Shown one piece after another: positions 1 through 64,000 of a DNA stretch of 64,000 nt. This stretch comes from Pseudonocardia broussonetiae (GTDB taxonomy: Bacteria; Actinomycetota; Actinomycetes; Mycobacteriales; Pseudonocardiaceae): the NCBI RefSeq assembly GCF_013155125.1, contig NZ_CP053564.1, forward strand, positions 6,145,501 to 6,209,500, in the 5' to 3' direction. Every line of letters starts with the position of its first letter. The first letter of the stretch is position 1. The position numbers and the translations under genes are program-made. Below the pieces are notes generated by a model, which saw only the letters and a list, made by a program, of their open reading frames with translations, searched no databases and was not told the origin of the DNA.

Positions 1-298
1 CGGCGGCGGCGCGGGCGGCCAGCGCGATCGCGGCCTTCGCGTCGGCGGCGGCGGCCGCGGCGGTGGCCTCGGCGGCGCGGGCGTTGGCCTCGGCCGCCTG
101 CCGGCGCAGCGCCGCGTCCGGGACGGGGAGGTCGTCGTGCACCAGCAGGTCGCGGTCGAGGTCCGCGTACCGGGCGTACGGGTCCCTGTCGTACGGGTCG
201 TCGCCGTAGCCGTGGTGGGCGCCCGAGGTCTCGGAACCGCGCTCACCGGCGGTCGATCCTCGACCGCCACCGAACTCCGTCATCGGAGTACTCGACAT
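1..298 (-). CDS. Hypothetical Ala-rich protein, N-terminal part only
   Basis: I do not recognise this protein. Only its first 99 residues lie in the window; the gene runs off the left edge. The start is ATG at 298, preceded by a G-rich stretch that can serve as ribosome binding site; an in-frame ATG at 283 is an alternative. The N-terminus is polar and disordered (Gly, Ser, Asp, Tyr rich, with a DPYDRDPYARY segment). It is followed by an Ala/Glu/Arg-rich helix from about residue 68 that looks like a coiled coil. The 187 bases between it and the next gene show no gene. Confidence 0.5.
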   Translation of the reverse strand, partial: MSSTPMTEFGGGRGSTAGERGSETSGAHHGYGDDPYDRDPYARYADLDRDLLVHDDLPVPDAALRRQAAEANARAAEATAAAAAADAKAAIALAARAAA

Positions 299-485
299 CG
301 TGCACCCCCCATCCGACCCGGCCCCTGCGGCCCGTCGTCACAGGGTTCAACGACCGTGTGTTGCGAAGGAATCGCCAATACCTCCATCCGGGTGGACGAA
401 GGGGCCCTCGAACTCACTCACCGGAGCCGACACGCGCACCCGCGGGTGAGGTGGTGCGCATGTGGGGTGGGGGGCTCACCGCAGG

Positions 486-1523
486 TCACCGATCTGCCGC
501 GTCCTCCGGCCTGGCCTTCGCCCGGCTGGGTTGCACCCGCATCGGCTCGCCCGGCATCTTCGGGTACTCGGGCGGATAGGGCAGCTCGGCGGGCCCGCGG
601 TCGCGGTCGTCGGCGGCATACCACTCCAGCGCGGTCTCGATGCCGCCCACCGCGGCGTCCATCCCCTCGTGCGGGTCGCCGTGCTCGGCGTAGAGGCCCG
701 GGACGGTGCGGACGTCGAAGTCCTCCGGCTCGACGTCGGGCAGCTGCTCCCAGGTCAGCGGCATCGACACCGTGGCCCGTGGCCGCCCGCGCACCGACCA
801 CGCCGAGGCGACGGTGCGGTCGCGCGCGGCCTGGTTGTAGTCGAGGAACACCCGCTCGCCGCGCTCCTCCTTCCACCACGCGACGGTGGCCCGCTCGGGC
901 AGCCGGTCGGCGACGCGGCGCGCGATCGCGATGACGGCGTGGCGGACGTCGATGAAGTCCCACTCCGGGCGGATCCGGGCGAAGACGTGGACGCCGCGCC
1001 CGCCCGAGGTCTTCGGCCAGCCGACGAGGCCGGCCTCGTCGAGCACCTCGCGCAGGACCGCGGCGACCTCCCGCGCCTCCGCGAAGCCGGTGCCGGGCTG
1101 GGGGTCGAGGTCGATGCGCAGCTCGTCGGGCCGGTCGGTGTCGGCGCGGCGGACCGGCCACGGGTGGAAGTCGAACGTGCCCATGTTCGCCGCCCACAGC
1201 AGCACCGCGGGCTCGGTGGGGCACAGCGACTCGGCGGTGCGGCCGCTGGGGAACGTCACGCGCGCGGTCTCGGCGTAGTCGGGCGCCCCCTTGGGCAGCC
1301 GCTTGCCGTAGAACGGCTCGCCCTCGACGCCGTCGGGGTAGCGCTTGAGGTTGGTCGGGCGCTCGCGCAGCACGCGCAGCAACGGCTCGACCACGGCCAG
1401 GTAGTAGTGCACGACCTCCCGCTTGGTGATCCCCGGCTCGGGGAAGTACACCTTGTCCGGGCTGGTCAGGCGCACCTCCCGGCCTCCGACGGACAGCAGC
1501 TCGACCGGTGCCTTGGACGCCAC
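486..1523 (-). CDS. LigD-type DNA polymerase/primase domain protein (NHEJ)
   Basis: This is a stand-alone polymerase of the archaeo-eukaryotic primase superfamily, the PolDom module of the end-joining ligase LigD. The family adds ribo- or deoxynucleotides at double-strand breaks handled by Ku and LigD. The 345 residues match a single PolDom with no ligase or phosphoesterase domain. Visible hallmarks are the metal-binding D138-L-D140 (RIDLDP), the nucleotide-binding SGGRGVHVF (173-181) and a third acidic residue D228 in FLDYNQ. The start is GTG 1523, placed 7 bases after a TACCGT -10 box, so the message is probably leaderless. No Ku or ligase gene is adjacent; whether it repairs breaks or does other gap filling is unknown. 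Confidence 0.9.
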   Translation of the reverse strand: MASKAPVELLSVGGREVRLTSPDKVYFPEPGITKREVVHYYLAVVEPLLRVLRERPTNLKRYPDGVEGEPFYGKRLPKGAPDYAETARVTFPSGRTAESLCPTEPAVLLWAANMGTFDFHPWPVRRADTDRPDELRIDLDPQPGTGFAEAREVAAVLREVLDEAGLVGWPKTSGGRGVHVFARIRPEWDFIDVRHAVIAIARRVADRLPERATVAWWKEERGERVFLDYNQAARDRTVASAWSVRGRPRATVSMPLTWEQLPDVEPEDFDVRTVPGLYAEHGDPHEGMDAAVGGIETALEWYAADDRDRGPAELPYPPEYPKMPGEPMRVQPSRAKARPEDAADR

Positions 1524-1530
1524 GGGCGGG

Positions 1531-1548
1531 ACGGTACTCCGCTACCCT
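1531..1548. promoter_or_regulatory. Back-to-back -10 boxes of divergent leaderless promoters
   Basis: TACCGT (minus strand, 1531-1536) lies 7 bases before the GTG at 1523, and TACCCT (plus strand, 1543-1548) lies 6 bases before the GTG at 1555. The two start codons are only 31 bp apart, so each -35 region must lie inside the opposite coding sequence. Confidence 0.55.
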
Positions 1549-1554
1549 GACGCC

Positions 1555-1842
1555 GTGCCGGACCGTCCGAGCTCCTCCCCCTTCGACGACGAGCTGCTCG
1601 GGCTCGACCCCGCCGACCCCGAGGCCCAGGCCTTCGCCGAGCACCTCGACCGGATGCAGCGCCAGCGCCCGGCGTTCACCGTCGAGGGCTACCTCGACGG
1701 CGTCAGCAACTTCGCCGACTCCGCCAACCGCGCCGAGGGCAGCCGCCGGTGGAGCGCGGTGCTGGTCGTGGTGCTGCTGCTGGCCGTCGCCGCGTTCCTC
1801 GTGTGGGAGGCACTGGTGTTCGTGGTGTCGACGTGGCTCTGA
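1555..1842 (+). CDS. Small single-pass membrane protein
   Basis: An unrecognised 95-residue protein. The first 65 residues are soluble, acidic and proline-rich (PFDDELLGLDPADPEAQ). One hydrophobic helix at about 68-92 forms a C-terminal anchor, so the bulk of the protein probably faces the cytoplasm. The GTG at 1555 was chosen because it follows a TACCCT -10 box at leaderless spacing. It is divergent from the LigD-type polymerase and 59 bp upstream of msrB, but msrB has its own -10 box. No function can be proposed. Confidence 0.7.
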   Translation: MPDRPSSSPFDDELLGLDPADPEAQAFAEHLDRMQRQRPAFTVEGYLDGVSNFADSANRAEGSRRWSAVLVVVLLLAVAAFLVWEALVFVVSTWL

Positions 1843-1888
1843 GCGATCTCCTCGGCCGCTTGCGCGGCGCGCTGTCGGGATCCGGACG

Positions 1889-1894
1889 TAGCCT
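1889..1894 (+). promoter_or_regulatory. -10 box of msrB
   Basis: TAGCCT followed after 7 bases by the ATG at 1902. The spacing fits a leaderless transcript. Confidence 0.5.
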
Positions 1895-1901
1895 GGATCG
1901 C

Positions 1902-2330
1902 ATGGATCCCGTCACCGAGCCCGACGCCACCGTCGTCAAGTCCGACGAGGAGTGGCGCGCGCAGCTCACCCCAGCCGAGTACCAGGTCCTGCGCCGGGCC
2001 GGCACCGAGCGCCCGTTCGTCGGCGAGTACACCGACACGAAGACCGCGGGCGTCTACTCCTGCCGCGCGTGCGGCGCGGAGCTGTTCCGCAGCGACACCA
2101 AGTTCGAGTCGCACTGCGGCTGGCCGTCCTTCTACACCCCGCTCGCCGGCAGCGCCGTCATCGAGCGCACCGACTACTCGATGGGCATGAAGCGCGTCGA
2201 GGTCGTCTGCGCCACCTGCAAGAGCCACCTCGGGCACGTCTTCGAGGGCGAGGGCTACAGCACTCCCACCGACCTCCGCTACTGCATCAACTCGATCTCC
2301 CTGCGCCTGGAGGAGAAGCCGCTCAGCTGA
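1902..2330 (+). CDS. msrB: Peptide-methionine (R)-S-oxide reductase
   Basis: Reduces the R epimer of methionine sulfoxide in proteins, repairing oxidative damage in the cytoplasm. The 142 residues have the normal length for a single-domain MsrB. Two CxxC pairs that bind structural zinc are present (C54/C57 in SCRACG and C103/C106 in CATCK), along with HCGWPSF and the catalytic cysteine C128 in RYCINS. The start is ATG 1902, directly after a -10 box. The 3' end overlaps the convergent vapC gene by 8 bp. Confidence 0.95.
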   Translation: MDPVTEPDATVVKSDEEWRAQLTPAEYQVLRRAGTERPFVGEYTDTKTAGVYSCRACGAELFRSDTKFESHCGWPSFYTPLAGSAVIERTDYSMGMKRVEVVCATCKSHLGHVFEGEGYSTPTDLRYCINSISLRLEEKPLS

Positions 2331-2721
2331 TCACCTCGACGGCGCACGGGAGCCCGGGGGCGCGGGCGAGGCGGGCGTCGGCGGTGAGCAGGGGCACGGC
2401 AAGCCGCGCCGCGAGGGCCACGTACAGCGCGTCGTAGAAGCTCAGGTTGTGGCGCAGGGACCACGCCGGACCGGACAGCGGGCCGTGCGGATACCGGTCC
2501 GTGACGAGCGTGGAGAGCATCCGCAACGCCCCGGCGGCCTGGGCCGGTTCGATGAGCCCCGCCGCCGCGTGCCTTCGGAGCACGCTGCCGACCTCCGCGT
2601 CGACCAGATGCGGTGCGTGGACCGGGTTCGCGACGAGCCTGGCGCGCAGGGCGTCGCCCTGGGGCGTGGCCTCCACGACCGCGATCGCGGCGACGGAGGC
2701 GTCCAGGACGAGCCCGTTCAC
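2323..2721 (-). CDS. vapC: PIN-domain ribonuclease toxin, VapC family
   Basis: A toxin of the type II VapBC family. PIN domains cleave RNA, usually tRNA or rRNA, using Mg or Mn ions held by acidic residues. The expected acidic set is visible: D7 in VLDAS, E43 in DAEVG, D97 in FYDALY and D115 in LLTADARL, over a normal length of 132 residues. Its start overlaps the vapB stop by 4 bases, the usual arrangement that keeps toxin output tied to antitoxin. The target RNA cannot be read from the sequence. Confidence 0.9.
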   Translation of the reverse strand: MNGLVLDASVAAIAVVEATPQGDALRARLVANPVHAPHLVDAEVGSVLRRHAAAGLIEPAQAAGALRMLSTLVTDRYPHGPLSGPAWSLRHNLSFYDALYVALAARLAVPLLTADARLARAPGLPCAVEVIS

Positions 2722-2954
2722 CGCCGCCGGTCGTCGTCGAGATCACGCAGGATCTGCTCCCGGGTGATCGTGTTCGGGTGCTGGTGGAGCTCGCGCTCCC
2801 AGTCGGCCAGGATCTCCGCCCGGTCGGGCCGGGAGCCCAGTGCCACGACCTGGTCGCGCATGTACGCCTGCAAGGACTGCCCGGCCTCCCGTGCTCGGCG
2901 CCGGATCGTCTTGTAGACGTCGTCCGGGATGTCGCGGACCTGGATCGTGGCCAT
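2718..2954 (-). CDS. vapB: Ribbon-helix-helix antitoxin, VapB family
   Basis: Binds and neutralises the PIN toxin encoded immediately downstream and should repress the operon. The 78 residues start with a short beta strand and two helices typical of RHH DNA-binding proteins (MATIQVRDIPDDVYKTIRRR), followed by an acidic, helical C-terminus that would wrap the toxin (LADWERELHQ...LRDLDDDRRR). The start is ATG 2954. A perfect palindrome lies 6 bp upstream and is the likely operator. Confidence 0.88.
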   Translation of the reverse strand: MATIQVRDIPDDVYKTIRRRAREAGQSLQAYMRDQVVALGSRPDRAEILADWERELHQHPNTITREQILRDLDDDRRR

Positions 2955-2959
2955 GCCCC

Positions 2960-2986
2960 AGAGTAGCGCTGTTCCAGCGCTACTCT
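2960..2986 (-). promoter_or_regulatory. VapBC operator palindrome overlapping the promoter
   Basis: A perfect inverted repeat: AGAGTAGCGCT, 5-base spacer GTTCC, AGCGCTACTCT. The arm next to vapB contains TACTCT on the minus strand, 5 bases before the vapB ATG, so it doubles as a -10 box. Bound antitoxin or VapBC complex would block RNA polymerase. The palindrome begins one base after the hemQ stop codon. No T-tract follows, which argues against a terminator. Confidence 0.75.
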
Positions 2987-2987
2987 G

Positions 2988-3683
2988 CTACGGCAGCCGG
3001 GCGACCAGGTCGCCGACCTGCACGCGGGGGCCGGTGAAGAACGGCACCTCCTCGCGCACGTGGCGGCGGGCCTCGGTGGCGCGCAGGTCGCGCATGAGGT
3101 CGACGATCCGGTCGAGCGCGTCGCACTCGAACGCCAGGATCCACTCGTAGTCGCCCAGCGCGAAGGCGGGGACGGTGTTGGCGCGCACGTCGGCGTACCC
3201 GCGGGCGGCCTTGCCGTGGTCGGCGAGCATCGTGCGCCGCTCCTCGTCGGGCAGCAGGTACCAGTCGAGCGAGCGGACGAAGGGGTAGACGCAGACGTAG
3301 CCCTTCGGCTCCTCCCCCGCGACGAACGCCGGCACGTGGCTCTTGTTGAACTCCGCGGGGCGGTGCAGCGCCACCTGGCTCCACACCGGGACGCTGGCGC
3401 GGCCGAGTGCGGTGCTGCGGCGCAGGTCGGCGTAGGCGCCCTGCAGGGCCTCGACGTTGTCGGCGTGCCACCAGACCAGGTAGTCGGCGTCGGCCCGCAT
3501 GCCCGCGATGTCGTAGACGCCGCGCACGACGACGCCCTTGCCCTCCAGCGCGTCGAGGAACTCCCCGACCTCCGCGACGGCCTGCGTGCGGTCGTCCCCG
3601 AGGCGTCCGGGTTCGACGCGGAACACCGACCACATCGTGTAGCGGACGGCGCTGTTGAGCTGGGCGTAGTCGAGGCGGGCCAT
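2988..3683 (-). CDS. hemQ: Coproheme decarboxylase
   Basis: Last enzyme of the coproporphyrin-dependent heme pathway of Gram-positive bacteria: oxidative decarboxylation of coproheme III to heme b with peroxide. It belongs to the chlorite-dismutase-like superfamily. The 231 residues fit the actinobacterial form. Family landmarks are Y133 in the VYPFVRS motif (equivalent to the radical-forming tyrosine) and H156 in LADHGKA, the expected heme ligand. The start is ATG 3683. It is separated from hemY by the STAND/FAD pair, and only 35 bp separate its start from that of the divergent STAND gene. Confidence 0.93.
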
Positions 3684-3706
3684 GGCTCCATGGTGCCATC
3701 CGCGGC

Positions 3707-3712
3707 TACCGT
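3707..3712 (+). promoter_or_regulatory. -10 box of the STAND ATPase gene
   Basis: TACCGT, 6 bases before the ATG at 3719. The spacing fits a leaderless start. Confidence 0.5.
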
Positions 3713-3718
3713 TCCCGG

Positions 3719-5641
3719 ATGCGGTCGCGGCCCACCCTCGGCGCGCGGCTGCGCACCGCGCGGGGCCGCGCGTTCGTCGGCCGCGCCGCCGAGCGGGAGC
3801 TGTTCCGGCAGGCGGTGACGGCCCCGGGCGAGCCGCCGTTCACCGTGCTGCACGTCCACGGCCCGGGCGGGATCGGGAAGAGCGCGCTGCTGCGGATGTT
3901 CGCCGGGTCGGCCGAGGGGGCGGAGGTCGTCCGGCTCGACGGGCGCGGCATCGCCCCCGACCGCGACGCCGTGCGGGCCGCCGTCGCCCCGCTGCGGACG
4001 ACGGCCCGGCGGGGCGTCCTGCTCGTCGACACCTACGAGCTGCTGGCCCCGCTCGACGCCTGGATCCGCGACGACCTGCTCCCCGGCCTGCCGCCCGACG
4101 TCGTCGTGGTGCTCGCCGGGCGGCACCCGCCCGCGCCGGGCTGGAGCGCCGACCCGGGGTGGCGCGAGCTGGTGCGGGTGCTGCCGCTGGCCCCGCTCCC
4201 GCCCGCCGAGTCGGCGGAGCTGCTGGGCTCGTCGTCGCCCCGGGTGCTCGCGTTCTGCTCGGGCTACCCGCTGGCCCTGGCGCTGGCCCGCGAGCTCGGC
4301 GCCGACGCGGTGCCGGAGCGGCTCACCGCGCCCGACGTCGTCGGCGAGCTGGTGGGGCGCCTCGTCGACGTCGCGCCCGGCCCGGAGCACCGGCGCGCGC
4401 TGCAGGTCGCCGCGTGGGCGCGCGTGACGACGGAGGCCCTGCTGCGCGAGGTCCTGGGCGTCGACGACGCGGCCGCGCTGTTCGACTGGCTGCGCGCCCA
4501 GCCCTACGTCGAGTCCGGGCCGGGCGGGGTCCACCCGCACGACGTGGTGCGGGAGGTGCTGGTCGCCGACCTGCGCTGGCGCGACCCGGACACGACGGCG
4601 GCGCTGCTGGCCGCGCTGCGCCGCAGCGTGCTGGCCGCCGCCCGGTCCGGGCGCGAGGGCCCGCGCGGGCGCGCGATCCTCGACCTCCTCTTCAGCTTCC
4701 GCCACCACCCCGTCGCCCGCGGCTTCTTCGACTGGGACGCCTTCGGCGCCGTCCCCGGCGAGCCCTACCGGCCCGGCGACCGCGCGGGCGTCGAGGCGCT
4801 GCTCGTGCGGCACGCGGGCGTCGAGGGGGCGGTGCCGCTGCGGCGCTGGCTCGACGAGCAGCCCGCGGCGTTCACGGTGTGCCGGGACGGCGACGCCGTG
4901 CGCGGGGTCGCGGTGTGGCTGGCGCTGCACGAGGCGGCGCCCGCCGCCGTCGCGGCCGACCCGGTCGCCGCGGCCGCCGTCGCGTGGGCGGGACGCGCCG
5001 AGGGGGACGTGATGATGATGCGGTTCCTCGCCGACCGCGACGCCGGCCAGGGCCCGTCACCCGCCTTCGACGCCGCCGCCGTCGGGCACCTGCGGCACGT
5101 GCTCACCCGGCCCGGCCTCGTCGCCGACTTCTGCGTCACCACCGAGCCCGCCGTGCTCGGACCGTTCTTCCGGCACATCGGTTACGCCCAGGAGCTCGAC
5201 GTCCCGGTCGGCGACCGCTCCTGCGCGGTGTTCTGCCGCGACTGGCGGCGCCCGCCGGCCCGGTCGATCTGGTCGGGCCTCACCGCGCCCCGGACCGCGC
5301 CGGCCGCGCCCGCCGACGTCCGCGCCGCGCTGCGCGACCTGCACCGGCCCGACCTGCTGGCCCGCAGCCCGCTCGCCGCCGCCGACGGGCCGGACGCCCT
5401 GCGCGCACGGCTGCTCGCGGCCGTCGCGGGCCTGCGCGCCGATCCCCGCGACGACCGGCTGCACCGCGTGCTCGACCGCACCTACCTGCGCCCCGCGCCG
5501 ACCCAGGAGCGCGCCGCCGAGCTGCTCGGCCTGCCGTTCTCCACCTACCGCCGCCATCTCGGCACCGCGGTCGCCCGGGTGGCGGCCGCCCTGGACGGCG
5601 GCCCCGGGCAGGAAGTGGGCAGGGAACGGCCTGGAGAGTGA
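3719..5641 (+). CDS. STAND-type ATPase regulator with C-terminal helix-turn-helix
   Basis: A 640-residue protein that looks like a signal-transducing AAA/STAND ATPase. A P-loop GPGGIGKS lies at 48-55 and a Walker B-like LLVDTYE at 101-107. A helical region follows to about 340. A segment around 420-530 resembles a GNAT fold ([17 protein letters not shown] and [11 protein letters not shown]), although acetyl-CoA binding is not obvious. The C-terminus (about 575-625, with [20 protein letters not shown]) looks like a sigma-region-4 or LuxR type HTH. Domain order suggests an ATP-dependent transcription regulator. It lies 18 bp upstream of an FAD oxidoreductase and is probably cotranscribed with it. 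The ligand and target are unknown. Confidence 0.72.
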
Positions 5642-5659
5642 GCACCGGACGGGGCCACC

Positions 5660-7006
5660 GTGCCCGGCATGACCCACGCCGTCGTCCTGGGTGCGAGCAT
5701 GGCCGGCCTGCTCGCCGCCCGCGTCCTGTCCGAGTCGTTCGACCACGTCACCGTCGTCGAGCGCGACACCCTGCCCACCGGCGCCGCCGACCGCCGCGGT
5801 GTGCCCCAGGGCCGCCACCCGCACGTCCTGCTCCCCCGCGGCCGCGAGGTGCTGGAGGAGCTCCTCCCCGGCCTGACCGACGCGCTGGTCGCCCGCGGCG
5901 CCGTCACCGGGACGTCGGGGCAGATCCGGTTCCTGCTGGCCGGCCACCGGTTCCTGCCCGTCCCCGGCACGACGCGGACGCTGATGCTCAGCCGCGCGCT
6001 GCTGGAGTCCCACGTCCGGCAGGAGGTGCGCGGCCTGGTCGACGTCCGGGAGCGCCGCGACGTCGTCGGGCTCCTCGGCGACCGCACCCGCGTCACGGGC
6101 GTGCAGGTGCGCGACCGCGACACCGCGCAGGAGCAGGTGCTCGACGCCGACCTCGTCGTCGACGCCACCGGCCGCGCCTCCCGCACCCCGGTCTGGCTGG
6201 CCGAGCGGGGCGGCACGGCGCCGCGCGAGGACCGGGTGACCGTCGACGTCGGCTACACGACCGGCCGGTTCCGGCTGCGCCCCGGCGCGCTCGGCGACCA
6301 GCAGGCGGTGCTGCTCTCGGCCGCGCCGGGCGTACCGCGGGGCGGGGCGGTGTTCCCCGTCGAGGGCGGGGAGCACCTGGTCGTGCTCATCGGCGGCTTC
6401 GACGACCGGCCGCCCGCCGACCCCGAGGGCTACCACCGCTTCGCCGCGACCCTGCCCTTCCCCGACGTCGCCGACGCGCTGGTGGGCGCCGAGCCCGTCG
6501 GCCCGCTGCGGGTCACGCGGTTCCCGGCCAACGCCTGGCGGCGCTACGACCTGCTCGACGACCTCCCCGCCGGCCTGCTCGTGCTCGGCGACGCCGTGTG
6601 CTCGTTCAACCCGGTCTACGGGCAGGGCATGACGGTGGCGGCGCTGCAGGCGCTGGCGCTGCGCGGGCTGACCGGTGCGCCGGATCCGCGGGCGCACGCC
6701 CGGGCCGTCGCGCGGGTGGTGCGGCCGGTGTGGGACCTCACCGTCGGCGCGGACCTGCAGGACCCCCGCGTCGACGGCCCGCGGACGCGGGCGGGCCGGC
6801 TCGTCGGCGCCTACATCGGGCGGGTGCAGGCCGCCGCGGCCGTGGACCCGGCCGTGGCGAAGGCGTTCGTCCAGGTCACGGGGCTGCTCGCGCCGCCGCC
6901 GTCGCTGATGCGCCCGGACCGGGTGGCGCGGGTGGCGTGGGCGTCGCTGCGGTCGTCCCGGCGGTTCCCGGCACCGCGGACGTCCGAGCTCACCGGGGCG
7001 GGGTGA
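5660..7006 (+). CDS. FAD-dependent oxidoreductase, PHBH-like monooxygenase family
   Basis: A 448-residue flavoprotein. The N-terminal Rossmann motif GASMAGLLAARVL (11-23), the ERD at the end of the second strand and a C-terminal GDAVCSFNPVYGQGM (about 308-322) are the FAD-binding landmarks of the aromatic hydroxylase/geranylgeranyl-reductase-like group. The substrate is unknown. GTG 5660 is used because GGACGGGG lies just upstream; ATG 5669 is an alternative. It follows the STAND regulator closely, so the two are probably one unit. Its end overlaps the convergent hemY gene by 17 bp. Confidence 0.8.
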   Translation: MPGMTHAVVLGASMAGLLAARVLSESFDHVTVVERDTLPTGAADRRGVPQGRHPHVLLPRGREVLEELLPGLTDALVARGAVTGTSGQIRFLLAGHRFLPVPGTTRTLMLSRALLESHVRQEVRGLVDVRERRDVVGLLGDRTRVTGVQVRDRDTAQEQVLDADLVVDATGRASRTPVWLAERGGTAPREDRVTVDVGYTTGRFRLRPGALGDQQAVLLSAAPGVPRGGAVFPVEGGEHLVVLIGGFDDRPPADPEGYHRFAATLPFPDVADALVGAEPVGPLRVTRFPANAWRRYDLLDDLPAGLLVLGDAVCSFNPVYGQGMTVAALQALALRGLTGAPDPRAHARAVARVVRPVWDLTVGADLQDPRVDGPRTRAGRLVGAYIGRVQAAAAVDPAVAKAFVQVTGLLAPPPSLMRPDRVARVAWASLRSSRRFPAPRTSELTGAG

Positions 7007-8384
7007 GCCCCGCCGCGACCCGCCCGGCCGCCGCCCGGGCCGTCGCCACGCACGCCGGGACGCCGACCCCGTGCAGCGCCGCCCCGGCCACCGCGAGCCC
7101 GGCCGGGAGGCCGTCCTCGATCGCGGCGACGCGGTCGAGGTGGCCGACGCCGTACTGCGGCAGCCCGCCGCCCCAGCGCTGGACGTGCACGGCGACGGGT
7201 GCGGCCGTCACGCCGGTGAGCGTGGCGAGGTCGGCGCGGACGCGGGCGACGAGCTCGTCGTCGTCGACCTGCAGGGCCGGGGCCTCGCCGAACCGCCCCA
7301 GCGACGCCCGCAGCCGCACCACGCCGTCGCCCGCGAGGTGCGCCCACTTCGTGCCCGAGTGCGTGACGCCCTTGACGTGCAGCGGCTCGTCGGCGGCCAC
7401 GAGCGTGCCCGACGTCGGCGGGAGCGTGGCCGCGTCGGCGTCGCGGAAGGCGAGCGCGACGACCACCGACGACGCCAGCTCGATCTCCCCCGCCGCCCGC
7501 GCCGCCGCGGGCGCGACGCCGGCCAGCAGCTTCGCCGCGGCCGGGGCGGGCACGGCGAGCACCACGGCGTCGACGTCCAGCGCCTCCGGCTCCGTGGTCG
7601 AGCCGAGCACGAGCCGCCAGCCGCCGTCCAGCGCCACGAGCTCCCGGACCGTGACGCCGAGCCGGACGTCGGCCCGCGCGGCCGCGGCGAGGGCGTCGAG
7701 CAGGGTGCGGTAGCCGCCGGGGACGGCGCCGAACACCGGGCCGCCCGGCGCGCTGCCGGTGGGGGTGGTGGCCCGGTCGGCCGCGGCCGTCAGCGAGGGG
7801 GCGCCGGCGTCGAGGGCTGCGGCGAGCGCGGGGATGGTGGCGCGCAGCCCGAGCGCGTCGACGCGCCCGGCGTAGACGCCGCCGAGCAGCGGGTCGGCGA
7901 GCCGGTCGGCGATCTCGTCGCCGAAGCGCGCGCGCAGCAGCCCGCCCAGCGCGGCGTCGGACCCGGGCTCCCAGTCCAGCGGGATCCCGGGCTCCGCGGC
8001 GACCCCGGCGAGGCCGCTACCCGACAGGAGCGCGTCGAGGCGGGCGGCGCTCGTGGGCACACCCAGCAGCGTGCCGCCGGGGAGCGGGGCGGTGCGCCCG
8101 CCCGCGCAGACGGTGGCCGACGCGGCCGTCGGGTGGACGGCGGGCGGCAGACCCAGCTCGGCCAGCAGCGCGGGCACCTCCGGGCGGCGGGCCAGGAACG
8201 CCTCGGCGCCGACGTCGAACGGCTTCCCGGCCAGGTCGACGGTGTGCAGCACGCCGCCGACGCGGTCGCGCCGCTCCAGGACGGTGATCCGCGCGTCCGG
8301 GCCGAGCAGCGCGCGCAGGCGGTGGGCGGCGGCGAGGCCGGAGATCCCCCCGCCGACGACCGCGACCCGCACCGGGCCGGTCAC
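6990..8384 (-). CDS. hemY: Coproporphyrinogen III / protoporphyrinogen oxidase
   Basis: FAD enzyme that oxidises the porphyrinogen ring by six electrons. In organisms with HemQ its substrate is coproporphyrinogen III. The 464 residues begin with the dinucleotide-binding motif [17 protein letters not shown], and [14 protein letters not shown] and the C-terminal [15 protein letters not shown] match the family. The start is GTG 8384, overlapping the hemE stop by 4 bases (GTGA), so translation is coupled to hemE. Ferrochelatase (hemH), expected in this pathway, is not in the window. Confidence 0.92.
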
Positions 8385-9466
8385 ACCGGCTGGCGGTGCA
8401 CCAGGTCCACCAGGCGCGTGAGCACGTCGGGATCGGTGTCGGGCAGCACGCCGTGACCGAGGTTGAACACGTGCCCGGGCGTCCGGCGGCCCTCGGCGGC
8501 GATCCGCCCGACCTCGGAGGCGATGGAGGCGGCGTCGGCGAACAGCACGGCCGGGTCGAGGTTGCCCTGCACCGGGTGCGTGCCGCCGGCGCGGCGGGCG
8601 GCGTCGTCGAGCGGGATGCGCCAGTCGACGCCGACGACGTCGGCCCCGGCCTCCGCCATCGCCCCGAGCAGCTCCCCGGTGCCGACGCCGAAGTGGATGC
8701 GGGGCACGCCCGCGTCGGCCAGGCCGGCGAGGACCCGCGCGGAGTGCGGCTGGACGTACTCGCGGTAGTCGCGCTCGGACAGCGCGCCCGCCCAGGAGTC
8801 GAACAGCTGCACCGCGTCGACGCCCGCGGCGACCTGCGCGCGCAGGAACGTCGTCGTCATGTCGGCCAGGCGCCCGAGCAGCGCGTGCCAGACGCCCGGC
8901 GCGCTGCGCATCAGGGCCTTGGTGCGCTCGTGGTTGCGGCTCGGGCCGCCCTCGATGAGGTAGGACGCGAGCGTGAACGGGGCGCCGGCGAAGCCGATGA
9001 GCGGGGTCTCCCCCAGCTCGGGCAGCAGCAGCGCGATCGCGTCGGTGACCGGCGCGATCTGCCCGGCGTCGAGCACCGGGAGCCGCTCGACGTCCTCGGC
9101 GGTGCGCACGGGGCTCGCCACGACCGGGCCGGTGCCGGCCACGATGTCGACGTCGACGCCCGCGACGTGCAGCGGCACGACGATGTCGCTGAACAGGATC
9201 GCCGCGTCGACGCCGTGGCGGCGCACCGGCTGCAGCGTGATCTCGCACGTGAGGTCCGGCGTCAGGCAGGCCTGCAGCATCCCGCTGTCGCGGCGCAGCG
9301 CGCGGTACTCGGGCAGCGACCGCCCGGCCTGGCGCATGAACCACACGGGCAGGTGCGCGGGGCGCCCCCCGCGCGCGGCGACCAGGAACGGGGCGGCGGC
9401 GAGCTCGCGACGGCGGGTGTCCGCGGCGACGGTGCCTGCGGCGGACGGAGACGGGTTCACGACCAT
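8381..9466 (-). CDS. hemE: Uroporphyrinogen decarboxylase
   Basis: Removes four acetate carboxyls from uroporphyrinogen III to give coproporphyrinogen III. The 361 residues show the substrate-binding signature [16 protein letters not shown] (40-55), the catalytic aspartate D94 in ILFSDIVVP, and [17 protein letters not shown]. The start ATG 9466 has an upstream GGGAGG. It is the first gene of a hemE-hemY operon; the upstream DUF3000 gene is divergent. Confidence 0.95.
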
Positions 9467-9591
9467 GACCGGGCCATCCTCCCACGCGGTCCCGGGGTGC
9501 CTCCCACCTGCCCGGGACGCGCGACGGGGTGGTCGCGGCACACGGACGGGCGGGCCCGGCGCGCCTGTCCTGCCGGGCGTGTCACGCCGCT

Positions 9592-9597
9592 TAGAGT
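9592..9597 (+). promoter_or_regulatory. -10 box of the DUF3000 gene
   Basis: TAGAGT, 8 bases before the GTG at 9606. Confidence 0.45.
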
Positions 9598-9605
9598 TCC
9601 CGCTC

Positions 9606-10202
9606 GTGCCCGACGCGACCGCTTCTCCACCGCCCGAGTTCCGCCGAGCGGTCGCCTCGCTGGGCACCCTCAGAGCGCGCCCGGAGCTCATCGTCTCCGC
9701 GCTCGACGCGCCGCCGCGGCTGGCGCCGTGGACGTGGGCGCTGTCGGTCGAGGTCGCCGACTCCACGCTGGGCCGCGCGGCCGCCGACGACGGCGTCGAC
9801 GAGTCCGACACCTCGGGCCGGCTGATCCTGCTGCACGACCCGGCCGGGCAGGACGCGTGGGAGGGCACCTTCCGCCTCGTCTGCTTCGTCCAGGCCCGCC
9901 TGGAGCCCGAGCAGCTCGGCGACGAGATGCTGCCGGTCGTCGGCTGGTCCTGGTTGACCGAGGCCCTCGAGGACCACGGCGCCGAGCACGTGGCGCTGGG
10001 CGGGACGGTCACCCAGACCTCCTCGGTGCGCTTCGGCGACATCGCCGGGCCCCGCCGCGACGACGACGTGGAGCTGCGCGCGTCCTGGACGCCGATCGGC
10101 ACGGACCTGTCCCGGCACGCCGCCGCGTTCTGCGCGTTCGTCGCGTCGGCCGCAGGTCTGCCACCGGTCGGCGCAGTTTCGCTCGTTCACAGAACGGTGT
10201 GA
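9606..10202 (+). CDS. DUF3000 family protein
   Basis: A 198-residue soluble protein of the actinobacterial DUF3000 family, of unknown function. The family signature includes [15 protein letters not shown] and [20 protein letters not shown]. It typically sits between hemE and the RNase D gene, as here. Start GTG 9606 was chosen from the -10 box position and the family N-terminus. A 16-bp hairpin follows the stop codon directly. Confidence 0.85.
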
Positions 10203-10203
10203 A

Positions 10204-10219
10204 GCAGGTGCTCACCTGC
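10204..10219 (+). terminator. Short hairpin after the DUF3000 stop codon
   Basis: GCAGGTG, 2-base loop, CACCTGC, starting 2 bases after the stop. No T-tract follows, so termination is only a possibility; it could also be a protein site. Confidence 0.3.
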
Positions 10220-10249
10220 GACGACGGCGCCCGGAGTGATCGACAGGGT

Positions 10250-10263
10250 CACCCGATCGGGTG
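10250..10263. promoter_or_regulatory. Palindrome upstream of the response regulator gene
   Basis: CACCCGATCGGGTG is a perfect 14-bp palindrome in the 232-bp upstream region, suited to a dimeric regulator. The likely -10 region is further downstream (TACGCT at 10340-10345), leaving a leader of roughly 80 bases. Confidence 0.35.
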
Positions 10264-10434
10264 GACGAGGGGCGACAAGGCTGTAACTTTCACCCCGCTA
10301 AGTTCGATCCGATACACGACGTTAGACCGCTTGGGGGGCTACGCTTCCTCCACGACACCTCCTCGGGCGGTCTCTTCGCCGGCCGAGGTCTGGTGCCGGT
10401 CGGGGGCAACGACCGACTCCAGGGAGGTAGTGAC

Positions 10435-11151
10435 GTGGCCGTAGTAGGCCAAGGCGCGCCAGTTCGCAGCACCACCGGTGCTGTGCTGTCGCCGGCAATG
10501 GTCCCGCACCCGCGGGAAGAGCTCTTCTCGGTGCTGGTGGTCGACGACCACCCGCTCCTGCGCGAGGCGATCGCAGCACGGCTGCGCTCGATGGGGGCAG
10601 GCACGGTGTACGAGGCCGCTTCGGTGGCCGAGGCCCGGGCCCGGGCGCACGCCAACGGGCCGTGCGACCTCGCGATCCTCGATCTCGGACTGCCGGACGG
10701 CAGCGGGCTGGACCTGGTCACCGAGCTGCGCTCGCTGGGCTGGAACCGGCTCGTCGTGCTGGCGTCCTCGGACGACCCGTACGCGGTGCGGTCGGCGTTC
10801 CAGGCCGGGGCGCAGGCGTACCTGCTCAAGTCGGCGTCGGCGGCGATCGTCACCGACGGCGTGAAGCGCGTGCTCGACGGCGGCGTCTACGCCGACCCGA
10901 CGGTCGCGCCGCTGCTCGCCACCGGCACCCGCGTGCCCGGCACCGACAACACCCCGCGCGAGCTCTCGGCGCGTGAGGTCGAGGTGCTGCAGCTCGTGGC
11001 CGACGGGCAGTCGAACAAGGAGATCGGCGAGGCGCTGAGCCTGTCGGCGCTCACGGTCAAGAGCCACCTCTCGCGCATCGGGCGCAAGCTCGGCACGGGC
11101 GACCGCGCGCAGATGGTCGCGCTGGCGATGCGGGCCGGGGTCATCCGCTGA
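10435..11151 (+). CDS. LuxR/NarL-type response regulator
   Basis: A 238-residue transcription factor. The receiver domain (32-150) has the acidic pair D37/D38 in VVDDHP, the phospho-acceptor D83 in LAILDLGLPDG, S111 and K132 in YLLKSAS. The C-terminal LuxR HTH (about 175-238) contains LSAREVEVLQLVADGQSNKEIGEALSLSALTVKSHL. The start is GTG 10435, 7 bases after GGGAGG. No histidine kinase is adjacent, so its partner is elsewhere. It sits 26 bp before the RNase D gene. Confidence 0.9.
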   Translation: MAVVGQGAPVRSTTGAVLSPAMVPHPREELFSVLVVDDHPLLREAIAARLRSMGAGTVYEAASVAEARARAHANGPCDLAILDLGLPDGSGLDLVTELRSLGWNRLVVLASSDDPYAVRSAFQAGAQAYLLKSASAAIVTDGVKRVLDGGVYADPTVAPLLATGTRVPGTDNTPRELSAREVEVLQLVADGQSNKEIGEALSLSALTVKSHLSRIGRKLGTGDRAQMVALAMRAGVIR

Positions 11152-11177
11152 ACCCAGAGGACCCGGACGGCTCATCG

Positions 11178-12413
11178 GTGCAGGAGGGGCCGGCCGCGAC
11201 GGACGAGCCGGAGGTTCCGGCACCCGTCCCCCTGCTCGCCCCGGTCGACGGGCTCCCCCCTGTCGTCGCCGACCGGGACGCGCTCCGGGCCACCGCCGCG
11301 GCGTTCGCCGCCGGCACCGGCCCGGTCGCCGTCGACGCCGAGCGGGCCTCCGGGTTCAAGTACTCCCAGCGCGCCTACCTGGTGCAGCTGCGCCGGGCGG
11401 GCGCGGGCACGGCGCTCGTCGACCCGATCCCGCTGGGCAGTGACCTGTCCGACCTCGCTCCGGCGCTGACCGGCCCGGAGTGGGTGCTGCACGCGGCGTC
11501 CCAGGACCTCGCGTGCCTCGCCGAGACGGGCCTGGCGCCGAGCAGGCTGTTCGACACCGAGCTCGCCGGCCGGCTGGCCGGGCTCCCCCGCGTCGGGCTC
11601 GGGCCGATGGTCGAGAACCTGCTCGGGCTCGCGCTGGAGAAGGGGCACGGTGCCGCCGACTGGTCGCGCCGGCCCCTCCCGCAGGACTGGCTCGTCTACG
11701 CCGCCCTCGACGTCGAGGTGCTGGTGGAGCTGCGCGACGTCCTCACGCGGATGCTCGACGAGCAGGGCAAGCTCGACTGGGCCCACCAGGAGTTCGAGGC
11801 CGTCCGCACCGCCGGGCCGCCCACGCCGCGCGCCGAGCCGTGGCGGCGCACCTCCGGCATCCACAAGCTGCGCAAGCCCCGCCAGCTCGCGGCCGTCCGC
11901 GGGCTGTGGGAGGCGCGCGACCGCCTCGCCGCCGAGCGCGACATCGCCCCCGGCCGGGTGCTGCCCGACGCCGCCATCGTCGACGCCGCCGTCAGCGCCC
12001 CCGAGTCCGCCGGTGCCCTGGGCACCATGGCGGTCTTCCGCGGGCGCTCCCAGCGGCGGATGACGGCGTACTGGTGGTCGGCGCTGGCCGCGGCCGAGCG
12101 CCTCGACCCCGCCGACCTCCCCCGCCCCACCGCGCCCACCGAGGGCCCTCCCCCGGTCGCGCGCTGGGCCGACCGCGACCCCGACGCCGCCGCCCGCCTG
12201 GTCGCCGCCCGCGCGGCCGTGGCCGAGGTGGGGGCGGAGCGCACGGTGCCGGTGGAGAACCTGCTCCAGCCCGACCTGCTCCGCCGGCTGTGCTGGACCC
12301 CGCCCGAGGACGGCGACGTCGCCGGGTTCCTGCGCAAGGGCGGGGCGCGCGAGTGGCAGATCGCCCTGCTCACCCCGGCGCTGGAGCAGGCCCTGACGGC
12401 CCGCAGCACCTGA
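11178..12413 (+). CDS. rnd: Ribonuclease D-like 3'-5' exonuclease with HRDC domain
   Basis: A DEDDy-family exonuclease that trims 3' ends of structured RNAs such as tRNA precursors. The expected acidic residues are visible: D53 and E55 in VAVDAERA, D110 in HAASQDLACL, and Y174/D178 in YAALDVEV. An HRDC domain follows (about 225-305, WEARDRLAAERDIAPGRVLPDAAIV), then an Ala/Pro-rich tail. The 411 residues fit actinobacterial homologs. The start GTG 11178 lies 26 bp after the response regulator. Confidence 0.92.
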   Translation: MQEGPAATDEPEVPAPVPLLAPVDGLPPVVADRDALRATAAAFAAGTGPVAVDAERASGFKYSQRAYLVQLRRAGAGTALVDPIPLGSDLSDLAPALTGPEWVLHAASQDLACLAETGLAPSRLFDTELAGRLAGLPRVGLGPMVENLLGLALEKGHGAADWSRRPLPQDWLVYAALDVEVLVELRDVLTRMLDEQGKLDWAHQEFEAVRTAGPPTPRAEPWRRTSGIHKLRKPRQLAAVRGLWEARDRLAAERDIAPGRVLPDAAIVDAAVSAPESAGALGTMAVFRGRSQRRMTAYWWSALAAAERLDPADLPRPTAPTEGPPPVARWADRDPDAAARLVAARAAVAEVGAERTVPVENLLQPDLLRRLCWTPPEDGDVAGFLRKGGAREWQIALLTPALEQALTARST

Positions 12414-12434
12414 CGCCCGGCCGCGGGAGCACCC

Positions 12435-13544
12435 TCAGGGGCGCACCGGCAGCCGGACGGTCACCGTCAGGCCCCCGCCCGGCACCGGCGCCGCCGCCAC
12501 CGCGCCGCCGTGGGCCGTCACCACCGCCCGCACGATCGACAGCCCCAGGCCCGAGCCGGGAGCGGTGGCCGTGCGCTCCACCGGGCCGCGGCGGAACGGC
12601 TCGAACAGCTCGTCGACCCGGTCCACCTCCCGCCCCGACGACGCCACGCACAGCTCGGCGCAGCCGTCGCGGACGCCGCTGACGACCTCGATCCAGCCGC
12701 CGGGCACGTTGTGGCGCACCGCGTTCTCCACGAGGTTGCCCGCCACCCGCTCCAGCAGGACCGGGTCGCCGACGACGGGCGCGGGCGCGGTGCGCACCTG
12801 CACCCGCAGCCCCCGGTGCCCCGCCTCGGCCCGCACCGCGGCCAGGGCGGGCACGACGGTGGCGGCGAGGTCGGCCGGGTGGAGGTCGGCCAGCGCGGCG
12901 CCCTCGGTGCGGGCCAGCAGCAGGAGCCCGGCGACGAGGTCGTCGGCGCGGCGGGTGGCGTCGCGGACGACCGCGCCCATGCGGCGCAGCTCGGCCTCGT
13001 CGGCGGTGGGGTCCGACAGCGTCACGTCGACCTCGGTGCGCAGGACGGCCAGCGGCGTGCGCAGCTCGTGGCTCGCGTTCGCGACGAAGCGGCGCTGGGC
13101 GTCGAACGCGGCCTGCAGGCGGTCGAGCATGGCGTCGAACCCGGCCGCGAGCTCCGCGACCTCCCCGCGGGCGTCGGCGAGGCCGAGGCGGGTGTCGAGG
13201 GTCTCGACGGTGAGCCGCCGCGCGGTGGCCGTGACCTCGTGCAGCGGGCCCAGCACGCGCCCGACCAGCACCCACGAGACGAGCGCCGCGGCCAAGACCA
13301 CCAGCGGGAACGCGACGAGGCCCGCGCGCAGCACCTCCTCCTGCGCGGCGCGTCCAACGGCGTCGCCCAGGCCCTCCGCGGGCACCGTGACGCCGTCGAC
13401 GCGCACCGTGCTGCCCGGCGGCAGCGCGGGGACGGCCTGCGTCACCCCGCCGACGAGGAGCCAGCCCAGCCACAGCAGCAGCGCGCTGGCCAGCGCCACC
13501 AGCGCCGTGGCCAGCAGCGTCAGCCGGGGCCGGAGGCCCGTCAT
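12435..13544 (-). CDS. Sensor histidine kinase
   Basis: A membrane kinase of 369 residues. TM1 is at about 8-32 and TM2 at 75-97, with a short extracytoplasmic loop of about 40 residues. A HAMP domain spans about 97-150. The phospho-acceptor is H159 in FVANASHELRTPLAVLRTE; the N-box is GNLVENAVRHN (269-279), followed by a G-box GSGLGLSIVRAVV. The ATG at 13544 overlaps the response regulator stop by one base, so the two are translationally coupled. The small sensor loop gives no clue to the signal. Confidence 0.93.
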   Translation of the reverse strand: MTGLRPRLTLLATALVALASALLLWLGWLLVGGVTQAVPALPPGSTVRVDGVTVPAEGLGDAVGRAAQEEVLRAGLVAFPLVVLAAALVSWVLVGRVLGPLHEVTATARRLTVETLDTRLGLADARGEVAELAAGFDAMLDRLQAAFDAQRRFVANASHELRTPLAVLRTEVDVTLSDPTADEAELRRMGAVVRDATRRADDLVAGLLLLARTEGAALADLHPADLAATVVPALAAVRAEAGHRGLRVQVRTAPAPVVGDPVLLERVAGNLVENAVRHNVPGGWIEVVSGVRDGCAELCVASSGREVDRVDELFEPFRRGPVERTATAPGSGLGLSIVRAVVTAHGGAVAAAPVPGGGLTVTVRLPVRP

Positions 13545-14209
13545 CACCCCGCGGCGGGCACGCGGTACCCCGCGCCGACCACCGTCTCGATCACGCCGGG
13601 CTCGCCGAGCTTCTTGCGCAGCGTCATGACCGTGACCCGCACGGTGGTGGTGAACGGGTCGGCGTTCTCGTCCCACACCCGCTCCAGCAGCTCCTCGCTG
13701 CTGACGACGCCGCCGCCGGCGGAGATCAGGACCTCCAGCACGCCGAACTCCTTGCGCGTGAGCTCCACGGGCCGGTCGGCGCGGAGCACCGTGCGCCGGG
13801 CCGGGTCGAGCGCGACGTCGCCCGCGGTGAGCAGCGGCGGCACGGCCGGGGTGGCGCGGCGGCCGAGCGCGCGCAGGCGGGCGACGAGCTCGGGGAAGTC
13901 GAAGGGCTTGGCGAGGTAGTCGTCTGCCCCGCGGGACAGGCCGTCGACCTTGTCGGCCAGCGTGCCGCTCGCGGTGAGCATCAGCACCCGCGTGGTGGCC
14001 CCGGAGCCGACGATCTCGCCGCACAGCGCGTCGCCGGTCATGCCGGGCAGGTCACGGTCGAGCACCACCACGTCGTAGCGGGTGACGGCCGACTTCTCGT
14101 GCCCGGTGTCGCCGTCGTAGGCGACGTCGACGGCCATGCCCTCGCGCCGCAGCCCGCGGGCGATGGCGTCGGCCAGGGGGTGCTCGTCCTCGACGACCAG
14201 CACGCGCAT
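13544..14209 (-). CDS. OmpR/PhoB-type response regulator
   Basis: The 221-residue partner of the downstream kinase. The receiver domain has E7/D8, the phospho-acceptor D51 in VVLDRDLPGM, T79 and K101 in YLAKPFDF. The C-terminal winged helix (about 125-221) includes VELTRKEFGVLEVLI and VTVMTLRKKLGEP. Its ATG at 14209 overlaps the dxs stop codon by one base, so it is read from the dxs message. Targets are unknown; coupling to dxs hints at envelope or isoprenoid stress but proves nothing. Confidence 0.93.
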   Translation of the reverse strand: MRVLVVEDEHPLADAIARGLRREGMAVDVAYDGDTGHEKSAVTRYDVVVLDRDLPGMTGDALCGEIVGSGATTRVLMLTASGTLADKVDGLSRGADDYLAKPFDFPELVARLRALGRRATPAVPPLLTAGDVALDPARRTVLRADRPVELTRKEFGVLEVLISAGGGVVSSEELLERVWDENADPFTTTVRVTVMTLRKKLGEPGVIETVVGAGYRVPAAG

Positions 14210-16128
14210 CAGGACTCCACGCCGAGGTCGGAGGCGTCGACGTCCGACGGCATCGTGAACGACGGCAGCGCCGACGCCCACTCGGTGACCCGGCGCGCCA
14301 CGTCCTGCGCGGTGAGCCCGGTGGCGGCCAGCACGTCGTCGCGGCTGCCGTGGTCGAGGAACTCCTGGGGCAGGGCGACGTCGCGCAGCGGCACGTCGCA
14401 CTCCGCGTCGCGCAGCGCGGCGGAGACGACCGAGCCGAACCCGCCGTGCCGCCCGCTGTCGCTGACCGTGACCACGAGCCGGTGCTCGCGCGCCATCTCG
14501 ACGACGGCGCCGGGCACCGGGAGCACCCACCGCGGGTCGACGACGGTGGCCGCGACGCCCTGCGCCGCGAGCCGCTGCGCCGCCTCGACACCGAGCCGGC
14601 CGAACGCCCCGGCGCAGACCAGCAGCACCGCGGCGTCGTCGGAGGCGTGCAGCACGTCGACGCCGTCGATGCGACGGACGGCGGGCACCGACTCGATCAC
14701 CGAGCCCTTGGGGAAGCGCAGCGCGGTGGGGCCGTCGTCGACGGCGATCGCCTCGGCCAGCTCCTCGCGCAGCGTGACGGCGTCGCGCGGGGCGGCGACC
14801 CGCATCCCGGGGACGACGCCGAGCAGCGAGAGGTCCCACATGCCGTTGTGCGAGGGGCCGTCGCTGCCGGTGACGCCGGCGCGGTCGAGCACCAGCGTGA
14901 CCGCCTGCCCGTGCAGCGCCACGTCCATCAGCAGCTGGTCGAAACCGCGGTTGAGGAACGTCGAGTAGAGCGCGACGACGGGGTGCATGCCGCCCGTCGC
15001 GAGGCCGGCGGCGCAGGTCAGGGCGTGCTGCTCGGCGATGCCGACGTCGATCCAGCGGTCGGGGTACGCGGCCGCGAACGGCGCGAGCCCGGTGGGGCCG
15101 AGCATGGCCGCGGTGATCGCGACGACGTCGGTGCGCCGGCGCCCGATGTCCACGAGCTCCTCGGCGAACACACTGGTCCAGCCGACGGACGGCGCCCCGG
15201 TGGGCAGCCCCGTCTCGGGGTCGAACGCGGCCGGGCTGTGCATCTGCTCGAGCTCGTCGTTCTCGGCCGGGAGGTAGCCGTGGCCCTTGCGCGTGACGGC
15301 GTGCACGATCACCGGCCCGCCGAAGCGCTTGGCGCGGTGCAGCGCCGACTCCATCGCCTCGACGTCGTGCCCGTCGACCGGCCCGAAGTACTTGATGCCG
15401 AGGTCGGAGAACAGCTCCTGCGGGCTCAGCGCGTCCTTGAGGCCGGCCTTCACCGCGTGCAGGCCGGCGTAGAGGGTGCCGCCGACGACCGGGGTGCGCG
15501 AGAGCGCCGCCTTGCCCGCGTCGAGCACGCGCTCGTAGGCGGGCTGCAGGCGCAGCGAGGCGAGCCGGTCGGCCAGGCCGCCGATCGTCGGGGAGTAGGA
15601 GCGGCCGTTGTCGTTGACGACGATGACGACGTTGCGGTCGCCGGTCGCGATGTTGTTGAGCGCCTCCCAGGCCATCCCGCCGGTGAGCGCGCCGTCGCCG
15701 ATCACGGCGACGACGTGGCGCTGCTGCCCGGTCAGCGCGTAGGCGCGGGCGATGCCGTCGGCCCACGACAGCGACGACGACGCGTGGCTGGACTCGACGA
15801 CGTCGTGCTCGCTCTCGGCGCGGCTCGGGTAGCCCGAGAGCCCGCCGGTCTTCTTCAGCCGGTCCCAGCCGTCGTGGCGGCCGGTGAGGAGCTTGTGGAC
15901 GTAGGCCTGGTGGCCGGTGTCCCAGACGACCGTGTCGGTCGGGGAGTCGAACACGCGGTGCAGCGCGATCGTCAGCTCGACGACGCCGAGGTTGGGGCCG
16001 AGGTGCCCGCCGGTGCGCGACACGCACTCGACGAGGAAGCGGCGGATCTCGGCGGCGAGCTCGGGGAGCCGGTCCGGCCCGAGGCGTCGGAGGTCGGCGG
16101 GACCACTGATCGATCGGAGCACGGTCAC
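14209..16128 (-). CDS. dxs: 1-Deoxy-D-xylulose-5-phosphate synthase
   Basis: First enzyme of the MEP isoprenoid pathway: condenses pyruvate with glyceraldehyde 3-phosphate using thiamine diphosphate. The 639 residues have the standard length. Visible motifs are H73 in [10 protein letters not shown], the ThDP motif GDGALTGG...NDN (144-173), and the transketolase pyrimidine-binding part with DVGIAEQHA. The start is GTG 16128, 6 bases after TAGACT, so probably leaderless. It heads a three-gene coupled unit with the two-component system downstream. Confidence 0.95.
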
Positions 16129-16134
16129 CGGTCC

Positions 16135-16140
16135 AGTCTA
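16135..16140 (-). promoter_or_regulatory. -10 box of dxs and the two-component genes
   Basis: TAGACT on the minus strand, 6 bases before the GTG at 16128. Confidence 0.5.
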
Positions 16141-16163
16141 CGGACGGAGCGCCGGCCCCGCCC

Positions 16164-17465
16164 TCACGCCGTGGGGCGCCGGGGCGAGGGGACGTGGGCG
16201 TCGGCGGCGATCCGGACCAGGTTGCGACCGCCCGCCTTAGCCTCGTAGAGCGAGGCGTCGGCAGCGGTGAGCACCTGGTCGAGGGTGGTGCCGTCGGTCG
16301 GGACGGTGGCGCCGCCGATCGACACCGAGAGCCCGGTGACCGTCCGCAGACCGCCCGATGTGGCCACCCCCACGTCGAGCCGGGAGACCCGGTCGCGCAG
16401 TCGCTCGGCCACCCGCCACAGCTCGGTGCGGCCGGTGCCGCCCGCCGGCAGGTCCGGCAGCAGGACCACGAACTCCTCGCCGCCGAAGCGCCCGACGACG
16501 TCGTGGCTGCGCACCTCCGCGCGCAGCTCCGCGGCGACCGCGGCGAGCACGTCGTCGCCCGCCAGGTGGCCGTGGGTGTCGTTGACGATCTTGAAGTGGT
16601 CGAGGTCGAGCATCAGGACGCCCGCGCCCGAGCCCGTCCGGCGGGCCCGGTCGACGACCCGCAGCGCCTGCGTCTGCCACGCCGCCGCGTTGAGCAGGCC
16701 GGTCTTGGCGTCGGTGCTGGCCTCCTGCTCGAGCTGGCGGACCAGGACCGCGCGGTGCAGCACGAGGATCGGCGGGAGGACCAGCGCGACCAGCGCGGGC
16801 GTCGAGGCCAGCGCCACCGCGGCCAGGGCGCCCATGCACAGGGTGGCGACCTCCAGCGCGTTGTCGTCCCACCGCCCGAACAGGTCGCGCAGCACCGGGC
16901 GCGGCCCGCTCAGCGCGATCACCGCCCCGACCAGCAGCGTGTTGACCAGCACGTAGGAGCCGACGGCGAGCCCGACCGCGAGGACGACGCCGGGCTGCGT
17001 GGGGTCGGCCGGCAGCCCGCCGGCCAGCGCGACGACCTCGTGGGCCGCGCGGGCGGCCAGCAGGACCGTCGCCGTCGTGAAGACGTGGCGGTAGAGCGGG
17101 ATGCCCGCGGGCGCCCACACCCGGTGCCACAGGTGCACGTAGACCAGCACGATGACCACCGCGGCGAGGCCCGGGGGCAGCAGCAGCGCGGCGGCGAAGG
17201 TCCAGACCGAGCTGAGGTCGAAGTAGGAGTTCTCCGACGCCCGGCGCCGGACCCGCTCGATGCCCGTGGCCAGCTCGGTGTGCACGACGCTCAGGGCCGT
17301 GAGGCCCAGCGCCAGCAGGAGCGGCTGCCCGGCGGCGGGGAGCGCGACCAGCCCGGCGACGGCGACGGCCACCGCGGTGAGCTCGACGACCAGCGCCAGG
17401 CCGAGCGGTCCCGGGCCCAGACCCCACAGGGTGCGGGATCCCGGAGCGGGTGACGGCTCGTCCAC
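16164..17465 (-). CDS. Membrane diguanylate cyclase (GGDEF), copy 1
   Basis: Makes cyclic di-GMP from two GTP. About 215 N-terminal residues form several membrane helices with a conserved ERVRRRASENSYFDLSSVW loop. A short linker (LEQEASTDAKTGLLNAAAW) leads into the GGDEF domain. The active site reads GGEEF, and an RxxD inhibitory site (RSHD) lies exactly five residues before it, so product inhibition is expected. LDLDHFKIVNDTHGHLAGD is intact. No sensor or EAL domain is present. The start GTG 17465 follows TAGCCT by 7 bases. It is a paralog of the next gene. Confidence 0.92.
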   Translation of the reverse strand: MDEPSPAPGSRTLWGLGPGPLGLALVVELTAVAVAVAGLVALPAAGQPLLLALGLTALSVVHTELATGIERVRRRASENSYFDLSSVWTFAAALLLPPGLAAVVIVLVYVHLWHRVWAPAGIPLYRHVFTTATVLLAARAAHEVVALAGGLPADPTQPGVVLAVGLAVGSYVLVNTLLVGAVIALSGPRPVLRDLFGRWDDNALEVATLCMGALAAVALASTPALVALVLPPILVLHRAVLVRQLEQEASTDAKTGLLNAAAWQTQALRVVDRARRTGSGAGVLMLDLDHFKIVNDTHGHLAGDDVLAAVAAELRAEVRSHDVVGRFGGEEFVVLLPDLPAGGTGRTELWRVAERLRDRVSRLDVGVATSGGLRTVTGLSVSIGGATVPTDGTTLDQVLTAADASLYEAKAGGRNLVRIAADAHVPSPRRPTA

Positions 17466-17472
17466 GCACCGA

Positions 17473-17478
17473 AGGCTA
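17473..17478 (-). promoter_or_regulatory. -10 box of diguanylate cyclase copy 1
   Basis: TAGCCT on the minus strand, 7 bases before the GTG at 17465. Confidence 0.5.
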
Positions 17479-17546
17479 GTGAGCGGCGGCCGACGTGTCA
17501 GGGTGGAGGTCGTCGCACGACGGGGTGGAACCGGACGTGCGGCTAA

Positions 17547-18905
17547 TCACTGTCCGTAGCGACGCCCCTGCGGGGAGTCCTCCGCCAGGAGGGGCTGCGG
17601 GGCGGGCGGCTGGATGCCCATCCGCACGACGTTGCGCCCGGCGCGCTTCGCGGCGTAGAGCGCGGTGTCGGCCACCTGCAGCAGGTCGCGCAGCTCCCGC
17701 CCGTCGTCGGGGTAGAGCGCGCAGCCGACCGACGCGCTGAGCCCGGCCACGGTGAGCGGGCCGTCGGCGGTGGGCATCTCGACGCGCAGCGCGGCGATCC
17801 GGCTGCGGATCCGCTCGGCGACGGTCTGCAGCTCACCGCCGCCCGTGCCGGGCTCCCCCAGCGCGCCGAGCAGCACGACGAACTCCTCGCCGCCGAAGCG
17901 CCCGACGAGGTCGCGGTCGCGGACCTCGGCGTTGAGCGCGTCGGCGACGGCGGCCAGCACGCGGTCGCCCGCGAGGTGGCCGTGGGTGTCGTTGACGGCC
18001 TTGAAGTGGTCGAGGTCGATCACCAGCACCGCGCGCGGCCCGGAGCGCCGCTCGGCCCGGCGCAGCTCGCGCTCGGCCTGGGTGTGCCAGGCGGCGGCGT
18101 TGAGCAGGCCGGTCTTGCCGTCGGTGTTGGCCGCGACCTCGAGCTGCCGCACGAGCACGGCCCGGTGCAGCACGAGCAGCGGCGGGAAGATGAACGCCAC
18201 GAGCCACGGGTTGATCGCGATCGCGGCGGCCGCGAGCGCGCCCAGGCAGAGCGTGGCGATCTCGAGCAGGTTCTCGTCCCACTCCCCCACGATCGACGCG
18301 ACGTCGGTCTGCGGGGAGTTGACGGCGATGACGCCGGCCACCAGCGCCGTGTTGACGGTGAGGAACACCAGCACGCCGAGCGCCAGGACGTAGACGTCAC
18401 CGCGGTCGCCCGTGCCGTCGGCGGCGACCGCCGACATGACCCCGGACGCGGACATGCAGGACAGGACCACGGTCGCCGAGCTGAAGACGTGCTTGAACAG
18501 CGGGTTGCGGGGCCGCGCCGACCGCAGCCACAGGTGCAGGTGCACGACGACCGCGACCAGCGCCGCCCAGACCGGTGGCAGCAGCACGGTGGCGGCGAAG
18601 AACCACACCGAGCTCAGGTTGACGTGGACCTCGCCGTTGACGCGCCGGCGCACCCGCTCGACCCCGTGCGCGATCTCGGTGTGCAGGAGCCCGAAGACGA
18701 CGAGCAGGACCACGTCGCGGATCGTGCGGGAATCCGGCCCGGGCTCTCCGACGGCGAGCACGAGCACGAGCGCGACGGCGGTGATCTCGACCGTGAGAAC
18801 GGCGGCCATCAATCGCGCGGGCAGGTTCCAGATGGCCCAGCCCGCGACGAATCCCGGTAGGCCCGAGCCCGGCCCGGCACCCGCCGTGCTCCGGCCAGGA
18901 CTCAT
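17547..18905 (-). CDS. Membrane diguanylate cyclase (GGDEF), copy 2
   Basis: A 452-residue paralog of the neighbouring cyclase with the same layout: multi-helix membrane part with ERVRRRVNGEVHVNLSSVW, a linker VAANTDGKTGLLNAAAW, then a full GGDEF domain with LVIDLDHFKAVNDTHGHL, I-site RDRD and GGEEF. It should be active and feedback-inhibited. ATG 18905 is preceded by AAGGAGA, so unlike copy 1 this gene has a normal leader and ribosome binding site, and the two are regulated differently. It is divergent from the tiny-ORF array, with about 400 bp between them. Confidence 0.92.
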   Translation of the reverse strand: MSPGRSTAGAGPGSGLPGFVAGWAIWNLPARLMAAVLTVEITAVALVLVLAVGEPGPDSRTIRDVVLLVVFGLLHTEIAHGVERVRRRVNGEVHVNLSSVWFFAATVLLPPVWAALVAVVVHLHLWLRSARPRNPLFKHVFSSATVVLSCMSASGVMSAVAADGTGDRGDVYVLALGVLVFLTVNTALVAGVIAVNSPQTDVASIVGEWDENLLEIATLCLGALAAAAIAINPWLVAFIFPPLLVLHRAVLVRQLEVAANTDGKTGLLNAAAWHTQAERELRRAERRSGPRAVLVIDLDHFKAVNDTHGHLAGDRVLAAVADALNAEVRDRDLVGRFGGEEFVVLLGALGEPGTGGGELQTVAERIRSRIAALRVEMPTADGPLTVAGLSASVGCALYPDDGRELRDLLQVADTALYAAKRAGRNVVRMGIQPPAPQPLLAEDSPQGRRYGQ

Positions 18906-18938
18906 CGGTCTCCTTGATCACCCGTGCGTGCCCCCCGA

Positions 18939-18944
18939 CGCTAG
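18939..18944 (-). promoter_or_regulatory. -10 box of diguanylate cyclase copy 2
   Basis: TAGCGT on the minus strand, giving an expected leader of about 25-30 bases ending in AAGGAGA before the ATG at 18905. Confidence 0.4.
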
Positions 18945-19025
18945 CCGAGACGCAGGCACCGCGTCATCCCCGGTCACGAGCTGGTTCCGAACCGTTCCGT
19001 TCGCCGTAGCAAGACGCGATCCTTG

Positions 19026-19043
19026 TTAGGCCGAACAGCCTAA
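19026..19043. promoter_or_regulatory. Inverted repeat in the array upstream region
   Basis: TTAGGC, 6-base spacer CGAACA, GCCTAA. It could be an operator or an RNA hairpin; no protein is implied. Confidence 0.35.
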
Positions 19044-19059
19044 GAACATCGGTCGTCTG

Positions 19060-19069
19060 CAGTCCTTGC
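19060..19069 (+). other. 10-base perfect complement of the tiny-ORF core
   Basis: CAGTCCTTGC is the exact reverse complement of GCAAGGACTG found in seven of the eight tiny ORFs. An RNA covering this site could pair with any of those units. Confidence 0.4.
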
Positions 19070-19302
19070 GGTCCATCCTGACCGCTCACGGCACGCCGTC
19101 GGCGACGCTGATCCCGTGCGCAGGGATCACCGGGTCGATCGTCGCACACGGGGAGGGGAGGCGCGCGTCATCGCCGGTGCCGGCCGCGGGACACCGGGCC
19201 GGGCACGCACGGCGGCCCGCACACCCCTGCGCGTGAACTGCGGAAATGGCGTTCCGCGATCGCGAAACGGACTATTCGACTGATCCAGGAAGGAGGGACG
19301 GA

Positions 19303-19323
19303 ATGAGCAAGGACTGGAACTGA
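19303..19323 (+). CDS. Tiny ORF 1, hexapeptide MSKDWN
   Basis: ATG start, the only ATG in the array, preceded by the strongest ribosome binding site AAGGAGG six bases upstream. Probably the first translated unit of the transcript. Translation is inferred from the start, Shine-Dalgarno and stop layout. Confidence 0.6.
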   Translation: MSKDWN

Positions 19324-19361
19324 ACGGCGACCCCCGGACGCGACGACGAGAGGAGCACGCC

Positions 19362-19382
19362 GTGAGCAAGGACTGGAACTGA
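19362..19382 (+). CDS. Tiny ORF 2, hexapeptide MSKDWN
   Basis: GTG start, Shine-Dalgarno GAGAGGAG about 6 bases upstream, TGA stop. Body identical to unit 1. Confidence 0.55.
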   Translation: MSKDWN

Positions 19383-19423
19383 GAACCGCCCGCCCCGCCC
19401 CCACGCCCCGGAGGGAGCCACCG

Positions 19424-19444
19424 GTGAGCAAGGACTGGAACTGA
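19424..19444 (+). CDS. Tiny ORF 3, hexapeptide MSKDWN
   Basis: GTG start with GGAGGGA about 7 bases upstream. The spacer before it is the most divergent of the internal ones. Confidence 0.55.
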   Translation: MSKDWN

Positions 19445-19485
19445 CCGTCCCCACCACCCGCCCGCACCAGAGGAAGGAGCGCTAC

Positions 19486-19506
19486 GTGAGCAAGGACTGG
19501 AACTGA
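19486..19506 (+). CDS. Tiny ORF 4, hexapeptide MSKDWN
   Basis: GTG start with AGAGGAAGGAG upstream. First half of the 121-bp duplicated pair. Confidence 0.55.
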   Translation: MSKDWN

Positions 19507-19546
19507 TCACCCCGACCGCCGCCCGCACCCACGAGAGGAGCAGCCA

Positions 19547-19567
19547 GTGAGCAAGGACTGGAACTGA
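19547..19567 (+). CDS. Tiny ORF 5, hexapeptide MSKDWN
   Basis: GTG start with GAGAGGAG upstream. Its preceding spacer is nearly identical to that before unit 7. Confidence 0.55.
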   Translation: MSKDWN

Positions 19568-19606
19568 CGACCCGCACCCCGCCCCGACCAGAGGAAGGAC
19601 GAGCCA

Positions 19607-19627
19607 GTGAGCAAGGACTGGAACTGA
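19607..19627 (+). CDS. Tiny ORF 6, hexapeptide MSKDWN
   Basis: GTG start with AGAGGAAGGA upstream, the same spacer type as unit 4, 121 bp away. Confidence 0.55.
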   Translation: MSKDWN

Positions 19628-19667
19628 TCACCCCGACCCCCGCCCGCACCCACGAGAGGAGCACGTC

Positions 19668-19688
19668 GTGAGCAAGGACTGGAACTGA
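19668..19688 (+). CDS. Tiny ORF 7, hexapeptide MSKDWN
   Basis: GTG start with GAGAGGAG upstream, the same spacer type as unit 5, 121 bp away. Confidence 0.55.
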   Translation: MSKDWN

Positions 19689-19716
19689 CCGCAAGCACCC
19701 CGACGAGAGGAACGCC

Positions 19717-19737
19717 GTGAGCAAGGACGGGAACTGA
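19717..19737 (+). CDS. Tiny ORF 8, variant hexapeptide MSKDGN
   Basis: GTG start with GAGAGGA upstream after a shortened spacer. TGG is changed to GGG, so Trp becomes Gly: the only body change in the array. Possibly a decaying terminal copy. It ends 4 bp before the convergent transporter stop codon. Confidence 0.5.
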   Translation: MSKDGN

Positions 19738-19741
19738 GGCG

Positions 19742-20968
19742 TCAGGTCGTGACCGGCAGGGGTCGCATGGCTTGGTCGTCCGCCGAGGCGGACCGCCACG
19801 CCAGCGCCCCGCCGAGCGCCACGACCACACCCGCGGCCGCGCACAGGGCGACGGCCGTGGACGGGGTCGTGAGGTCGGCGAGCACCCCGCCGGCCAGCAC
19901 CGCCACACCCTGGCCCGCGACGATGCCGGACGCAGCGACGCCGATGGCGCGTCCGCGGATCGCGGCCGGGGTGGCCCGGACGAACGACGCCTGGGCCTGC
20001 ATGACGTACGCGGTCGACGCCATCCCGGACACGCCCCAGAGCAGCAGCGCGACCGGGACGGGCGGGACCAGCGCCGTGAACAGCAGGGGCAGCCCGGCGG
20101 CGACGGCGAGCACGCCGATCAGGCGCGCGCGCCGGTCCGGCGGCACGAACCGCACGAACAGCCAGGCCCCGAGCACGCTGCCGAGCGGGTCGGCGGCCAT
20201 CAGCAGCCCGACGACGGCCGGACCGGCGCCGATCTGGTCGGCGTACGGCGCGGCCAGCGCCTCGGGCACGACGTACAGGCCGACCATCCACACGAGCAGC
20301 ACCAGGGCGCGGCGCCGCCGGTCGGTGGCGACGTCGACGACGCCGGCGAGCAGGTCGCGCCCGGGCGAGCGCGGTGCGGCGTCGGCGCGGGGCCGCCGGA
20401 CCAGCCCGAGGCGGAACAGGAGCCCGGCCACCAGGAACGTGACCGCGTCCAGCAGCAGCGCCGACGACGGGCTGACCGCCGCCACCAGCAGCCCCCCGGC
20501 CGCGAACCCGACGACCTGGGCGGTCTGGCCGGTGATCTGGGAGACGGCGAGGCCGCGCTCGTAGAGGTCGCCGGGCAGGAGCTCGGGCAGCAGGGCGCCG
20601 CGCGCCGCGGTGTGCGGCGCCCCCAGCAGCACCACGACGACGAGCAGCGCGCACAGCACCGCGAGCGGGATCTGCGGGATCGCCATCACCGCGACGAGCC
20701 CGGCCCGCACGACGTCGGTGACGACGAGGACCTCGCGGCGCGGGAAGCGGTCGGCGAGCCCGGAGAGCAGGACGCCGCCGACGATCGCCGGCAGGAACGT
20801 CAGCGCGTAGGTGGCCGCGGCCCACGCCGCCGACCCGGTGCGCCCGTAGACGAGGACGGCGAGCGCCACCCGCGCGAGCTGGTCGCCGCCCACCGAGAGC
20901 AGGTCCGCGATCCACACGGTGCGGTACTCCCGCACCGCGAAGACCTGCCCGAGTGCCCTGTCCGCCAT
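19742..20968 (-). CDS. MFS transporter, probable efflux permease
   Basis: A 408-residue, twelve-helix major facilitator protein of the MFS_3/EntS-like type. Typical loop motifs are GLADRFPRREVL after helix 2 and MASTAYVMQAQASFVRATPAAIRGRAIG in the second half. ATG 20968 is chosen because a TACTCT -10 box (20991-20996) lies upstream and would fall inside the coding region of any longer version; a G-rich Shine-Dalgarno stretch precedes the ATG. The gene converges on the tiny-ORF array with 4 bp between them. The substrate is unknown; a role in exporting the peptide product is only a thought prompted by position. Confidence 0.85.
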   Translation of the reverse strand: MADRALGQVFAVREYRTVWIADLLSVGGDQLARVALAVLVYGRTGSAAWAAATYALTFLPAIVGGVLLSGLADRFPRREVLVVTDVVRAGLVAVMAIPQIPLAVLCALLVVVVLLGAPHTAARGALLPELLPGDLYERGLAVSQITGQTAQVVGFAAGGLLVAAVSPSSALLLDAVTFLVAGLLFRLGLVRRPRADAAPRSPGRDLLAGVVDVATDRRRRALVLLVWMVGLYVVPEALAAPYADQIGAGPAVVGLLMAADPLGSVLGAWLFVRFVPPDRRARLIGVLAVAAGLPLLFTALVPPVPVALLLWGVSGMASTAYVMQAQASFVRATPAAIRGRAIGVAASGIVAGQGVAVLAGGVLADLTTPSTAVALCAAAGVVVALGGALAWRSASADDQAMRPLPVTT

Positions 20969-20990
20969 CCGGTTCCCCCCGCCCCGACCG

Positions 20991-20996
20991 AGAGTA
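20991..20996 (-). promoter_or_regulatory. -10 box of the MFS transporter gene
   Basis: TACTCT on the minus strand, with a short leader containing GGGGGGAA before the ATG at 20968. Confidence 0.4.
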
Positions 20997-21029
20997 GGCA
21001 CGTGTGCGCTCCGCGTCACGCCGAACGGG

Positions 21030-21650
21030 TCAGGTGGTGCCCGCCGTGGGGGTCAGCAGGTCGGCGACGTGCGCGATCTCGTTGACCGTCCGCACCAGCC
21101 TGCGCCCGTCGCGGGTGGCCACGACGCGGCTGATCCCGGTGTAGTCGAGCGGGAAGGCGAGCGGCCGGTCGATGCCGAGCAGGTGCGCCAGGAAGCAGTT
21201 GACGACGCCCGCGTGCGCGACGACCACGACTGTGCCGCGCCCCGGGTGGTCGGCGACGATCCGCTCCAGCGCGTCGGTGACGCGCCCGGTGAACGCCGGG
21301 ACGTCGACGCCCTCGGGCAGCAGCCCGGCCACGATCCGCGCCCAGCCCGCGGGGTCGGCGACCGGCATCTCGTGCACCGGGACGTAGTGCGGGGAGTCGG
21401 CGTCGTACTCGCGCAGGTCGTGGACCACCACCGGGTCGACGCCCAGCGCGGCGGCCAGCGGCGCCGCCGTGGCGCGCGCGCGGGCCATCGGGCTGACATA
21501 GAGCGCCTCCACGGCGTCGCCGGACACCGCGTCGACGACGCGGCGGGCCTGCGCCTCGCCGTGGGCCGTGAGCGGCGGGTCGGCCGTTCCGGCGCCCGCG
21601 GCACCGTCGACGCGCTCGGGCAGGGCGTGCCGGACCAGGACGAGCTGCAC
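21030..21650 (-). CDS. Histidine phosphatase superfamily protein
   Basis: A phosphoglycerate-mutase-like phosphatase of 206 residues. The catalytic RHA motif lies near the N-terminus (LVLVRHALPE), with SPMARARATAAPL and the second histidine in VVVVAHAGVVNCFL. The substrate cannot be assigned; relatives act on sugar phosphates, cofactors or glucosyl-3-phosphoglycerate. The start GTG 21650 lies 2 bases after the stop of the HIT gene, so the two form one unit. Confidence 0.87.
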   Translation of the reverse strand: MQLVLVRHALPERVDGAAGAGTADPPLTAHGEAQARRVVDAVSGDAVEALYVSPMARARATAAPLAAALGVDPVVVHDLREYDADSPHYVPVHEMPVADPAGWARIVAGLLPEGVDVPAFTGRVTDALERIVADHPGRGTVVVVAHAGVVNCFLAHLLGIDRPLAFPLDYTGISRVVATRDGRRLVRTVNEIAHVADLLTPTAGTT

Positions 21651-21652
21651 CG

Positions 21653-22093
21653 TCAGGCTGCGGGGTCGTCGGCGGGCACGTGCGCGCCGTGGCCCGCGTC
21701 GCGCAGGGCGGCGCGCAGCGCGTCGCGGTGCCCGTCCTGCTCGGCCGCGTCGACCGAGGAGGCGGCGTTCGCGAAGTCGAAGGCGGCCATGTCGGCGGCG
21801 GGGAACACGTGCAGGTGCAGGTGGGGCACCTCGAACCCGGCGACGAGCAGCCCGACGCGCGGCGGGTCGTACACGGTCCGCACGGCCTCGCCGATCGCGT
21901 GCGCCACGGTCGTGAGGTGCGCGAGCAGGGCGGCGTCGGCGTCGACCCAGTGGTCGACCTCGGCCCGCGGCACGACCAGCACGTGCCCGGGGGCGAGCGG
22001 GTTGATCGAGAGGAAGCCGACGGCGAGGTCGTCGGCCCAGACGAACCGGCCGGGCAGGTCGCCGTCGATGATCTTCGTGAACACGGTGGTCAT
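21653..22093 (-). CDS. HIT family nucleotide-binding hydrolase
   Basis: A 146-residue histidine-triad protein. The HIT motif HLHLHVFP is at 91-98, and INPLAPGHVLVVPRAEVDHW matches the N-terminal half of the fold. Family members hydrolyse nucleoside phosphoramidates or dinucleoside polyphosphates; the exact substrate is unknown. ATG 22093. It heads a two-gene unit with the histidine phosphatase and is divergent from the PPOX-class gene. Confidence 0.9.
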   Translation of the reverse strand: MTTVFTKIIDGDLPGRFVWADDLAVGFLSINPLAPGHVLVVPRAEVDHWVDADAALLAHLTTVAHAIGEAVRTVYDPPRVGLLVAGFEVPHLHLHVFPAADMAAFDFANAASSVDAAEQDGHRDALRAALRDAGHGAHVPADDPAA

Positions 22094-22102
22094 AGACCCG
22101 AC

Positions 22103-22127
22103 ACCCTAGCCGCGCCGCGGTTAGGGT
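22103..22127. promoter_or_regulatory. Divergent -10 boxes of the HIT and PPOX-class genes
   Basis: TAGGGT on the minus strand (22103-22108), 9 bases before the HIT ATG, and TAGGGT on the plus strand (22122-22127), 7 bases before the ATG at 22135. The start codons are 41 bp apart. Confidence 0.45.
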
Positions 22128-22134
22128 CCCGGCC

Positions 22135-22596
22135 ATGGCCAGAACCGTCGCGACGAACACGACCGTCGACCGCGGGGAGCTGCTGGAGTTCCTGCGACCC
22201 CGCCACCACGTGATCCTGCTGACACCGCGCTCCGACGGCGGCTGGCAGGGCTCCCCCGTCACCTCGGGCGTCGACGCCGAGGGCCGGATCGTGATCGCGA
22301 CCTACCCGGAGCGCGCCAAGTCGCGCAACGTCGCCCGGCACGGGAGGGCGTCGGTGGTGGTGCTGTCCGAGGACTTCGACGGGGCGTGGGTGCAGGTGGA
22401 CGGGGACGCCGAGCTGCTCGAACTGCCCGACGCCGTGGAGCCGCTCGTGGAGTACTTCCGGTCGATCTCGGGCGAGCACCCCGACTGGGACGAGTACCGG
22501 CGCGCGATGACCGACCAGGGCAAGGCGCTCATCCGGATCACCCCCACGCGGTGGAGCCCGATCGCGACCGGAGGGTTCCCCGCGCGGCTCGCGTGA
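22135..22596 (+). CDS. PPOX-class (split-barrel) flavin/F420-dependent oxidoreductase
   Basis: A 153-residue split-barrel protein of the pyridoxamine-oxidase-like superfamily, actinobacterial F420-dependent branch. The core LLTPRSDGGWQGSPVTSGVDAEGRIVI, YPERAKSRNVARHGRASVVV and RITPTRWSPIATGGFP fit that group. The electron acceptor substrate is unknown. ATG 22135 follows a TAGGGT -10 box at leaderless distance. Confidence 0.82.
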   Translation: MARTVATNTTVDRGELLEFLRPRHHVILLTPRSDGGWQGSPVTSGVDAEGRIVIATYPERAKSRNVARHGRASVVVLSEDFDGAWVQVDGDAELLELPDAVEPLVEYFRSISGEHPDWDEYRRAMTDQGKALIRITPTRWSPIATGGFPARLA

Positions 22597-22619
22597 CGCG
22601 GACCGTCGGACCGCCCCGG

Positions 22620-22625
22620 TAGCCT
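22620..22625 (+). promoter_or_regulatory. -10 box of glgX supporting a TTG start
   Basis: TAGCCT, 7 bases before the TTG at 22633, the same spacing as at other genes here. Confidence 0.5.
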
Positions 22626-22632
22626 CTCGCCG

Positions 22633-24831
<2,199 letters not shown>

Positions 24832-24844
24832 CCGGTCTCCGGCA

Positions 24845-26449
24845 CTAGGGCGCGAACCCGGCGTCCGGCGCCACCACCACGTCCAGGACGAGGGGGGTGC
24901 GCCGGGCGGCGAGACCGGGCACCTCGGCGTCGAGGACCGCGAGCAGGTCGTCGTGGTCCTCGACCCGCCGGGCCGGGCAGCCCAGCGACTCCGCCAGACC
25001 GGAGACGCTGACCTCGTCGAACGCCGGCCACGGGGCCCGGCCGCCGCCGTGCTGCTCGGCGAGGCGGTCCATCACCGCGTACCGGCCGTTGGCGAGCACG
25101 ACGACGAGCACACCGACGCCGTAGTGCGCGGCGCTCCACAGGGCCTGGATCCCGTAGAGCGAGGACCCGTCCCCCACCACGGCGACGACGGGCGTTCCCG
25201 GCCGCCCCATCCGCACGCCGACCGCCGCGGGCAGCGCGAACCCGAGCCCGCCCATCGCGGCGCTGAGGAACCCCAGCGGGCGCCGGGCGGGCAGCAGCCG
25301 GTGCAGGTCGGGGCGGCTCGACGGCGTCTCCTCCACCACCACCGACTCCGCGGGCAGGCGGGCGGCGAGCGCGGCGAGCACGTGGGCCGCGCGCAGCGGC
25401 TCCCCCGGCCCCGGGGCCGCCGGGCCCGTGCGGTCCGGGGTCGTGACCGCCGTGCCCGGACGCGCCGCCACGGCGTCGGCCAGGGCCCGGCACACCGCGG
25501 CGGGCGGGGCGAGCAGGGCGAGGTCGGCGGCGCTGTGGTGGGCGTCCTCGGCGTCGTCGGTGACCAGGGCGACCCGGGTGCCCGGCTCCACCAGCGGGCC
25601 CGGCTCGTAGGGGTACTGGCGGAACACCGGCGCCCCCACGGCGAGCACCAGGTCGTGCCCGGCCAGGGCGGCGCGCAGCCGGGCGCGCCCCGCGGGGAGG
25701 TGCCCGGCGAACCGCGGGTGGTCCTGCGGGAAGCCCGCCCGCGCGGCGAACGGCTCCTGCCACACCGGGCAGCCCAGGCAGTCGACCAGAGCGACCAGCG
25801 CCGCCCAGGTGTCGGGGTGGTCGGCGTCGGAGCCCACCACCAGCGCGGGCGCGGCCGCCGCGTCGACCAGCGCGGCCAGCTCGGCCACCGCGGCCGGGTC
25901 GGCGGCCGCGGCGTGTCGCAGGACCGCGGGAGCGGGGCGCTCGTCGTCGTCGGCGGGGGCGGACCAGTCGTCGCTCGGCACCACCACCAGCGCCGGGCCG
26001 CGGCCGGTCACCGCCTCGTGCCGGGCCCGCACGACCATCCCGGGGACGTCCTGGGGGCGCTCGGGGCGCCCGACCCACACCGGGTAGCTGCCGGCCAGTC
26101 CGTCGAGGTCGCCGGCGAGGAACGGCCGGTACGCGAGGTGGCGGCGGTCCTGCTGGCCGACGAGCACGACCAGCGGCACCCGGTTGACCCGGGCCGTCGC
26201 GAGCGCGCCGACCGCGTTGCCCAGCCCGGCCGTGGTGTGCAGGACGGCGAGCGCGGGCCGGTCGCGCGCGGTGGCGTAGCCGGTGGCCATGCCGACCACC
26301 GAGCCCTCGTGCAGGGCGAGCACGAACTCCAGGTCCGGCGGCAGGCCGGTGAGCAGCGCGATCTCCGTCGACCCGGGGTTGGCGAAGACGGTGGTGAGGT
26401 CGTGGCGGCGCAGGGCGTCGAAGGTCGCGTCGCGGACGGTGCGCGTCAC
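24845..26449 (-). CDS. Benzoylformate decarboxylase-like ThDP enzyme
   Basis: A 534-residue thiamine-diphosphate enzyme of the acetolactate-synthase/benzoylformate-decarboxylase superfamily. The N-terminal NPGSTEIALL and LALHEGSVVGMATGYA (with the cofactor-activating glutamate) and the ThDP motif GDGSSLYGIQALWSAAHY...NGRYA are clear. Length and the NPGST start favour benzoylformate decarboxylase (phenylglyoxylate to benzaldehyde), but other 2-oxo acids are possible. GTG 26449 overlaps the transporter stop by 4 bases. Operon context with an aromatic acid transporter and IclR regulator supports aromatic acid breakdown. Confidence 0.8.
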   Translation of the reverse strand: MTRTVRDATFDALRRHDLTTVFANPGSTEIALLTGLPPDLEFVLALHEGSVVGMATGYATARDRPALAVLHTTAGLGNAVGALATARVNRVPLVVLVGQQDRRHLAYRPFLAGDLDGLAGSYPVWVGRPERPQDVPGMVVRARHEAVTGRGPALVVVPSDDWSAPADDDERPAPAVLRHAAAADPAAVAELAALVDAAAAPALVVGSDADHPDTWAALVALVDCLGCPVWQEPFAARAGFPQDHPRFAGHLPAGRARLRAALAGHDLVLAVGAPVFRQYPYEPGPLVEPGTRVALVTDDAEDAHHSAADLALLAPPAAVCRALADAVAARPGTAVTTPDRTGPAAPGPGEPLRAAHVLAALAARLPAESVVVEETPSSRPDLHRLLPARRPLGFLSAAMGGLGFALPAAVGVRMGRPGTPVVAVVGDGSSLYGIQALWSAAHYGVGVLVVVLANGRYAVMDRLAEQHGGGRAPWPAFDEVSVSGLAESLGCPARRVEDHDDLLAVLDAEVPGLAARRTPLVLDVVVAPDAGFAP

Positions 26450-27681
26450 GCCTGCGCCCTCCGCCCGCCGCCGACGACCACCGCGACCGCGAGGGCGCCC
26501 ACCGCGGCCACGCCGGCGAAGATGTAGAAGCCCCACGGGTAGGCGACCCCGGCCGTCAGCAGCGCGCCGCCGATCAGCGGGCCCGCGATCGCGCCGATCC
26601 GGCCCACCCCGCTGACGCTGCCCAGCGCCGTGCCGCGCACCGCGGCCGGGTAGTGCTGGCCGACGAAGGCGTAGCAGAGCACCTGCGCGCTGAACACGAA
26701 GATGCCGGCCAGCAGCACGCTGACGTAGACCCCGATCCCGGGCAGCCGGATGCTCAGCAGGGCCAGGAACAGCGCGCCGAGCGCGAACCAGGTGATCGTG
26801 GCGAGGCGGGTGCCGATGCGGTCGGCCACGCGGCCGGCGACGAGCAGGCCGATCACCGCACCCGCGTTGAGCGTGAGCAGCAGGGCGAGCGAGGCGTTGA
26901 GCTCGTAGCCCGCGGAGATCATGATCTGCGGCAGCCAGGTGTTGAGCCCGTAGACGAGCAGCAGGCCCATGACCGAGGTGACCCAGAAGGCGAGCGTGGC
27001 GCGCAGGTAGCCGTCGCGGAACAGCGCCCGGACGGGGTCGGCCGGGGCCGGGGCATCCGGGGCGGCCCGCCCGGGCTCGCGGGCCCGCAGGAAGTCGACC
27101 GACTCGGGCAGGAACCGCCACAGCAGCGGCACGAGCACGAGCGCCGGTAGCGCGCCGATCACGAACATCGCGGGCCAGCCCAGCGTCGGGATCACGGCGA
27201 TCCCGAGCAGCGCCGTGGCGACCGCGCCCACGTGGTAGCCGGTCATGAGGACCGTCGTCGCGCTGCCCGAACCGCCGGGCGGTGCGTACTCGGTGACCAT
27301 CGCCAGCGCCACCGGCAGCACCCCGCCGAGACCGAGGCCGGCGAGGAAGCGCAGCAGCCCGAACACCTCCGGGCCCGGCGCGAACGCGCAGGCCAGCGTC
27401 AGCACCGAGAACCCGACGACGGTGAGCAGCATCGTGCGCCGCCGCCCGATGACGTCGGCGACCGGCCCGATCGCCAGCGCCCCCACCATGATCCCCAGCA
27501 GGCCGACGACCGAGATCAGCGCGCCGGAGTTGGGGTCGAGCCCCCAGTCGCTCTTCAGCAGGGCCGGCAGCACCGCCCCGAGGACGACGATGTCGTACCC
27601 CTCGAGGGCGACCGCCGCCCAGCAGAGGGGGCGCACCCACCCCGCTCCGACCTGCGACCGCGCTACCGACTCCGTTGTCAT
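26446..27681 (-). CDS. MFS aromatic acid:H+ symporter (AAHS family)
   Basis: A 411-residue twelve-helix transporter. The AAHS signature in helix 1 (ALEGYDIVVLGAVLP) and GPVADVIGRRRTML after helix 2 point to uptake of aromatic or benzoate-like acids. It is coupled to the downstream decarboxylase by a 4-base overlap, so the pair probably imports and decarboxylates the same class of compound. ATG 27681 lies 8 bases after CAGACT. The substrate is not proven. Confidence 0.82.
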   Translation of the reverse strand: MTTESVARSQVGAGWVRPLCWAAVALEGYDIVVLGAVLPALLKSDWGLDPNSGALISVVGLLGIMVGALAIGPVADVIGRRRTMLLTVVGFSVLTLACAFAPGPEVFGLLRFLAGLGLGGVLPVALAMVTEYAPPGGSGSATTVLMTGYHVGAVATALLGIAVIPTLGWPAMFVIGALPALVLVPLLWRFLPESVDFLRAREPGRAAPDAPAPADPVRALFRDGYLRATLAFWVTSVMGLLLVYGLNTWLPQIMISAGYELNASLALLLTLNAGAVIGLLVAGRVADRIGTRLATITWFALGALFLALLSIRLPGIGVYVSVLLAGIFVFSAQVLCYAFVGQHYPAAVRGTALGSVSGVGRIGAIAGPLIGGALLTAGVAYPWGFYIFAGVAAVGALAVAVVVGGGRRAQA

Positions 27682-27732
27682 GGCCGGGGAGTCTGACTCC
27701 GCCCGCTCTTGCCGGTCAGGGGCAGTTCCCAC

Positions 27733-28473
27733 TCAGTGGAGAGCGCGCGAGATCGCGCCGGCCGCCATCCGCACCGCGGGCACGAGCAGCGTGAGGTTCT
27801 CGGTGTCGCTGGGCACCACGACCGAGATGCCGGCCAGCACCTCCCCCGACGGCCCGACGACCGGCGCGGCCACCGACGCCGCCCCGTCCGTCATCTCCTC
27901 GCGCGAGAGGCAGGAGCCGGTGCGCCGGATCTCGGCCAGCGCGGCGGCCAGGCGCGCCGGGTCGGTGATCGTGCCCGACGCGACGCGCGGGAGCCCGGTG
28001 GCCAGCACCGCGTCCAGCACCTCCGCGGGGGCGTGGGCGAGCAGGACCTTCCCCGGTCCGCTGGCGTGCAGCGGCAGGCGCTTGCCCACCTGCGAGCGCA
28101 GCGCGAGCGGCGCGTGCCCGGCCAGCCGCTCCAGGAACAGGGCGTGCTCGCCGTCGAGGACGACCAGGTGCACCGGGTGCCCGGTGACGGCGCACAGCTC
28201 CTGCAGCACGGGCAGCGCGGCGTCGCGCAGCCCCCGCGCGACGGGCGCGAGCGACCCGACCTCCCACAGCCGCATCCCGACCCGGTAGCGCCCGCGGCCC
28301 ACCTTCTCCAGCGCGCCCCACCCGACGAGCTCCGCCACCAGCCGGTACGCGGTGGCCGAGGGCAGCCCGGACGCCTGCGCGATCGCGGCGAGGGTCTGCT
28401 CGGGGCGGTCCGGGGCGAACGTGCCGAGGACGGCCAGGCCCCGGCCCAGCACCGAGCGCGTGGCGGGGCTCAC
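27733..28473 (-). CDS. IclR-family transcription regulator
   Basis: A 246-residue regulator with an N-terminal winged helix (1-65, TLAAIAQASGLPSATAYRLVAELVGWGALEK) and a C-terminal ligand-binding domain (75-246, GHPVHLVVLDGEHALFLERL ... CLSREEMTDGAASVAAPV). IclR proteins usually control adjacent catabolic genes, and this one precedes the transporter and decarboxylase on the same strand by 51 bp. GTG 28473 lies 8 bases after TACCCT. The effector is unknown. Confidence 0.9.
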   Translation of the reverse strand: MSPATRSVLGRGLAVLGTFAPDRPEQTLAAIAQASGLPSATAYRLVAELVGWGALEKVGRGRYRVGMRLWEVGSLAPVARGLRDAALPVLQELCAVTGHPVHLVVLDGEHALFLERLAGHAPLALRSQVGKRLPLHASGPGKVLLAHAPAEVLDAVLATGLPRVASGTITDPARLAAALAEIRRTGSCLSREEMTDGAASVAAPVVGPSGEVLAGISVVVPSDTENLTLLVPAVRMAAGAISRALH

Positions 28474-28481
28474 GCGGACCG

Positions 28482-28529
28482 AGGGTAGGGCCCGCTCGCC
28501 CGGCCGGGAACGGGGTCGTCGGATAGGTT
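28482..28529. promoter_or_regulatory. Divergent -10 boxes of iclR-type gene and treY
   Basis: TACCCT on the minus strand (28482-28487) and TAGGTT on the plus strand (28524-28529, 7 bases before GTG 28537). Confidence 0.5.
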
Positions 28530-28536
28530 CTCGCGC

Positions 28537-30873
28537 GTGCCAGATGCTCGGAGAACCGTGGCCCCGTCGTCCACCTACCGGCTGCAGTTCTCGAAGGACA
28601 CCACCTTCGACGATGCCGTCGGCCTGGTCCCCTACCTCGACGCCCTCGGCGTCGGAGCCCTCTACGCCTCCCCGCTGCTGGAGTCCGGCGCGGGCTCGAA
28701 CCACGGCTACGACGTCGTCGACCCGACCCGCGTCTCGGCCGAGCGCGGCGGCGAGGAGGGCAGGCGACGGCTCGTCGACGCCGTGCGCGCGGCCGGCCTC
28801 GGGTTCGTCCTGGACATCGTGCCCAACCACGTGGGAGTGGAGAACGCGAAGGCCAACCCGTGGTGGTGGGACGTGCTGCGGCTGGGCCGGGAGTCCGAGC
28901 ACGCCGGAACGTTCGACATCGACTGGGACGCGGGCCCGATCCTGCTCCCGATCCTGGGCGACGACTCGGTCGACGACCTCACCGACGTCGACGGCGAGCT
29001 GCGCTACTACGAGCACGCCTTCCCGATCGCCCCCGGCACGGGCGAGGGCACCCCGCAGGAGGTGCACGAGCGCCAGCACTACCGGCTCGTGCACTGGAAG
29101 CGCGGCGCCGCCGAGCTCACCTACCGCCGCTTCTTCGACGTCTCCACGCTCGCCGCCGTGCGCGTCGAGGTCCCGGAGATCTTCGAGAAGACCCACCGCG
29201 AGGTGCTGCGCTGGGTCGAGGCGGGCGACGTCGACGGCATCCGCGTCGACCACCCCGACGGCCTGGCCGAACCCGGCACCTACATGCGGCTCCTGCGCGC
29301 GGCCATCGGGCCCGACCGGTGGCTGCTGGTCGAGAAGATCCTCGGCGTCGGCGAGGACCTGCCGGCGTCCTGGCCGGTCGACGGCACCTCCGGCTACGAG
29401 GCGCTGCGCGAGGTGCAGGGGCTGTTCGTCGACCCCGACGGCGCCGGCCTGCTCACCCAGCTCGCCGCCGAGCACACCGGCGGGAAGCAGAGCCTGCACG
29501 CCGCCGAGCACGACGCCCGCCGCGAGGTGGCCGGCACGATCCTGGCCGCCGAGGTGCGCCGGATCGCGGCGACCGCCGCCCGTGCGTGGCAAACCGGGCC
29601 AGAGCCACGTTTTGCGCTCACGAGCGTCGAAGACGCCGTCGCCGAGCTGCTCTGCGGGTTCCCGGTCTACCGCTCCTACCTGCCCGAGGGCCGCGACGCG
29701 CTCGACACCGCCGTCTCGGTGGCCCGCACGCACCGCCCCGACCTGGCCGAGGTCCTGGAGGCGATCCGCACCACGATGCTCGCCGAGCCGGGCGCCGAGC
29801 TCGCCACCCGCGTCCAGCAGACCTCCGGCATGGTCATGGCCAAGGGCGTCGAGGACACCGCGTTCTACCGCTGGAACCGGTTCGTCGCGCTCAACGAGGT
29901 CGGCGGCGACCCGGCCCGCTTCGGGGTCTCCCCCCGCGAGTTCCACACCGCGCTCGCCGTCCGCGAGGCCTCCTGGCCCGCCACGATGACCACCCTGTCG
30001 ACGCACGACGCCAAGCGCTCCGAGGACGTCCGCGCGCGCCTGGCCGTGCTCGCCGAGATCCCCGGCGAGTGGGCCGACAGGTTCCGCCGCTGGTCCGCGG
30101 CCCACCCGCTGCCCGACCGCTCGCTGGACCTGCTGGCCTGGCAGAACCTGGTCGGCGCCTGGCCCATCTCGGTCGAGCGGATGGCGGCCTACCTGGGCAA
30201 GGCGTCGAAGGAGGCCAAGCTCGTCACCAGCCACGTCGAGGCCGTCGCCGAGGTCGACGAGGCGGTCGCCGCGTGGCCCGCGGCCGTGATGGGCGACGCC
30301 GCGCTCGTCGCCGAGATCGAGGAGTTCGTCGGGCGGATCTCCGGGCCGGGCCGGGTCAACTCGCTGGGGCAGAAGCTGCTGCAGATCGCCGCGCCCGGCG
30401 TGCCGGACGTGTACCAGGGCACGGAGCTGTTCGAGTACTCGCTCGTCGACCCCGACAACCGCCGCCCGATCGACTGGGACGTGCGCCGGGACCTGCTGGC
30501 CCGGCTCGACGGGGGCTGGCTGCCCGACGTCGACGCCGAGGGGGCGGCGAAGCTGCTCGTGACGATCGCCGCGCTGCGGCTGCGGCGCCGTCGCCCCGGG
30601 CTGTTCGACGGCTACCGCACCGTGCCCGCGCAGGGTCCCGCCGCCGGGCACGCGGTCGCGTTCTCGCGCTCGTCGTCGCTGGTGGCCGTGGCGACGCGGC
30701 TGCCGGTCGGGCTCGCCGAGCGCGGCGGCTGGGGCGACACCGTCCTCCCGCTGCCCGACGCGGCCACCGACTGGCACGACGTCGTCAGCGGCACCGCCGT
30801 CGACGGCTCGGCACCCGCGCTGGGCACGCTGCTCGCCCGTTACCCGGTGGCGCTGCTGGTGCGCCCGGAGTAG
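28537..30873 (+). CDS. treY: Malto-oligosyltrehalose synthase
   Basis: A GH13 enzyme that turns the reducing-end alpha-1,4 bond of a maltodextrin into the alpha-1,1 bond of trehalose. The 778 residues start with STYRLQFSKDTTFDDAVGLVPYLDALGV, typical of TreY. Catalytic residues appear as D238 (DGIRVDHPDGL), E266 (WLLVEKIL) and D491 (TLSTHDAKRSED). GTG 28537 is at leaderless distance from TAGGTT. Product goes to TreZ, encoded 1.8 kb downstream on the same strand beyond two minus-strand genes. Confidence 0.95.
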   Translation: MPDARRTVAPSSTYRLQFSKDTTFDDAVGLVPYLDALGVGALYASPLLESGAGSNHGYDVVDPTRVSAERGGEEGRRRLVDAVRAAGLGFVLDIVPNHVGVENAKANPWWWDVLRLGRESEHAGTFDIDWDAGPILLPILGDDSVDDLTDVDGELRYYEHAFPIAPGTGEGTPQEVHERQHYRLVHWKRGAAELTYRRFFDVSTLAAVRVEVPEIFEKTHREVLRWVEAGDVDGIRVDHPDGLAEPGTYMRLLRAAIGPDRWLLVEKILGVGEDLPASWPVDGTSGYEALREVQGLFVDPDGAGLLTQLAAEHTGGKQSLHAAEHDARREVAGTILAAEVRRIAATAARAWQTGPEPRFALTSVEDAVAELLCGFPVYRSYLPEGRDALDTAVSVARTHRPDLAEVLEAIRTTMLAEPGAELATRVQQTSGMVMAKGVEDTAFYRWNRFVALNEVGGDPARFGVSPREFHTALAVREASWPATMTTLSTHDAKRSEDVRARLAVLAEIPGEWADRFRRWSAAHPLPDRSLDLLAWQNLVGAWPISVERMAAYLGKASKEAKLVTSHVEAVAEVDEAVAAWPAAVMGDAALVAEIEEFVGRISGPGRVNSLGQKLLQIAAPGVPDVYQGTELFEYSLVDPDNRRPIDWDVRRDLLARLDGGWLPDVDAEGAAKLLVTIAALRLRRRRPGLFDGYRTVPAQGPAAGHAVAFSRSSSLVAVATRLPVGLAERGGWGDTVLPLPDAATDWHDVVSGTAVDGSAPALGTLLARYPVALLVRPE

Positions 30874-30874
30874 C

Positions 30875-31723
30875 TCACGACCGGGCCGAGACCACCGGGA
30901 TCCGGTCGGTCTCGGCCGCGTCGACGGCGGCGGGAGCCGCGGGCGCGGCCGGCGCGGCCGGCTCGTCGTCCCCGGTCGGGCCGCCCTCGACGAGCGAGGG
31001 GTCGGCCACCCGCAGTGCGACCGAGCCGCGCGCGCGGCGGACCTGGACCAGGCCGAGCGCACCCCGCAGCACGATGATCATGCCGAGGTCCTCGGTGACC
31101 TCCTCGACGTGCGTGCCGACCTGCAGCGGGACGCCGTCGAGGCCGGGGCGGTCGAGGAACCCGTTGACGGTCTCGAACCCCAGCGACGCGACGAAGAACA
31201 CCGCGATGCCGAGCAGCAGGTCGCGCCGGGGAGCGCCGCGCAGCCGCGTCGCCAGGCGCCAGAACGCCCACACCACCCCGGCCCCGATGACGGCGCCCGG
31301 CAGCACCCAGGCGTACTCGAACGCCCCGAGGTCGCCCTCGGCCATGAGGTCGCCCAGCGCCTTGAGGTGCTCGTGCAGCGCGGCGAAGTCGTCGAACCCG
31401 AGCAGCGCGAGCAGGAGCGCCACCACCAGGAACGGCGCGCGTATCCGGCCCCCGGCCAGCACGCCGGCCAGCGCGAGGACGCAGGCCGGGGCGAGGAACG
31501 TCATGACGCTGAAGAACGTCGGGAGGTTCATCTCCTCGGAGACGCCGAAGAACAGCCGCACCGGTGAGCCGGGTGCGGACAGGACGTCGACGTCCGGGGC
31601 GATGTTGGGCAGACCGATGCTGAGCAGTCCGAGCACGAACGCGGTGACGGCCAGCGCCCGGGGCAGGCTCGGCGCGGGGGCGCGCCAGGTCGTGTCGTCC
31701 TGACCGCGTCGGTGTCCCGCCAT
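30875..31723 (-). CDS. Hypothetical multi-pass membrane protein
   Basis: Not recognised. The 282 residues hold about six hydrophobic helices (25-45, 70-92, 96-112, 137-157, 166-184 and around 210-225). Acidic and histidine residues lie in or near the membrane (FDDFAALHEHLKALGD, FETVNGFLDRPG, VGTHVEEVTEDLGM), which could bind a metal or be catalytic. The last 50 residues are a disordered Ala/Pro-rich tail. ATG 31723 has GGGGAGGG just upstream, with a possible -10 box TACGAT at 31754-31759. The stop is 1 bp from that of treY. Confidence 0.65.
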   Translation of the reverse strand: MAGHRRGQDDTTWRAPAPSLPRALAVTAFVLGLLSIGLPNIAPDVDVLSAPGSPVRLFFGVSEEMNLPTFFSVMTFLAPACVLALAGVLAGGRIRAPFLVVALLLALLGFDDFAALHEHLKALGDLMAEGDLGAFEYAWVLPGAVIGAGVVWAFWRLATRLRGAPRRDLLLGIAVFFVASLGFETVNGFLDRPGLDGVPLQVGTHVEEVTEDLGMIIVLRGALGLVQVRRARGSVALRVADPSLVEGGPTGDDEPAAPAAPAAPAAVDAAETDRIPVVSARS

Positions 31724-31814
31724 GCGCCCTCCCCGTGCAGTGCCTGGGACGGCATCGTATGGGTGAACACGAGGCGTCGCGCGGCCGACTCCCGGGTGAC
31801 CACCGCCCGTTCTC

Positions 31815-32603
31815 TCAGGCCGGCGCTCGTCCGAAAGGGGTATGTCCGGTAACCGACCGGACGACCAGTTCCGGTGGCGGTTCGACGCGCTCGGGCACCG
31901 CCCGGTCGGGGAAGTCGAACAGTCCGATGATCAACAACATCGGGTAGTCCGGGGACTGGCGGCTGGAGCGGACCACCCGGCCGTCGACGAGGAAGTCGAC
32001 GCCGTCGGGCCGCCACTCGACCGCGTACTCGTGGAGCACGGCCACGTCGACGTCCATCGGGTCCGCGGAGAACTCCTCGTGCAGCGCCGGGTCGCGGAAC
32101 GGGTGGATGCCGCTGCCGACCCGGGCGGTGCCCTCACCGAGCGCGTCGCCGAACACCTCGACGAGGCAGATCTCGCCGCTGCGCTCGGGCCGGTCCTCGA
32201 TGCCGACCATCCAGGCCGAGAACATCGACCGCGGGCCGAGCTCGGCCCGGCACCTGACCGCGACCCGGCCGTGGTGCGGGGTGAAGCCCCACGGGTCGCG
32301 CCCCGGCGCGGGCTGCTCCTGCGCGACGACCAGGCCCTCGCGGAAGGGCTGCTGGCCCTGCGTGCTCCCCACCGGCCCCGACCGGTTGCCCGTCTGCACC
32401 GCCGACACCCGCAGCGGCCCGTCGTGCAGGTCCGGGCACCACAGCGGGTGGTCGTCGGGGATCGTCAGGTGCAGGCCGTCGGGGTCCAGCCGGTAGGCGG
32501 CGGCCGCGGCCTCGCGCGAGCTCCAGGCGGGCAGGTAGGCGGGGGTCCACACGCTCTCGTCGAGCGAGCCTCCGGTGAACCGCTCCTCGAGGTCCGGGAT
32601 CAC
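31815..32603 (-). CDS. GH16-like concanavalin-fold protein
   Basis: A 262-residue protein of the family 16 glycosidase/LamG-like fold. The usual active-site motif ExDxxE appears as EICLVEVFG, so both glutamates are present but the middle aspartate is cysteine. Around it, FSAWMVGIEDRPERSGE and LHEYAVEWRPDGVDFLVDG match the beta-jelly-roll of the family. No signal peptide is present, so it should be cytoplasmic, unusual for GH16. It may act on internal glucans, given the glgX/treY/treZ setting, or be a binding protein. GTG 32603 lies 6 bases after CAGGAT. Confidence 0.72.
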   Translation of the reverse strand: MIPDLEERFTGGSLDESVWTPAYLPAWSSREAAAAAYRLDPDGLHLTIPDDHPLWCPDLHDGPLRVSAVQTGNRSGPVGSTQGQQPFREGLVVAQEQPAPGRDPWGFTPHHGRVAVRCRAELGPRSMFSAWMVGIEDRPERSGEICLVEVFGDALGEGTARVGSGIHPFRDPALHEEFSADPMDVDVAVLHEYAVEWRPDGVDFLVDGRVVRSSRQSPDYPMLLIIGLFDFPDRAVPERVEPPPELVVRSVTGHTPFGRAPA

Positions 32604-32609
32604 CCCGGC

Positions 32610-32669
32610 ATCCTGTCAGCAGACCCACACCCGGCGCGCCCAGCGGCCGGGGCGTCCAACCGGCAGGAT
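32610..32669. promoter_or_regulatory. Divergent -10 boxes of GH16-like gene and treZ
   Basis: CAGGAT occurs on both strands: minus 32610-32615 (6 bases before GTG 32603) and plus 32664-32669 (6 bases before GTG 32676). CANNNT is a weaker form of the box seen elsewhere in the window. Confidence 0.4.
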
Positions 32670-32675
32670 TCGCGC

Positions 32676-34415
32676 GTGACGGATTTCGAGGTGTGGGCCC
32701 CGCACCGCAACCAGGTACGCGTGCTCGTCGACGGCACGACCCACCCCATGACCCGCGACGGCGCCGGCTGGTGGCGGGCCGACGTCGACGGCGCCGAACC
32801 CGGCACGGCCTACGCCTTCCTGCTCGACGACGACGAGACCCCGCTGCCCGACCCGCGCTCGCGGTGGCAGCCGACCGGCGTGCACGGCGCCTCGCGGCTC
32901 TACGACGAGGGCGCGCACCGCTGGCAGGACCGCATGTGGACCGGTCGCGCGCTGCCCGGCGCCGTCCTCTACGAGCTGCACATCGGCACGTTCACCGGCG
33001 AGGGCACCTTCGACTCCGCGATCGGCAAGCTCGACCACCTCGCCGCGCTCGGCGTCGACATGGTGGAGGTGCTGCCCGTCAACGCCGTCGACGGCCCGCG
33101 CAACTGGGGCTACGACGGCGTCGGCTGGTACGCCGTCACCGAGAACTACGGCGGCCCCGACGCGTTCAAGCGCTTCGTCGACGCCTGCCACCTGCGCGGG
33201 ATGGGCGTCGTGCTCGACGTCGTCTACAACCACCTCGGGCCGTCCGGCGCCTACCTCGACAAGTTCGCGCCGTACTTCTCGGGCAGCAACATCTGGGGCC
33301 CGTCGGTCAACCTCGACAAGGCCCACTCCGAGCCCGTGCGCCGCTACGTCATCGAGAACGCGCTGATGTGGCTGCGCGACTTCCACGTCGACGGGCTGCG
33401 CCTCGACGCCGTCCACGCGCTGCACGACGAGCGCGCCACGCACGTGCTCGAACAGCTCGCGATCGAGGTGGAGGCGCTGGCGACGCACGTGGGGCGCCCG
33501 CTGTCGCTGATCGCCGAGTCCGACCTCAACGACGCGCGGCTGGTCACGGCCCGCGAGGGCGGCGGCTACGGCCTGCACGCCCAGTGGTGCGACGACATCC
33601 ACCACTCGCTGCACTCCACGCTCACCGGCGAGGGACAGGGCTACTACGCCGACTTCGCCACCGCCGGCCTCACCGGGCTCGCGCACGTGTTCACCCGCGC
33701 GTTCCTGCACGAGGGCACGTGGTCGAGCTTCCGCCAGCGGCTGCACGGCGCGCCCGTCGACACCCGCCGCGTCCCCGGCCACCGCTTCCTCGCCTACCTG
33801 CAGAACCACGACCAGATCGGCAACCGCGCCACCGGCGACCGCCTCACCCAGACCCTCTCCCCCGGCCTGCTGGCCTGCGGCGCCGCGCTGCTGTTCGGCT
33901 CGCCGTTCACGCCGATGCTGTTCATGGGCGAGGAGTGGGGCGCGCGGACGCCGTGGCAGTTCTTCTCCCACTTCCCCGACCCGGCGCTGCGCGAGGCCGT
34001 CCGGAAGGGCCGCACCGCGGAGTTCGCCGAGCACGGCTGGGGCGACGTGGAGGTGCCCGACCCCAACGCCGAGTCGACGTTCACCGACTCGAAGCTCGAC
34101 TGGGACGAGCAGCTCCAGGAGCCGCACGCCACCCTCCTGCAGGTGCACCGTCAGCTGATCGCGCTGCGCCGCGAGCACGCCGAGCTGTCGGACCCGTGGC
34201 TCGACGAGGTGGAGGTGGACATCGACGAGGACGCCCGCACCGTCGTCCTGCACCGCGGCCGCCTGCGGGTGGCGTGCAACCTGGGCCCCGACCCCGTCAC
34301 GCTCGCCCTCAACGCCCCCGTGCGCCGGATCCTGCTGGCCAGCGAGCCGACCGAGGGGGACGACGAGGCGCTGACGCTGCGGCCGGAGTCGTTCGCGGTC
34401 GTGCAGGTGGGCTGA
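32676..34415 (+). CDS. treZ: Malto-oligosyltrehalose trehalohydrolase
   Basis: Releases free trehalose from the TreY product. It is a 579-residue GH13 enzyme with an N-terminal beta-sandwich (FEVWAPHRNQVRVLVDGTTH) and the barrel. Catalytic residues are D244 in DGLRLDAVHAL, E281 in LIAESDLND and D379 in QNHDQIGNR. The start GTG 32676 was chosen by N-terminal homology and the upstream box. With glgX and treY it completes the glycogen to trehalose route. Confidence 0.94.
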   Translation: MTDFEVWAPHRNQVRVLVDGTTHPMTRDGAGWWRADVDGAEPGTAYAFLLDDDETPLPDPRSRWQPTGVHGASRLYDEGAHRWQDRMWTGRALPGAVLYELHIGTFTGEGTFDSAIGKLDHLAALGVDMVEVLPVNAVDGPRNWGYDGVGWYAVTENYGGPDAFKRFVDACHLRGMGVVLDVVYNHLGPSGAYLDKFAPYFSGSNIWGPSVNLDKAHSEPVRRYVIENALMWLRDFHVDGLRLDAVHALHDERATHVLEQLAIEVEALATHVGRPLSLIAESDLNDARLVTAREGGGYGLHAQWCDDIHHSLHSTLTGEGQGYYADFATAGLTGLAHVFTRAFLHEGTWSSFRQRLHGAPVDTRRVPGHRFLAYLQNHDQIGNRATGDRLTQTLSPGLLACGAALLFGSPFTPMLFMGEEWGARTPWQFFSHFPDPALREAVRKGRTAEFAEHGWGDVEVPDPNAESTFTDSKLDWDEQLQEPHATLLQVHRQLIALRREHAELSDPWLDEVEVDIDEDARTVVLHRGRLRVACNLGPDPVTLALNAPVRRILLASEPTEGDDEALTLRPESFAVVQVG

Positions 34416-34426
34416 CGCGCCGCGTT

Positions 34427-34474
34427 CGGTGCGCCACGGCTGTTCAGTGCCGTTCCGGCAGCAGTGGTGCACCG
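34427..34474. repeat. REP-like imperfect inverted repeat A
   Basis: CGGTGCGCCACGGCTG and CAGCAGTGGTGCACCG, 16-base arms with two mismatches, 16 bases apart. It overlaps the 3' end of the DUF559 gene and may act as a two-way terminator after treZ. It resembles the element at 35389. Confidence 0.5.
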
Positions 34475-35331
34475 ATCGCGCGGCCGACCTCCTCGACGAT
34501 CCGCTGTGCCCCGTCCCGGACGTCGAACCTCGTGTACCGCAAGATGCGCCAACCGCGGCTGACGAGCCGCGTGTAGCGGGCGGCGTCGCGGAGCACGCCC
34601 TCAGGGGTGGTGTGCTCCCCACCCTCGTACTCGATCGCGACCTTCGCGTGCGGGTACGCGAGGTCGAGCCAGACCGCCGTGCGCGCCGCCGGGTCCTGCA
34701 CCACCCACTGCACCCGGGGCCGGGGCAGCCCGGCGAGCTCCAGCAGCATCCGCAGCCGCGACTCCATCGGCGAGCCGGAGTACGGGTTCGCGTGCGCCAG
34801 GACGTCGATCACGCGAGGGTTGCCGATCGCCCGCGGGTAGTGCGTGAGGAAGTTGAGCAGCAGGTCCGGCGGGAACCTGTGCCGGTTGGCCAGCCGGTCC
34901 ACGGCCACGACGCCCTCGACGAGGTCGAGCCGCCGCGCGAGTCCGTACGCCGTGCGCAGTGCGCCGGTGACGCGGACGCCGCCCACGCTCGTCAGCTCTC
35001 CCGGCGCGATCCGCTCCCGGCGCACCACCAGACCCGGGTGCTCCCGCACACGCAGGCCGGTCGTGGTCACCTCGACGGGCGCGTCGCGCGGGCCGCAGGA
35101 GGCGCCGAGCAGCTCGGCCGCCGCCCACCCCGAGACCGCGCCGCGCTCCCCGACGAGCAGGCCCGCAGCGCGCGCCCGCAGCGCCAGGTCGGGCGGATGC
35201 TCGCCCACGGGCGCGTAGACGTCGGGGAACAGCCGGACGAACCGCGGTCCGCGCAGCCGGCCCCACGTCACCAGCCCGGCGGCCACTGCCTCCGACCCCC
35301 GGAACACCTCCGGCCAGCCCGTCACGCCCAC
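34444..35331 (-). CDS. AbiEi-like N-terminus plus DUF559 nuclease-fold protein
   Basis: A 295-residue protein common in actinobacteria. The N-terminal part (AAGLVTWGRLRGPRFVRLFPDVYAP) resembles the AbiEi antitoxin-type winged-helix domain. The C-terminal part has the PD-(D/E)XK layout of DUF559: MESRLRMLLELAGLP, VWLDLAYPHAKVAIEYEGGEHTT, RGWRILRYTRFDV. The nuclease core (acidic residue, then D and ExE with a lysine) seems intact. The start is uncertain: GTG 35331 is used, GTG 35325 is possible. REP-like repeats flank the gene on both sides. Its biological role is unknown. Confidence 0.7.
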   Translation of the reverse strand: MGVTGWPEVFRGSEAVAAGLVTWGRLRGPRFVRLFPDVYAPVGEHPPDLALRARAAGLLVGERGAVSGWAAAELLGASCGPRDAPVEVTTTGLRVREHPGLVVRRERIAPGELTSVGGVRVTGALRTAYGLARRLDLVEGVVAVDRLANRHRFPPDLLLNFLTHYPRAIGNPRVIDVLAHANPYSGSPMESRLRMLLELAGLPRPRVQWVVQDPAARTAVWLDLAYPHAKVAIEYEGGEHTTPEGVLRDAARYTRLVSRGWRILRYTRFDVRDGAQRIVEEVGRAIGAPLLPERH

Positions 35332-35388
35332 GCACGGCAGGGTGCACCTCCGACGTGCCGCCCGTGGGTGTTCCGCGGGACCCGCGTT

Positions 35389-35436
35389 CGGCACACCACG
35401 GTTCTGCGGAGCGTCCACGACAGCGATGGTGTGCCG
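35389..35436. repeat. REP-like perfect inverted repeat B
   Basis: CGGCACACCA and TGGTGTGCCG, 10-base perfect arms 28 bases apart. The left side shares GCGTTCGG-(n)-CCACGG with element A at 34427, so the two bracket the DUF559 gene. Confidence 0.5.
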
Positions 35437-35443
35437 GACGCAC

Positions 35444-35475
35444 GACGGCCCCGCTCCAACCGGAGCGGGGCCGTC
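35444..35475 (-). terminator. Strong hairpin downstream of mdh
   Basis: GACGGCCCCGCTCC, loop AACC, GGAGCGGGGCCGTC: a perfect 14-bp stem 11 bases past the mdh stop codon. There is no T-tract, as is common for actinobacterial terminators. Confidence 0.75.
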
Positions 35476-35486
35476 GGGAGCCGGGG

Positions 35487-37761
<2,275 letters not shown>

Positions 37762-37771
37762 CGTCCCCGGC

Positions 37772-38215
37772 GTGAGCCAGCCGCGACCCGACGACGGGAC
37801 CGACCGGGACGCGCCGCCGTCGTGGATGGGCGCCCCCGGCTACGTGCCGACGCCGCCGAACCTCATGCCGCACGCGCCGATGCCGGGCGCACCGCCCTAC
37901 CCGCCGCACATCGAGCACCCGCCGCCCCCGGTCGGCGACCGCGGCCGCACCGGCTACCTCCGCGCGCTCGCCGCCACCGCGGTGTGGGCGGTGGCGAACC
38001 TCGTGGTGGTGCTGGTCGTCGCCGGTCCCGCGCCCTCGCCGGAGGCCCTGGGCCGCGTGGTCGGGGCGCTCCTGCTGGCCGCGGTCCTGGCCGCCGTCGG
38101 CGTGTGGCTTGTGCTGCGCAGGCGGGCACGGGCGTTCTGGGTCGTGCTGCTCGTCGCCCTGCCGTTCTTCGTGGTCCTGCGCCTGCTCAGCGCGGCGGGC
38201 GGCGTCGCGAGCTGA
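37772..38215 (+). CDS. Small proline-rich membrane protein
   Basis: A 147-residue protein. The first 60 residues are Pro-rich and disordered (SWMGAPGYVPTPPNLMPHAP). Three hydrophobic helices follow (about 66-84, 92-114 and 122-141). Actinobacterial proteins of this shape are common and poorly known. GTG 37772 lies 7 bases after TAGCGT (37759-37764), which itself overlaps the end of the DUF418 gene. The 3' end overlaps the convergent CoA-binding gene by 29 bp. Confidence 0.72.
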   Translation: MSQPRPDDGTDRDAPPSWMGAPGYVPTPPNLMPHAPMPGAPPYPPHIEHPPPPVGDRGRTGYLRALAATAVWAVANLVVVLVVAGPAPSPEALGRVVGALLLAAVLAAVGVWLVLRRRARAFWVVLLVALPFFVVLRLLSAAGGVAS

Positions 38216-38672
38216 TCACGCCGGTGTCGAAGCCGGCGATGTGCAGGCCGCCGTGGAAGCGCGCGTGCTCGATCTTGAGGCAGCGGTCCATGACGACCTC
38301 CAGGCCGCCCGCCTCCGCGCGCCGCGCCAGCTCCTCGTCGAACAGGCCGAACTGGAGCCAGAACGTCCGGACGCCCTCGCCCAGCGCCAGCACCTCGTCG
38401 AGGACCCCGGGGAGGTCGGCCGGGCGGCGGAACACGTCGACGAGGTCGGGCACGACGGGCAGGTCGGCGAGGCTCTTGTGCACCGGCCGCCCGAGGATCT
38501 CGTCGGCGTGCGGGTTGACGAAGTGGACGTCGTAGTCGGAGCTCGTGAGCAGGTAGGTGGCCACGAAGTTGCTGGCGCGCGCCGGATTGGGCGACGCCCC
38601 GACGACCGCCACGGACCGGGTCTCCCGCAGGATCTGCTGGCGGCGCGTGGCGCTCGGGTTCTCCCAGCTCAT
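38187..38672 (-). CDS. CoA-binding domain protein (YccU-like)
   Basis: A 161-residue Rossmann-fold protein of the CoA_binding_2 family, with VAVVGASPNPARASNFVATYL, VHFVNPHADEILGRPVHKSLADLP and the end motif MDRCLKIEHARFHGG. The precise role is unknown; the family often neighbours metY or methionine genes. ATG 38672 overlaps the metY stop by 4 bases, so it is translated with that gene. Confidence 0.88.
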   Translation of the reverse strand: MSWENPSATRRQQILRETRSVAVVGASPNPARASNFVATYLLTSSDYDVHFVNPHADEILGRPVHKSLADLPVVPDLVDVFRRPADLPGVLDEVLALGEGVRTFWLQFGLFDEELARRAEAGGLEVVMDRCLKIEHARFHGGLHIAGFDTGVISSRRRPPR

Positions 38673-39967
38673 GCCGATGCTCCCTTCGACGCCGCGGCGA
38701 GCGCCTGGTCGAGGTCCCACAGGATGTCGTCGGCGTCCTCCAGCCCGACGCTGATCCGCACCAGGTCCGGCGGCACCCCGGCGTCGCGGAGCTGGTCGTC
38801 GGTCAGCTGCTGGTGGGTGGTGGAGCCGGGGTGGATCACGAGCGTGCGGGCGTCGCCGATGTTGGCGAGGTGGCTGCACAGCTGCACCGACTCGATGAAC
38901 CGCTGCCCCGCCTCGCGCCCGCCCGCCACGCCGAAGGAGAACACCGCGCCCGGCCCGAGCGGGAGGTACCGGGCGGCCCGGTCGTGGTGCGGGTGGTCGG
39001 GCAGGCCCGCCCACCTGACGTAGGACACGCGCGGGTCGGCGTGCAGCCACTCGGCCACCGCGCGGGCGTTCGCGACGTGCGCCTCCATGCGCTGCGGCAG
39101 CGTCTCCACGCCCTGCAGCAGCAGGAACGCGCTGTGCGGGGCGAGCGTGGCGCCGACGTCGCGCAGCTGCTCGGCGCGGAGCTTGGTGAGGAACCCGAAC
39201 TCCTGGAAGTTGCCCCACCAGTTGAGCCCGCCGTAGGACGGGATCGGCTCGGTCATCATCGGGAAGTTGCCGTTGCCCCAGTCGAACCGGCCGGACTCGA
39301 CGATCACACCGCCCAGCGTGGTGCCGTGGCCGCCGATGAACTTGGTGGCGCTGTGGATCACGATGTCGGCGCCGTGCTCGATCGGGCGGCAGAGGTAGGG
39401 CGTGGCCATGGTCGCGTCGACGACGAGCGGCAACCCCGCCGCGTGCGCGACGTCGGCGAGCCCCGCGAGGTCGGCCACCTCCCCGCCCGGGTTGGAGACG
39501 ACCTCGGCGAACACCAGCTTGGTCTCCGGCCGGATCGCCGCGGCGAACGAGGCCGGGTCACCGCCCGCGACGAACGTGGTGTCGACGCCGAAGCGGCGCA
39601 GCGTCACGTCGAGCTGGGTGATCGTGCCGCCGTAGAGCCCGGCCGCGGCGACGATGTGGTCGCCCGCCCCGGCGAGCGCGGCGAAGGTGAGGAACTCCGC
39701 GGACTGCCCCGACGCCGTCGCGACCGCCCCGATCCCGCCCTCCAGGCTCGCCAGCCGCTCCTCGAGCACCGCGACGGTGGGGTTGGCGATCCGGCTGTAG
39801 ATCAGCCCGTACTTCTGCAGCGCGAACAGGCTCGCGGCCTCGGCGGTGTTCTCGAACACGAAGCTCGTGGACTGGTAGATCGGCACCGCCCTCGCCCCGG
39901 TCGTGCTGTCGGGGACGTGCCCGGCGTGCACGGCGCGCGTGCGGAATCCCCAGCTCCGATCACTCAT
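38669..39967 (-). CDS. metY: O-acetylhomoserine sulfhydrylase
   Basis: PLP enzyme that makes homocysteine from O-acetylhomoserine and sulfide (aminocarboxypropyltransferase family). The 432 residues include GFRTRAVHAGHVPDSTTGARAVPIYQS-type N-terminal sequence, GLIYSRIANPT, the PLP lysine in VIHSATKFIGGHG and SVGLEDADDILWDL at the end. ATG 39967 is used; ATG 39976 is equally possible. It overlaps the PPE-like gene by 8 bases and runs into the CoA-binding gene. No metX is present. Confidence 0.92.
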   Translation of the reverse strand: MSDRSWGFRTRAVHAGHVPDSTTGARAVPIYQSTSFVFENTAEAASLFALQKYGLIYSRIANPTVAVLEERLASLEGGIGAVATASGQSAEFLTFAALAGAGDHIVAAAGLYGGTITQLDVTLRRFGVDTTFVAGGDPASFAAAIRPETKLVFAEVVSNPGGEVADLAGLADVAHAAGLPLVVDATMATPYLCRPIEHGADIVIHSATKFIGGHGTTLGGVIVESGRFDWGNGNFPMMTEPIPSYGGLNWWGNFQEFGFLTKLRAEQLRDVGATLAPHSAFLLLQGVETLPQRMEAHVANARAVAEWLHADPRVSYVRWAGLPDHPHHDRAARYLPLGPGAVFSFGVAGGREAGQRFIESVQLCSHLANIGDARTLVIHPGSTTHQQLTDDQLRDAGVPPDLVRISVGLEDADDILWDLDQALAAASKGASA

Positions 39968-41402
39968 GCCTCCCATCTTGCCCTGGCAGCCGCCCGTGCT
40001 CGTCGGGGATCAGGTCTGCGGGTGTGATGACGGCCGGCTGGACCCAGCGCCGGTCGGTGAACACGCCCGAGTCGTCGATCAGGTAGGCGGGCCGGCGGCG
40101 CTCGGTGCCCTGCCCGGCGCCGCCGGCGCCGGCCATCGGCGGGTACATGCCGTGCGTCGACGACGTGCGGGCCCCGGCGGCCTGACCAGCGGTTCCGCCC
40201 GCCCCCGTGCCCGATCGCAATGCCGGCTCGGCGGGCGCCCGGGACGGCGGCTCGGCCGGGAGGACGACGCTGCGCCAGCCCGGCGACGGGCTGCGCGGGG
40301 GCGCGGCCGGGACGACGGGGCGCGGGCCGGACGGGCTCCGCGGGTCGGTGGCGGCGCGGGTCCAGGGGCCCGGGCCGGTGCCGCGGCCGCCCGAGGAGGG
40401 GGCCGGACGGCCGATCGGGGTCGGGCTGCCGGGGCTGTAGGGGCCGGGCGTCGGCGGGGTGCGGCCGGGCGGGCCGCTGCTCCCGCCGCCGGCCTGGCTC
40501 CCGCCCTGGCCTCCACCCTGGCCTCCGCCCTGGCCTCCGCTGGGCGTGCCGCGTCCGGCGGGCTCGATTGCGGTGCCCGGGCCCCGTCCACCCGGCCCTG
40601 CACCGCCACCCGGCAGGGGCACCACTCCCCCGGGCACGGCTCCGCCGGCCGGGCCGGCGGTGGTCGGTGTCGCGGCGTTCTGTGCCGCGGCGCTCGGTCC
40701 CGCGGCGCCCGGTCCCGCGCCACTCGGGAGCTCGACCGACGCCGCGGGTGCCACGGCCGTCCACCCACCCGGGCCGGCCGGCACGGCCCACCCGCCGCCG
40801 GCGAATCCGCCCGCCGACCCGCTCGGGGCGACCGCCGACGCGGGCTCGACGGTCACCGTCGGGGGGACGGTCCAGAAGTCCAGCGTGCGCCGGGACTCGA
40901 AGCCGATGTTCTCGTAGACGCGGGCGTCCTCCGCCGCCTTCGCCGCCGCCTCGTCGCGGCGCGCCTGCTCGGCCTGCACGATGGCCAGCTCCGCCGGGGT
41001 GGCGCCCCGCGGCCCGTAGGTGGCGTTGCGGTCGAGCGCCTCCATGATCGTCTCCGACGGGACCGGCGGGTTGTCGCGCAGCTGGCTGCGCAGCGTCGCC
41101 GCCCCGTAGGCGTGGGCGGTGACGGCCTCGGCCGTGGTGGCGGCGTCCTGCGCCGCGTCGATCGCCCACCGGCCCAGCGGGCTGATCCCGGTGCGGGCGG
41201 CGTCGGCCGCGTCGCCCGCCCACTCCGACTCGCTCTCCCGCATCGCCGCGGTGAGCCGTCCCTCGATGTCGGTGATGAGCTTGCCCATGCGGCGCCACTG
41301 CTGCTCGGCGTCCATCGACACCGCCGGCCCGAGCCCCCCGTTCACGACGGCCTCGTGCAGGGCGGCGTGGTCGAGGCCCTGCCAGACGACGGGGGCGGTC
41401 AC
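39960..41402 (-). CDS. PPE/WXG-like protein with long Pro/Gly-rich tail
   Basis: A 480-residue protein. The first 170 residues are helical and resemble the ESX-associated PPE/WXG fold (WRRMGKLITDIEGRLTAAMRESESEWAGDAADAAR, a helical hairpin). Residues 170-430 are low-complexity Gly, Pro and Ala with GGQGGGQGGGQGG repeats. A compact C-terminus, RRRPAYLIDDSGVFTDRRWVQPAVI, is conserved in related actinobacterial proteins. It is probably a type VII secretion substrate or partner. The start overlaps the upstream small helical gene by 4 bases. No ESX secretion apparatus gene is in the window. Confidence 0.7.
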   Translation of the reverse strand: MTAPVVWQGLDHAALHEAVVNGGLGPAVSMDAEQQWRRMGKLITDIEGRLTAAMRESESEWAGDAADAARTGISPLGRWAIDAAQDAATTAEAVTAHAYGAATLRSQLRDNPPVPSETIMEALDRNATYGPRGATPAELAIVQAEQARRDEAAAKAAEDARVYENIGFESRRTLDFWTVPPTVTVEPASAVAPSGSAGGFAGGGWAVPAGPGGWTAVAPAASVELPSGAGPGAAGPSAAAQNAATPTTAGPAGGAVPGGVVPLPGGGAGPGGRGPGTAIEPAGRGTPSGGQGGGQGGGQGGSQAGGGSSGPPGRTPPTPGPYSPGSPTPIGRPAPSSGGRGTGPGPWTRAATDPRSPSGPRPVVPAAPPRSPSPGWRSVVLPAEPPSRAPAEPALRSGTGAGGTAGQAAGARTSSTHGMYPPMAGAGGAGQGTERRRPAYLIDDSGVFTDRRWVQPAVITPADLIPDEHGRLPGQDGRHE

Positions 41403-41731
41403 AGCCGGCCCACCAGCGCGGTGTTCTCGTCCTCGGTGCGGCGGTAGTCGGCTTCCATGGCGGCGAGCTGGTCGCGTACCCGTACGAGCTCGGCCTCGTA
41501 GGCGAGGAGGGCGTGGTACGGCCCGTCCGGTGCGTCCATCACGCGGCGGTTGTAGAACTCGAACGTCTGCTGGCTCACCGGGTCGCCGAGCCAGGGGCCA
41601 GCGAGGTACCCGATCTCACCCAGCCTCCGCAGTTGCACACGCAGCTCGACGAGTGAGTCCTCGTACGCCGCCTTCATCCGGGGTAGCGCCTGCGGACCGA
41701 CCCGCAGGGTCGCGGGCGGGTAGTCGGTCAT
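41399..41731 (-). CDS. Small helical ESX-associated protein, copy 1
   Basis: A 110-residue, mostly helical protein with LAGPWLGDPVSQQTFEFYNRRVMDAPDGPYHALLAYEAELVRVRDQL. It lacks a clear WXG motif but has the size and position of a WXG100-type partner for the PPE-like protein that follows in the same unit (4-base overlap). ATG 41731 follows GGGAGG; a TACTCT -10 box is at 41764-41769. Residues 45-100 are nearly identical to copy 2, while the first third differs. Confidence 0.65.
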   Translation of the reverse strand: MTDYPPATLRVGPQALPRMKAAYEDSLVELRVQLRRLGEIGYLAGPWLGDPVSQQTFEFYNRRVMDAPDGPYHALLAYEAELVRVRDQLAAMEADYRRTEDENTALVGRL

Positions 41732-41828
41732 CGCGGCCTCCCTCAACTGGCTCGGGTCGGCGCAGAGTAGGCGGGGCACGCAGCCCGACGGTGCAGATCC
41801 GGCCAGGAGTGTGCGCCTGCGAACGAAC

Positions 41829-42416
41829 TCAGACGCGCGACAGCAGCGTGCTCATCGCCGCCTCGGCTACCGCGAGCGCACCCGCGCACAGGTCGTCCTG
41901 AGGAACGGTCGGCTGTCCTCCGCCGTCGCGGTACTGCACGTTCACCGCCTGACCCGGCGCAACGTCGACCACCACCGAGCACAGCCTCAACTGCTCGGAC
42001 GGCCTGGCCAGCACTGCTGGCATGCCCTGGACCTCGATCACAGTCACGTCGGCCCGCACCCGCGAAGCAGCGAACGCATTCACTCCCAGCCCGTCGTAGG
42101 GCAGTGCCACTCCGGCCGCTACCTCGCGAGGATCGGAGCCGCCGATCGTGCAGGCTGGTTCCGGGCCTTCGAACAACGGCGACACCTGTACGTCGTACGC
42201 CGGCTCGGCGTCCAACCCGAGCTCAGCCCGCTGGGACGCGGTGAGCAGCGAGCAGGGGTCCACGTTGCGGATGTCGATGTCGCGGGGCCGCGGAGGCAGC
42301 GGCACCTCGGTGGACGGGGTCTCGGGCGCCGCCGCGGCACCCGCCGTCTCCCGCACACAACCGGCCAGGGACACGCACAGCAGCACCCCGACCAGCACCG
42401 ACACCATCCGCCGCAC
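41829..42416 (-). CDS. DUF3558 lipoprotein, copy 1
   Basis: A 195-residue secreted lipoprotein. The signal peptide ends in the lipobox VSLAGCVRE, so it should be anchored outside the membrane. A short Pro-rich linker follows, then a DUF3558 domain starting IDIRNVDPCSLLTASQRAELGL with conserved cysteines. Function is unknown; the family is actinobacterial. GTG 42416 is chosen because TACCGT (42423-42428) lies 6 bases upstream. It needs Lgt, encoded at 47996. Confidence 0.8.
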   Translation of the reverse strand: MRRMVSVLVGVLLCVSLAGCVRETAGAAAAPETPSTEVPLPPRPRDIDIRNVDPCSLLTASQRAELGLDAEPAYDVQVSPLFEGPEPACTIGGSDPREVAAGVALPYDGLGVNAFAASRVRADVTVIEVQGMPAVLARPSEQLRLCSVVVDVAPGQAVNVQYRDGGGQPTVPQDDLCAGALAVAEAAMSTLLSRV

Positions 42417-42422
42417 GGCGGA

Positions 42423-42428
42423 ACGGTA
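42423..42428 (-). promoter_or_regulatory. -10 box of DUF3558 copy 1
   Basis: TACCGT on the minus strand, 6 bases before GTG 42416; copy 2 has TACGGT in the same place. Confidence 0.45.
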
Positions 42429-42451
42429 GCGCGACCCAGCGCAGTCGAGGA

Positions 42452-42787
42452 TCACAGCCGGCGGCCCCACAGCTCCACGTTCTCGCCCTCGGTGCGGCGG
42501 TAGTCGGCCTCCATCGTCGCGAGCTGATCACGAACGCGGACAAGCTCCGCTTCGTAGGCCAGCAACGCGTGATACGGCCCGTCAGGTGCATCCATCACCC
42601 GGCGGTTGTAGAACTCAAACGTCTCCTGACTTACCGGGTCACCCAGCCATGGACCAGCCAGATGGCCGACATCGCGCAACGCGCGCAGCTCGGCACCGAG
42701 ATCGTCGAGGGCCCTGTCGTACGCAGCGCGCATGGCCGGCAGTGCTCGTGGGCTGACTCGCATCGTCGCAGGCGGGTAGTCGGTCAT
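42452..42787 (-). CDS. Small helical ESX-associated protein, copy 2
   Basis: A 111-residue paralog of the protein at 41399. The C-terminal half (VSQETFEFYNRRVMDAPDGP onward, about 55 residues) is almost identical to copy 1. The N-terminal third has diverged (VSPRALPAMRAAYDRALDDL). This mosaic pattern fits duplication followed by gene conversion. ATG 42787 has GGGAGG upstream and TAGCCT at 42824-42829. Unlike copy 1 it has no PPE-like gene behind it. Confidence 0.65.
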   Translation of the reverse strand: MTDYPPATMRVSPRALPAMRAAYDRALDDLGAELRALRDVGHLAGPWLGDPVSQETFEFYNRRVMDAPDGPYHALLAYEAELVRVRDQLATMEADYRRTEGENVELWGRRL

Positions 42788-42887
42788 CGCGGCCTCCCGG
42801 GGGCTCGTCCAGCGAACTGGCGCAGGCTAGGCCGGAGAGCCGAAGCGTGAGGCGGTTCAGGTAAGAGGTGTGCAGTCGTGAACGACC

Positions 42888-43475
42888 TCAGTTGCGAGAC
42901 AGGAGGGTGAGCATCGCCCCGTCGGCAACGTCCCTAGCCCCAGGGCAGAGCGCGTCGACGGGAACCGGGGGTTGGGCGCCCCCATCCCGGTACTGCACGT
43001 TCAGCGCCTGTCCCGGCGCAAGGTCGACCACCACTGTGCATGACGTCATCGGTCCCGGCTGCACGGCCTGGACCGCAGGGAAACCCTGCACGTCGATGAC
43101 CGAGACCTCCGACCGCACGCGATACGCGGCGAACGCATCGATGCCCAGCCCGTCGTAGGGCAGGGCTACCCCGACCGCCACAGTCAGTGGCTCGTAACCC
43201 CGGGTCGTGCACGCAGGCTCCGGCCCCTCGAACAACGGCGAGCGGGCGACGTCGTAGTTCGGTTCCCCCTCGAGCCCCAGGTCCGCTCGCTGTGATGCGG
43301 TCAGCAGTGAGCAGGGGTCGACGTTGCGGATGTCGATGTCCCGCGGCCGCGGAGGCAGCGGCACCTCGGTGGACGGGGTCTCGGGCGCCGCCGCGGCACC
43401 GGCCGTCTCCCGCACACAACCGGCCAGGGGCACGCACAGCAGCACCCCCACCAGCACCGACACCACCCGCCGCAC
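42888..43475 (-). CDS. DUF3558 lipoprotein, copy 2
   Basis: A 195-residue paralog of the lipoprotein at 41829 and exactly the same length. Lipobox VPLAGCVRE; the linker and the first 30 residues of the domain (SLLTASQRADLGL) are nearly identical, with divergence later on. GTG 43475 lies 6 bases after TACGGT (43482-43487). Together with the small gene behind it, it forms the older or newer half of a tandem duplication of about 1.06 kb. Confidence 0.8.
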   Translation of the reverse strand: MRRVVSVLVGVLLCVPLAGCVRETAGAAAAPETPSTEVPLPPRPRDIDIRNVDPCSLLTASQRADLGLEGEPNYDVARSPLFEGPEPACTTRGYEPLTVAVGVALPYDGLGIDAFAAYRVRSEVSVIDVQGFPAVQAVQPGPMTSCTVVVDLAPGQALNVQYRDGGAQPPVPVDALCPGARDVADGAMLTLLSRN

Positions 43476-43487
43476 CGCGGAACCGTA

Positions 43488-44073
43488 GCGCGGTGATCCG
43501 TGAACCACGGCGATTCGACCGACGACCAGCCGTACGCACACGCAGTCGAGGCCCTCGCACACCGGTTCCGCTCTTCGCACACCGGTTGCAGCCGGTGTGC
43601 CGGGCACAGGATCGGTGCGTCGAGCCCCGAGGCATCGCGGGACCGCCCCGGCGCCGCTGACCCGGCCCCACAGCCCGCTCGCGTGCCGATCCGGCTCCCC
43701 AGCGCCGATCAACCAGTGCGAGGGCGGCCGTCCCGCCCGCGTTCCCGTCTGCCGCGCGCGTTCCGGGGTCCCGCGCGCCCCCGGGAGCGCGCGCGAGCAT
43801 GAACGGTGCGCGGGAGCACGGTCAGCGCGCGGGAAGCCCGGGAGACCGCGCGTCCGAGCCGCGACCGGCCGCAGGCGGCGGCTGGCTCTATCGGTCACCG
43901 CACTCCGAGACACAGGACCGCGCGCCCCGGGACCGAAGGCCGCACAAGCCGATCCCCGGCTGCCCGCACACCAGTTCCGTCCCCCGCACCCCGGCCGCAA
44001 CCGGTGTGCGCTCCTCGGGCCGGCGTCCGCCCCCCAGACGAGCTACGCCCCTGCCCGACCCGGAACCGGGGCC
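43488..44073. other. Gene-less 586-bp region with hairpins
   Basis: No convincing gene on either strand. It has inverted repeats at both ends (43577-43600 and around 43966-44010), both built on GCACACC/GGTGTGC, and a middle part with loosely repeated GCGCGNGAGCA units near 43785-43840. It separates the DUF3558 group from tesB. Confidence 0.5.
43577..43600. repeat. REP-like perfect inverted repeat C
   Basis: GCACACCGG, 6-base loop, CCGGTGTGC. A further direct copy of GCACACCGGTT starts at 43557. A degenerate relative lies at about 43966-44010. Confidence 0.5.
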
Positions 44074-44973
44074 TCAGTTCCGCGGGACCCGCACCAACCC
44101 CTCCTGCACCGTGGTGGCGATCAGCGTGCCGTCCTCCGTGGTGAACCGGCCGGTCGCCAACCCCCTCGACCCGGAGGCCGCGGGCGAGAAGGTGGTGTAG
44201 AGCAGCCAGTCGTCGGCGCGGAAGGGCCGGTGGAACCACATCGCGTGGTCCAGGCTCGCCATCTGCACCGGCTGCTCGGAGCGGTCGTGGCGGGCGAGGA
44301 CCGAGCCCAGGAGCGTGAGGTCGCTCGCGTAGGTGAGCAGGCAGACGTGCAGGAGGCGGTCGTCGGGCAGGCGGCCATCGGCGCGCATCCACACCCGGTT
44401 CGGCTCCTCCGACGCGCCGACGCGGTCGTCGGACCACACCGGCTCGTCGACGAACCGCATGTCCAGCGGCCGCGGGATCCGGCTCATCCAGCCGGCGCCG
44501 CGGCCGTCGGCGACGCGCTGGCCGAGGTCGGGCAGCGTCAGCGGGCCGGGCACGTCGGCCGGGGCAGGCGTGCTGTGCTCGAGCCCGTCCTGGGGCAGCT
44601 GGAACGACGCCGACAGCGAGAAGATCGCCTCGCCGTGCTGGATCGCGAGGACCCGGCGGGTGGTGAACGACCGGCCGTCGCGGACGCGCTCGGCCTCGTA
44701 GACGATCGGCACCCGCGGATCGCCGGGCCGGATGAAGTAGGCGTGCAGCGAGTGCACCTCGCGGTCGTCGGGCACCGTCCGCCCGGCCGCCACCAGCGCC
44801 TGCGCGGCGACCTGCCCGCCGAACACCCGGGTGGGGCTCTGCGGCGGGCTGACCCCGCGGAACAGGTTGACCTCCAACTGCTCGAGGTCCAGCAGGTCGA
44901 CGAGCGCGTCGAGGACGGCCTGGCCGCGCGGCATCCCGTCGGCGGCGAGCTCGGGCTCGGTGGAGGTGCTCAC
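44074..44973 (-). CDS. tesB: Acyl-CoA thioesterase II
   Basis: Hydrolyses acyl-CoA to free acid and CoA. The double hot-dog enzyme has 299 residues from GTG 44973. N-terminal VNLFRGVSPPQSPTRVFGGQVAAQAL, YFIRPGDPRVPIVYEAERVRDGRSFTTRRV and C-terminal ASLDHAMWFHRPFRADDWLLY are typical. GTG 44973 is preferred because GAGGAT (44981-44986) lies 7 bases upstream; ATG 44982 or 45012 would give longer forms. It is divergent from the ArsR-type gene. Confidence 0.9.
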   Translation of the reverse strand: MSTSTEPELAADGMPRGQAVLDALVDLLDLEQLEVNLFRGVSPPQSPTRVFGGQVAAQALVAAGRTVPDDREVHSLHAYFIRPGDPRVPIVYEAERVRDGRSFTTRRVLAIQHGEAIFSLSASFQLPQDGLEHSTPAPADVPGPLTLPDLGQRVADGRGAGWMSRIPRPLDMRFVDEPVWSDDRVGASEEPNRVWMRADGRLPDDRLLHVCLLTYASDLTLLGSVLARHDRSEQPVQMASLDHAMWFHRPFRADDWLLYTTFSPAASGSRGLATGRFTTEDGTLIATTVQEGLVRVPRN

Positions 44974-45012
44974 GCCCGGCATCCTCTCAGGTCGTCGACC
45001 CACCGTTGACAT

Positions 45013-45035
45013 GTGACCTTTTAGTCACCTATATT
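45013..45035 (+). promoter_or_regulatory. ArsR-type operator and -10 box
   Basis: GTGAC-6-GTCAC (45013-45028) is an AT-centred inverted repeat immediately upstream of TATATT (45030-45035), which lies 6 bases before the ATG at 45042. Repressor bound here would cover the promoter, so autorepression is likely. Confidence 0.55.
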
Positions 45036-45041
45036 TGGCCC

Positions 45042-45362
45042 ATGGACGACGACGACCGGGTCTTCAAGGCACTCGCCGACCCGACGCGCCGCCACCTGCT
45101 CGACCGCCTCTTCGCCCGCGACGGCCGCACGCTCACCGAGCTGGAGTCGGAGCTGGAGATGACGCGGTTCGGCGTCATGAAGCACCTCAAGGTGCTGGAG
45201 GAGGCCGGGCTCGTCGTCAGCGTGAAGTCCGGGCGCGAGAAGCGGCACTTCCTCAACCCCGTGCCGATCCGGATGGTCCACGACCGCTGGATCGACAAGT
45301 TCACCGAGCGCCGGGTGTCGGCGCTCCTCGACCTCAAGAACGAACTGGAGAACCCGTCATGA
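45042..45362 (+). CDS. ArsR-family transcription regulator
   Basis: A 106-residue winged-helix protein (VFKALADPTRRHLLDRLF, TLTELESELEMTRFGVMKHLKVLEEAGLVV, KSGREKRHFLNPVPI). There are no metal-binding cysteine clusters, so it belongs to the non-metal group that pairs with SRPBCC proteins. ATG 45042 is at leaderless distance from TATATT. The stop overlaps the next start (ATGA), so the two are translated together. Confidence 0.92.
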   Translation: MDDDDRVFKALADPTRRHLLDRLFARDGRTLTELESELEMTRFGVMKHLKVLEEAGLVVSVKSGREKRHFLNPVPIRMVHDRWIDKFTERRVSALLDLKNELENPS

Positions 45363-45865
45363 CCTCGACCCTGACCACCACCCAGGTCCACCGCGTCTAC
45401 ATCAAGGCCACCCCGCAGGCGATCTGGGACGCCATCACGAAGCCGGAGTGGACCAACCGCTACGGCTACACCGGCTACGCGCACTACGACCTGCGCCCGG
45501 GCGGCGCCTACGAGGTGCGGGCCAACGACGAGTTCAAGGCCGCGGCGTCCGCGCAGGGCTTCCCGTGCCCGGACGTCGTCGTCGAGGGCGAGGTGATCGA
45601 GGCGGACCCGCCGAACCGCCTGGTCACGACGTTCCGGATGCTCATGGACCCGGGCACCGCGAGCGAGCCGCCCTCCCGGATCACGCACGAGATCGTCGAC
45701 CTCGGCGGCTTCTGCGCACTCACCCTCACCCACGAGCTGGAGGGCTCGCCGCAGCTCGCGGCCGTCGTCACCGGCACGGTGGGCGGCGAGGGCGGCGGCG
45801 GGCACGCCTGGGTGCTCAGCGACCTCAAGTCGCTGCTGGAGACGGGCTCCCCGCTGGCCGGCTGA
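45359..45865 (+). CDS. SRPBCC (AHSA1-type) protein
   Basis: A 168-residue START-like domain protein with VYIKATPQAIWDAITKPEWTNRYGYTG, LRPGGAYEV and HAWVLSDLKSLLETG. ArsR-SRPBCC pairs are frequent in actinobacteria and the SRPBCC member probably binds a hydrophobic ligand; the ligand is unknown. Overlap with the regulator by 4 bases indicates one unit. The stop is 8 bp from that of the convergent pyk. Confidence 0.9.
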   Translation: MTSTLTTTQVHRVYIKATPQAIWDAITKPEWTNRYGYTGYAHYDLRPGGAYEVRANDEFKAAASAQGFPCPDVVVEGEVIEADPPNRLVTTFRMLMDPGTASEPPSRITHEIVDLGGFCALTLTHELEGSPQLAAVVTGTVGGEGGGGHAWVLSDLKSLLETGSPLAG

Positions 45866-45873
45866 GCCCAGCC

Positions 45874-47295
45874 TCAGCCCATGTCCTCCTCACCCAGGCG
45901 GTGCACCCGGATGAGGTTGGTGGAGCCGGCGGTGCCGGGCGGCGACCCGGCGACGATGACGACGAGGTCGCCGGGCTGGAAGCGCTCGATGGACAGCATC
46001 GCGTGGTCGACCTGGCGCACCATCGCGTCGGTCGACTCGACGAAGTCGACGAGGAACGTCTCCACGCCCCAGCTCATCGCGAGCTGGCTGCGCACCTCGG
46101 GCGTCGGGGTGAACGCGAGCAGCGGGAGCCGGGTGTGCAGCCGCGAGAGCCGGCGGACGGTGTCGCCGGACTGCGTGAACGCGACGATCGCGCGGGCGGA
46201 GAGCCGCTCGCCGATGTCGCGGGCGGCGTAGGACAGCACGCCGCGCTTGGTGCGGGGCACGTGGTTGAGCGGCGGGACGTTCACCGGCCCGTCCTCGACG
46301 GCCTCGATGATCTGCGCCATCGTGCGCACGGTCTTGATCGGGTAGCGGCCGACGCCGGTCTCGCCGGACAGCATCACGGCGTCGGCACCGTCGAGCACGG
46401 CGTTGGCGACGTCGGAGGCCTCGGCGCGGGTGGGGCGCGAGTTGGTGATCATCGACTCCAGCATCTGGGTCGCCACGATCACCGGCTTCGCGTTCTCCCG
46501 CGCGATCTGGATCGCGCGCTTCTGCACCAGCGGCACGTGCTCCAGCGGCAGCTCGACGCCGAGGTCGCCGCGGGCGACCATCACGGCGTCGAAGGCCAGG
46601 ACGATGGCCTCGAGGTTGTCGACGGCCTCGGGCTTCTCCAGCTTCGCGACGACCGGCAGCCGGGCGCCCTTCGCGTCCATGATCTTGTGGACGAGGTCGA
46701 TGTCGGCCGGGCTGCGCACGAACGACAGCGCGATGACGTCGACGCGCAGGTCGAGCGCGAACTCCAGGTCGGCGATGTCCTTCTCGCTCATCGCCGGCAC
46801 GGAGACGTTCATGCCGGGCAGCGAGATGCCCTTGTTGTCGCTGACCGGGCCGCCCTCGGTGACGCGGCAGACGACGTCGAGGCCGTCGACGGCGGTGACC
46901 CGCAGGCCGACCTTGCCGTCGTCGACGAGCAGGCGGTCGTCCGGGCGGGCGTCGGCGGCGAGGCCCTTGTAGGTGGTCGAGACGCGGTCGTGGGTGCCGG
47001 CGACGTCCTCGACGGTGATCCGCACCTCCTCGCCGGTGCGCCACTCCGTGGGGCCCGCGGCGAAGCGGCCGAGCCGGATCTTCGGCCCCTGCAGGTCGGC
47101 GAGGATGCCGACCGCCCGGCCCTCGGCGTCGGCGGCCTCGCGGACCATCTCGTAGACGCGCTTGTGGTCGTCGCGGTTGCCGTGGCTGAAGTTCAGCCGG
47201 GCGACGTCCATCCCCGCCTGGACGAGCTCCCGAATGCGGTCCGGGGTCGCGGTGGCCGGGCCGATGGTGCAGACGATTTTGGTGCGACGGGTCAC
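45874..47295 (-). CDS. pyk: Pyruvate kinase
   Basis: Last step of glycolysis: phosphoenolpyruvate plus ADP to pyruvate plus ATP. The 473 residues show TKIVCTIGPAT at the start, LEKPEAVDNLEAIV (active-site lysine and glutamate), ARGDLGVELP, TQMLESMITNSRPTRAEASDV and MLSGETGVGRYP. GTG 47295 lies 8 bases after TAGACT (47304-47309). The gene is monocistronic. Confidence 0.95.
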   Translation of the reverse strand: MTRRTKIVCTIGPATATPDRIRELVQAGMDVARLNFSHGNRDDHKRVYEMVREAADAEGRAVGILADLQGPKIRLGRFAAGPTEWRTGEEVRITVEDVAGTHDRVSTTYKGLAADARPDDRLLVDDGKVGLRVTAVDGLDVVCRVTEGGPVSDNKGISLPGMNVSVPAMSEKDIADLEFALDLRVDVIALSFVRSPADIDLVHKIMDAKGARLPVVAKLEKPEAVDNLEAIVLAFDAVMVARGDLGVELPLEHVPLVQKRAIQIARENAKPVIVATQMLESMITNSRPTRAEASDVANAVLDGADAVMLSGETGVGRYPIKTVRTMAQIIEAVEDGPVNVPPLNHVPRTKRGVLSYAARDIGERLSARAIVAFTQSGDTVRRLSRLHTRLPLLAFTPTPEVRSQLAMSWGVETFLVDFVESTDAMVRQVDHAMLSIERFQPGDLVVIVAGSPPGTAGSTNLIRVHRLGEEDMG

Positions 47296-47357
47296 AGGAG
47301 CTGAGTCTAGACCGCTCTCTGGAACGATCAGGAAGGGCGGTGGGTGAACGTTCGGTG

Positions 47358-47993
47358 CTACCGCCGCGGCTGGTCGCTCGGCCCGACGTGGTCGGTCAGC
47401 CACTCGTACAGCGGCGTCAGCGCGCGCCACGTCTCGACGACGCGGTCCAGCGCGCCGGGACCGTGCAGCACGTCGTCGGGCGGCCACTCGCGCCAGCCGT
47501 AGAGCGACTTGTGGCGCAGCAGGTCCAGGCGCGGGTGGTCGGGGTCGACGCCCCGCGGCCGCGTCTTGAGCTGCTCCCCCGCCGTCGCGCAGCCCCGCTC
47601 CGCCAGCGCGGCGAGCCGGGCCTGCAGGTCGGTGCCGCGGCGCTCGTCGTCGACGGCCGCGCGGAAGCGCGCCACCTGGTCCGACGCCATCTGGTAGTAC
47701 CCGCCCGCGGCCATCAGGCCGTCGCTGCCGACCTGCACGTAGAAGCCGCCCGCGGTGGCCCCGCAGTGCGTCTTGTACGGCGTCTTGTCGGCGGAGAACC
47801 GCACGTCGCGGTAGGGCCGGAAGATCTTGCCCGGGCCGAACTCGGGCTCGCACGCGGCGAGGAGCTCCAGCATCGGGGCGCGGACGTCGCGCTCGTAGAC
47901 CGCTCGGCGGTCGGTCCAGTAGGCCTTGGAGTTGTCGGCGACCAGCCCGTCGTAGAACTCGACGGCGTCCTCGCCGAAGCCCTGGAACGCCAT
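47358..47993 (-). CDS. DUF2461 family protein
   Basis: A 211-residue protein of the DUF2461 family, of unknown function. Typical sequence: FYDGLVADNSKAYWTDRRAVYERDVRAPM, KIFRPYRDVRFSADKTPYKTHCGA, GGFYVQV and GGYYQMASDQVARFR. The ATG at 47993 lies 2 bases after the lgt stop, so it is cotranslated with lgt. Confidence 0.88.
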   Translation of the reverse strand: MAFQGFGEDAVEFYDGLVADNSKAYWTDRRAVYERDVRAPMLELLAACEPEFGPGKIFRPYRDVRFSADKTPYKTHCGATAGGFYVQVGSDGLMAAGGYYQMASDQVARFRAAVDDERRGTDLQARLAALAERGCATAGEQLKTRPRGVDPDHPRLDLLRHKSLYGWREWPPDDVLHGPGALDRVVETWRALTPLYEWLTDHVGPSDQPRR

Positions 47994-47995
47994 GG

Positions 47996-48943
47996 TCAGG
48001 ACGTGCGCCCGGACGCCGAGTCGTCCGGTTCCGCGGGTTCGAGCTCCTTCTCCCCCGCCTCGTCCGACGCCGTCGCCGCGGCGGGCGGGTCCTCCCGGCC
48101 CTTCGGGGCCAGCACGAAGTAGGCGACGGCGCCCAGCAGCACCACCACGGAGACGACGTTGTTGATCCGGACCCCGCCGAACACCTCGGTGGCCGGGTCG
48201 GTGCGCATGAGCTCGATCCAGAACCGGCCGACGCAGTACGCGCCGACGTAGAGCGCGAACGCCCGGCCGTGACCCAGCCGGAAGCGGCGGTCGGCCCAGA
48301 CGACGAGCGCGGCGACGCCGAGGTTCCACAGCAGCTCGTACAGGAACGTCGGGTGGTAGGTGCCGAGCGGCGTCATGTCCAGCGCGACGCCGCCCAGGTC
48401 GTCGGGGGCCCCGGTGGCCGGGTCGACGCGCTGGTAGATCTCCAGGCCCCACGGCAGCGTGGTCGGGGCGCCGTAGAGCTCCTGGTTGAACCAGTTGCCC
48501 AGCCGCCCGATCGCCTGCGCTACCACGATCCCGGGCGCGACGACGTCGGCGAAGAACGGCAGCGGGACGCCCCGGCGGCGGCAGCCGATCCAGGCGCCGA
48601 CCGCGCCGAGCGCCACCGCGCCCCAGATCCCCAGGCCGCCCTGCCAGATGTAGAGCGCCTCGACCGGGTTGCGGCCGGGGCCGAAGTAGAGGTGCCAGTC
48701 GGTGGCGACGTGGTAGAGCCGGCCGCCGACCAGGCCGAACGGCACCGCGAACACGGCCACGTCGGTGACGACGCCGGCCTCGCCCCCGCGCGCGACGAAC
48801 CGCCGCTCGCTCCACATGACCGCCACGACGATCCCGGCGATGATGCACAGCGCGTACGCCCGGATCGGGATCGGGCCGAGCATCCACACCCCGCGATCGG
48901 GGCTCGGGATGGCGGCCAGCACGGTGGTGACGAGGGGACTCAC
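47996..48943 (-). CDS. lgt: Prolipoprotein diacylglyceryl transferase
   Basis: Membrane enzyme that moves diacylglycerol from phosphatidylglycerol to the lipobox cysteine of prolipoproteins, such as the DUF3558 proteins in this window. The 315 residues have seven helices, YIWQGGLGIWG and the Lgt signature GRLGNWFNQELYGAPT, plus RTDPATEVFGGVRINNV near the end. An acidic cytoplasmic tail of about 40 residues is extra. GTG 48943 lies 6 bases after TAGCGT (48950-48955). Position beside trpA is conserved in actinobacteria. Confidence 0.94.
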   Translation of the reverse strand: MSPLVTTVLAAIPSPDRGVWMLGPIPIRAYALCIIAGIVVAVMWSERRFVARGGEAGVVTDVAVFAVPFGLVGGRLYHVATDWHLYFGPGRNPVEALYIWQGGLGIWGAVALGAVGAWIGCRRRGVPLPFFADVVAPGIVVAQAIGRLGNWFNQELYGAPTTLPWGLEIYQRVDPATGAPDDLGGVALDMTPLGTYHPTFLYELLWNLGVAALVVWADRRFRLGHGRAFALYVGAYCVGRFWIELMRTDPATEVFGGVRINNVVSVVVLLGAVAYFVLAPKGREDPPAAATASDEAGEKELEPAEPDDSASGRTS

Positions 48944-48993
48944 GGCTCCACGCTAGCGCCCGCCCCCGCACCGCCGGTGCGGGCGGTCGCCGG

Positions 48994-49784
48994 TCAGACC
49001 CGCGCGGGTGCGCTCGCGACGCCGGCCGCGAGCTCCGCGGCCAGCGCGCGGACCGCGTCGGTGCCGCCCGACTCCGCCGCCGTGACGAACGCCGACCCGA
49101 CGATGACGCCGTCGGCGAACCCGGCGACCTCGGCCGCCTGCGCCCCCGACCGCACCCCCAGACCGACGCCGATCGGCAGCGCGGTGTGCGGGCGGCAGCG
49201 GGCGACGATCTCCGGGGCCGCGCCCCCGACGGCGTCGCGGGCACCGGTGACGCCCATGACCGAGGTGGCGTAGAGGAACCCGCGGGAGGCGGCCGCGGTG
49301 GAGGCGATCCGCTCCTCCGTGGACGAGGGCGCGACCAGGAAGACCCGGTCGAGGCCGTGCTCGTCGGACGCGGCGAGCCACTCGTCGGCCTCGTCGGGGA
49401 TGAGGTCGGGGGTGATGACGCCGAGCCCGCCCGCCGATGCGAGGTCGCGCGCGAACGCGTCGACGCCGTAGCGCAGCACCGGGTTGAAGTAGGTCATGAC
49501 GACCGCGCGGCCGCCCGCGGCGGAGACGCGCTCGACGACGGTCAGCACGTCGCGCAGCCGGAACCCGGCGCGCAGCGCGGTCTCGGCGGCGGCCTGGATC
49601 GTGGGGCCGTCCATCACGGGGTCGGAGTACGGGACGCCGACCTCCAGCAGGTCGCACCCGCCCTCGACCATCGCGTTCAGCAGGTCGACCGACGCGTCGA
49701 CGGTCGGGTAGCCCGCGGGCAGGTAGCCCACCAGCGCACCGCGGCCCTGCTCGCGGCAGGCGGCGAAGACGTCCCCGGCGCCGC

Positions 49785-49788
<4 letters not shown>
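48994..49788 (-). CDS. trpA: Tryptophan synthase alpha chain
   Basis: Cleaves indole-3-glycerol phosphate to indole and glyceraldehyde 3-phosphate, passing indole to TrpB. The 264 residues carry the catalytic glutamate in [19 protein letters not shown] with the aspartate region nearby, and [15 protein letters not shown]. Its start overlaps the trpB stop by 4 bases, so the two subunits are made together. Confidence 0.95.
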
Positions 49789-51143
<1,355 letters not shown>

Positions 51144-51157
51144 CCCGCGAGCCTAGG

Positions 51158-51997
51158 TCAACGGACCACGCGCGAGCACGAGGGATGGAATCCGGCGGCC
51201 ACCAGGCCGCGGACCGCGGCCTGCGGGTCGCCGCTGGTGACCAGGCCCTCGCCGACGAGGACCGCGTCGGCGCCCCACCCGGCGTAGGTGAGCAGGTCGC
51301 CCGGACCGCGGACGCCGGACTCGGCGATGCGCATGACGTCCTGGGGCAGGCCGGGGGCGATCCGGCCGAACACCGTGCGGTCGACGCTGAGGGTGTGCAG
51401 GTCGCGCGCGTTGACGCCGATGACCTTGGCGCCGGCCTCCAGCGCGCGGTCGGCCTCCTCCTCGGTGTGGACCTCGACGAGCGCGGTCATCCCGAGCGAC
51501 TCGACGCGGTCGAGCAGCGAGTCGAGCGCGTTCTGCTCCAGCGCGGCGACGATCAGCAGCACCAGGTCGGCGCCGTAGGCGCGCGCCTCGTGCACCTGGT
51601 ACGGGCTGACGATGAAGTCCTTGCGCAGCACCGGCACGTCGACCTGGGCCCGCACGGCCGTGAGGTCGGCGAGCGACCCGCCGAAGCGGCGCTCCTCGGT
51701 GAGCACGCTGATGACCCGCGCGCCGCCCTCGGCGTAGGACGCCGCGAGCTCGGCGGGGTCGGTGATCGTGGCCAGGTCGCCCTTCGACGGGCTGCGCCGC
51801 TTCACCTCCGCGATCACCCCGATGCCCGGCGCGCGCAGCGCGGCCATGACGTCGCGGGCGGGCGGCGCGGCGGCCGCGCGGCGCTTGATCTCGGCGAAGT
51901 CGACGGCGCTCTCGCGCACCGCCAGGTCGGCGCGGACGCCGTCCACGATGGAGTCGAGCACACTGCCGGTGCGGACGCCCTCGGTGCCGTGGTCCAT
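51158..51997 (-). CDS. trpC: Indole-3-glycerol phosphate synthase
   Basis: Closes the indole ring from CdRP. The 279 residues contain [16 protein letters not shown] with the catalytic lysine, [18 protein letters not shown] and [18 protein letters not shown] 51997 has GGAAGGGGG upstream, which overlaps the end of a 12-codon open frame at 52002-52040. Confidence 0.95.
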
Positions 51998-52001
51998 GCG
52001 G

Positions 52002-52040
52002 TTACGCCCCCTTCCACAGCCCGTCGGGCCGGATGTTCAC
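52002..52040 (-). CDS. Possible 12-residue leader peptide before trpC
   Basis: GTG 52040 to TAA 52002 encodes [19 protein letters not shown] box (52050-52055), overlapping the stop of the upstream membrane protein gene, lies 9 bases before it. The single Trp codon falls near the end, and the trpC ribosome binding site overlaps its last codons, so its translation could gate trpC. There is no clear attenuator hairpin. It may be chance. Confidence 0.3.
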
Positions 52041-52052
52041 GCGCCGGTCATG

Positions 52053-52652
52053 CTAACCAGGCCCCACGGTCGGGTCCCGACCGGCGTCGAGGTCCTGCCA
52101 GGCGGCGCGGTCCGGGTCGGTCGGGGCGGGGCGTGCGCCGGGTGCGGCGTAGCGGGCGCCCAGACGGGGCAGCCGCCGCTCGCGCAGCAGCACGACCACC
52201 CCCGCGGCCAGCAGCAGCACCGCACCGAGCACGGCCAGCAGCGGCGCGGGCGTCGTGGCGGTCGGGGCGTAGCGCAGGGCGTCGCGGTCGGTGCCCGCCA
52301 CCGCGGGCAGCGACCCGTCCGTCGCGAACGGCGTGACCAGCAGCGACAGCACCGCCGTGACCGCGACCGCCCCGCCCGCGAGCACCAGCAGACCGCCGAC
52401 GACGCGGCGCAGCACTCCCCCGGTGGCCACGACGCCCGCGACGGCGGCCAGTGCGAGCAGCGCCACCCCGCCGAGCGCGGGCCGCGCCTGCGCCCCGGTG
52501 ACGTCGACGACCTGCTGCCCGCCCCCGGCCACCGCGGCCGTGACGCGGTACCAGACGGCCTGCGACCCGCCCCAGAGCGCGGCCGCCGCGGCCGCGAGAC
52601 CGGCGCAGACCAGCCCGAGCAGGCGCCCGCCCGTCACGCCCCCGCCGGTCAC
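52053..52652 (-). CDS. Trp biosynthesis-associated membrane protein
   Basis: A 199-residue protein of the Trp_oprn_chp family (TIGR02234), found between trpE and trpC in actinobacteria; its function is unknown. Four hydrophobic helices (about 8-28, 55-72, 77-98 and 132-155) and the family sequence [15 protein letters not shown] 52652 overlaps the trpE stop by 4 bases. Confidence 0.87.
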
Positions 52653-54202
52653 GGCGAGGGGCGGCCGTGCGCGGGCCGCAGCGTGGCCGCCGTCGCCACC
52701 GCGGAGAGCACCGCGCGCGCCTTGTTCAGGCACTCGGTGTCCTCCGCGACCGGGTCGGAGTCGGCGACGATCCCCCCGCCGGCCTGCACGTACGCCACGC
52801 CGTCGCGGATCAGCGCCGTGCGGATGGCGATCGCGGTGTCGGCGTTGCCGGCGAAGTCGAGGTAGCCGACGATCCCGCCGTAGAGGCCGCGCCGGGTCGG
52901 TTCCAGCTCCTCGATGATCGCCATCGCGCGCGGCTTGGGTGCCCCGGACAGGGTGCCGGCCGGGAAGCAGGCCGTGACGGCGTCGTAGGCGTTGCGGCCG
53001 GCGCGCAGCCGCCCGGTCACCGTCGACACCAGGTGCATGACGTGGCTGTAGCGCTCCACGGAGAAGAACGAGTGGACCTTGACGGTGCCCGGCTCGCAGA
53101 CGCGCCCGAGGTCGTTGCGCCCGAGGTCGACGAGCATGACGTGCTCGGCGCGCTCCTTCTCGTCGGTGCGCAGGTCCTTCTCGAGCAGGAGGTCCTCCTC
53201 CTCGGTGGCGCCGCGCCAGCGCGTGCCGGCGATGGGGTGCGTGGTCGCCACCCCGTCGACGACGGTGACCAGCGCCTCGGGCGAGGACCCGACGATGTGG
53301 AAGCGGCTGCCGTCGGCGGCCTGCAGGTCGAGCAGGTACATGTACGGGCTGGGGTTGGTGGCGCGCAGGACGCGGTAGACGTCGAGCGGGTCGGCGTCGC
53401 ACGCCGTCTCGAACCGCTGCGACACCACCACCTGGAACGCCTCGCCCGCCCGGATCTGCTCCTTCGCGACCTCGACGGCCGCGTGGTGCTGGGCGGGCGT
53501 GCGGCGGCGGGTGAACTCGGGCTCGGCGGGCCCGTAGACGGCCACCGTCGACGGGGCGGGCGCCGCCAGCTCCGCGGTCATCCGGTCGAGCCGGGCCACG
53601 GCGTCGTCGTAGGCCTCGTCGACGCGCTCGTCGCTGGCGTCCCAGTTGATCGCGTTGGCGATCAGCGTGATCGTGCCCTCGTGGTGGTCGACGGCGGCCA
53701 GGTCGGTGGCCAGCAGCATCACGAGCTCGGGGATCTGCAGGTCGTCCTCGGCCAGCGACGGCAGCCGCTCCAGGCGGCGGACGACGTCGTAGCCGAGGTA
53801 GCCGACCATCCCGCCGGTGAGCGGGGGCAGCCCGGGCAGCGGCTCGCTGTGCAGCTCCTCGACCACCGTGCGCAGCGCGGCGAGCGGGTCGCCGTCGACG
53901 GGGAGCCCGGCGGGGACGTCGCCGGTCCAGGTCAACTGCCCGTCGACGACGGTGAGCGCCGCCGCCGACCGGGCGCCGACGAACGACCACCGCGACCAGG
54001 AGCGCCCGTTCTCCGCGGACTCGAACAGGAACGTGCCCGGGCGGTCACCGGCCAGCTTGCGGAAGACCCCGACGGGGGTCTCGTCGTCGGCGAGCAGGCG
54101 GCGCGAGACCGGGATGACCCGGTGCCCGGCCGCCAGCTCGCGGAACTCCTCGCGGCTGGGGGTGACCGCGCCCAGCGAGCGGGCGGTGGAGATGGCGGTC
54201 AT
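52649..54202 (-). CDS. trpE: Anthranilate synthase component I
   Basis: Converts chorismate to anthranilate with ammonia from a glutaminase partner (TrpG), which is not in the window. The 517 residues show the tryptophan-binding segment [29 protein letters not shown] and the catalytic core [24 protein letters not shown], plus [13 protein letters not shown] 54202 lies 7 bases after GAGGAT (54210-54215), which leaves no room for a Trp leader peptide. Feedback inhibition is therefore likelier than attenuation at this gene. Confidence 0.95.
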
Positions 54203-54209
54203 GGGGTCC

Positions 54210-54253
54210 ATCCTCGCAGGCGGGGTCCCCGCGGGCGGGCGAGGAGGCAGACT
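54210..54253. promoter_or_regulatory. Divergent -10 boxes of trpE and the TetR-type gene
   Basis: GAGGAT on the minus strand (54210-54215) and CAGACT on the plus strand (54248-54253, 6 bases before GTG 54260). Confidence 0.4.
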
Positions 54254-54259
54254 GGGTGC

Positions 54260-54877
54260 GTGGCCGCCCCTCACGATCCGCCCCGCGTCCGCCGCCGCGG
54301 GCGCCGCAGCGGCGGCGACGACACCCGCTCGGCCCTGCTCGACGCCGCCCGCGCCGCCTTCGCCGAGCGCGGCTACGACGGCGCGACCGTGCGGCACATC
54401 GCCGAGCGGGCGGGCGTCGACGCGGCGATGGTGAACCACTGGTTCGGCGGCAAGGAGGCGCTGTTCACGGCGTCGCTGCATATCCCGTTCGACCCCGCCG
54501 TAGTCATGCCGGAGGTGCTGGCCGGCGACCACGAGCAGCTCGGCGAGCGGCTCGTGCACCGGTTCCTGACGACCTGGGACGCCACCGGCGGCGCGCCGCT
54601 CGCCTCGGTCATCCGGTCGGTCGCCTCGCACGAGGCCGCCGCGCGGATGCTGCGCGAGTTCGTGACGCGCGTGATCCTCGCCCGGATCGTGGGGGTCGTC
54701 GCGCCCGACCGGCCCGAGCTGCGGGCGGCGCTGGTCGGCTCGCAGCTGATCGGCATGGGGCTGGTGCGCTACGTCGTCAAGCTGGAGCCCCTGGCCTCGG
54801 CCGACCGGGCCACCGTCGTCGCCGCGGTGGCGCCGACCGTGCAGCGCTACCTGACCGGCCCGATCGACCCGTCCTGA
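54260..54877 (+). CDS. TetR-family transcription regulator
   Basis: A 205-residue regulator. A basic N-terminal arm is followed by the TetR HTH ([40 protein letters not shown]). The C-terminal domain carries [41 protein letters not shown]. It is divergent from trpE with 57 bp between start codons, but a link to tryptophan control is not shown. The ligand is unknown. Confidence 0.9.
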
Positions 54878-54942
54878 CCGGCGCGCCCGCCCCCACCCCC
54901 GCGAGTCGGGCTCTCCGTGCGACCGAGTCGCGGTCCGACCGC

Positions 54943-55305
54943 TCAGGCCGGCGCGAGCAGCACGTCGTCGTCGAAGCAGGTGCGGGTGCCGGTGTGGCAG
55001 GCCGGGCCGGTCTGGTCGACGACCACGACGATCGCGTCGCCGTCGCAGTCCAGGCGCACCTCGTGCACGGCCTGCGCGTGGCCCGACGTCTCGCCCTTCA
55101 CCCAGTACGCGCCGCGCGAGCGCGACCAGTAGGTCGCGCGGCGGGTGGTGAGGGTGCGGTGCAGCGCCTCGTCGTCCATCCAGGCGACCATCAGCACCTC
55201 GCCGGTGCCGTGCTGCTGGGCGACGGCGCAGACCAGGCCGTCGGCGTCGCGCTTGAGGCGGGCGGCGATCGCGGGGTCGAGCGCGGAGTCCAGGACGCGG
55301 GTCAT
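54943..55305 (-). CDS. hisI: Phosphoribosyl-AMP cyclohydrolase
   Basis: Third step of histidine synthesis. The 120 residues contain [28 protein letters not shown], the metal-binding DCDGD and [12 protein letters not shown], which supplies the zinc cysteines. There is no fused HisE domain, as usual in actinobacteria. ATG 55305 overlaps the hisF stop by 4 bases. Confidence 0.95.
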
Positions 55306-56090
55306 CGCACCTCCACCTCGGCCTCCTTGAGCGCCTGCTTCACGTCGCCGATGCGGAAGTGGCCGAAGTGGAACACGGTGGCGGCGAGCACGGCGTCGGC
55401 GCCGGCGCGGACGGCCGGGACGAAGTGCCCGACCTCGCCCGCTCCCCCGCTGGCGATCACCGGGACGTCGACGCGGGCGCGGACGGCCTCGATCATGCGC
55501 AGGTCGAAGCCCGCGCGGGTGCCGTCGGCGTCCATGGAGTTGAGCAGGATCTCCCCGACGCCCAGCTCCTGGCCGCGCGCCGCCCACTCGACGGCGTCGA
55601 TGCCGGTGCCGCGCCGCCCGCCATGGGTGGTGACCTCCCAGCCCGAGGGCGTCGGCGGCTCGCCGGCGGGCACGGTGCGGGCGTCGACGGACAGGACGAT
55701 GCACTGCGACCCGAACCGGCGGCTCGCCTCGTGCAGCAGCTCCGGGCGGGCGATCGCGGCGGTGTTGATCGAGACCTTGTCGGCACCGTTGCGCAGCAGC
55801 ACGTCAATGTCGTCGGTGGCGCGGATGCCGCCGCCGACCGTCAGCGGGATGAACACCTGCTCGGCGGTGCGGCGGACGACGTCGAGCATGGTGGCGCGCT
55901 CGCCGGACGAGGCCGTGACGTCGAGGAACGTCAGCTCGTCGGCCCCCTCGGCGTCGTAGACGCGCGCCATCTCGACGGGGTCGCCCGCGTCGCGCAGGTC
56001 GACGAAGTTGACGCCCTTGACGACCCGTCCGCGCCCCTGCTCGTCGGAGGACACGTCCAGGCACGGGATCACACGCACGGCCACGCTCAC
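55302..56090 (-). CDS. hisF: Imidazole glycerol phosphate synthase, cyclase subunit
   Basis: Works with HisH to make imidazole glycerol phosphate and AICAR. The 262 residues form a TIM barrel with [34 protein letters not shown] and [16 protein letters not shown] 56090 is chosen because TAGTGT (56098-56103) lies 7 bases upstream. It therefore has its own promoter and is separated from priA by a large inverted repeat. Confidence 0.94.
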
Positions 56091-56097
56091 GGGCACA

Positions 56098-56103
56098 ACA
56101 CTA
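56098..56103 (-). promoter_or_regulatory. -10 box of hisF
   Basis: TAGTGT on the minus strand, 7 bases before GTG 56090. Confidence 0.5.
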
Positions 56104-56114
56104 CTGAGCCGCGT

Positions 56115-56170
56115 CCTTTGCTCTGAGCACCCATACGCACCGTGGTGCGCAGAGGTGCTCAGAGCAAAGG
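56115..56170. repeat. 56-bp nested inverted repeat between priA and hisF
   Basis: CCTTTGCTCTGAGCACC and its exact 17-base complement GGTGCTCAGAGCAAAGG, 22 bases apart. The loop holds a second inverted repeat CGCACC-GT-GGTGCG. It starts 4 bp below the priA stop. It could terminate priA transcripts, be a protein-binding cruciform, or be a small mobile repeat. Confidence 0.7.
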
Positions 56171-56173
56171 GGG

Positions 56174-56944
56174 TCAGCCCGCCTGTCGGGCGCCGCGGTC
56201 GGCGACGGCGCGCATCGCGGCCAGGGCCTCGGGCAGCGTGAAGCGGCCCGCGTACAGCGCCTTCCCGACGATCGAGCCCTCCAGGTTGACGCCCTCGGCC
56301 GCCACCCCGGCCAGTGCCTCCAGGTCGGAGATCTCCGAGATGCCACCGGAGACGATCACCGGCGCGGGCGTGGCGGCGGCGACGTCGCGCATGAGCTCGG
56401 TGTTGGGGCCCTTGAGCATCCCGTCCTTGCTGACGTCGGTGACGACGTAGCGCGCGCAGCCGTCGCGGTCGAGGCGGGCGAGGGTCTCCCACAGGTCGCC
56501 GCCGTCGGTGGTCCAGCCGCGCGCGGCGAGCCGGTGTCCCTGCTCGGTGACGCGGACGTCGAGGCCGACGGCGATCCGCTCCCCGTGCTTCGCGATCGCC
56601 GCCGCGCACCACTCCGGGTGCTCCAGCGCCGCGGTGCCCAGGTTGACGCGCGCGCAGCCGGTGGACAGGGCGCGTTCCAGCGACTCGTCGTCGCGGATGC
56701 CGCCCGACAGCTCCACCTGCACGTCCAGCTCGCCGACTACCGACGCGAGCAGCTCCGCGTTGGAGCCGCGACCGAACGCGGCGTCGAGGTCGACGAGGTG
56801 GATCCACTCCGCGCCGTCCTGCTGCCACTGCAGGGCGGCCTCGCGGGGCTCGCCGTAGCCGGTCTCGGTGCCGGCCTCGCCCTGCACCAGGCGCACGGCC
56901 TGGCCATCGGCGACGTCGACCGCGGGCAGCAACACGAAAGTCAC
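56174..56944 (-). CDS. priA: Phosphoribosyl isomerase A (HisA/TrpF bifunctional)
   Basis: A (beta/alpha)8 barrel that isomerises ProFAR for histidine and, in actinobacteria, also PRA for tryptophan. The 256 residues show [15 protein letters not shown] (catalytic D), [19 protein letters not shown] and [14 protein letters not shown] with the second aspartate. No trpF is present beside the trp genes, which agrees with the dual role. GTG 56944 lies 7 bases after TAGGCT (56952-56957). Confidence 0.93.
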
Positions 56945-56966
56945 GGTGCGGAGCCTACCGACCCGG

Positions 56967-58772
56967 TCAGAAGGGGGTGTTCGACAGCCACCACATGTAG
57001 ACGTCGGCCGGGTCCGGGCCCGCGGCGAACCCCTGGATCATGGACGTCCGCGTGCCCCAGGCGACGACGTAGCCGGTGCTGCCGTCCTCGAACGTCGTCG
57101 TGCCGCAGACGAGGTCGTAGCCCGCGTACTCGACCGAGGCGTCGCCGCCGATGGCGCAGTCCTCGTCCTCGCCGGTGGTGTTGGTGTCCACGGTGGTGAG
57201 CGAGGCGGCGTAGGTCCCGACGTCGCCGAACTGCTGGAACACCAGGATCGGCACGGCCGTGGCGTCGTTGGAGGTGCAGCGGATCTGCTCGGTGGCCTCG
57301 TCGGTGATCGGGATGTCGGTGCAGGTCTCGGCGTAGAAGCCCTCCGGCTCCAGCCGCGCGAGCAGCGGGCTCGACGGGTCGGCCGGGGTGACGCCGGGGT
57401 CGCCGCCGGCGTCGGAGGTGTCGGAGACGACCGGGTCGGTGCCGGTCGGGGTGCTGCCGCGGGGCCAGAACACGATCCCGGCGACGACCAGCGCGACGAC
57501 GAGCGCGGCGGCGCCGAGGATCACGGGCAGGCGGTTGCGGCGGGCCGGGGACGGGGTTCCGCTCGACGAGCCGCCGTACGGCGGCTGCGAGCCGTAGCCC
57601 TGCTGGCCGCCGTGGCCCTGCTGTCCGCCGTGGCCCTGCTGTCCGCCGTAGCCCTGCTGTCCGCCGTAGCCCTGCTGTCCGCCGTGGCCCTGCTGGCCGC
57701 CGTGGCCCTGGGGTGGTCCGTAGCCCTGCTGCGCGTGCGCCGACGGCGCGTAGGTCGGCGCGGGGGCCCCGGCCGGCGGGCCGTAGCCGGTGCCCGCGGG
57801 CGGCCCGACCCGCGTCCGGCCGGGGGGCGGGGTGTGCTGGGGCGGGGAGTACTGGTTCCCCCAGCCGGTCGGGGCCGCGGGCTGGGGCTGCCCGGGCCAG
57901 GCCGGGGCCGCGGACGCGCCGCCCGGGTGCACCTGCGTGCCCGGCGCCGCGGGGGGCGCGCCGGTCACGGCCGCCGTCGCGGCCGCCGCGAACTCGCCCG
58001 CGGTGGCGTAGCGCTGCTCGGGGTCCTTCGCCATGCCCCGCGCGACGACGGCGTCCAGCGCCGGCGGGACGCCGGGCACCGTCCGGCTCGGCGCGGGCGG
58101 CTCGGTGGACAGGTGCGCGTGCATCAGCGCCGGGCCGCTGACGTGCGCGAACGGCCCGCGCCCCGTGATCAGCTCGACCAGCACGCAGGCCAGGGCGTAG
58201 ACGTCGGAGCGGTGATCGACGCGGTCGCCGAGGAACCGCTCGGGCGCCATGTAGCCGAGCGTGCCGACGGTGGCGCCCGTGGCGGTGAGCGCGGAGTCGC
58301 GGGAGCCGTCGACCGCGCGGGCGACGCCGAAGTCGGCGAGGTAGGCGAAGTCGCCCGTGACCAGCACGTTCGCCGGCTTCACGTCGCGGTGCAGCAGCCC
58401 GCTGGCGTGCGCGGCGTCGAGCGCGCTCGCCACCTGTGCGACCAGCGCCACCGCCCGCGACGGGGCCAGCGGGCCCTCCTCGGCGAGCACGGCGGACAGG
58501 TCGCGGCCGGTGACCAGGCGCATGTCGAGGAACAGCCGGCCGTCGATCTCGCCGAAGTCGTGGATCGGCACGATGTGCGGCTCGGTCAGCCGGGACGCGA
58601 TGGCGGCCTCCTTGCGGAAGCGCGCGCGGAAGTCCGGGTCGGCGGCGAGGTGGGCGGGGAGGCGCTTGAGGGCGACGATGCGGTCGCGGCGCGTGTCGTA
58701 CGCCCGGTACACCTCGCCCATCCCGCCGCGCCCGACCAGCTCCTCCAGCCGGTACGGCCCGAACTGCTCCAT
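56967..58772 (-). CDS. Membrane Ser/Thr protein kinase (PknB-like)
   Basis: The 601-residue kinase has a full catalytic domain (1-270) with GRGGMGEVY, the lysine in [25 protein letters not shown] and GYMAPERF. A Pro/Gly/Gln-rich linker (about 275-425) contains six-residue [12 protein letters not shown] repeats. One transmembrane helix (about 431-453) leads to an extracytoplasmic domain with four cysteines (CTDIP, RCTSND, DCAIGG, LVCGTTT) that could form two disulfides. There are no PASTA repeats, so the signal differs from classical PknB. ATG 58772 follows GGGAGTGG. The gene interrupts the his series. Confidence 0.92.
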
Positions 58773-58835
58773 GCCCACCACTCCCTCGTCACTCCACCGG
58801 GGAGGAGTCGCCGCGCGCCCGGAAGGTTTCGGTCC

Positions 58836-58841
58836 TAGCGT
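58836..58841 (+). promoter_or_regulatory. -10 box of the SDR gene
   Basis: TAGCGT, 7 bases before ATG 58849. Confidence 0.5.
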
Positions 58842-58848
58842 GAGGAGT

Positions 58849-59541
58849 ATGGAACTCGACGGGGCCCGCGTGCTCGTGGCCGGGGCGAGCGGTGTGCTGG
58901 GCGCGGCGATCGCGCAGGCGCTGCAGGGTCGCGGCGCCCGACTGGTGCTCGCCGGGCGCGACGCGAGTCGCCTCGACGCCGTCGGTCTCGACGCCCCCGC
59001 GCTGGTCTTCGACGCCCTCGACCTCGAGCGCTGCGCCGCCGTCGTCGACGAGGCGGCCGACCTGCTCGGGGGCCTCGACGTGCTCGTCGTCGCGTTCGGG
59101 ATCGCCGCCTTCGGGCCGGCCGAGCAGGCGGGCGACCTCGTCACCGAGCAGCTGCTGACCGTCAACACGATGGCGCCGATGGCGATGGTCCGTGCGGCGG
59201 TGCCGCGGCTGGAGGGCGACGGGACGGTCGCCGTGCTGAGCGCGATACTCGCCGACCACCCCACCGGCGGAATGGCCGCCTACACCGCGAGCAAGGCCGG
59301 GCTGTCGGCCTGGCTCACCGCGCTGCGCCAGGAGCAGCGGCGCGCCGGCGTCACCGTGTTCGACGTCCGGCCCCCGCACATCGAGACCGGCCTCGCCGAC
59401 CGCGCGGTCGAGGGCACCGCCCCGTCGATGACGGCGGGCGCCACCGTCGACGAGCTGGTGGCGCTCGTCGTCGACGGCATCCGCGACGGGCGCCGCGAGC
59501 TGCGCTACGACCTGCGCGAGCGGGCGTTCACCGGCCGCTAG
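58849..59541 (+). CDS. Short-chain dehydrogenase/reductase
   Basis: A 230-residue NAD(P)-dependent oxidoreductase. The cofactor motif [11 protein letters not shown] replaces the usual TGxxxGxG, and the active site YTASKAG (YxxxK) is intact. The catalytic serine is probably in [10 protein letters not shown]. The substrate is unknown. ATG 58849 is chosen over other starts because TAGCGT lies 7 bases upstream. The stop touches that of the convergent hisH. Confidence 0.88.
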
Positions 59542-60177
59542 CTACCCGACGACGTCGCGCAGCCAGTTCTGCAGCACGGCCGCCCCGGCGTCGCCGGACT
59601 TCTCCGGGTGGAACTGCGTGGCCGCCAGCGCACCGTTCTCCACGGCCGCCACGAAGTCCTCGCCGTGGTGGGCCCAGGTGACCAGCGGCGGGCGCAGCAC
59701 CTCGGACTCGGCCATCTCCCAGCGGCGCACGCCGAAGGAGTGGACGAAGTAGAAGCGGGTGTCGGCGTCGAGGCCGTGGAACAGCGCCGATCCGACCGGT
59801 GCCTGCACGGTGTTCCACCCCATGTGCGGCAGGACGTCGGCCTTGAGCCGCTCGACGGTGCCGGGCCACTGCCCGCACCCCTCGGTGCGCTCGTCCCACT
59901 CGACGCCCAGGTCGAACAGCACCTGCATGCCGACGCAGATGCCGAGCACCGGCCGCCCGCCGGCGAGTCGCCGCTCGATGATCCGCGGCCCGCCGATCTC
60001 CTGCAGCCCGCTCATGCACGCCGCGAACGCCCCGACCCCGGGCACGACCAGCCCGTCGGCCTCCAGCGCGGCGTCGGCGTCGGCGGTGACGGTGACGTCC
60101 GCCCCGACCCGCCGCAGCGCGCGCTCCGCGCTGCGGAGGTTCCCCGATCCGTAGTCCAGTACGACGATCCGCGCCAT
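59542..60177 (-). CDS. hisH: Imidazole glycerol phosphate synthase, glutaminase subunit
   Basis: Releases ammonia from glutamine for HisF. The 211-residue class I amidotransferase has the nucleophile cysteine in [11 protein letters not shown] and the His/Glu pair in [16 protein letters not shown] 60177. TACCCT (60184-60189) lies 6 bases upstream, and the gap to hisB is 41 bp, so it can be transcribed on its own. Confidence 0.95.
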
Positions 60178-60218
60178 GGCTCCAGGGTAACCGCCGCCCG
60201 CTCCGGGCCCCGTGGCCG

Positions 60219-63512
<3,294 letters not shown>

Positions 63513-63581
63513 GTCGTCTCCGGCCCGGCGGCCCGGCCGCAGCCGGGGATGGTCAGGGGAGGGTGGTCGACGCCGACGCGG

Positions 63582-63611
63582 CCCTGTCCCGAGTGTCTCT
63601 CGTGGACAGGG
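63582..63611 (-). terminator. Possible hairpin downstream of nadC
   Basis: CCCTGTCC and GGACAGGG with a 14-base loop, 62 bp past the nadC stop. No T-tract, so the terminator role is tentative. Confidence 0.3.
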
Positions 63612-63673
63612 GATTCCCGGCATGTCCGGGCCCACTCGTGGGCAGTGTCACGCCGTGGCCCCGCGGCGCGGGA

Positions 63674-64000
63674 TCACGCCGGGAGCAGGTCCAGCCCCAG
63701 GTCGAGGGCGGTGACGGAGTGGGTGAGGGCGCCGACGGCGAGGAAGTCGACGCCGGTGCGCGCGTAGGCGGCGGCGTTCTCCAGCGCCAGCCCGCCCGAG
63801 GACTCCAGCCCGGTGGGCAGGCTCCCCCGCCGCCGGACGGCCTCCGCGGTCTGCTCGACGGTGAAGTTGTCGAGCAGCACCAGCTCCGCGCCCAGGGCGA
63901 GCACCTCGTCGAGCTGCTCGAGCGAGTCGACCTCCACCTCGCACGGCAGCTGCGGCGCCCGCTCCCGCGCCGCCCGCAGCGCCGCGCCGACCGACCCGGC
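63674..64000 (-). CDS. nadC: Nicotinate-nucleotide pyrophosphorylase, C-terminal part
   Basis: Only the last 108 residues are inside the window; the gene continues past the right edge. The enzyme converts quinolinate and PRPP to nicotinate mononucleotide in NAD synthesis. CEVEVDSLEQLDEVLALGAELVLLDNF, LESSGGLALENAAAYARTGVDFLAVGALTHSV are the characteristic C-terminal barrel motifs of NadC. It stands beside the his genes, reading toward them. Confidence 0.93.
   Translation of the reverse strand, partial: AGSVGAALRAARERAPQLPCEVEVDSLEQLDEVLALGAELVLLDNFTVEQTAEAVRRRGSLPTGLESSGGLALENAAAYARTGVDFLAVGALTHSVTALDLGLDLLPA

Follow-up and report, generated by a model that had tools for sequence, protein, structure and literature searches.

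Tandem micro-ORFs paired with a sensor-type diguanylate cyclase in Pseudonocardia broussonetiae: a candidate micropeptide signalling system

Peptide quorum-sensing cassettes of Gram-positive bacteria include Rap-Phr, Rgg-SHP, PlcR-PapR and arbitrium. Very short translated open reading frames (ORFs) with a Shine-Dalgarno (SD) element, known as minigenes, can also serve as regulatory elements. The biarylitide precursor genes, about 18 bp long, are reported to be missed by automatic detection (PMC13417212). For c-di-GMP, the input signals of many enzymes and of several sensors are unidentified according to two sources (PMC8846402, PMC6205966). The former names MASE1 among putative sensory domains without a discernible physiological purpose, and the latter describes control of Streptomyces development by c-di-GMP through BldD.

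We analysed a window of 64,000 nucleotides from Pseudonocardia broussonetiae, in which a first-pass annotation had described a tandem array of eight MSKDWN genes, each with its own start, stop and ribosome binding site. The positions and codons given for the eight 21-nt units at 19303-19737 proved accurate: one unit starts with ATG and seven with GTG, all eight end in TGA, and a purine-rich SD element lies ahead of each. Identity of the peptide held for seven units only, since unit 8 reads MSKDGN through a TGG>GGG change and is probably decaying; the body AGCAAGGACTGGAACTGA is exact in 7/8 units. Start-to-start spacing is 49-62 nt. The spacers were said to vary around constant units, and they are diverged (TRF, period 61: 74% matches, 8% indels), with the 21-nt body nearly constant. 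A chance origin of the window array is excluded: at no more than 3 mismatches there were 8 matches in the window and 0 in 100 shuffles of it. The core AAGGACTGGAACTGA, at no more than 1 mismatch, occurs 8 times in the genome, always within the array. Elsewhere in the window, an 18-bp tandem repeat at 57591-57731 (7.8 copies, 88% matches) is perhaps a coding repeat.

Table 1. Features around the micro-ORF array, with positions in the 64,000-nt window
Feature	Position	Strand	Description
Second sensor-type diguanylate cyclase (DGC), 433 aa	16164..17465	-	81 nt beyond first DGC
Cognate DGC, 452 aa	17547..18905	-	Head to head with array; Pfam GGDEF PF00990 138.8 bits
Intergenic region	18906..19302		Between DGC and array; conserved blocks, five aligned genomes
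Micro-ORF 1	19303..19323	+	ATG, MSKDWN; SD AGGAAGGAGGG directly 5' of start
Micro-ORF 2	19362..19382	+	GTG, MSKDWN
Micro-ORF 3	19424..19444	+	GTG, MSKDWN
Micro-ORF 4	19486..19506	+	GTG, MSKDWN
Micro-ORF 5	19547..19567	+	GTG, MSKDWN
Micro-ORF 6	19607..19627	+	GTG, MSKDWN
Micro-ORF 7	19668..19688	+	GTG, MSKDWN
Micro-ORF 8	19717..19737	+	GTG, MSKDGN (TGG>GGG)
MFS transporter, 425 aa	19742..21019	-	Convergent; Pfam MFS_1 80.3, MFS_3 34.2 bits; candidate exporter

The divergent partner of the array, a DGC with a membrane sensor, and the spread of the system through the class lie beyond what the first-pass annotation had in view. The DGC consists of an N-terminal membrane sensor of approximately residues 1-258, for which a hydropathy scan indicates some six hydrophobic segments up to residue 260, followed by a GGDEF domain with an intact GGEEF motif. 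The family signature G338, G339, E340, E341 and F342 is invariant in 42 aligned rows. The window sensor has a weak likeness to Pfam MASE9 (20.9 bits, under the cut-off of 24.3); MASE9 was matched at E<=0.01 in 2/20 sensor family members, and a sequence search found no relative of the sensor domain with a solved structure.

Micro-ORFs were scored as encoding 5-9 aa with Trp among the last three residues, on the divergent strand of 900 nt taken, preceded by a run of 5 or more bases shared with an SD reference string. The detector admitted only ATG or GTG starts and TGA, TAA or TAG stops and allowed up to 2 peptide differences; it favours conserved units, and its Trp requirement was fixed after the first peptides were known. 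The 158 sensor-DGC regions comprised 89 of the 100 order matches listed and 69 of the 110 class matches listed, with some closely related genomes and one DGC counted twice (L195, L244; neither with a match). A Trp micro-ORF was detected on the divergent strand in 88/158 regions and on the opposite strand in 0/158; 70 regions had none by this criterion. Twenty shuffled sets of the 158 regions gave a mean of 1.15 matches and a maximum of 3. With a looser SD threshold (4), 91/158 regions matched on the divergent and 1/158 on the opposite strand (shuffle mean 6.15), and with a stricter one (6) the figures were 74 and 0 (shuffle mean 0.7).

In a gene control restricted to genes with 500 nt or more of sequence upstream, a Trp micro-ORF preceded 28/52 DGC-cluster genes vs 0/159 other called genes. 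Among GGDEF genes that lack this sensor, 0/20 had one; these came from three genomes of Pseudonocardia and were 20 of 43 listed matches. The micro-ORFs pair specifically with one DGC sensor class. The same criterion detected no Trp micro-ORF for the second DGC of the window. A third sensor-type DGC of this genome (G000:C1:1024186-1024947) has no micro-ORF detectable upstream.

Larger neighbourhoods (the window, L076-L079 and L110-L129) contained 29 detected Trp arrays, 28 of them in divergent orientation to a GGDEF gene that shares the N-terminal sensor domain. The exception, MRVLRWS/MLRWS at L111, was a repeat artefact away from any DGC and was removed before codons were counted. The gene caller was crude, missing the DGC of L113 and misplacing small ORFs in L114 and L127, and the DGCs at these loci were confirmed separately. 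In one genome (G325, L114) three arrays occur, and each faces a separate DGC paralogue head to head. Single micro-ORFs accompany additional DGC paralogues beside array-bearing ones: MRGHDWG at L126 and MRNRDWT at L118/L123.

Codon usage was assessed in 90 arrays comprising 467 units. Starts were ATG in 263 and GTG in 204, the detector admitting no other, and stops were TGA in 407, TAA in 31 and TAG in 29. The first-pass annotation had proposed that synonymous variation with a kept peptide in relatives would prove coding, and this is what the relatives revealed. Because the detector is biased toward conserved units, Trp codons were excluded from the test, and a mild bias stays. Distinct variant codons were 75 synonymous vs 34 nonsynonymous, against an expected synonymous share of 0.21 (p=7e-27), that is, about 21% synonymous under single-base change. 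From position 3 up to the Trp the counts were 39 and 7, and 26/34 nonsynonymous variants fell at codons 2, 7 and 8. Seven arrays mix AGY and TCN codons for Ser (six AGC/TCC, one AGT/TCN), between which no single-base route exists. Among five genomes with MLRGVTWI/T, the common residues vary at third bases only (GTG/GTA/GTT, GGC/GGT). Judged by this codon pattern, the micro-ORFs look translated and subject to selection at the level of the peptide.

Among relatives, the peptide changes clade by clade with the start-SD-stop form retained. An MSKDWN-type pattern matched 6/62 same-genus genomes, 5 of which, our own included, have arrays: MSKDWN in our own genome and G309 (P. oceani), and MGKDWN in G297, G122 (P. 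hydrocarbonoxydans) and G237; the arrays of the two named species are syntenic. The remaining genome (G332) had a single two-mismatch match, which was chance-like and set aside. In G309, one unit stops with TAG instead of TGA, and the last unit, the apparent counterpart of micro-ORF 8, would on sequence comparison be a degenerate unit too. The three MGKDWN arrays have an extra first unit, MTGKDWN, which is one codon longer and keeps the frame. In G313, the MRGKEWR array (L054/L129) is followed after its last unit by a short tandem repeat of the TGAATGGCGC type, which derives from the unit 3' end and is apparently a slippage product.

A strict tandem pattern matched 1/297 genomes of the family sample, our own alone; it missed family relatives because their peptides vary by clade. 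Relatives were recovered by a locus-based search through the MFS orthologue, which is present in 49/62 same-genus genomes. At 27/30 loci retrieved in this way (our own included), an array adjoins the MFS gene, in the intergenic position that it has in the window; the peptides at these loci include MRNHNW, MRNKSW, MRNKNW, MRGKNW, MRGKEWR, MRNRSW, MRAKNWT and MRGKQWG. Where no array lay by the MFS gene, two loci were at contig edges in genomes with arrays on other contigs (L066 and L069, with arrays at L115 and L077), and in one genome (L065) the array is approximately 3 kb off at another DGC (L126). A Trp-stop pattern matched 23/390 family genomes, 20 inside the genus and 3 outside, and its reversed-pattern control had no match in the family genomes. 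The tandem pattern had 0 matches in viral contigs. A match in Peregrinibacteria (L017) was a sequence without the micro-ORF form and was taken as chance.

An MRNHNW array with its own DGC is carried by plasmid NZ_CP080522.1 (Pseudonocardia sp. DSM 110487), to which the L113 contig corresponds. The PLSDB gene table, known to be incomplete, lists no MFS gene in the 7.7 kb around this array and no gene over the array itself, which falls in a gap. The plasmid segment is at 63899-68184 (L310), and an MRGKNW array lies on the largest contig of this strain (G319). The array-DGC module can be located on different replicons.

Of 200 genomes from the order, 45 have the sensor domain (residues 1-258) at E<=1e-15; a 20-row profile detected it in 79/345 class genomes at E<=1e-10. 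A phylum sample that included class members yielded matches in 3/296 genomes (our own, a weak one in the class and a weak one outside), and the distribution of the domain is therefore patchy. Micro-ORFs with an SD element, in tandem or single, lie upstream of sensor DGCs in other families of the class. Peptides beyond the genus include MNNHGW, MTVVNWS x7, MNSNSW x7, MRSRDW, MRDNTWT, MRDTTWS x12, MLRGVTWI/T and MSSGVQWV/I. Some regions without the Trp type have non-Trp micro-ORFs: MSSRDF x10, MRNRES x5 and MNGRED, the latter in five genomes. The 85 distinct Trp strings, some of which are alternate-start forms (MMRDNTWT, MMRANSWD, MSPMRGQNW) and some perhaps chance matches (MPAPW, MLHAEWP), tend toward M-R-[GND]-x-[NST]-W-(0-2 residues), the Trp being demanded by the criterion. 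Arg stands four residues ahead of the Trp in 48/85.

Peptide distance followed sensor distance. Across 57 dereplicated loci, thinned from 71 with a micro-ORF out of 113 sensor domains, peptide distance correlated with sensor distance at r=0.63 and with GGDEF distance at r=0.49. The partial correlation for the sensor given GGDEF was 0.45 (p=0.0005), and that for GGDEF given the sensor was -0.06. In a same-locus control on 18 loci, thinned from 21, with a second sensor-type DGC lacking a micro-ORF, the peptide correlated with the cognate sensor (r=0.63, partial 0.65, p=0.0002) and not with the sensor of the second DGC (r=-0.01), whose orthology is uncertain at L117, L121, L127 and L128, where it differs from that of the window by 51-60%. 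Identical peptides were found with sensors differing by up to 47%. The co-variation may stem from linked inheritance of array and DGC instead of co-adaptation; given this and the non-orthologous second DGCs that are also possible, it backs recognition without proving it.

The MFS gene of the window ends 4 nt past the last micro-ORF stop. An MFS-like match lay in the flank of 55/88 regions with a Trp micro-ORF and 30/70 regions without one; by Pfam, MFS proteins are encoded in the window and at L299 and L304, while L308 has a single open frame covering both MFS and GGDEF. Among f31 regions with a Trp micro-ORF, 0/14 had an MFS match in the flank examined. As MFS matches are present at some loci and were not detected at these f31 regions, export by this route is plausible and not universal. 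Neighbours common across genera are the DGC and MFS genes, with housekeeping genes such as dxs added inside Pseudonocardia. Pfam found no P450 among six window proteins and none among ten selected proteins of other loci.

At f31 loci L294-L298, the DGC gene has an ABC-F-like gene as its neighbour on one side, and a paralogous gene pair lies beyond the micro-ORF; a sixth f31 neighbourhood (L307) has no micro-ORF. By Pfam, the pair in L294 is dynamin-like with an SSB gene between, and the ABC-F-like gene was identified in L294 and L297. The ABC-F-like gene may be EttA and the dynamin-like pair may be DynA/B. These f31 neighbours (ABC-F-like, dynamin-like and SSB genes) hint that the system may be connected with cell division or sporulation.

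Between DGC and array, the window and four Pseudonocardia relatives share conserved blocks around CCGAACAGCCTAAGAAC and GTCGGCGACGCTGATCCCGT. A nearly invariant block with the core TAACGATGTGTAACACAATAGTTGCGGAGTGTGCG occupies the corresponding position, between DGC and micro-ORF, at six f31 loci (L240, L249, L253, L257, L260 and L262), and some conservation extends past the core in the six aligned genomes. This f31 block is a possible shared promoter or operator. In the window, consensus scans found no sigma-70-type promoter in the array region and no recognisable terminator in the array. Operator-like palindromes upstream were inconsistent over the 38 arrays examined. Rfam gave 0 matches at gathering in the window and one sub-threshold match upstream of the array (E 0.25).

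Very stable hairpins, to -43 kcal/mol, lie within tens of bases 3' of several single-copy micro-ORFs, and at five MNGRED loci a GGCTCCCGGCCGGGAGCC hairpin lies approximately 20 nt 3' of the stop. Hairpins reaching -25 kcal/mol were present at 32/88 loci vs 9/88 in one shuffle each; median energies differed little, at -21.75 kcal/mol after the last unit, -20.15 kcal/mol 200 nt further on and -18.75 kcal/mol in shuffled sequence. The hairpins after some single-copy micro-ORFs are in part as expected for stand-alone genes.

We consider it rather probable that the array is a dose-amplified gene for an unprocessed micropeptide, a ligand of the divergent DGC sensor that sets c-di-GMP and is exported via the adjacent MFS. 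The array would encode the mature MSKDWN directly, or SKDWN after removal of the first Met, and the repeated units would amplify the dose. The micropeptide would be the cognate ligand for the membrane sensor of the head-to-head DGC, and its binding would set the c-di-GMP output of that enzyme. Where an adjacent MFS is present, it would probably export the peptide, which would then serve as a pherotype-like, self-specific signal; at loci lacking the MFS, the peptide may work intracellularly or exit through some other route. Peptide-level codon selection, pairing with the sensor class and co-variation with the sensor are direct observations, and to these we add, by inference, binding to the sensor, the sign of the effect, export and a developmental function. 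More tentative is the extension to the whole class, in which 5-9-codon Trp pheromones would each be private to their own DGC sensor, with copy number as the dose and MFS as the exporter; we regard this as a serious possibility that falls somewhat short of probable.

Several other explanations were weighed. The micropeptide could act intracellularly on the expression of the divergent DGC or on its assembly into the membrane, for example by way of a regulator that binds between the two genes, without being the sensor's ligand, as the conserved blocks within the head-to-head intergenic region and the f31 regions without detected MFS would allow. We judge this unlikely, though worth keeping in mind, because the peptide tracks the sensor and neither GGDEF, after correction for the sensor, nor the second DGC, and because the 20/20 GGDEF genes without the sensor have no Trp micro-ORF. 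The first-pass annotation had offered three roles, a peptide signal, a RiPP precursor, and an RNA or ribosome titrator, and the signal fits best. A RiPP origin, in which an enzyme encoded close by or at another locus would modify the hexapeptides for export as a natural product, is improbable: the conserved Trp, the repeated copies and the frequent nearby MFS suit it, and the 18-bp biarylitide genes offer a precedent (PMC13417212), but no modifying enzyme recurs among the neighbours examined, where, for selected proteins scanned with Pfam, those shared across genera are DGC and MFS and the f31 set differs. Peptide-level selection disfavours an RNA element or minigene array that titrates ribosomes, tRNA-Trp or an RNA with the peptide irrelevant. 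Synonymous changes are tolerated with the peptide kept, Ser codons of the AGY and TCN types are mixed, and many loci have a single unit, so that this role appears quite improbable despite the strong SDs, the many copies and the known effects of minigenes.

A leader peptide or attenuator of a downstream gene, to which a short ORF with a Trp codon might point, is very improbable: the next gene in the window (MFS) is opposite in strand, as is the next called gene in Pseudonocardia neighbourhoods with MFS, and strong hairpins follow some single-copy micro-ORFs. The least credible reading is a plain tandem DNA or protein-binding repeat that resembles ORFs by accident. Units are identical within some arrays (L123, L062), but the window spacers are more diverged than the ORFs, single-copy forms exist, and codon-respecting changes run through the 90 arrays; a plain repeat, which the first-pass annotation had already thought unlikely, is refuted by the codon pattern.

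The micro-ORFs represent a gene class overlooked by annotation, as in the gap of the PLSDB table for NZ_CP080522.1. If the ligand reading is true, they would be among the shortest conceivable signal genes and, as far as known, would provide the first ligand class for a MASE-like DGC sensor and the first peptide-to-c-di-GMP quorum system of such design. With dozens of sensors and putative ligands of 5-9 residues that are cheaply synthesised, the question of DGC input becomes directly testable. Given the c-di-GMP/BldD control known in Streptomyces, the micropeptide system could feed into sporulation of filamentous actinomycetes. A term search of open-access literature (titles and abstract starts) found no description of such arrays or of a DGC paired with a micropeptide; of six peptide strings, MRNKSW alone matched, in one paper, in work on T-cell receptors.

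Compared with minigenes, the micro-ORFs are alike in being very short with an SD element and differ in that selection acts on the peptide sequence and no same-strand gene lies downstream in the window. With the biarylitides they share a gene length of about 18 bp that eludes automatic detection (PMC13417212); they differ in their DGC partner, their tandem copies, the lack of a recurrent modifying enzyme among the neighbours examined and a Trp near the C-terminus with variable neighbours. Like MASE-type sensors, the DGC joins a multi-helix N-terminal membrane domain, weakly MASE9-like, to a GGDEF protein, but it scores under the MASE9 cut-off and is coupled to a micropeptide gene that would suggest a ligand class. 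A further parallel is with the quorum-sensing cassettes, in which a short peptide gene likewise stands beside a presumed receptor gene and clade-specific peptides track the receptor. Here the DGC gene adjoins the peptide gene, and the DGC would be the receptor. Unlike those cassettes, the micro-ORFs have 5-9 codons without precursor, leader or processing site, which leaves no room for a signal sequence and sets them apart from precursors with a secretion signal; they often form tandem arrays, and the presumed receptor is a membrane DGC, not a cytosolic regulator or kinase. In function, the micropeptide-DGC system may resemble peptide quorum sensing.
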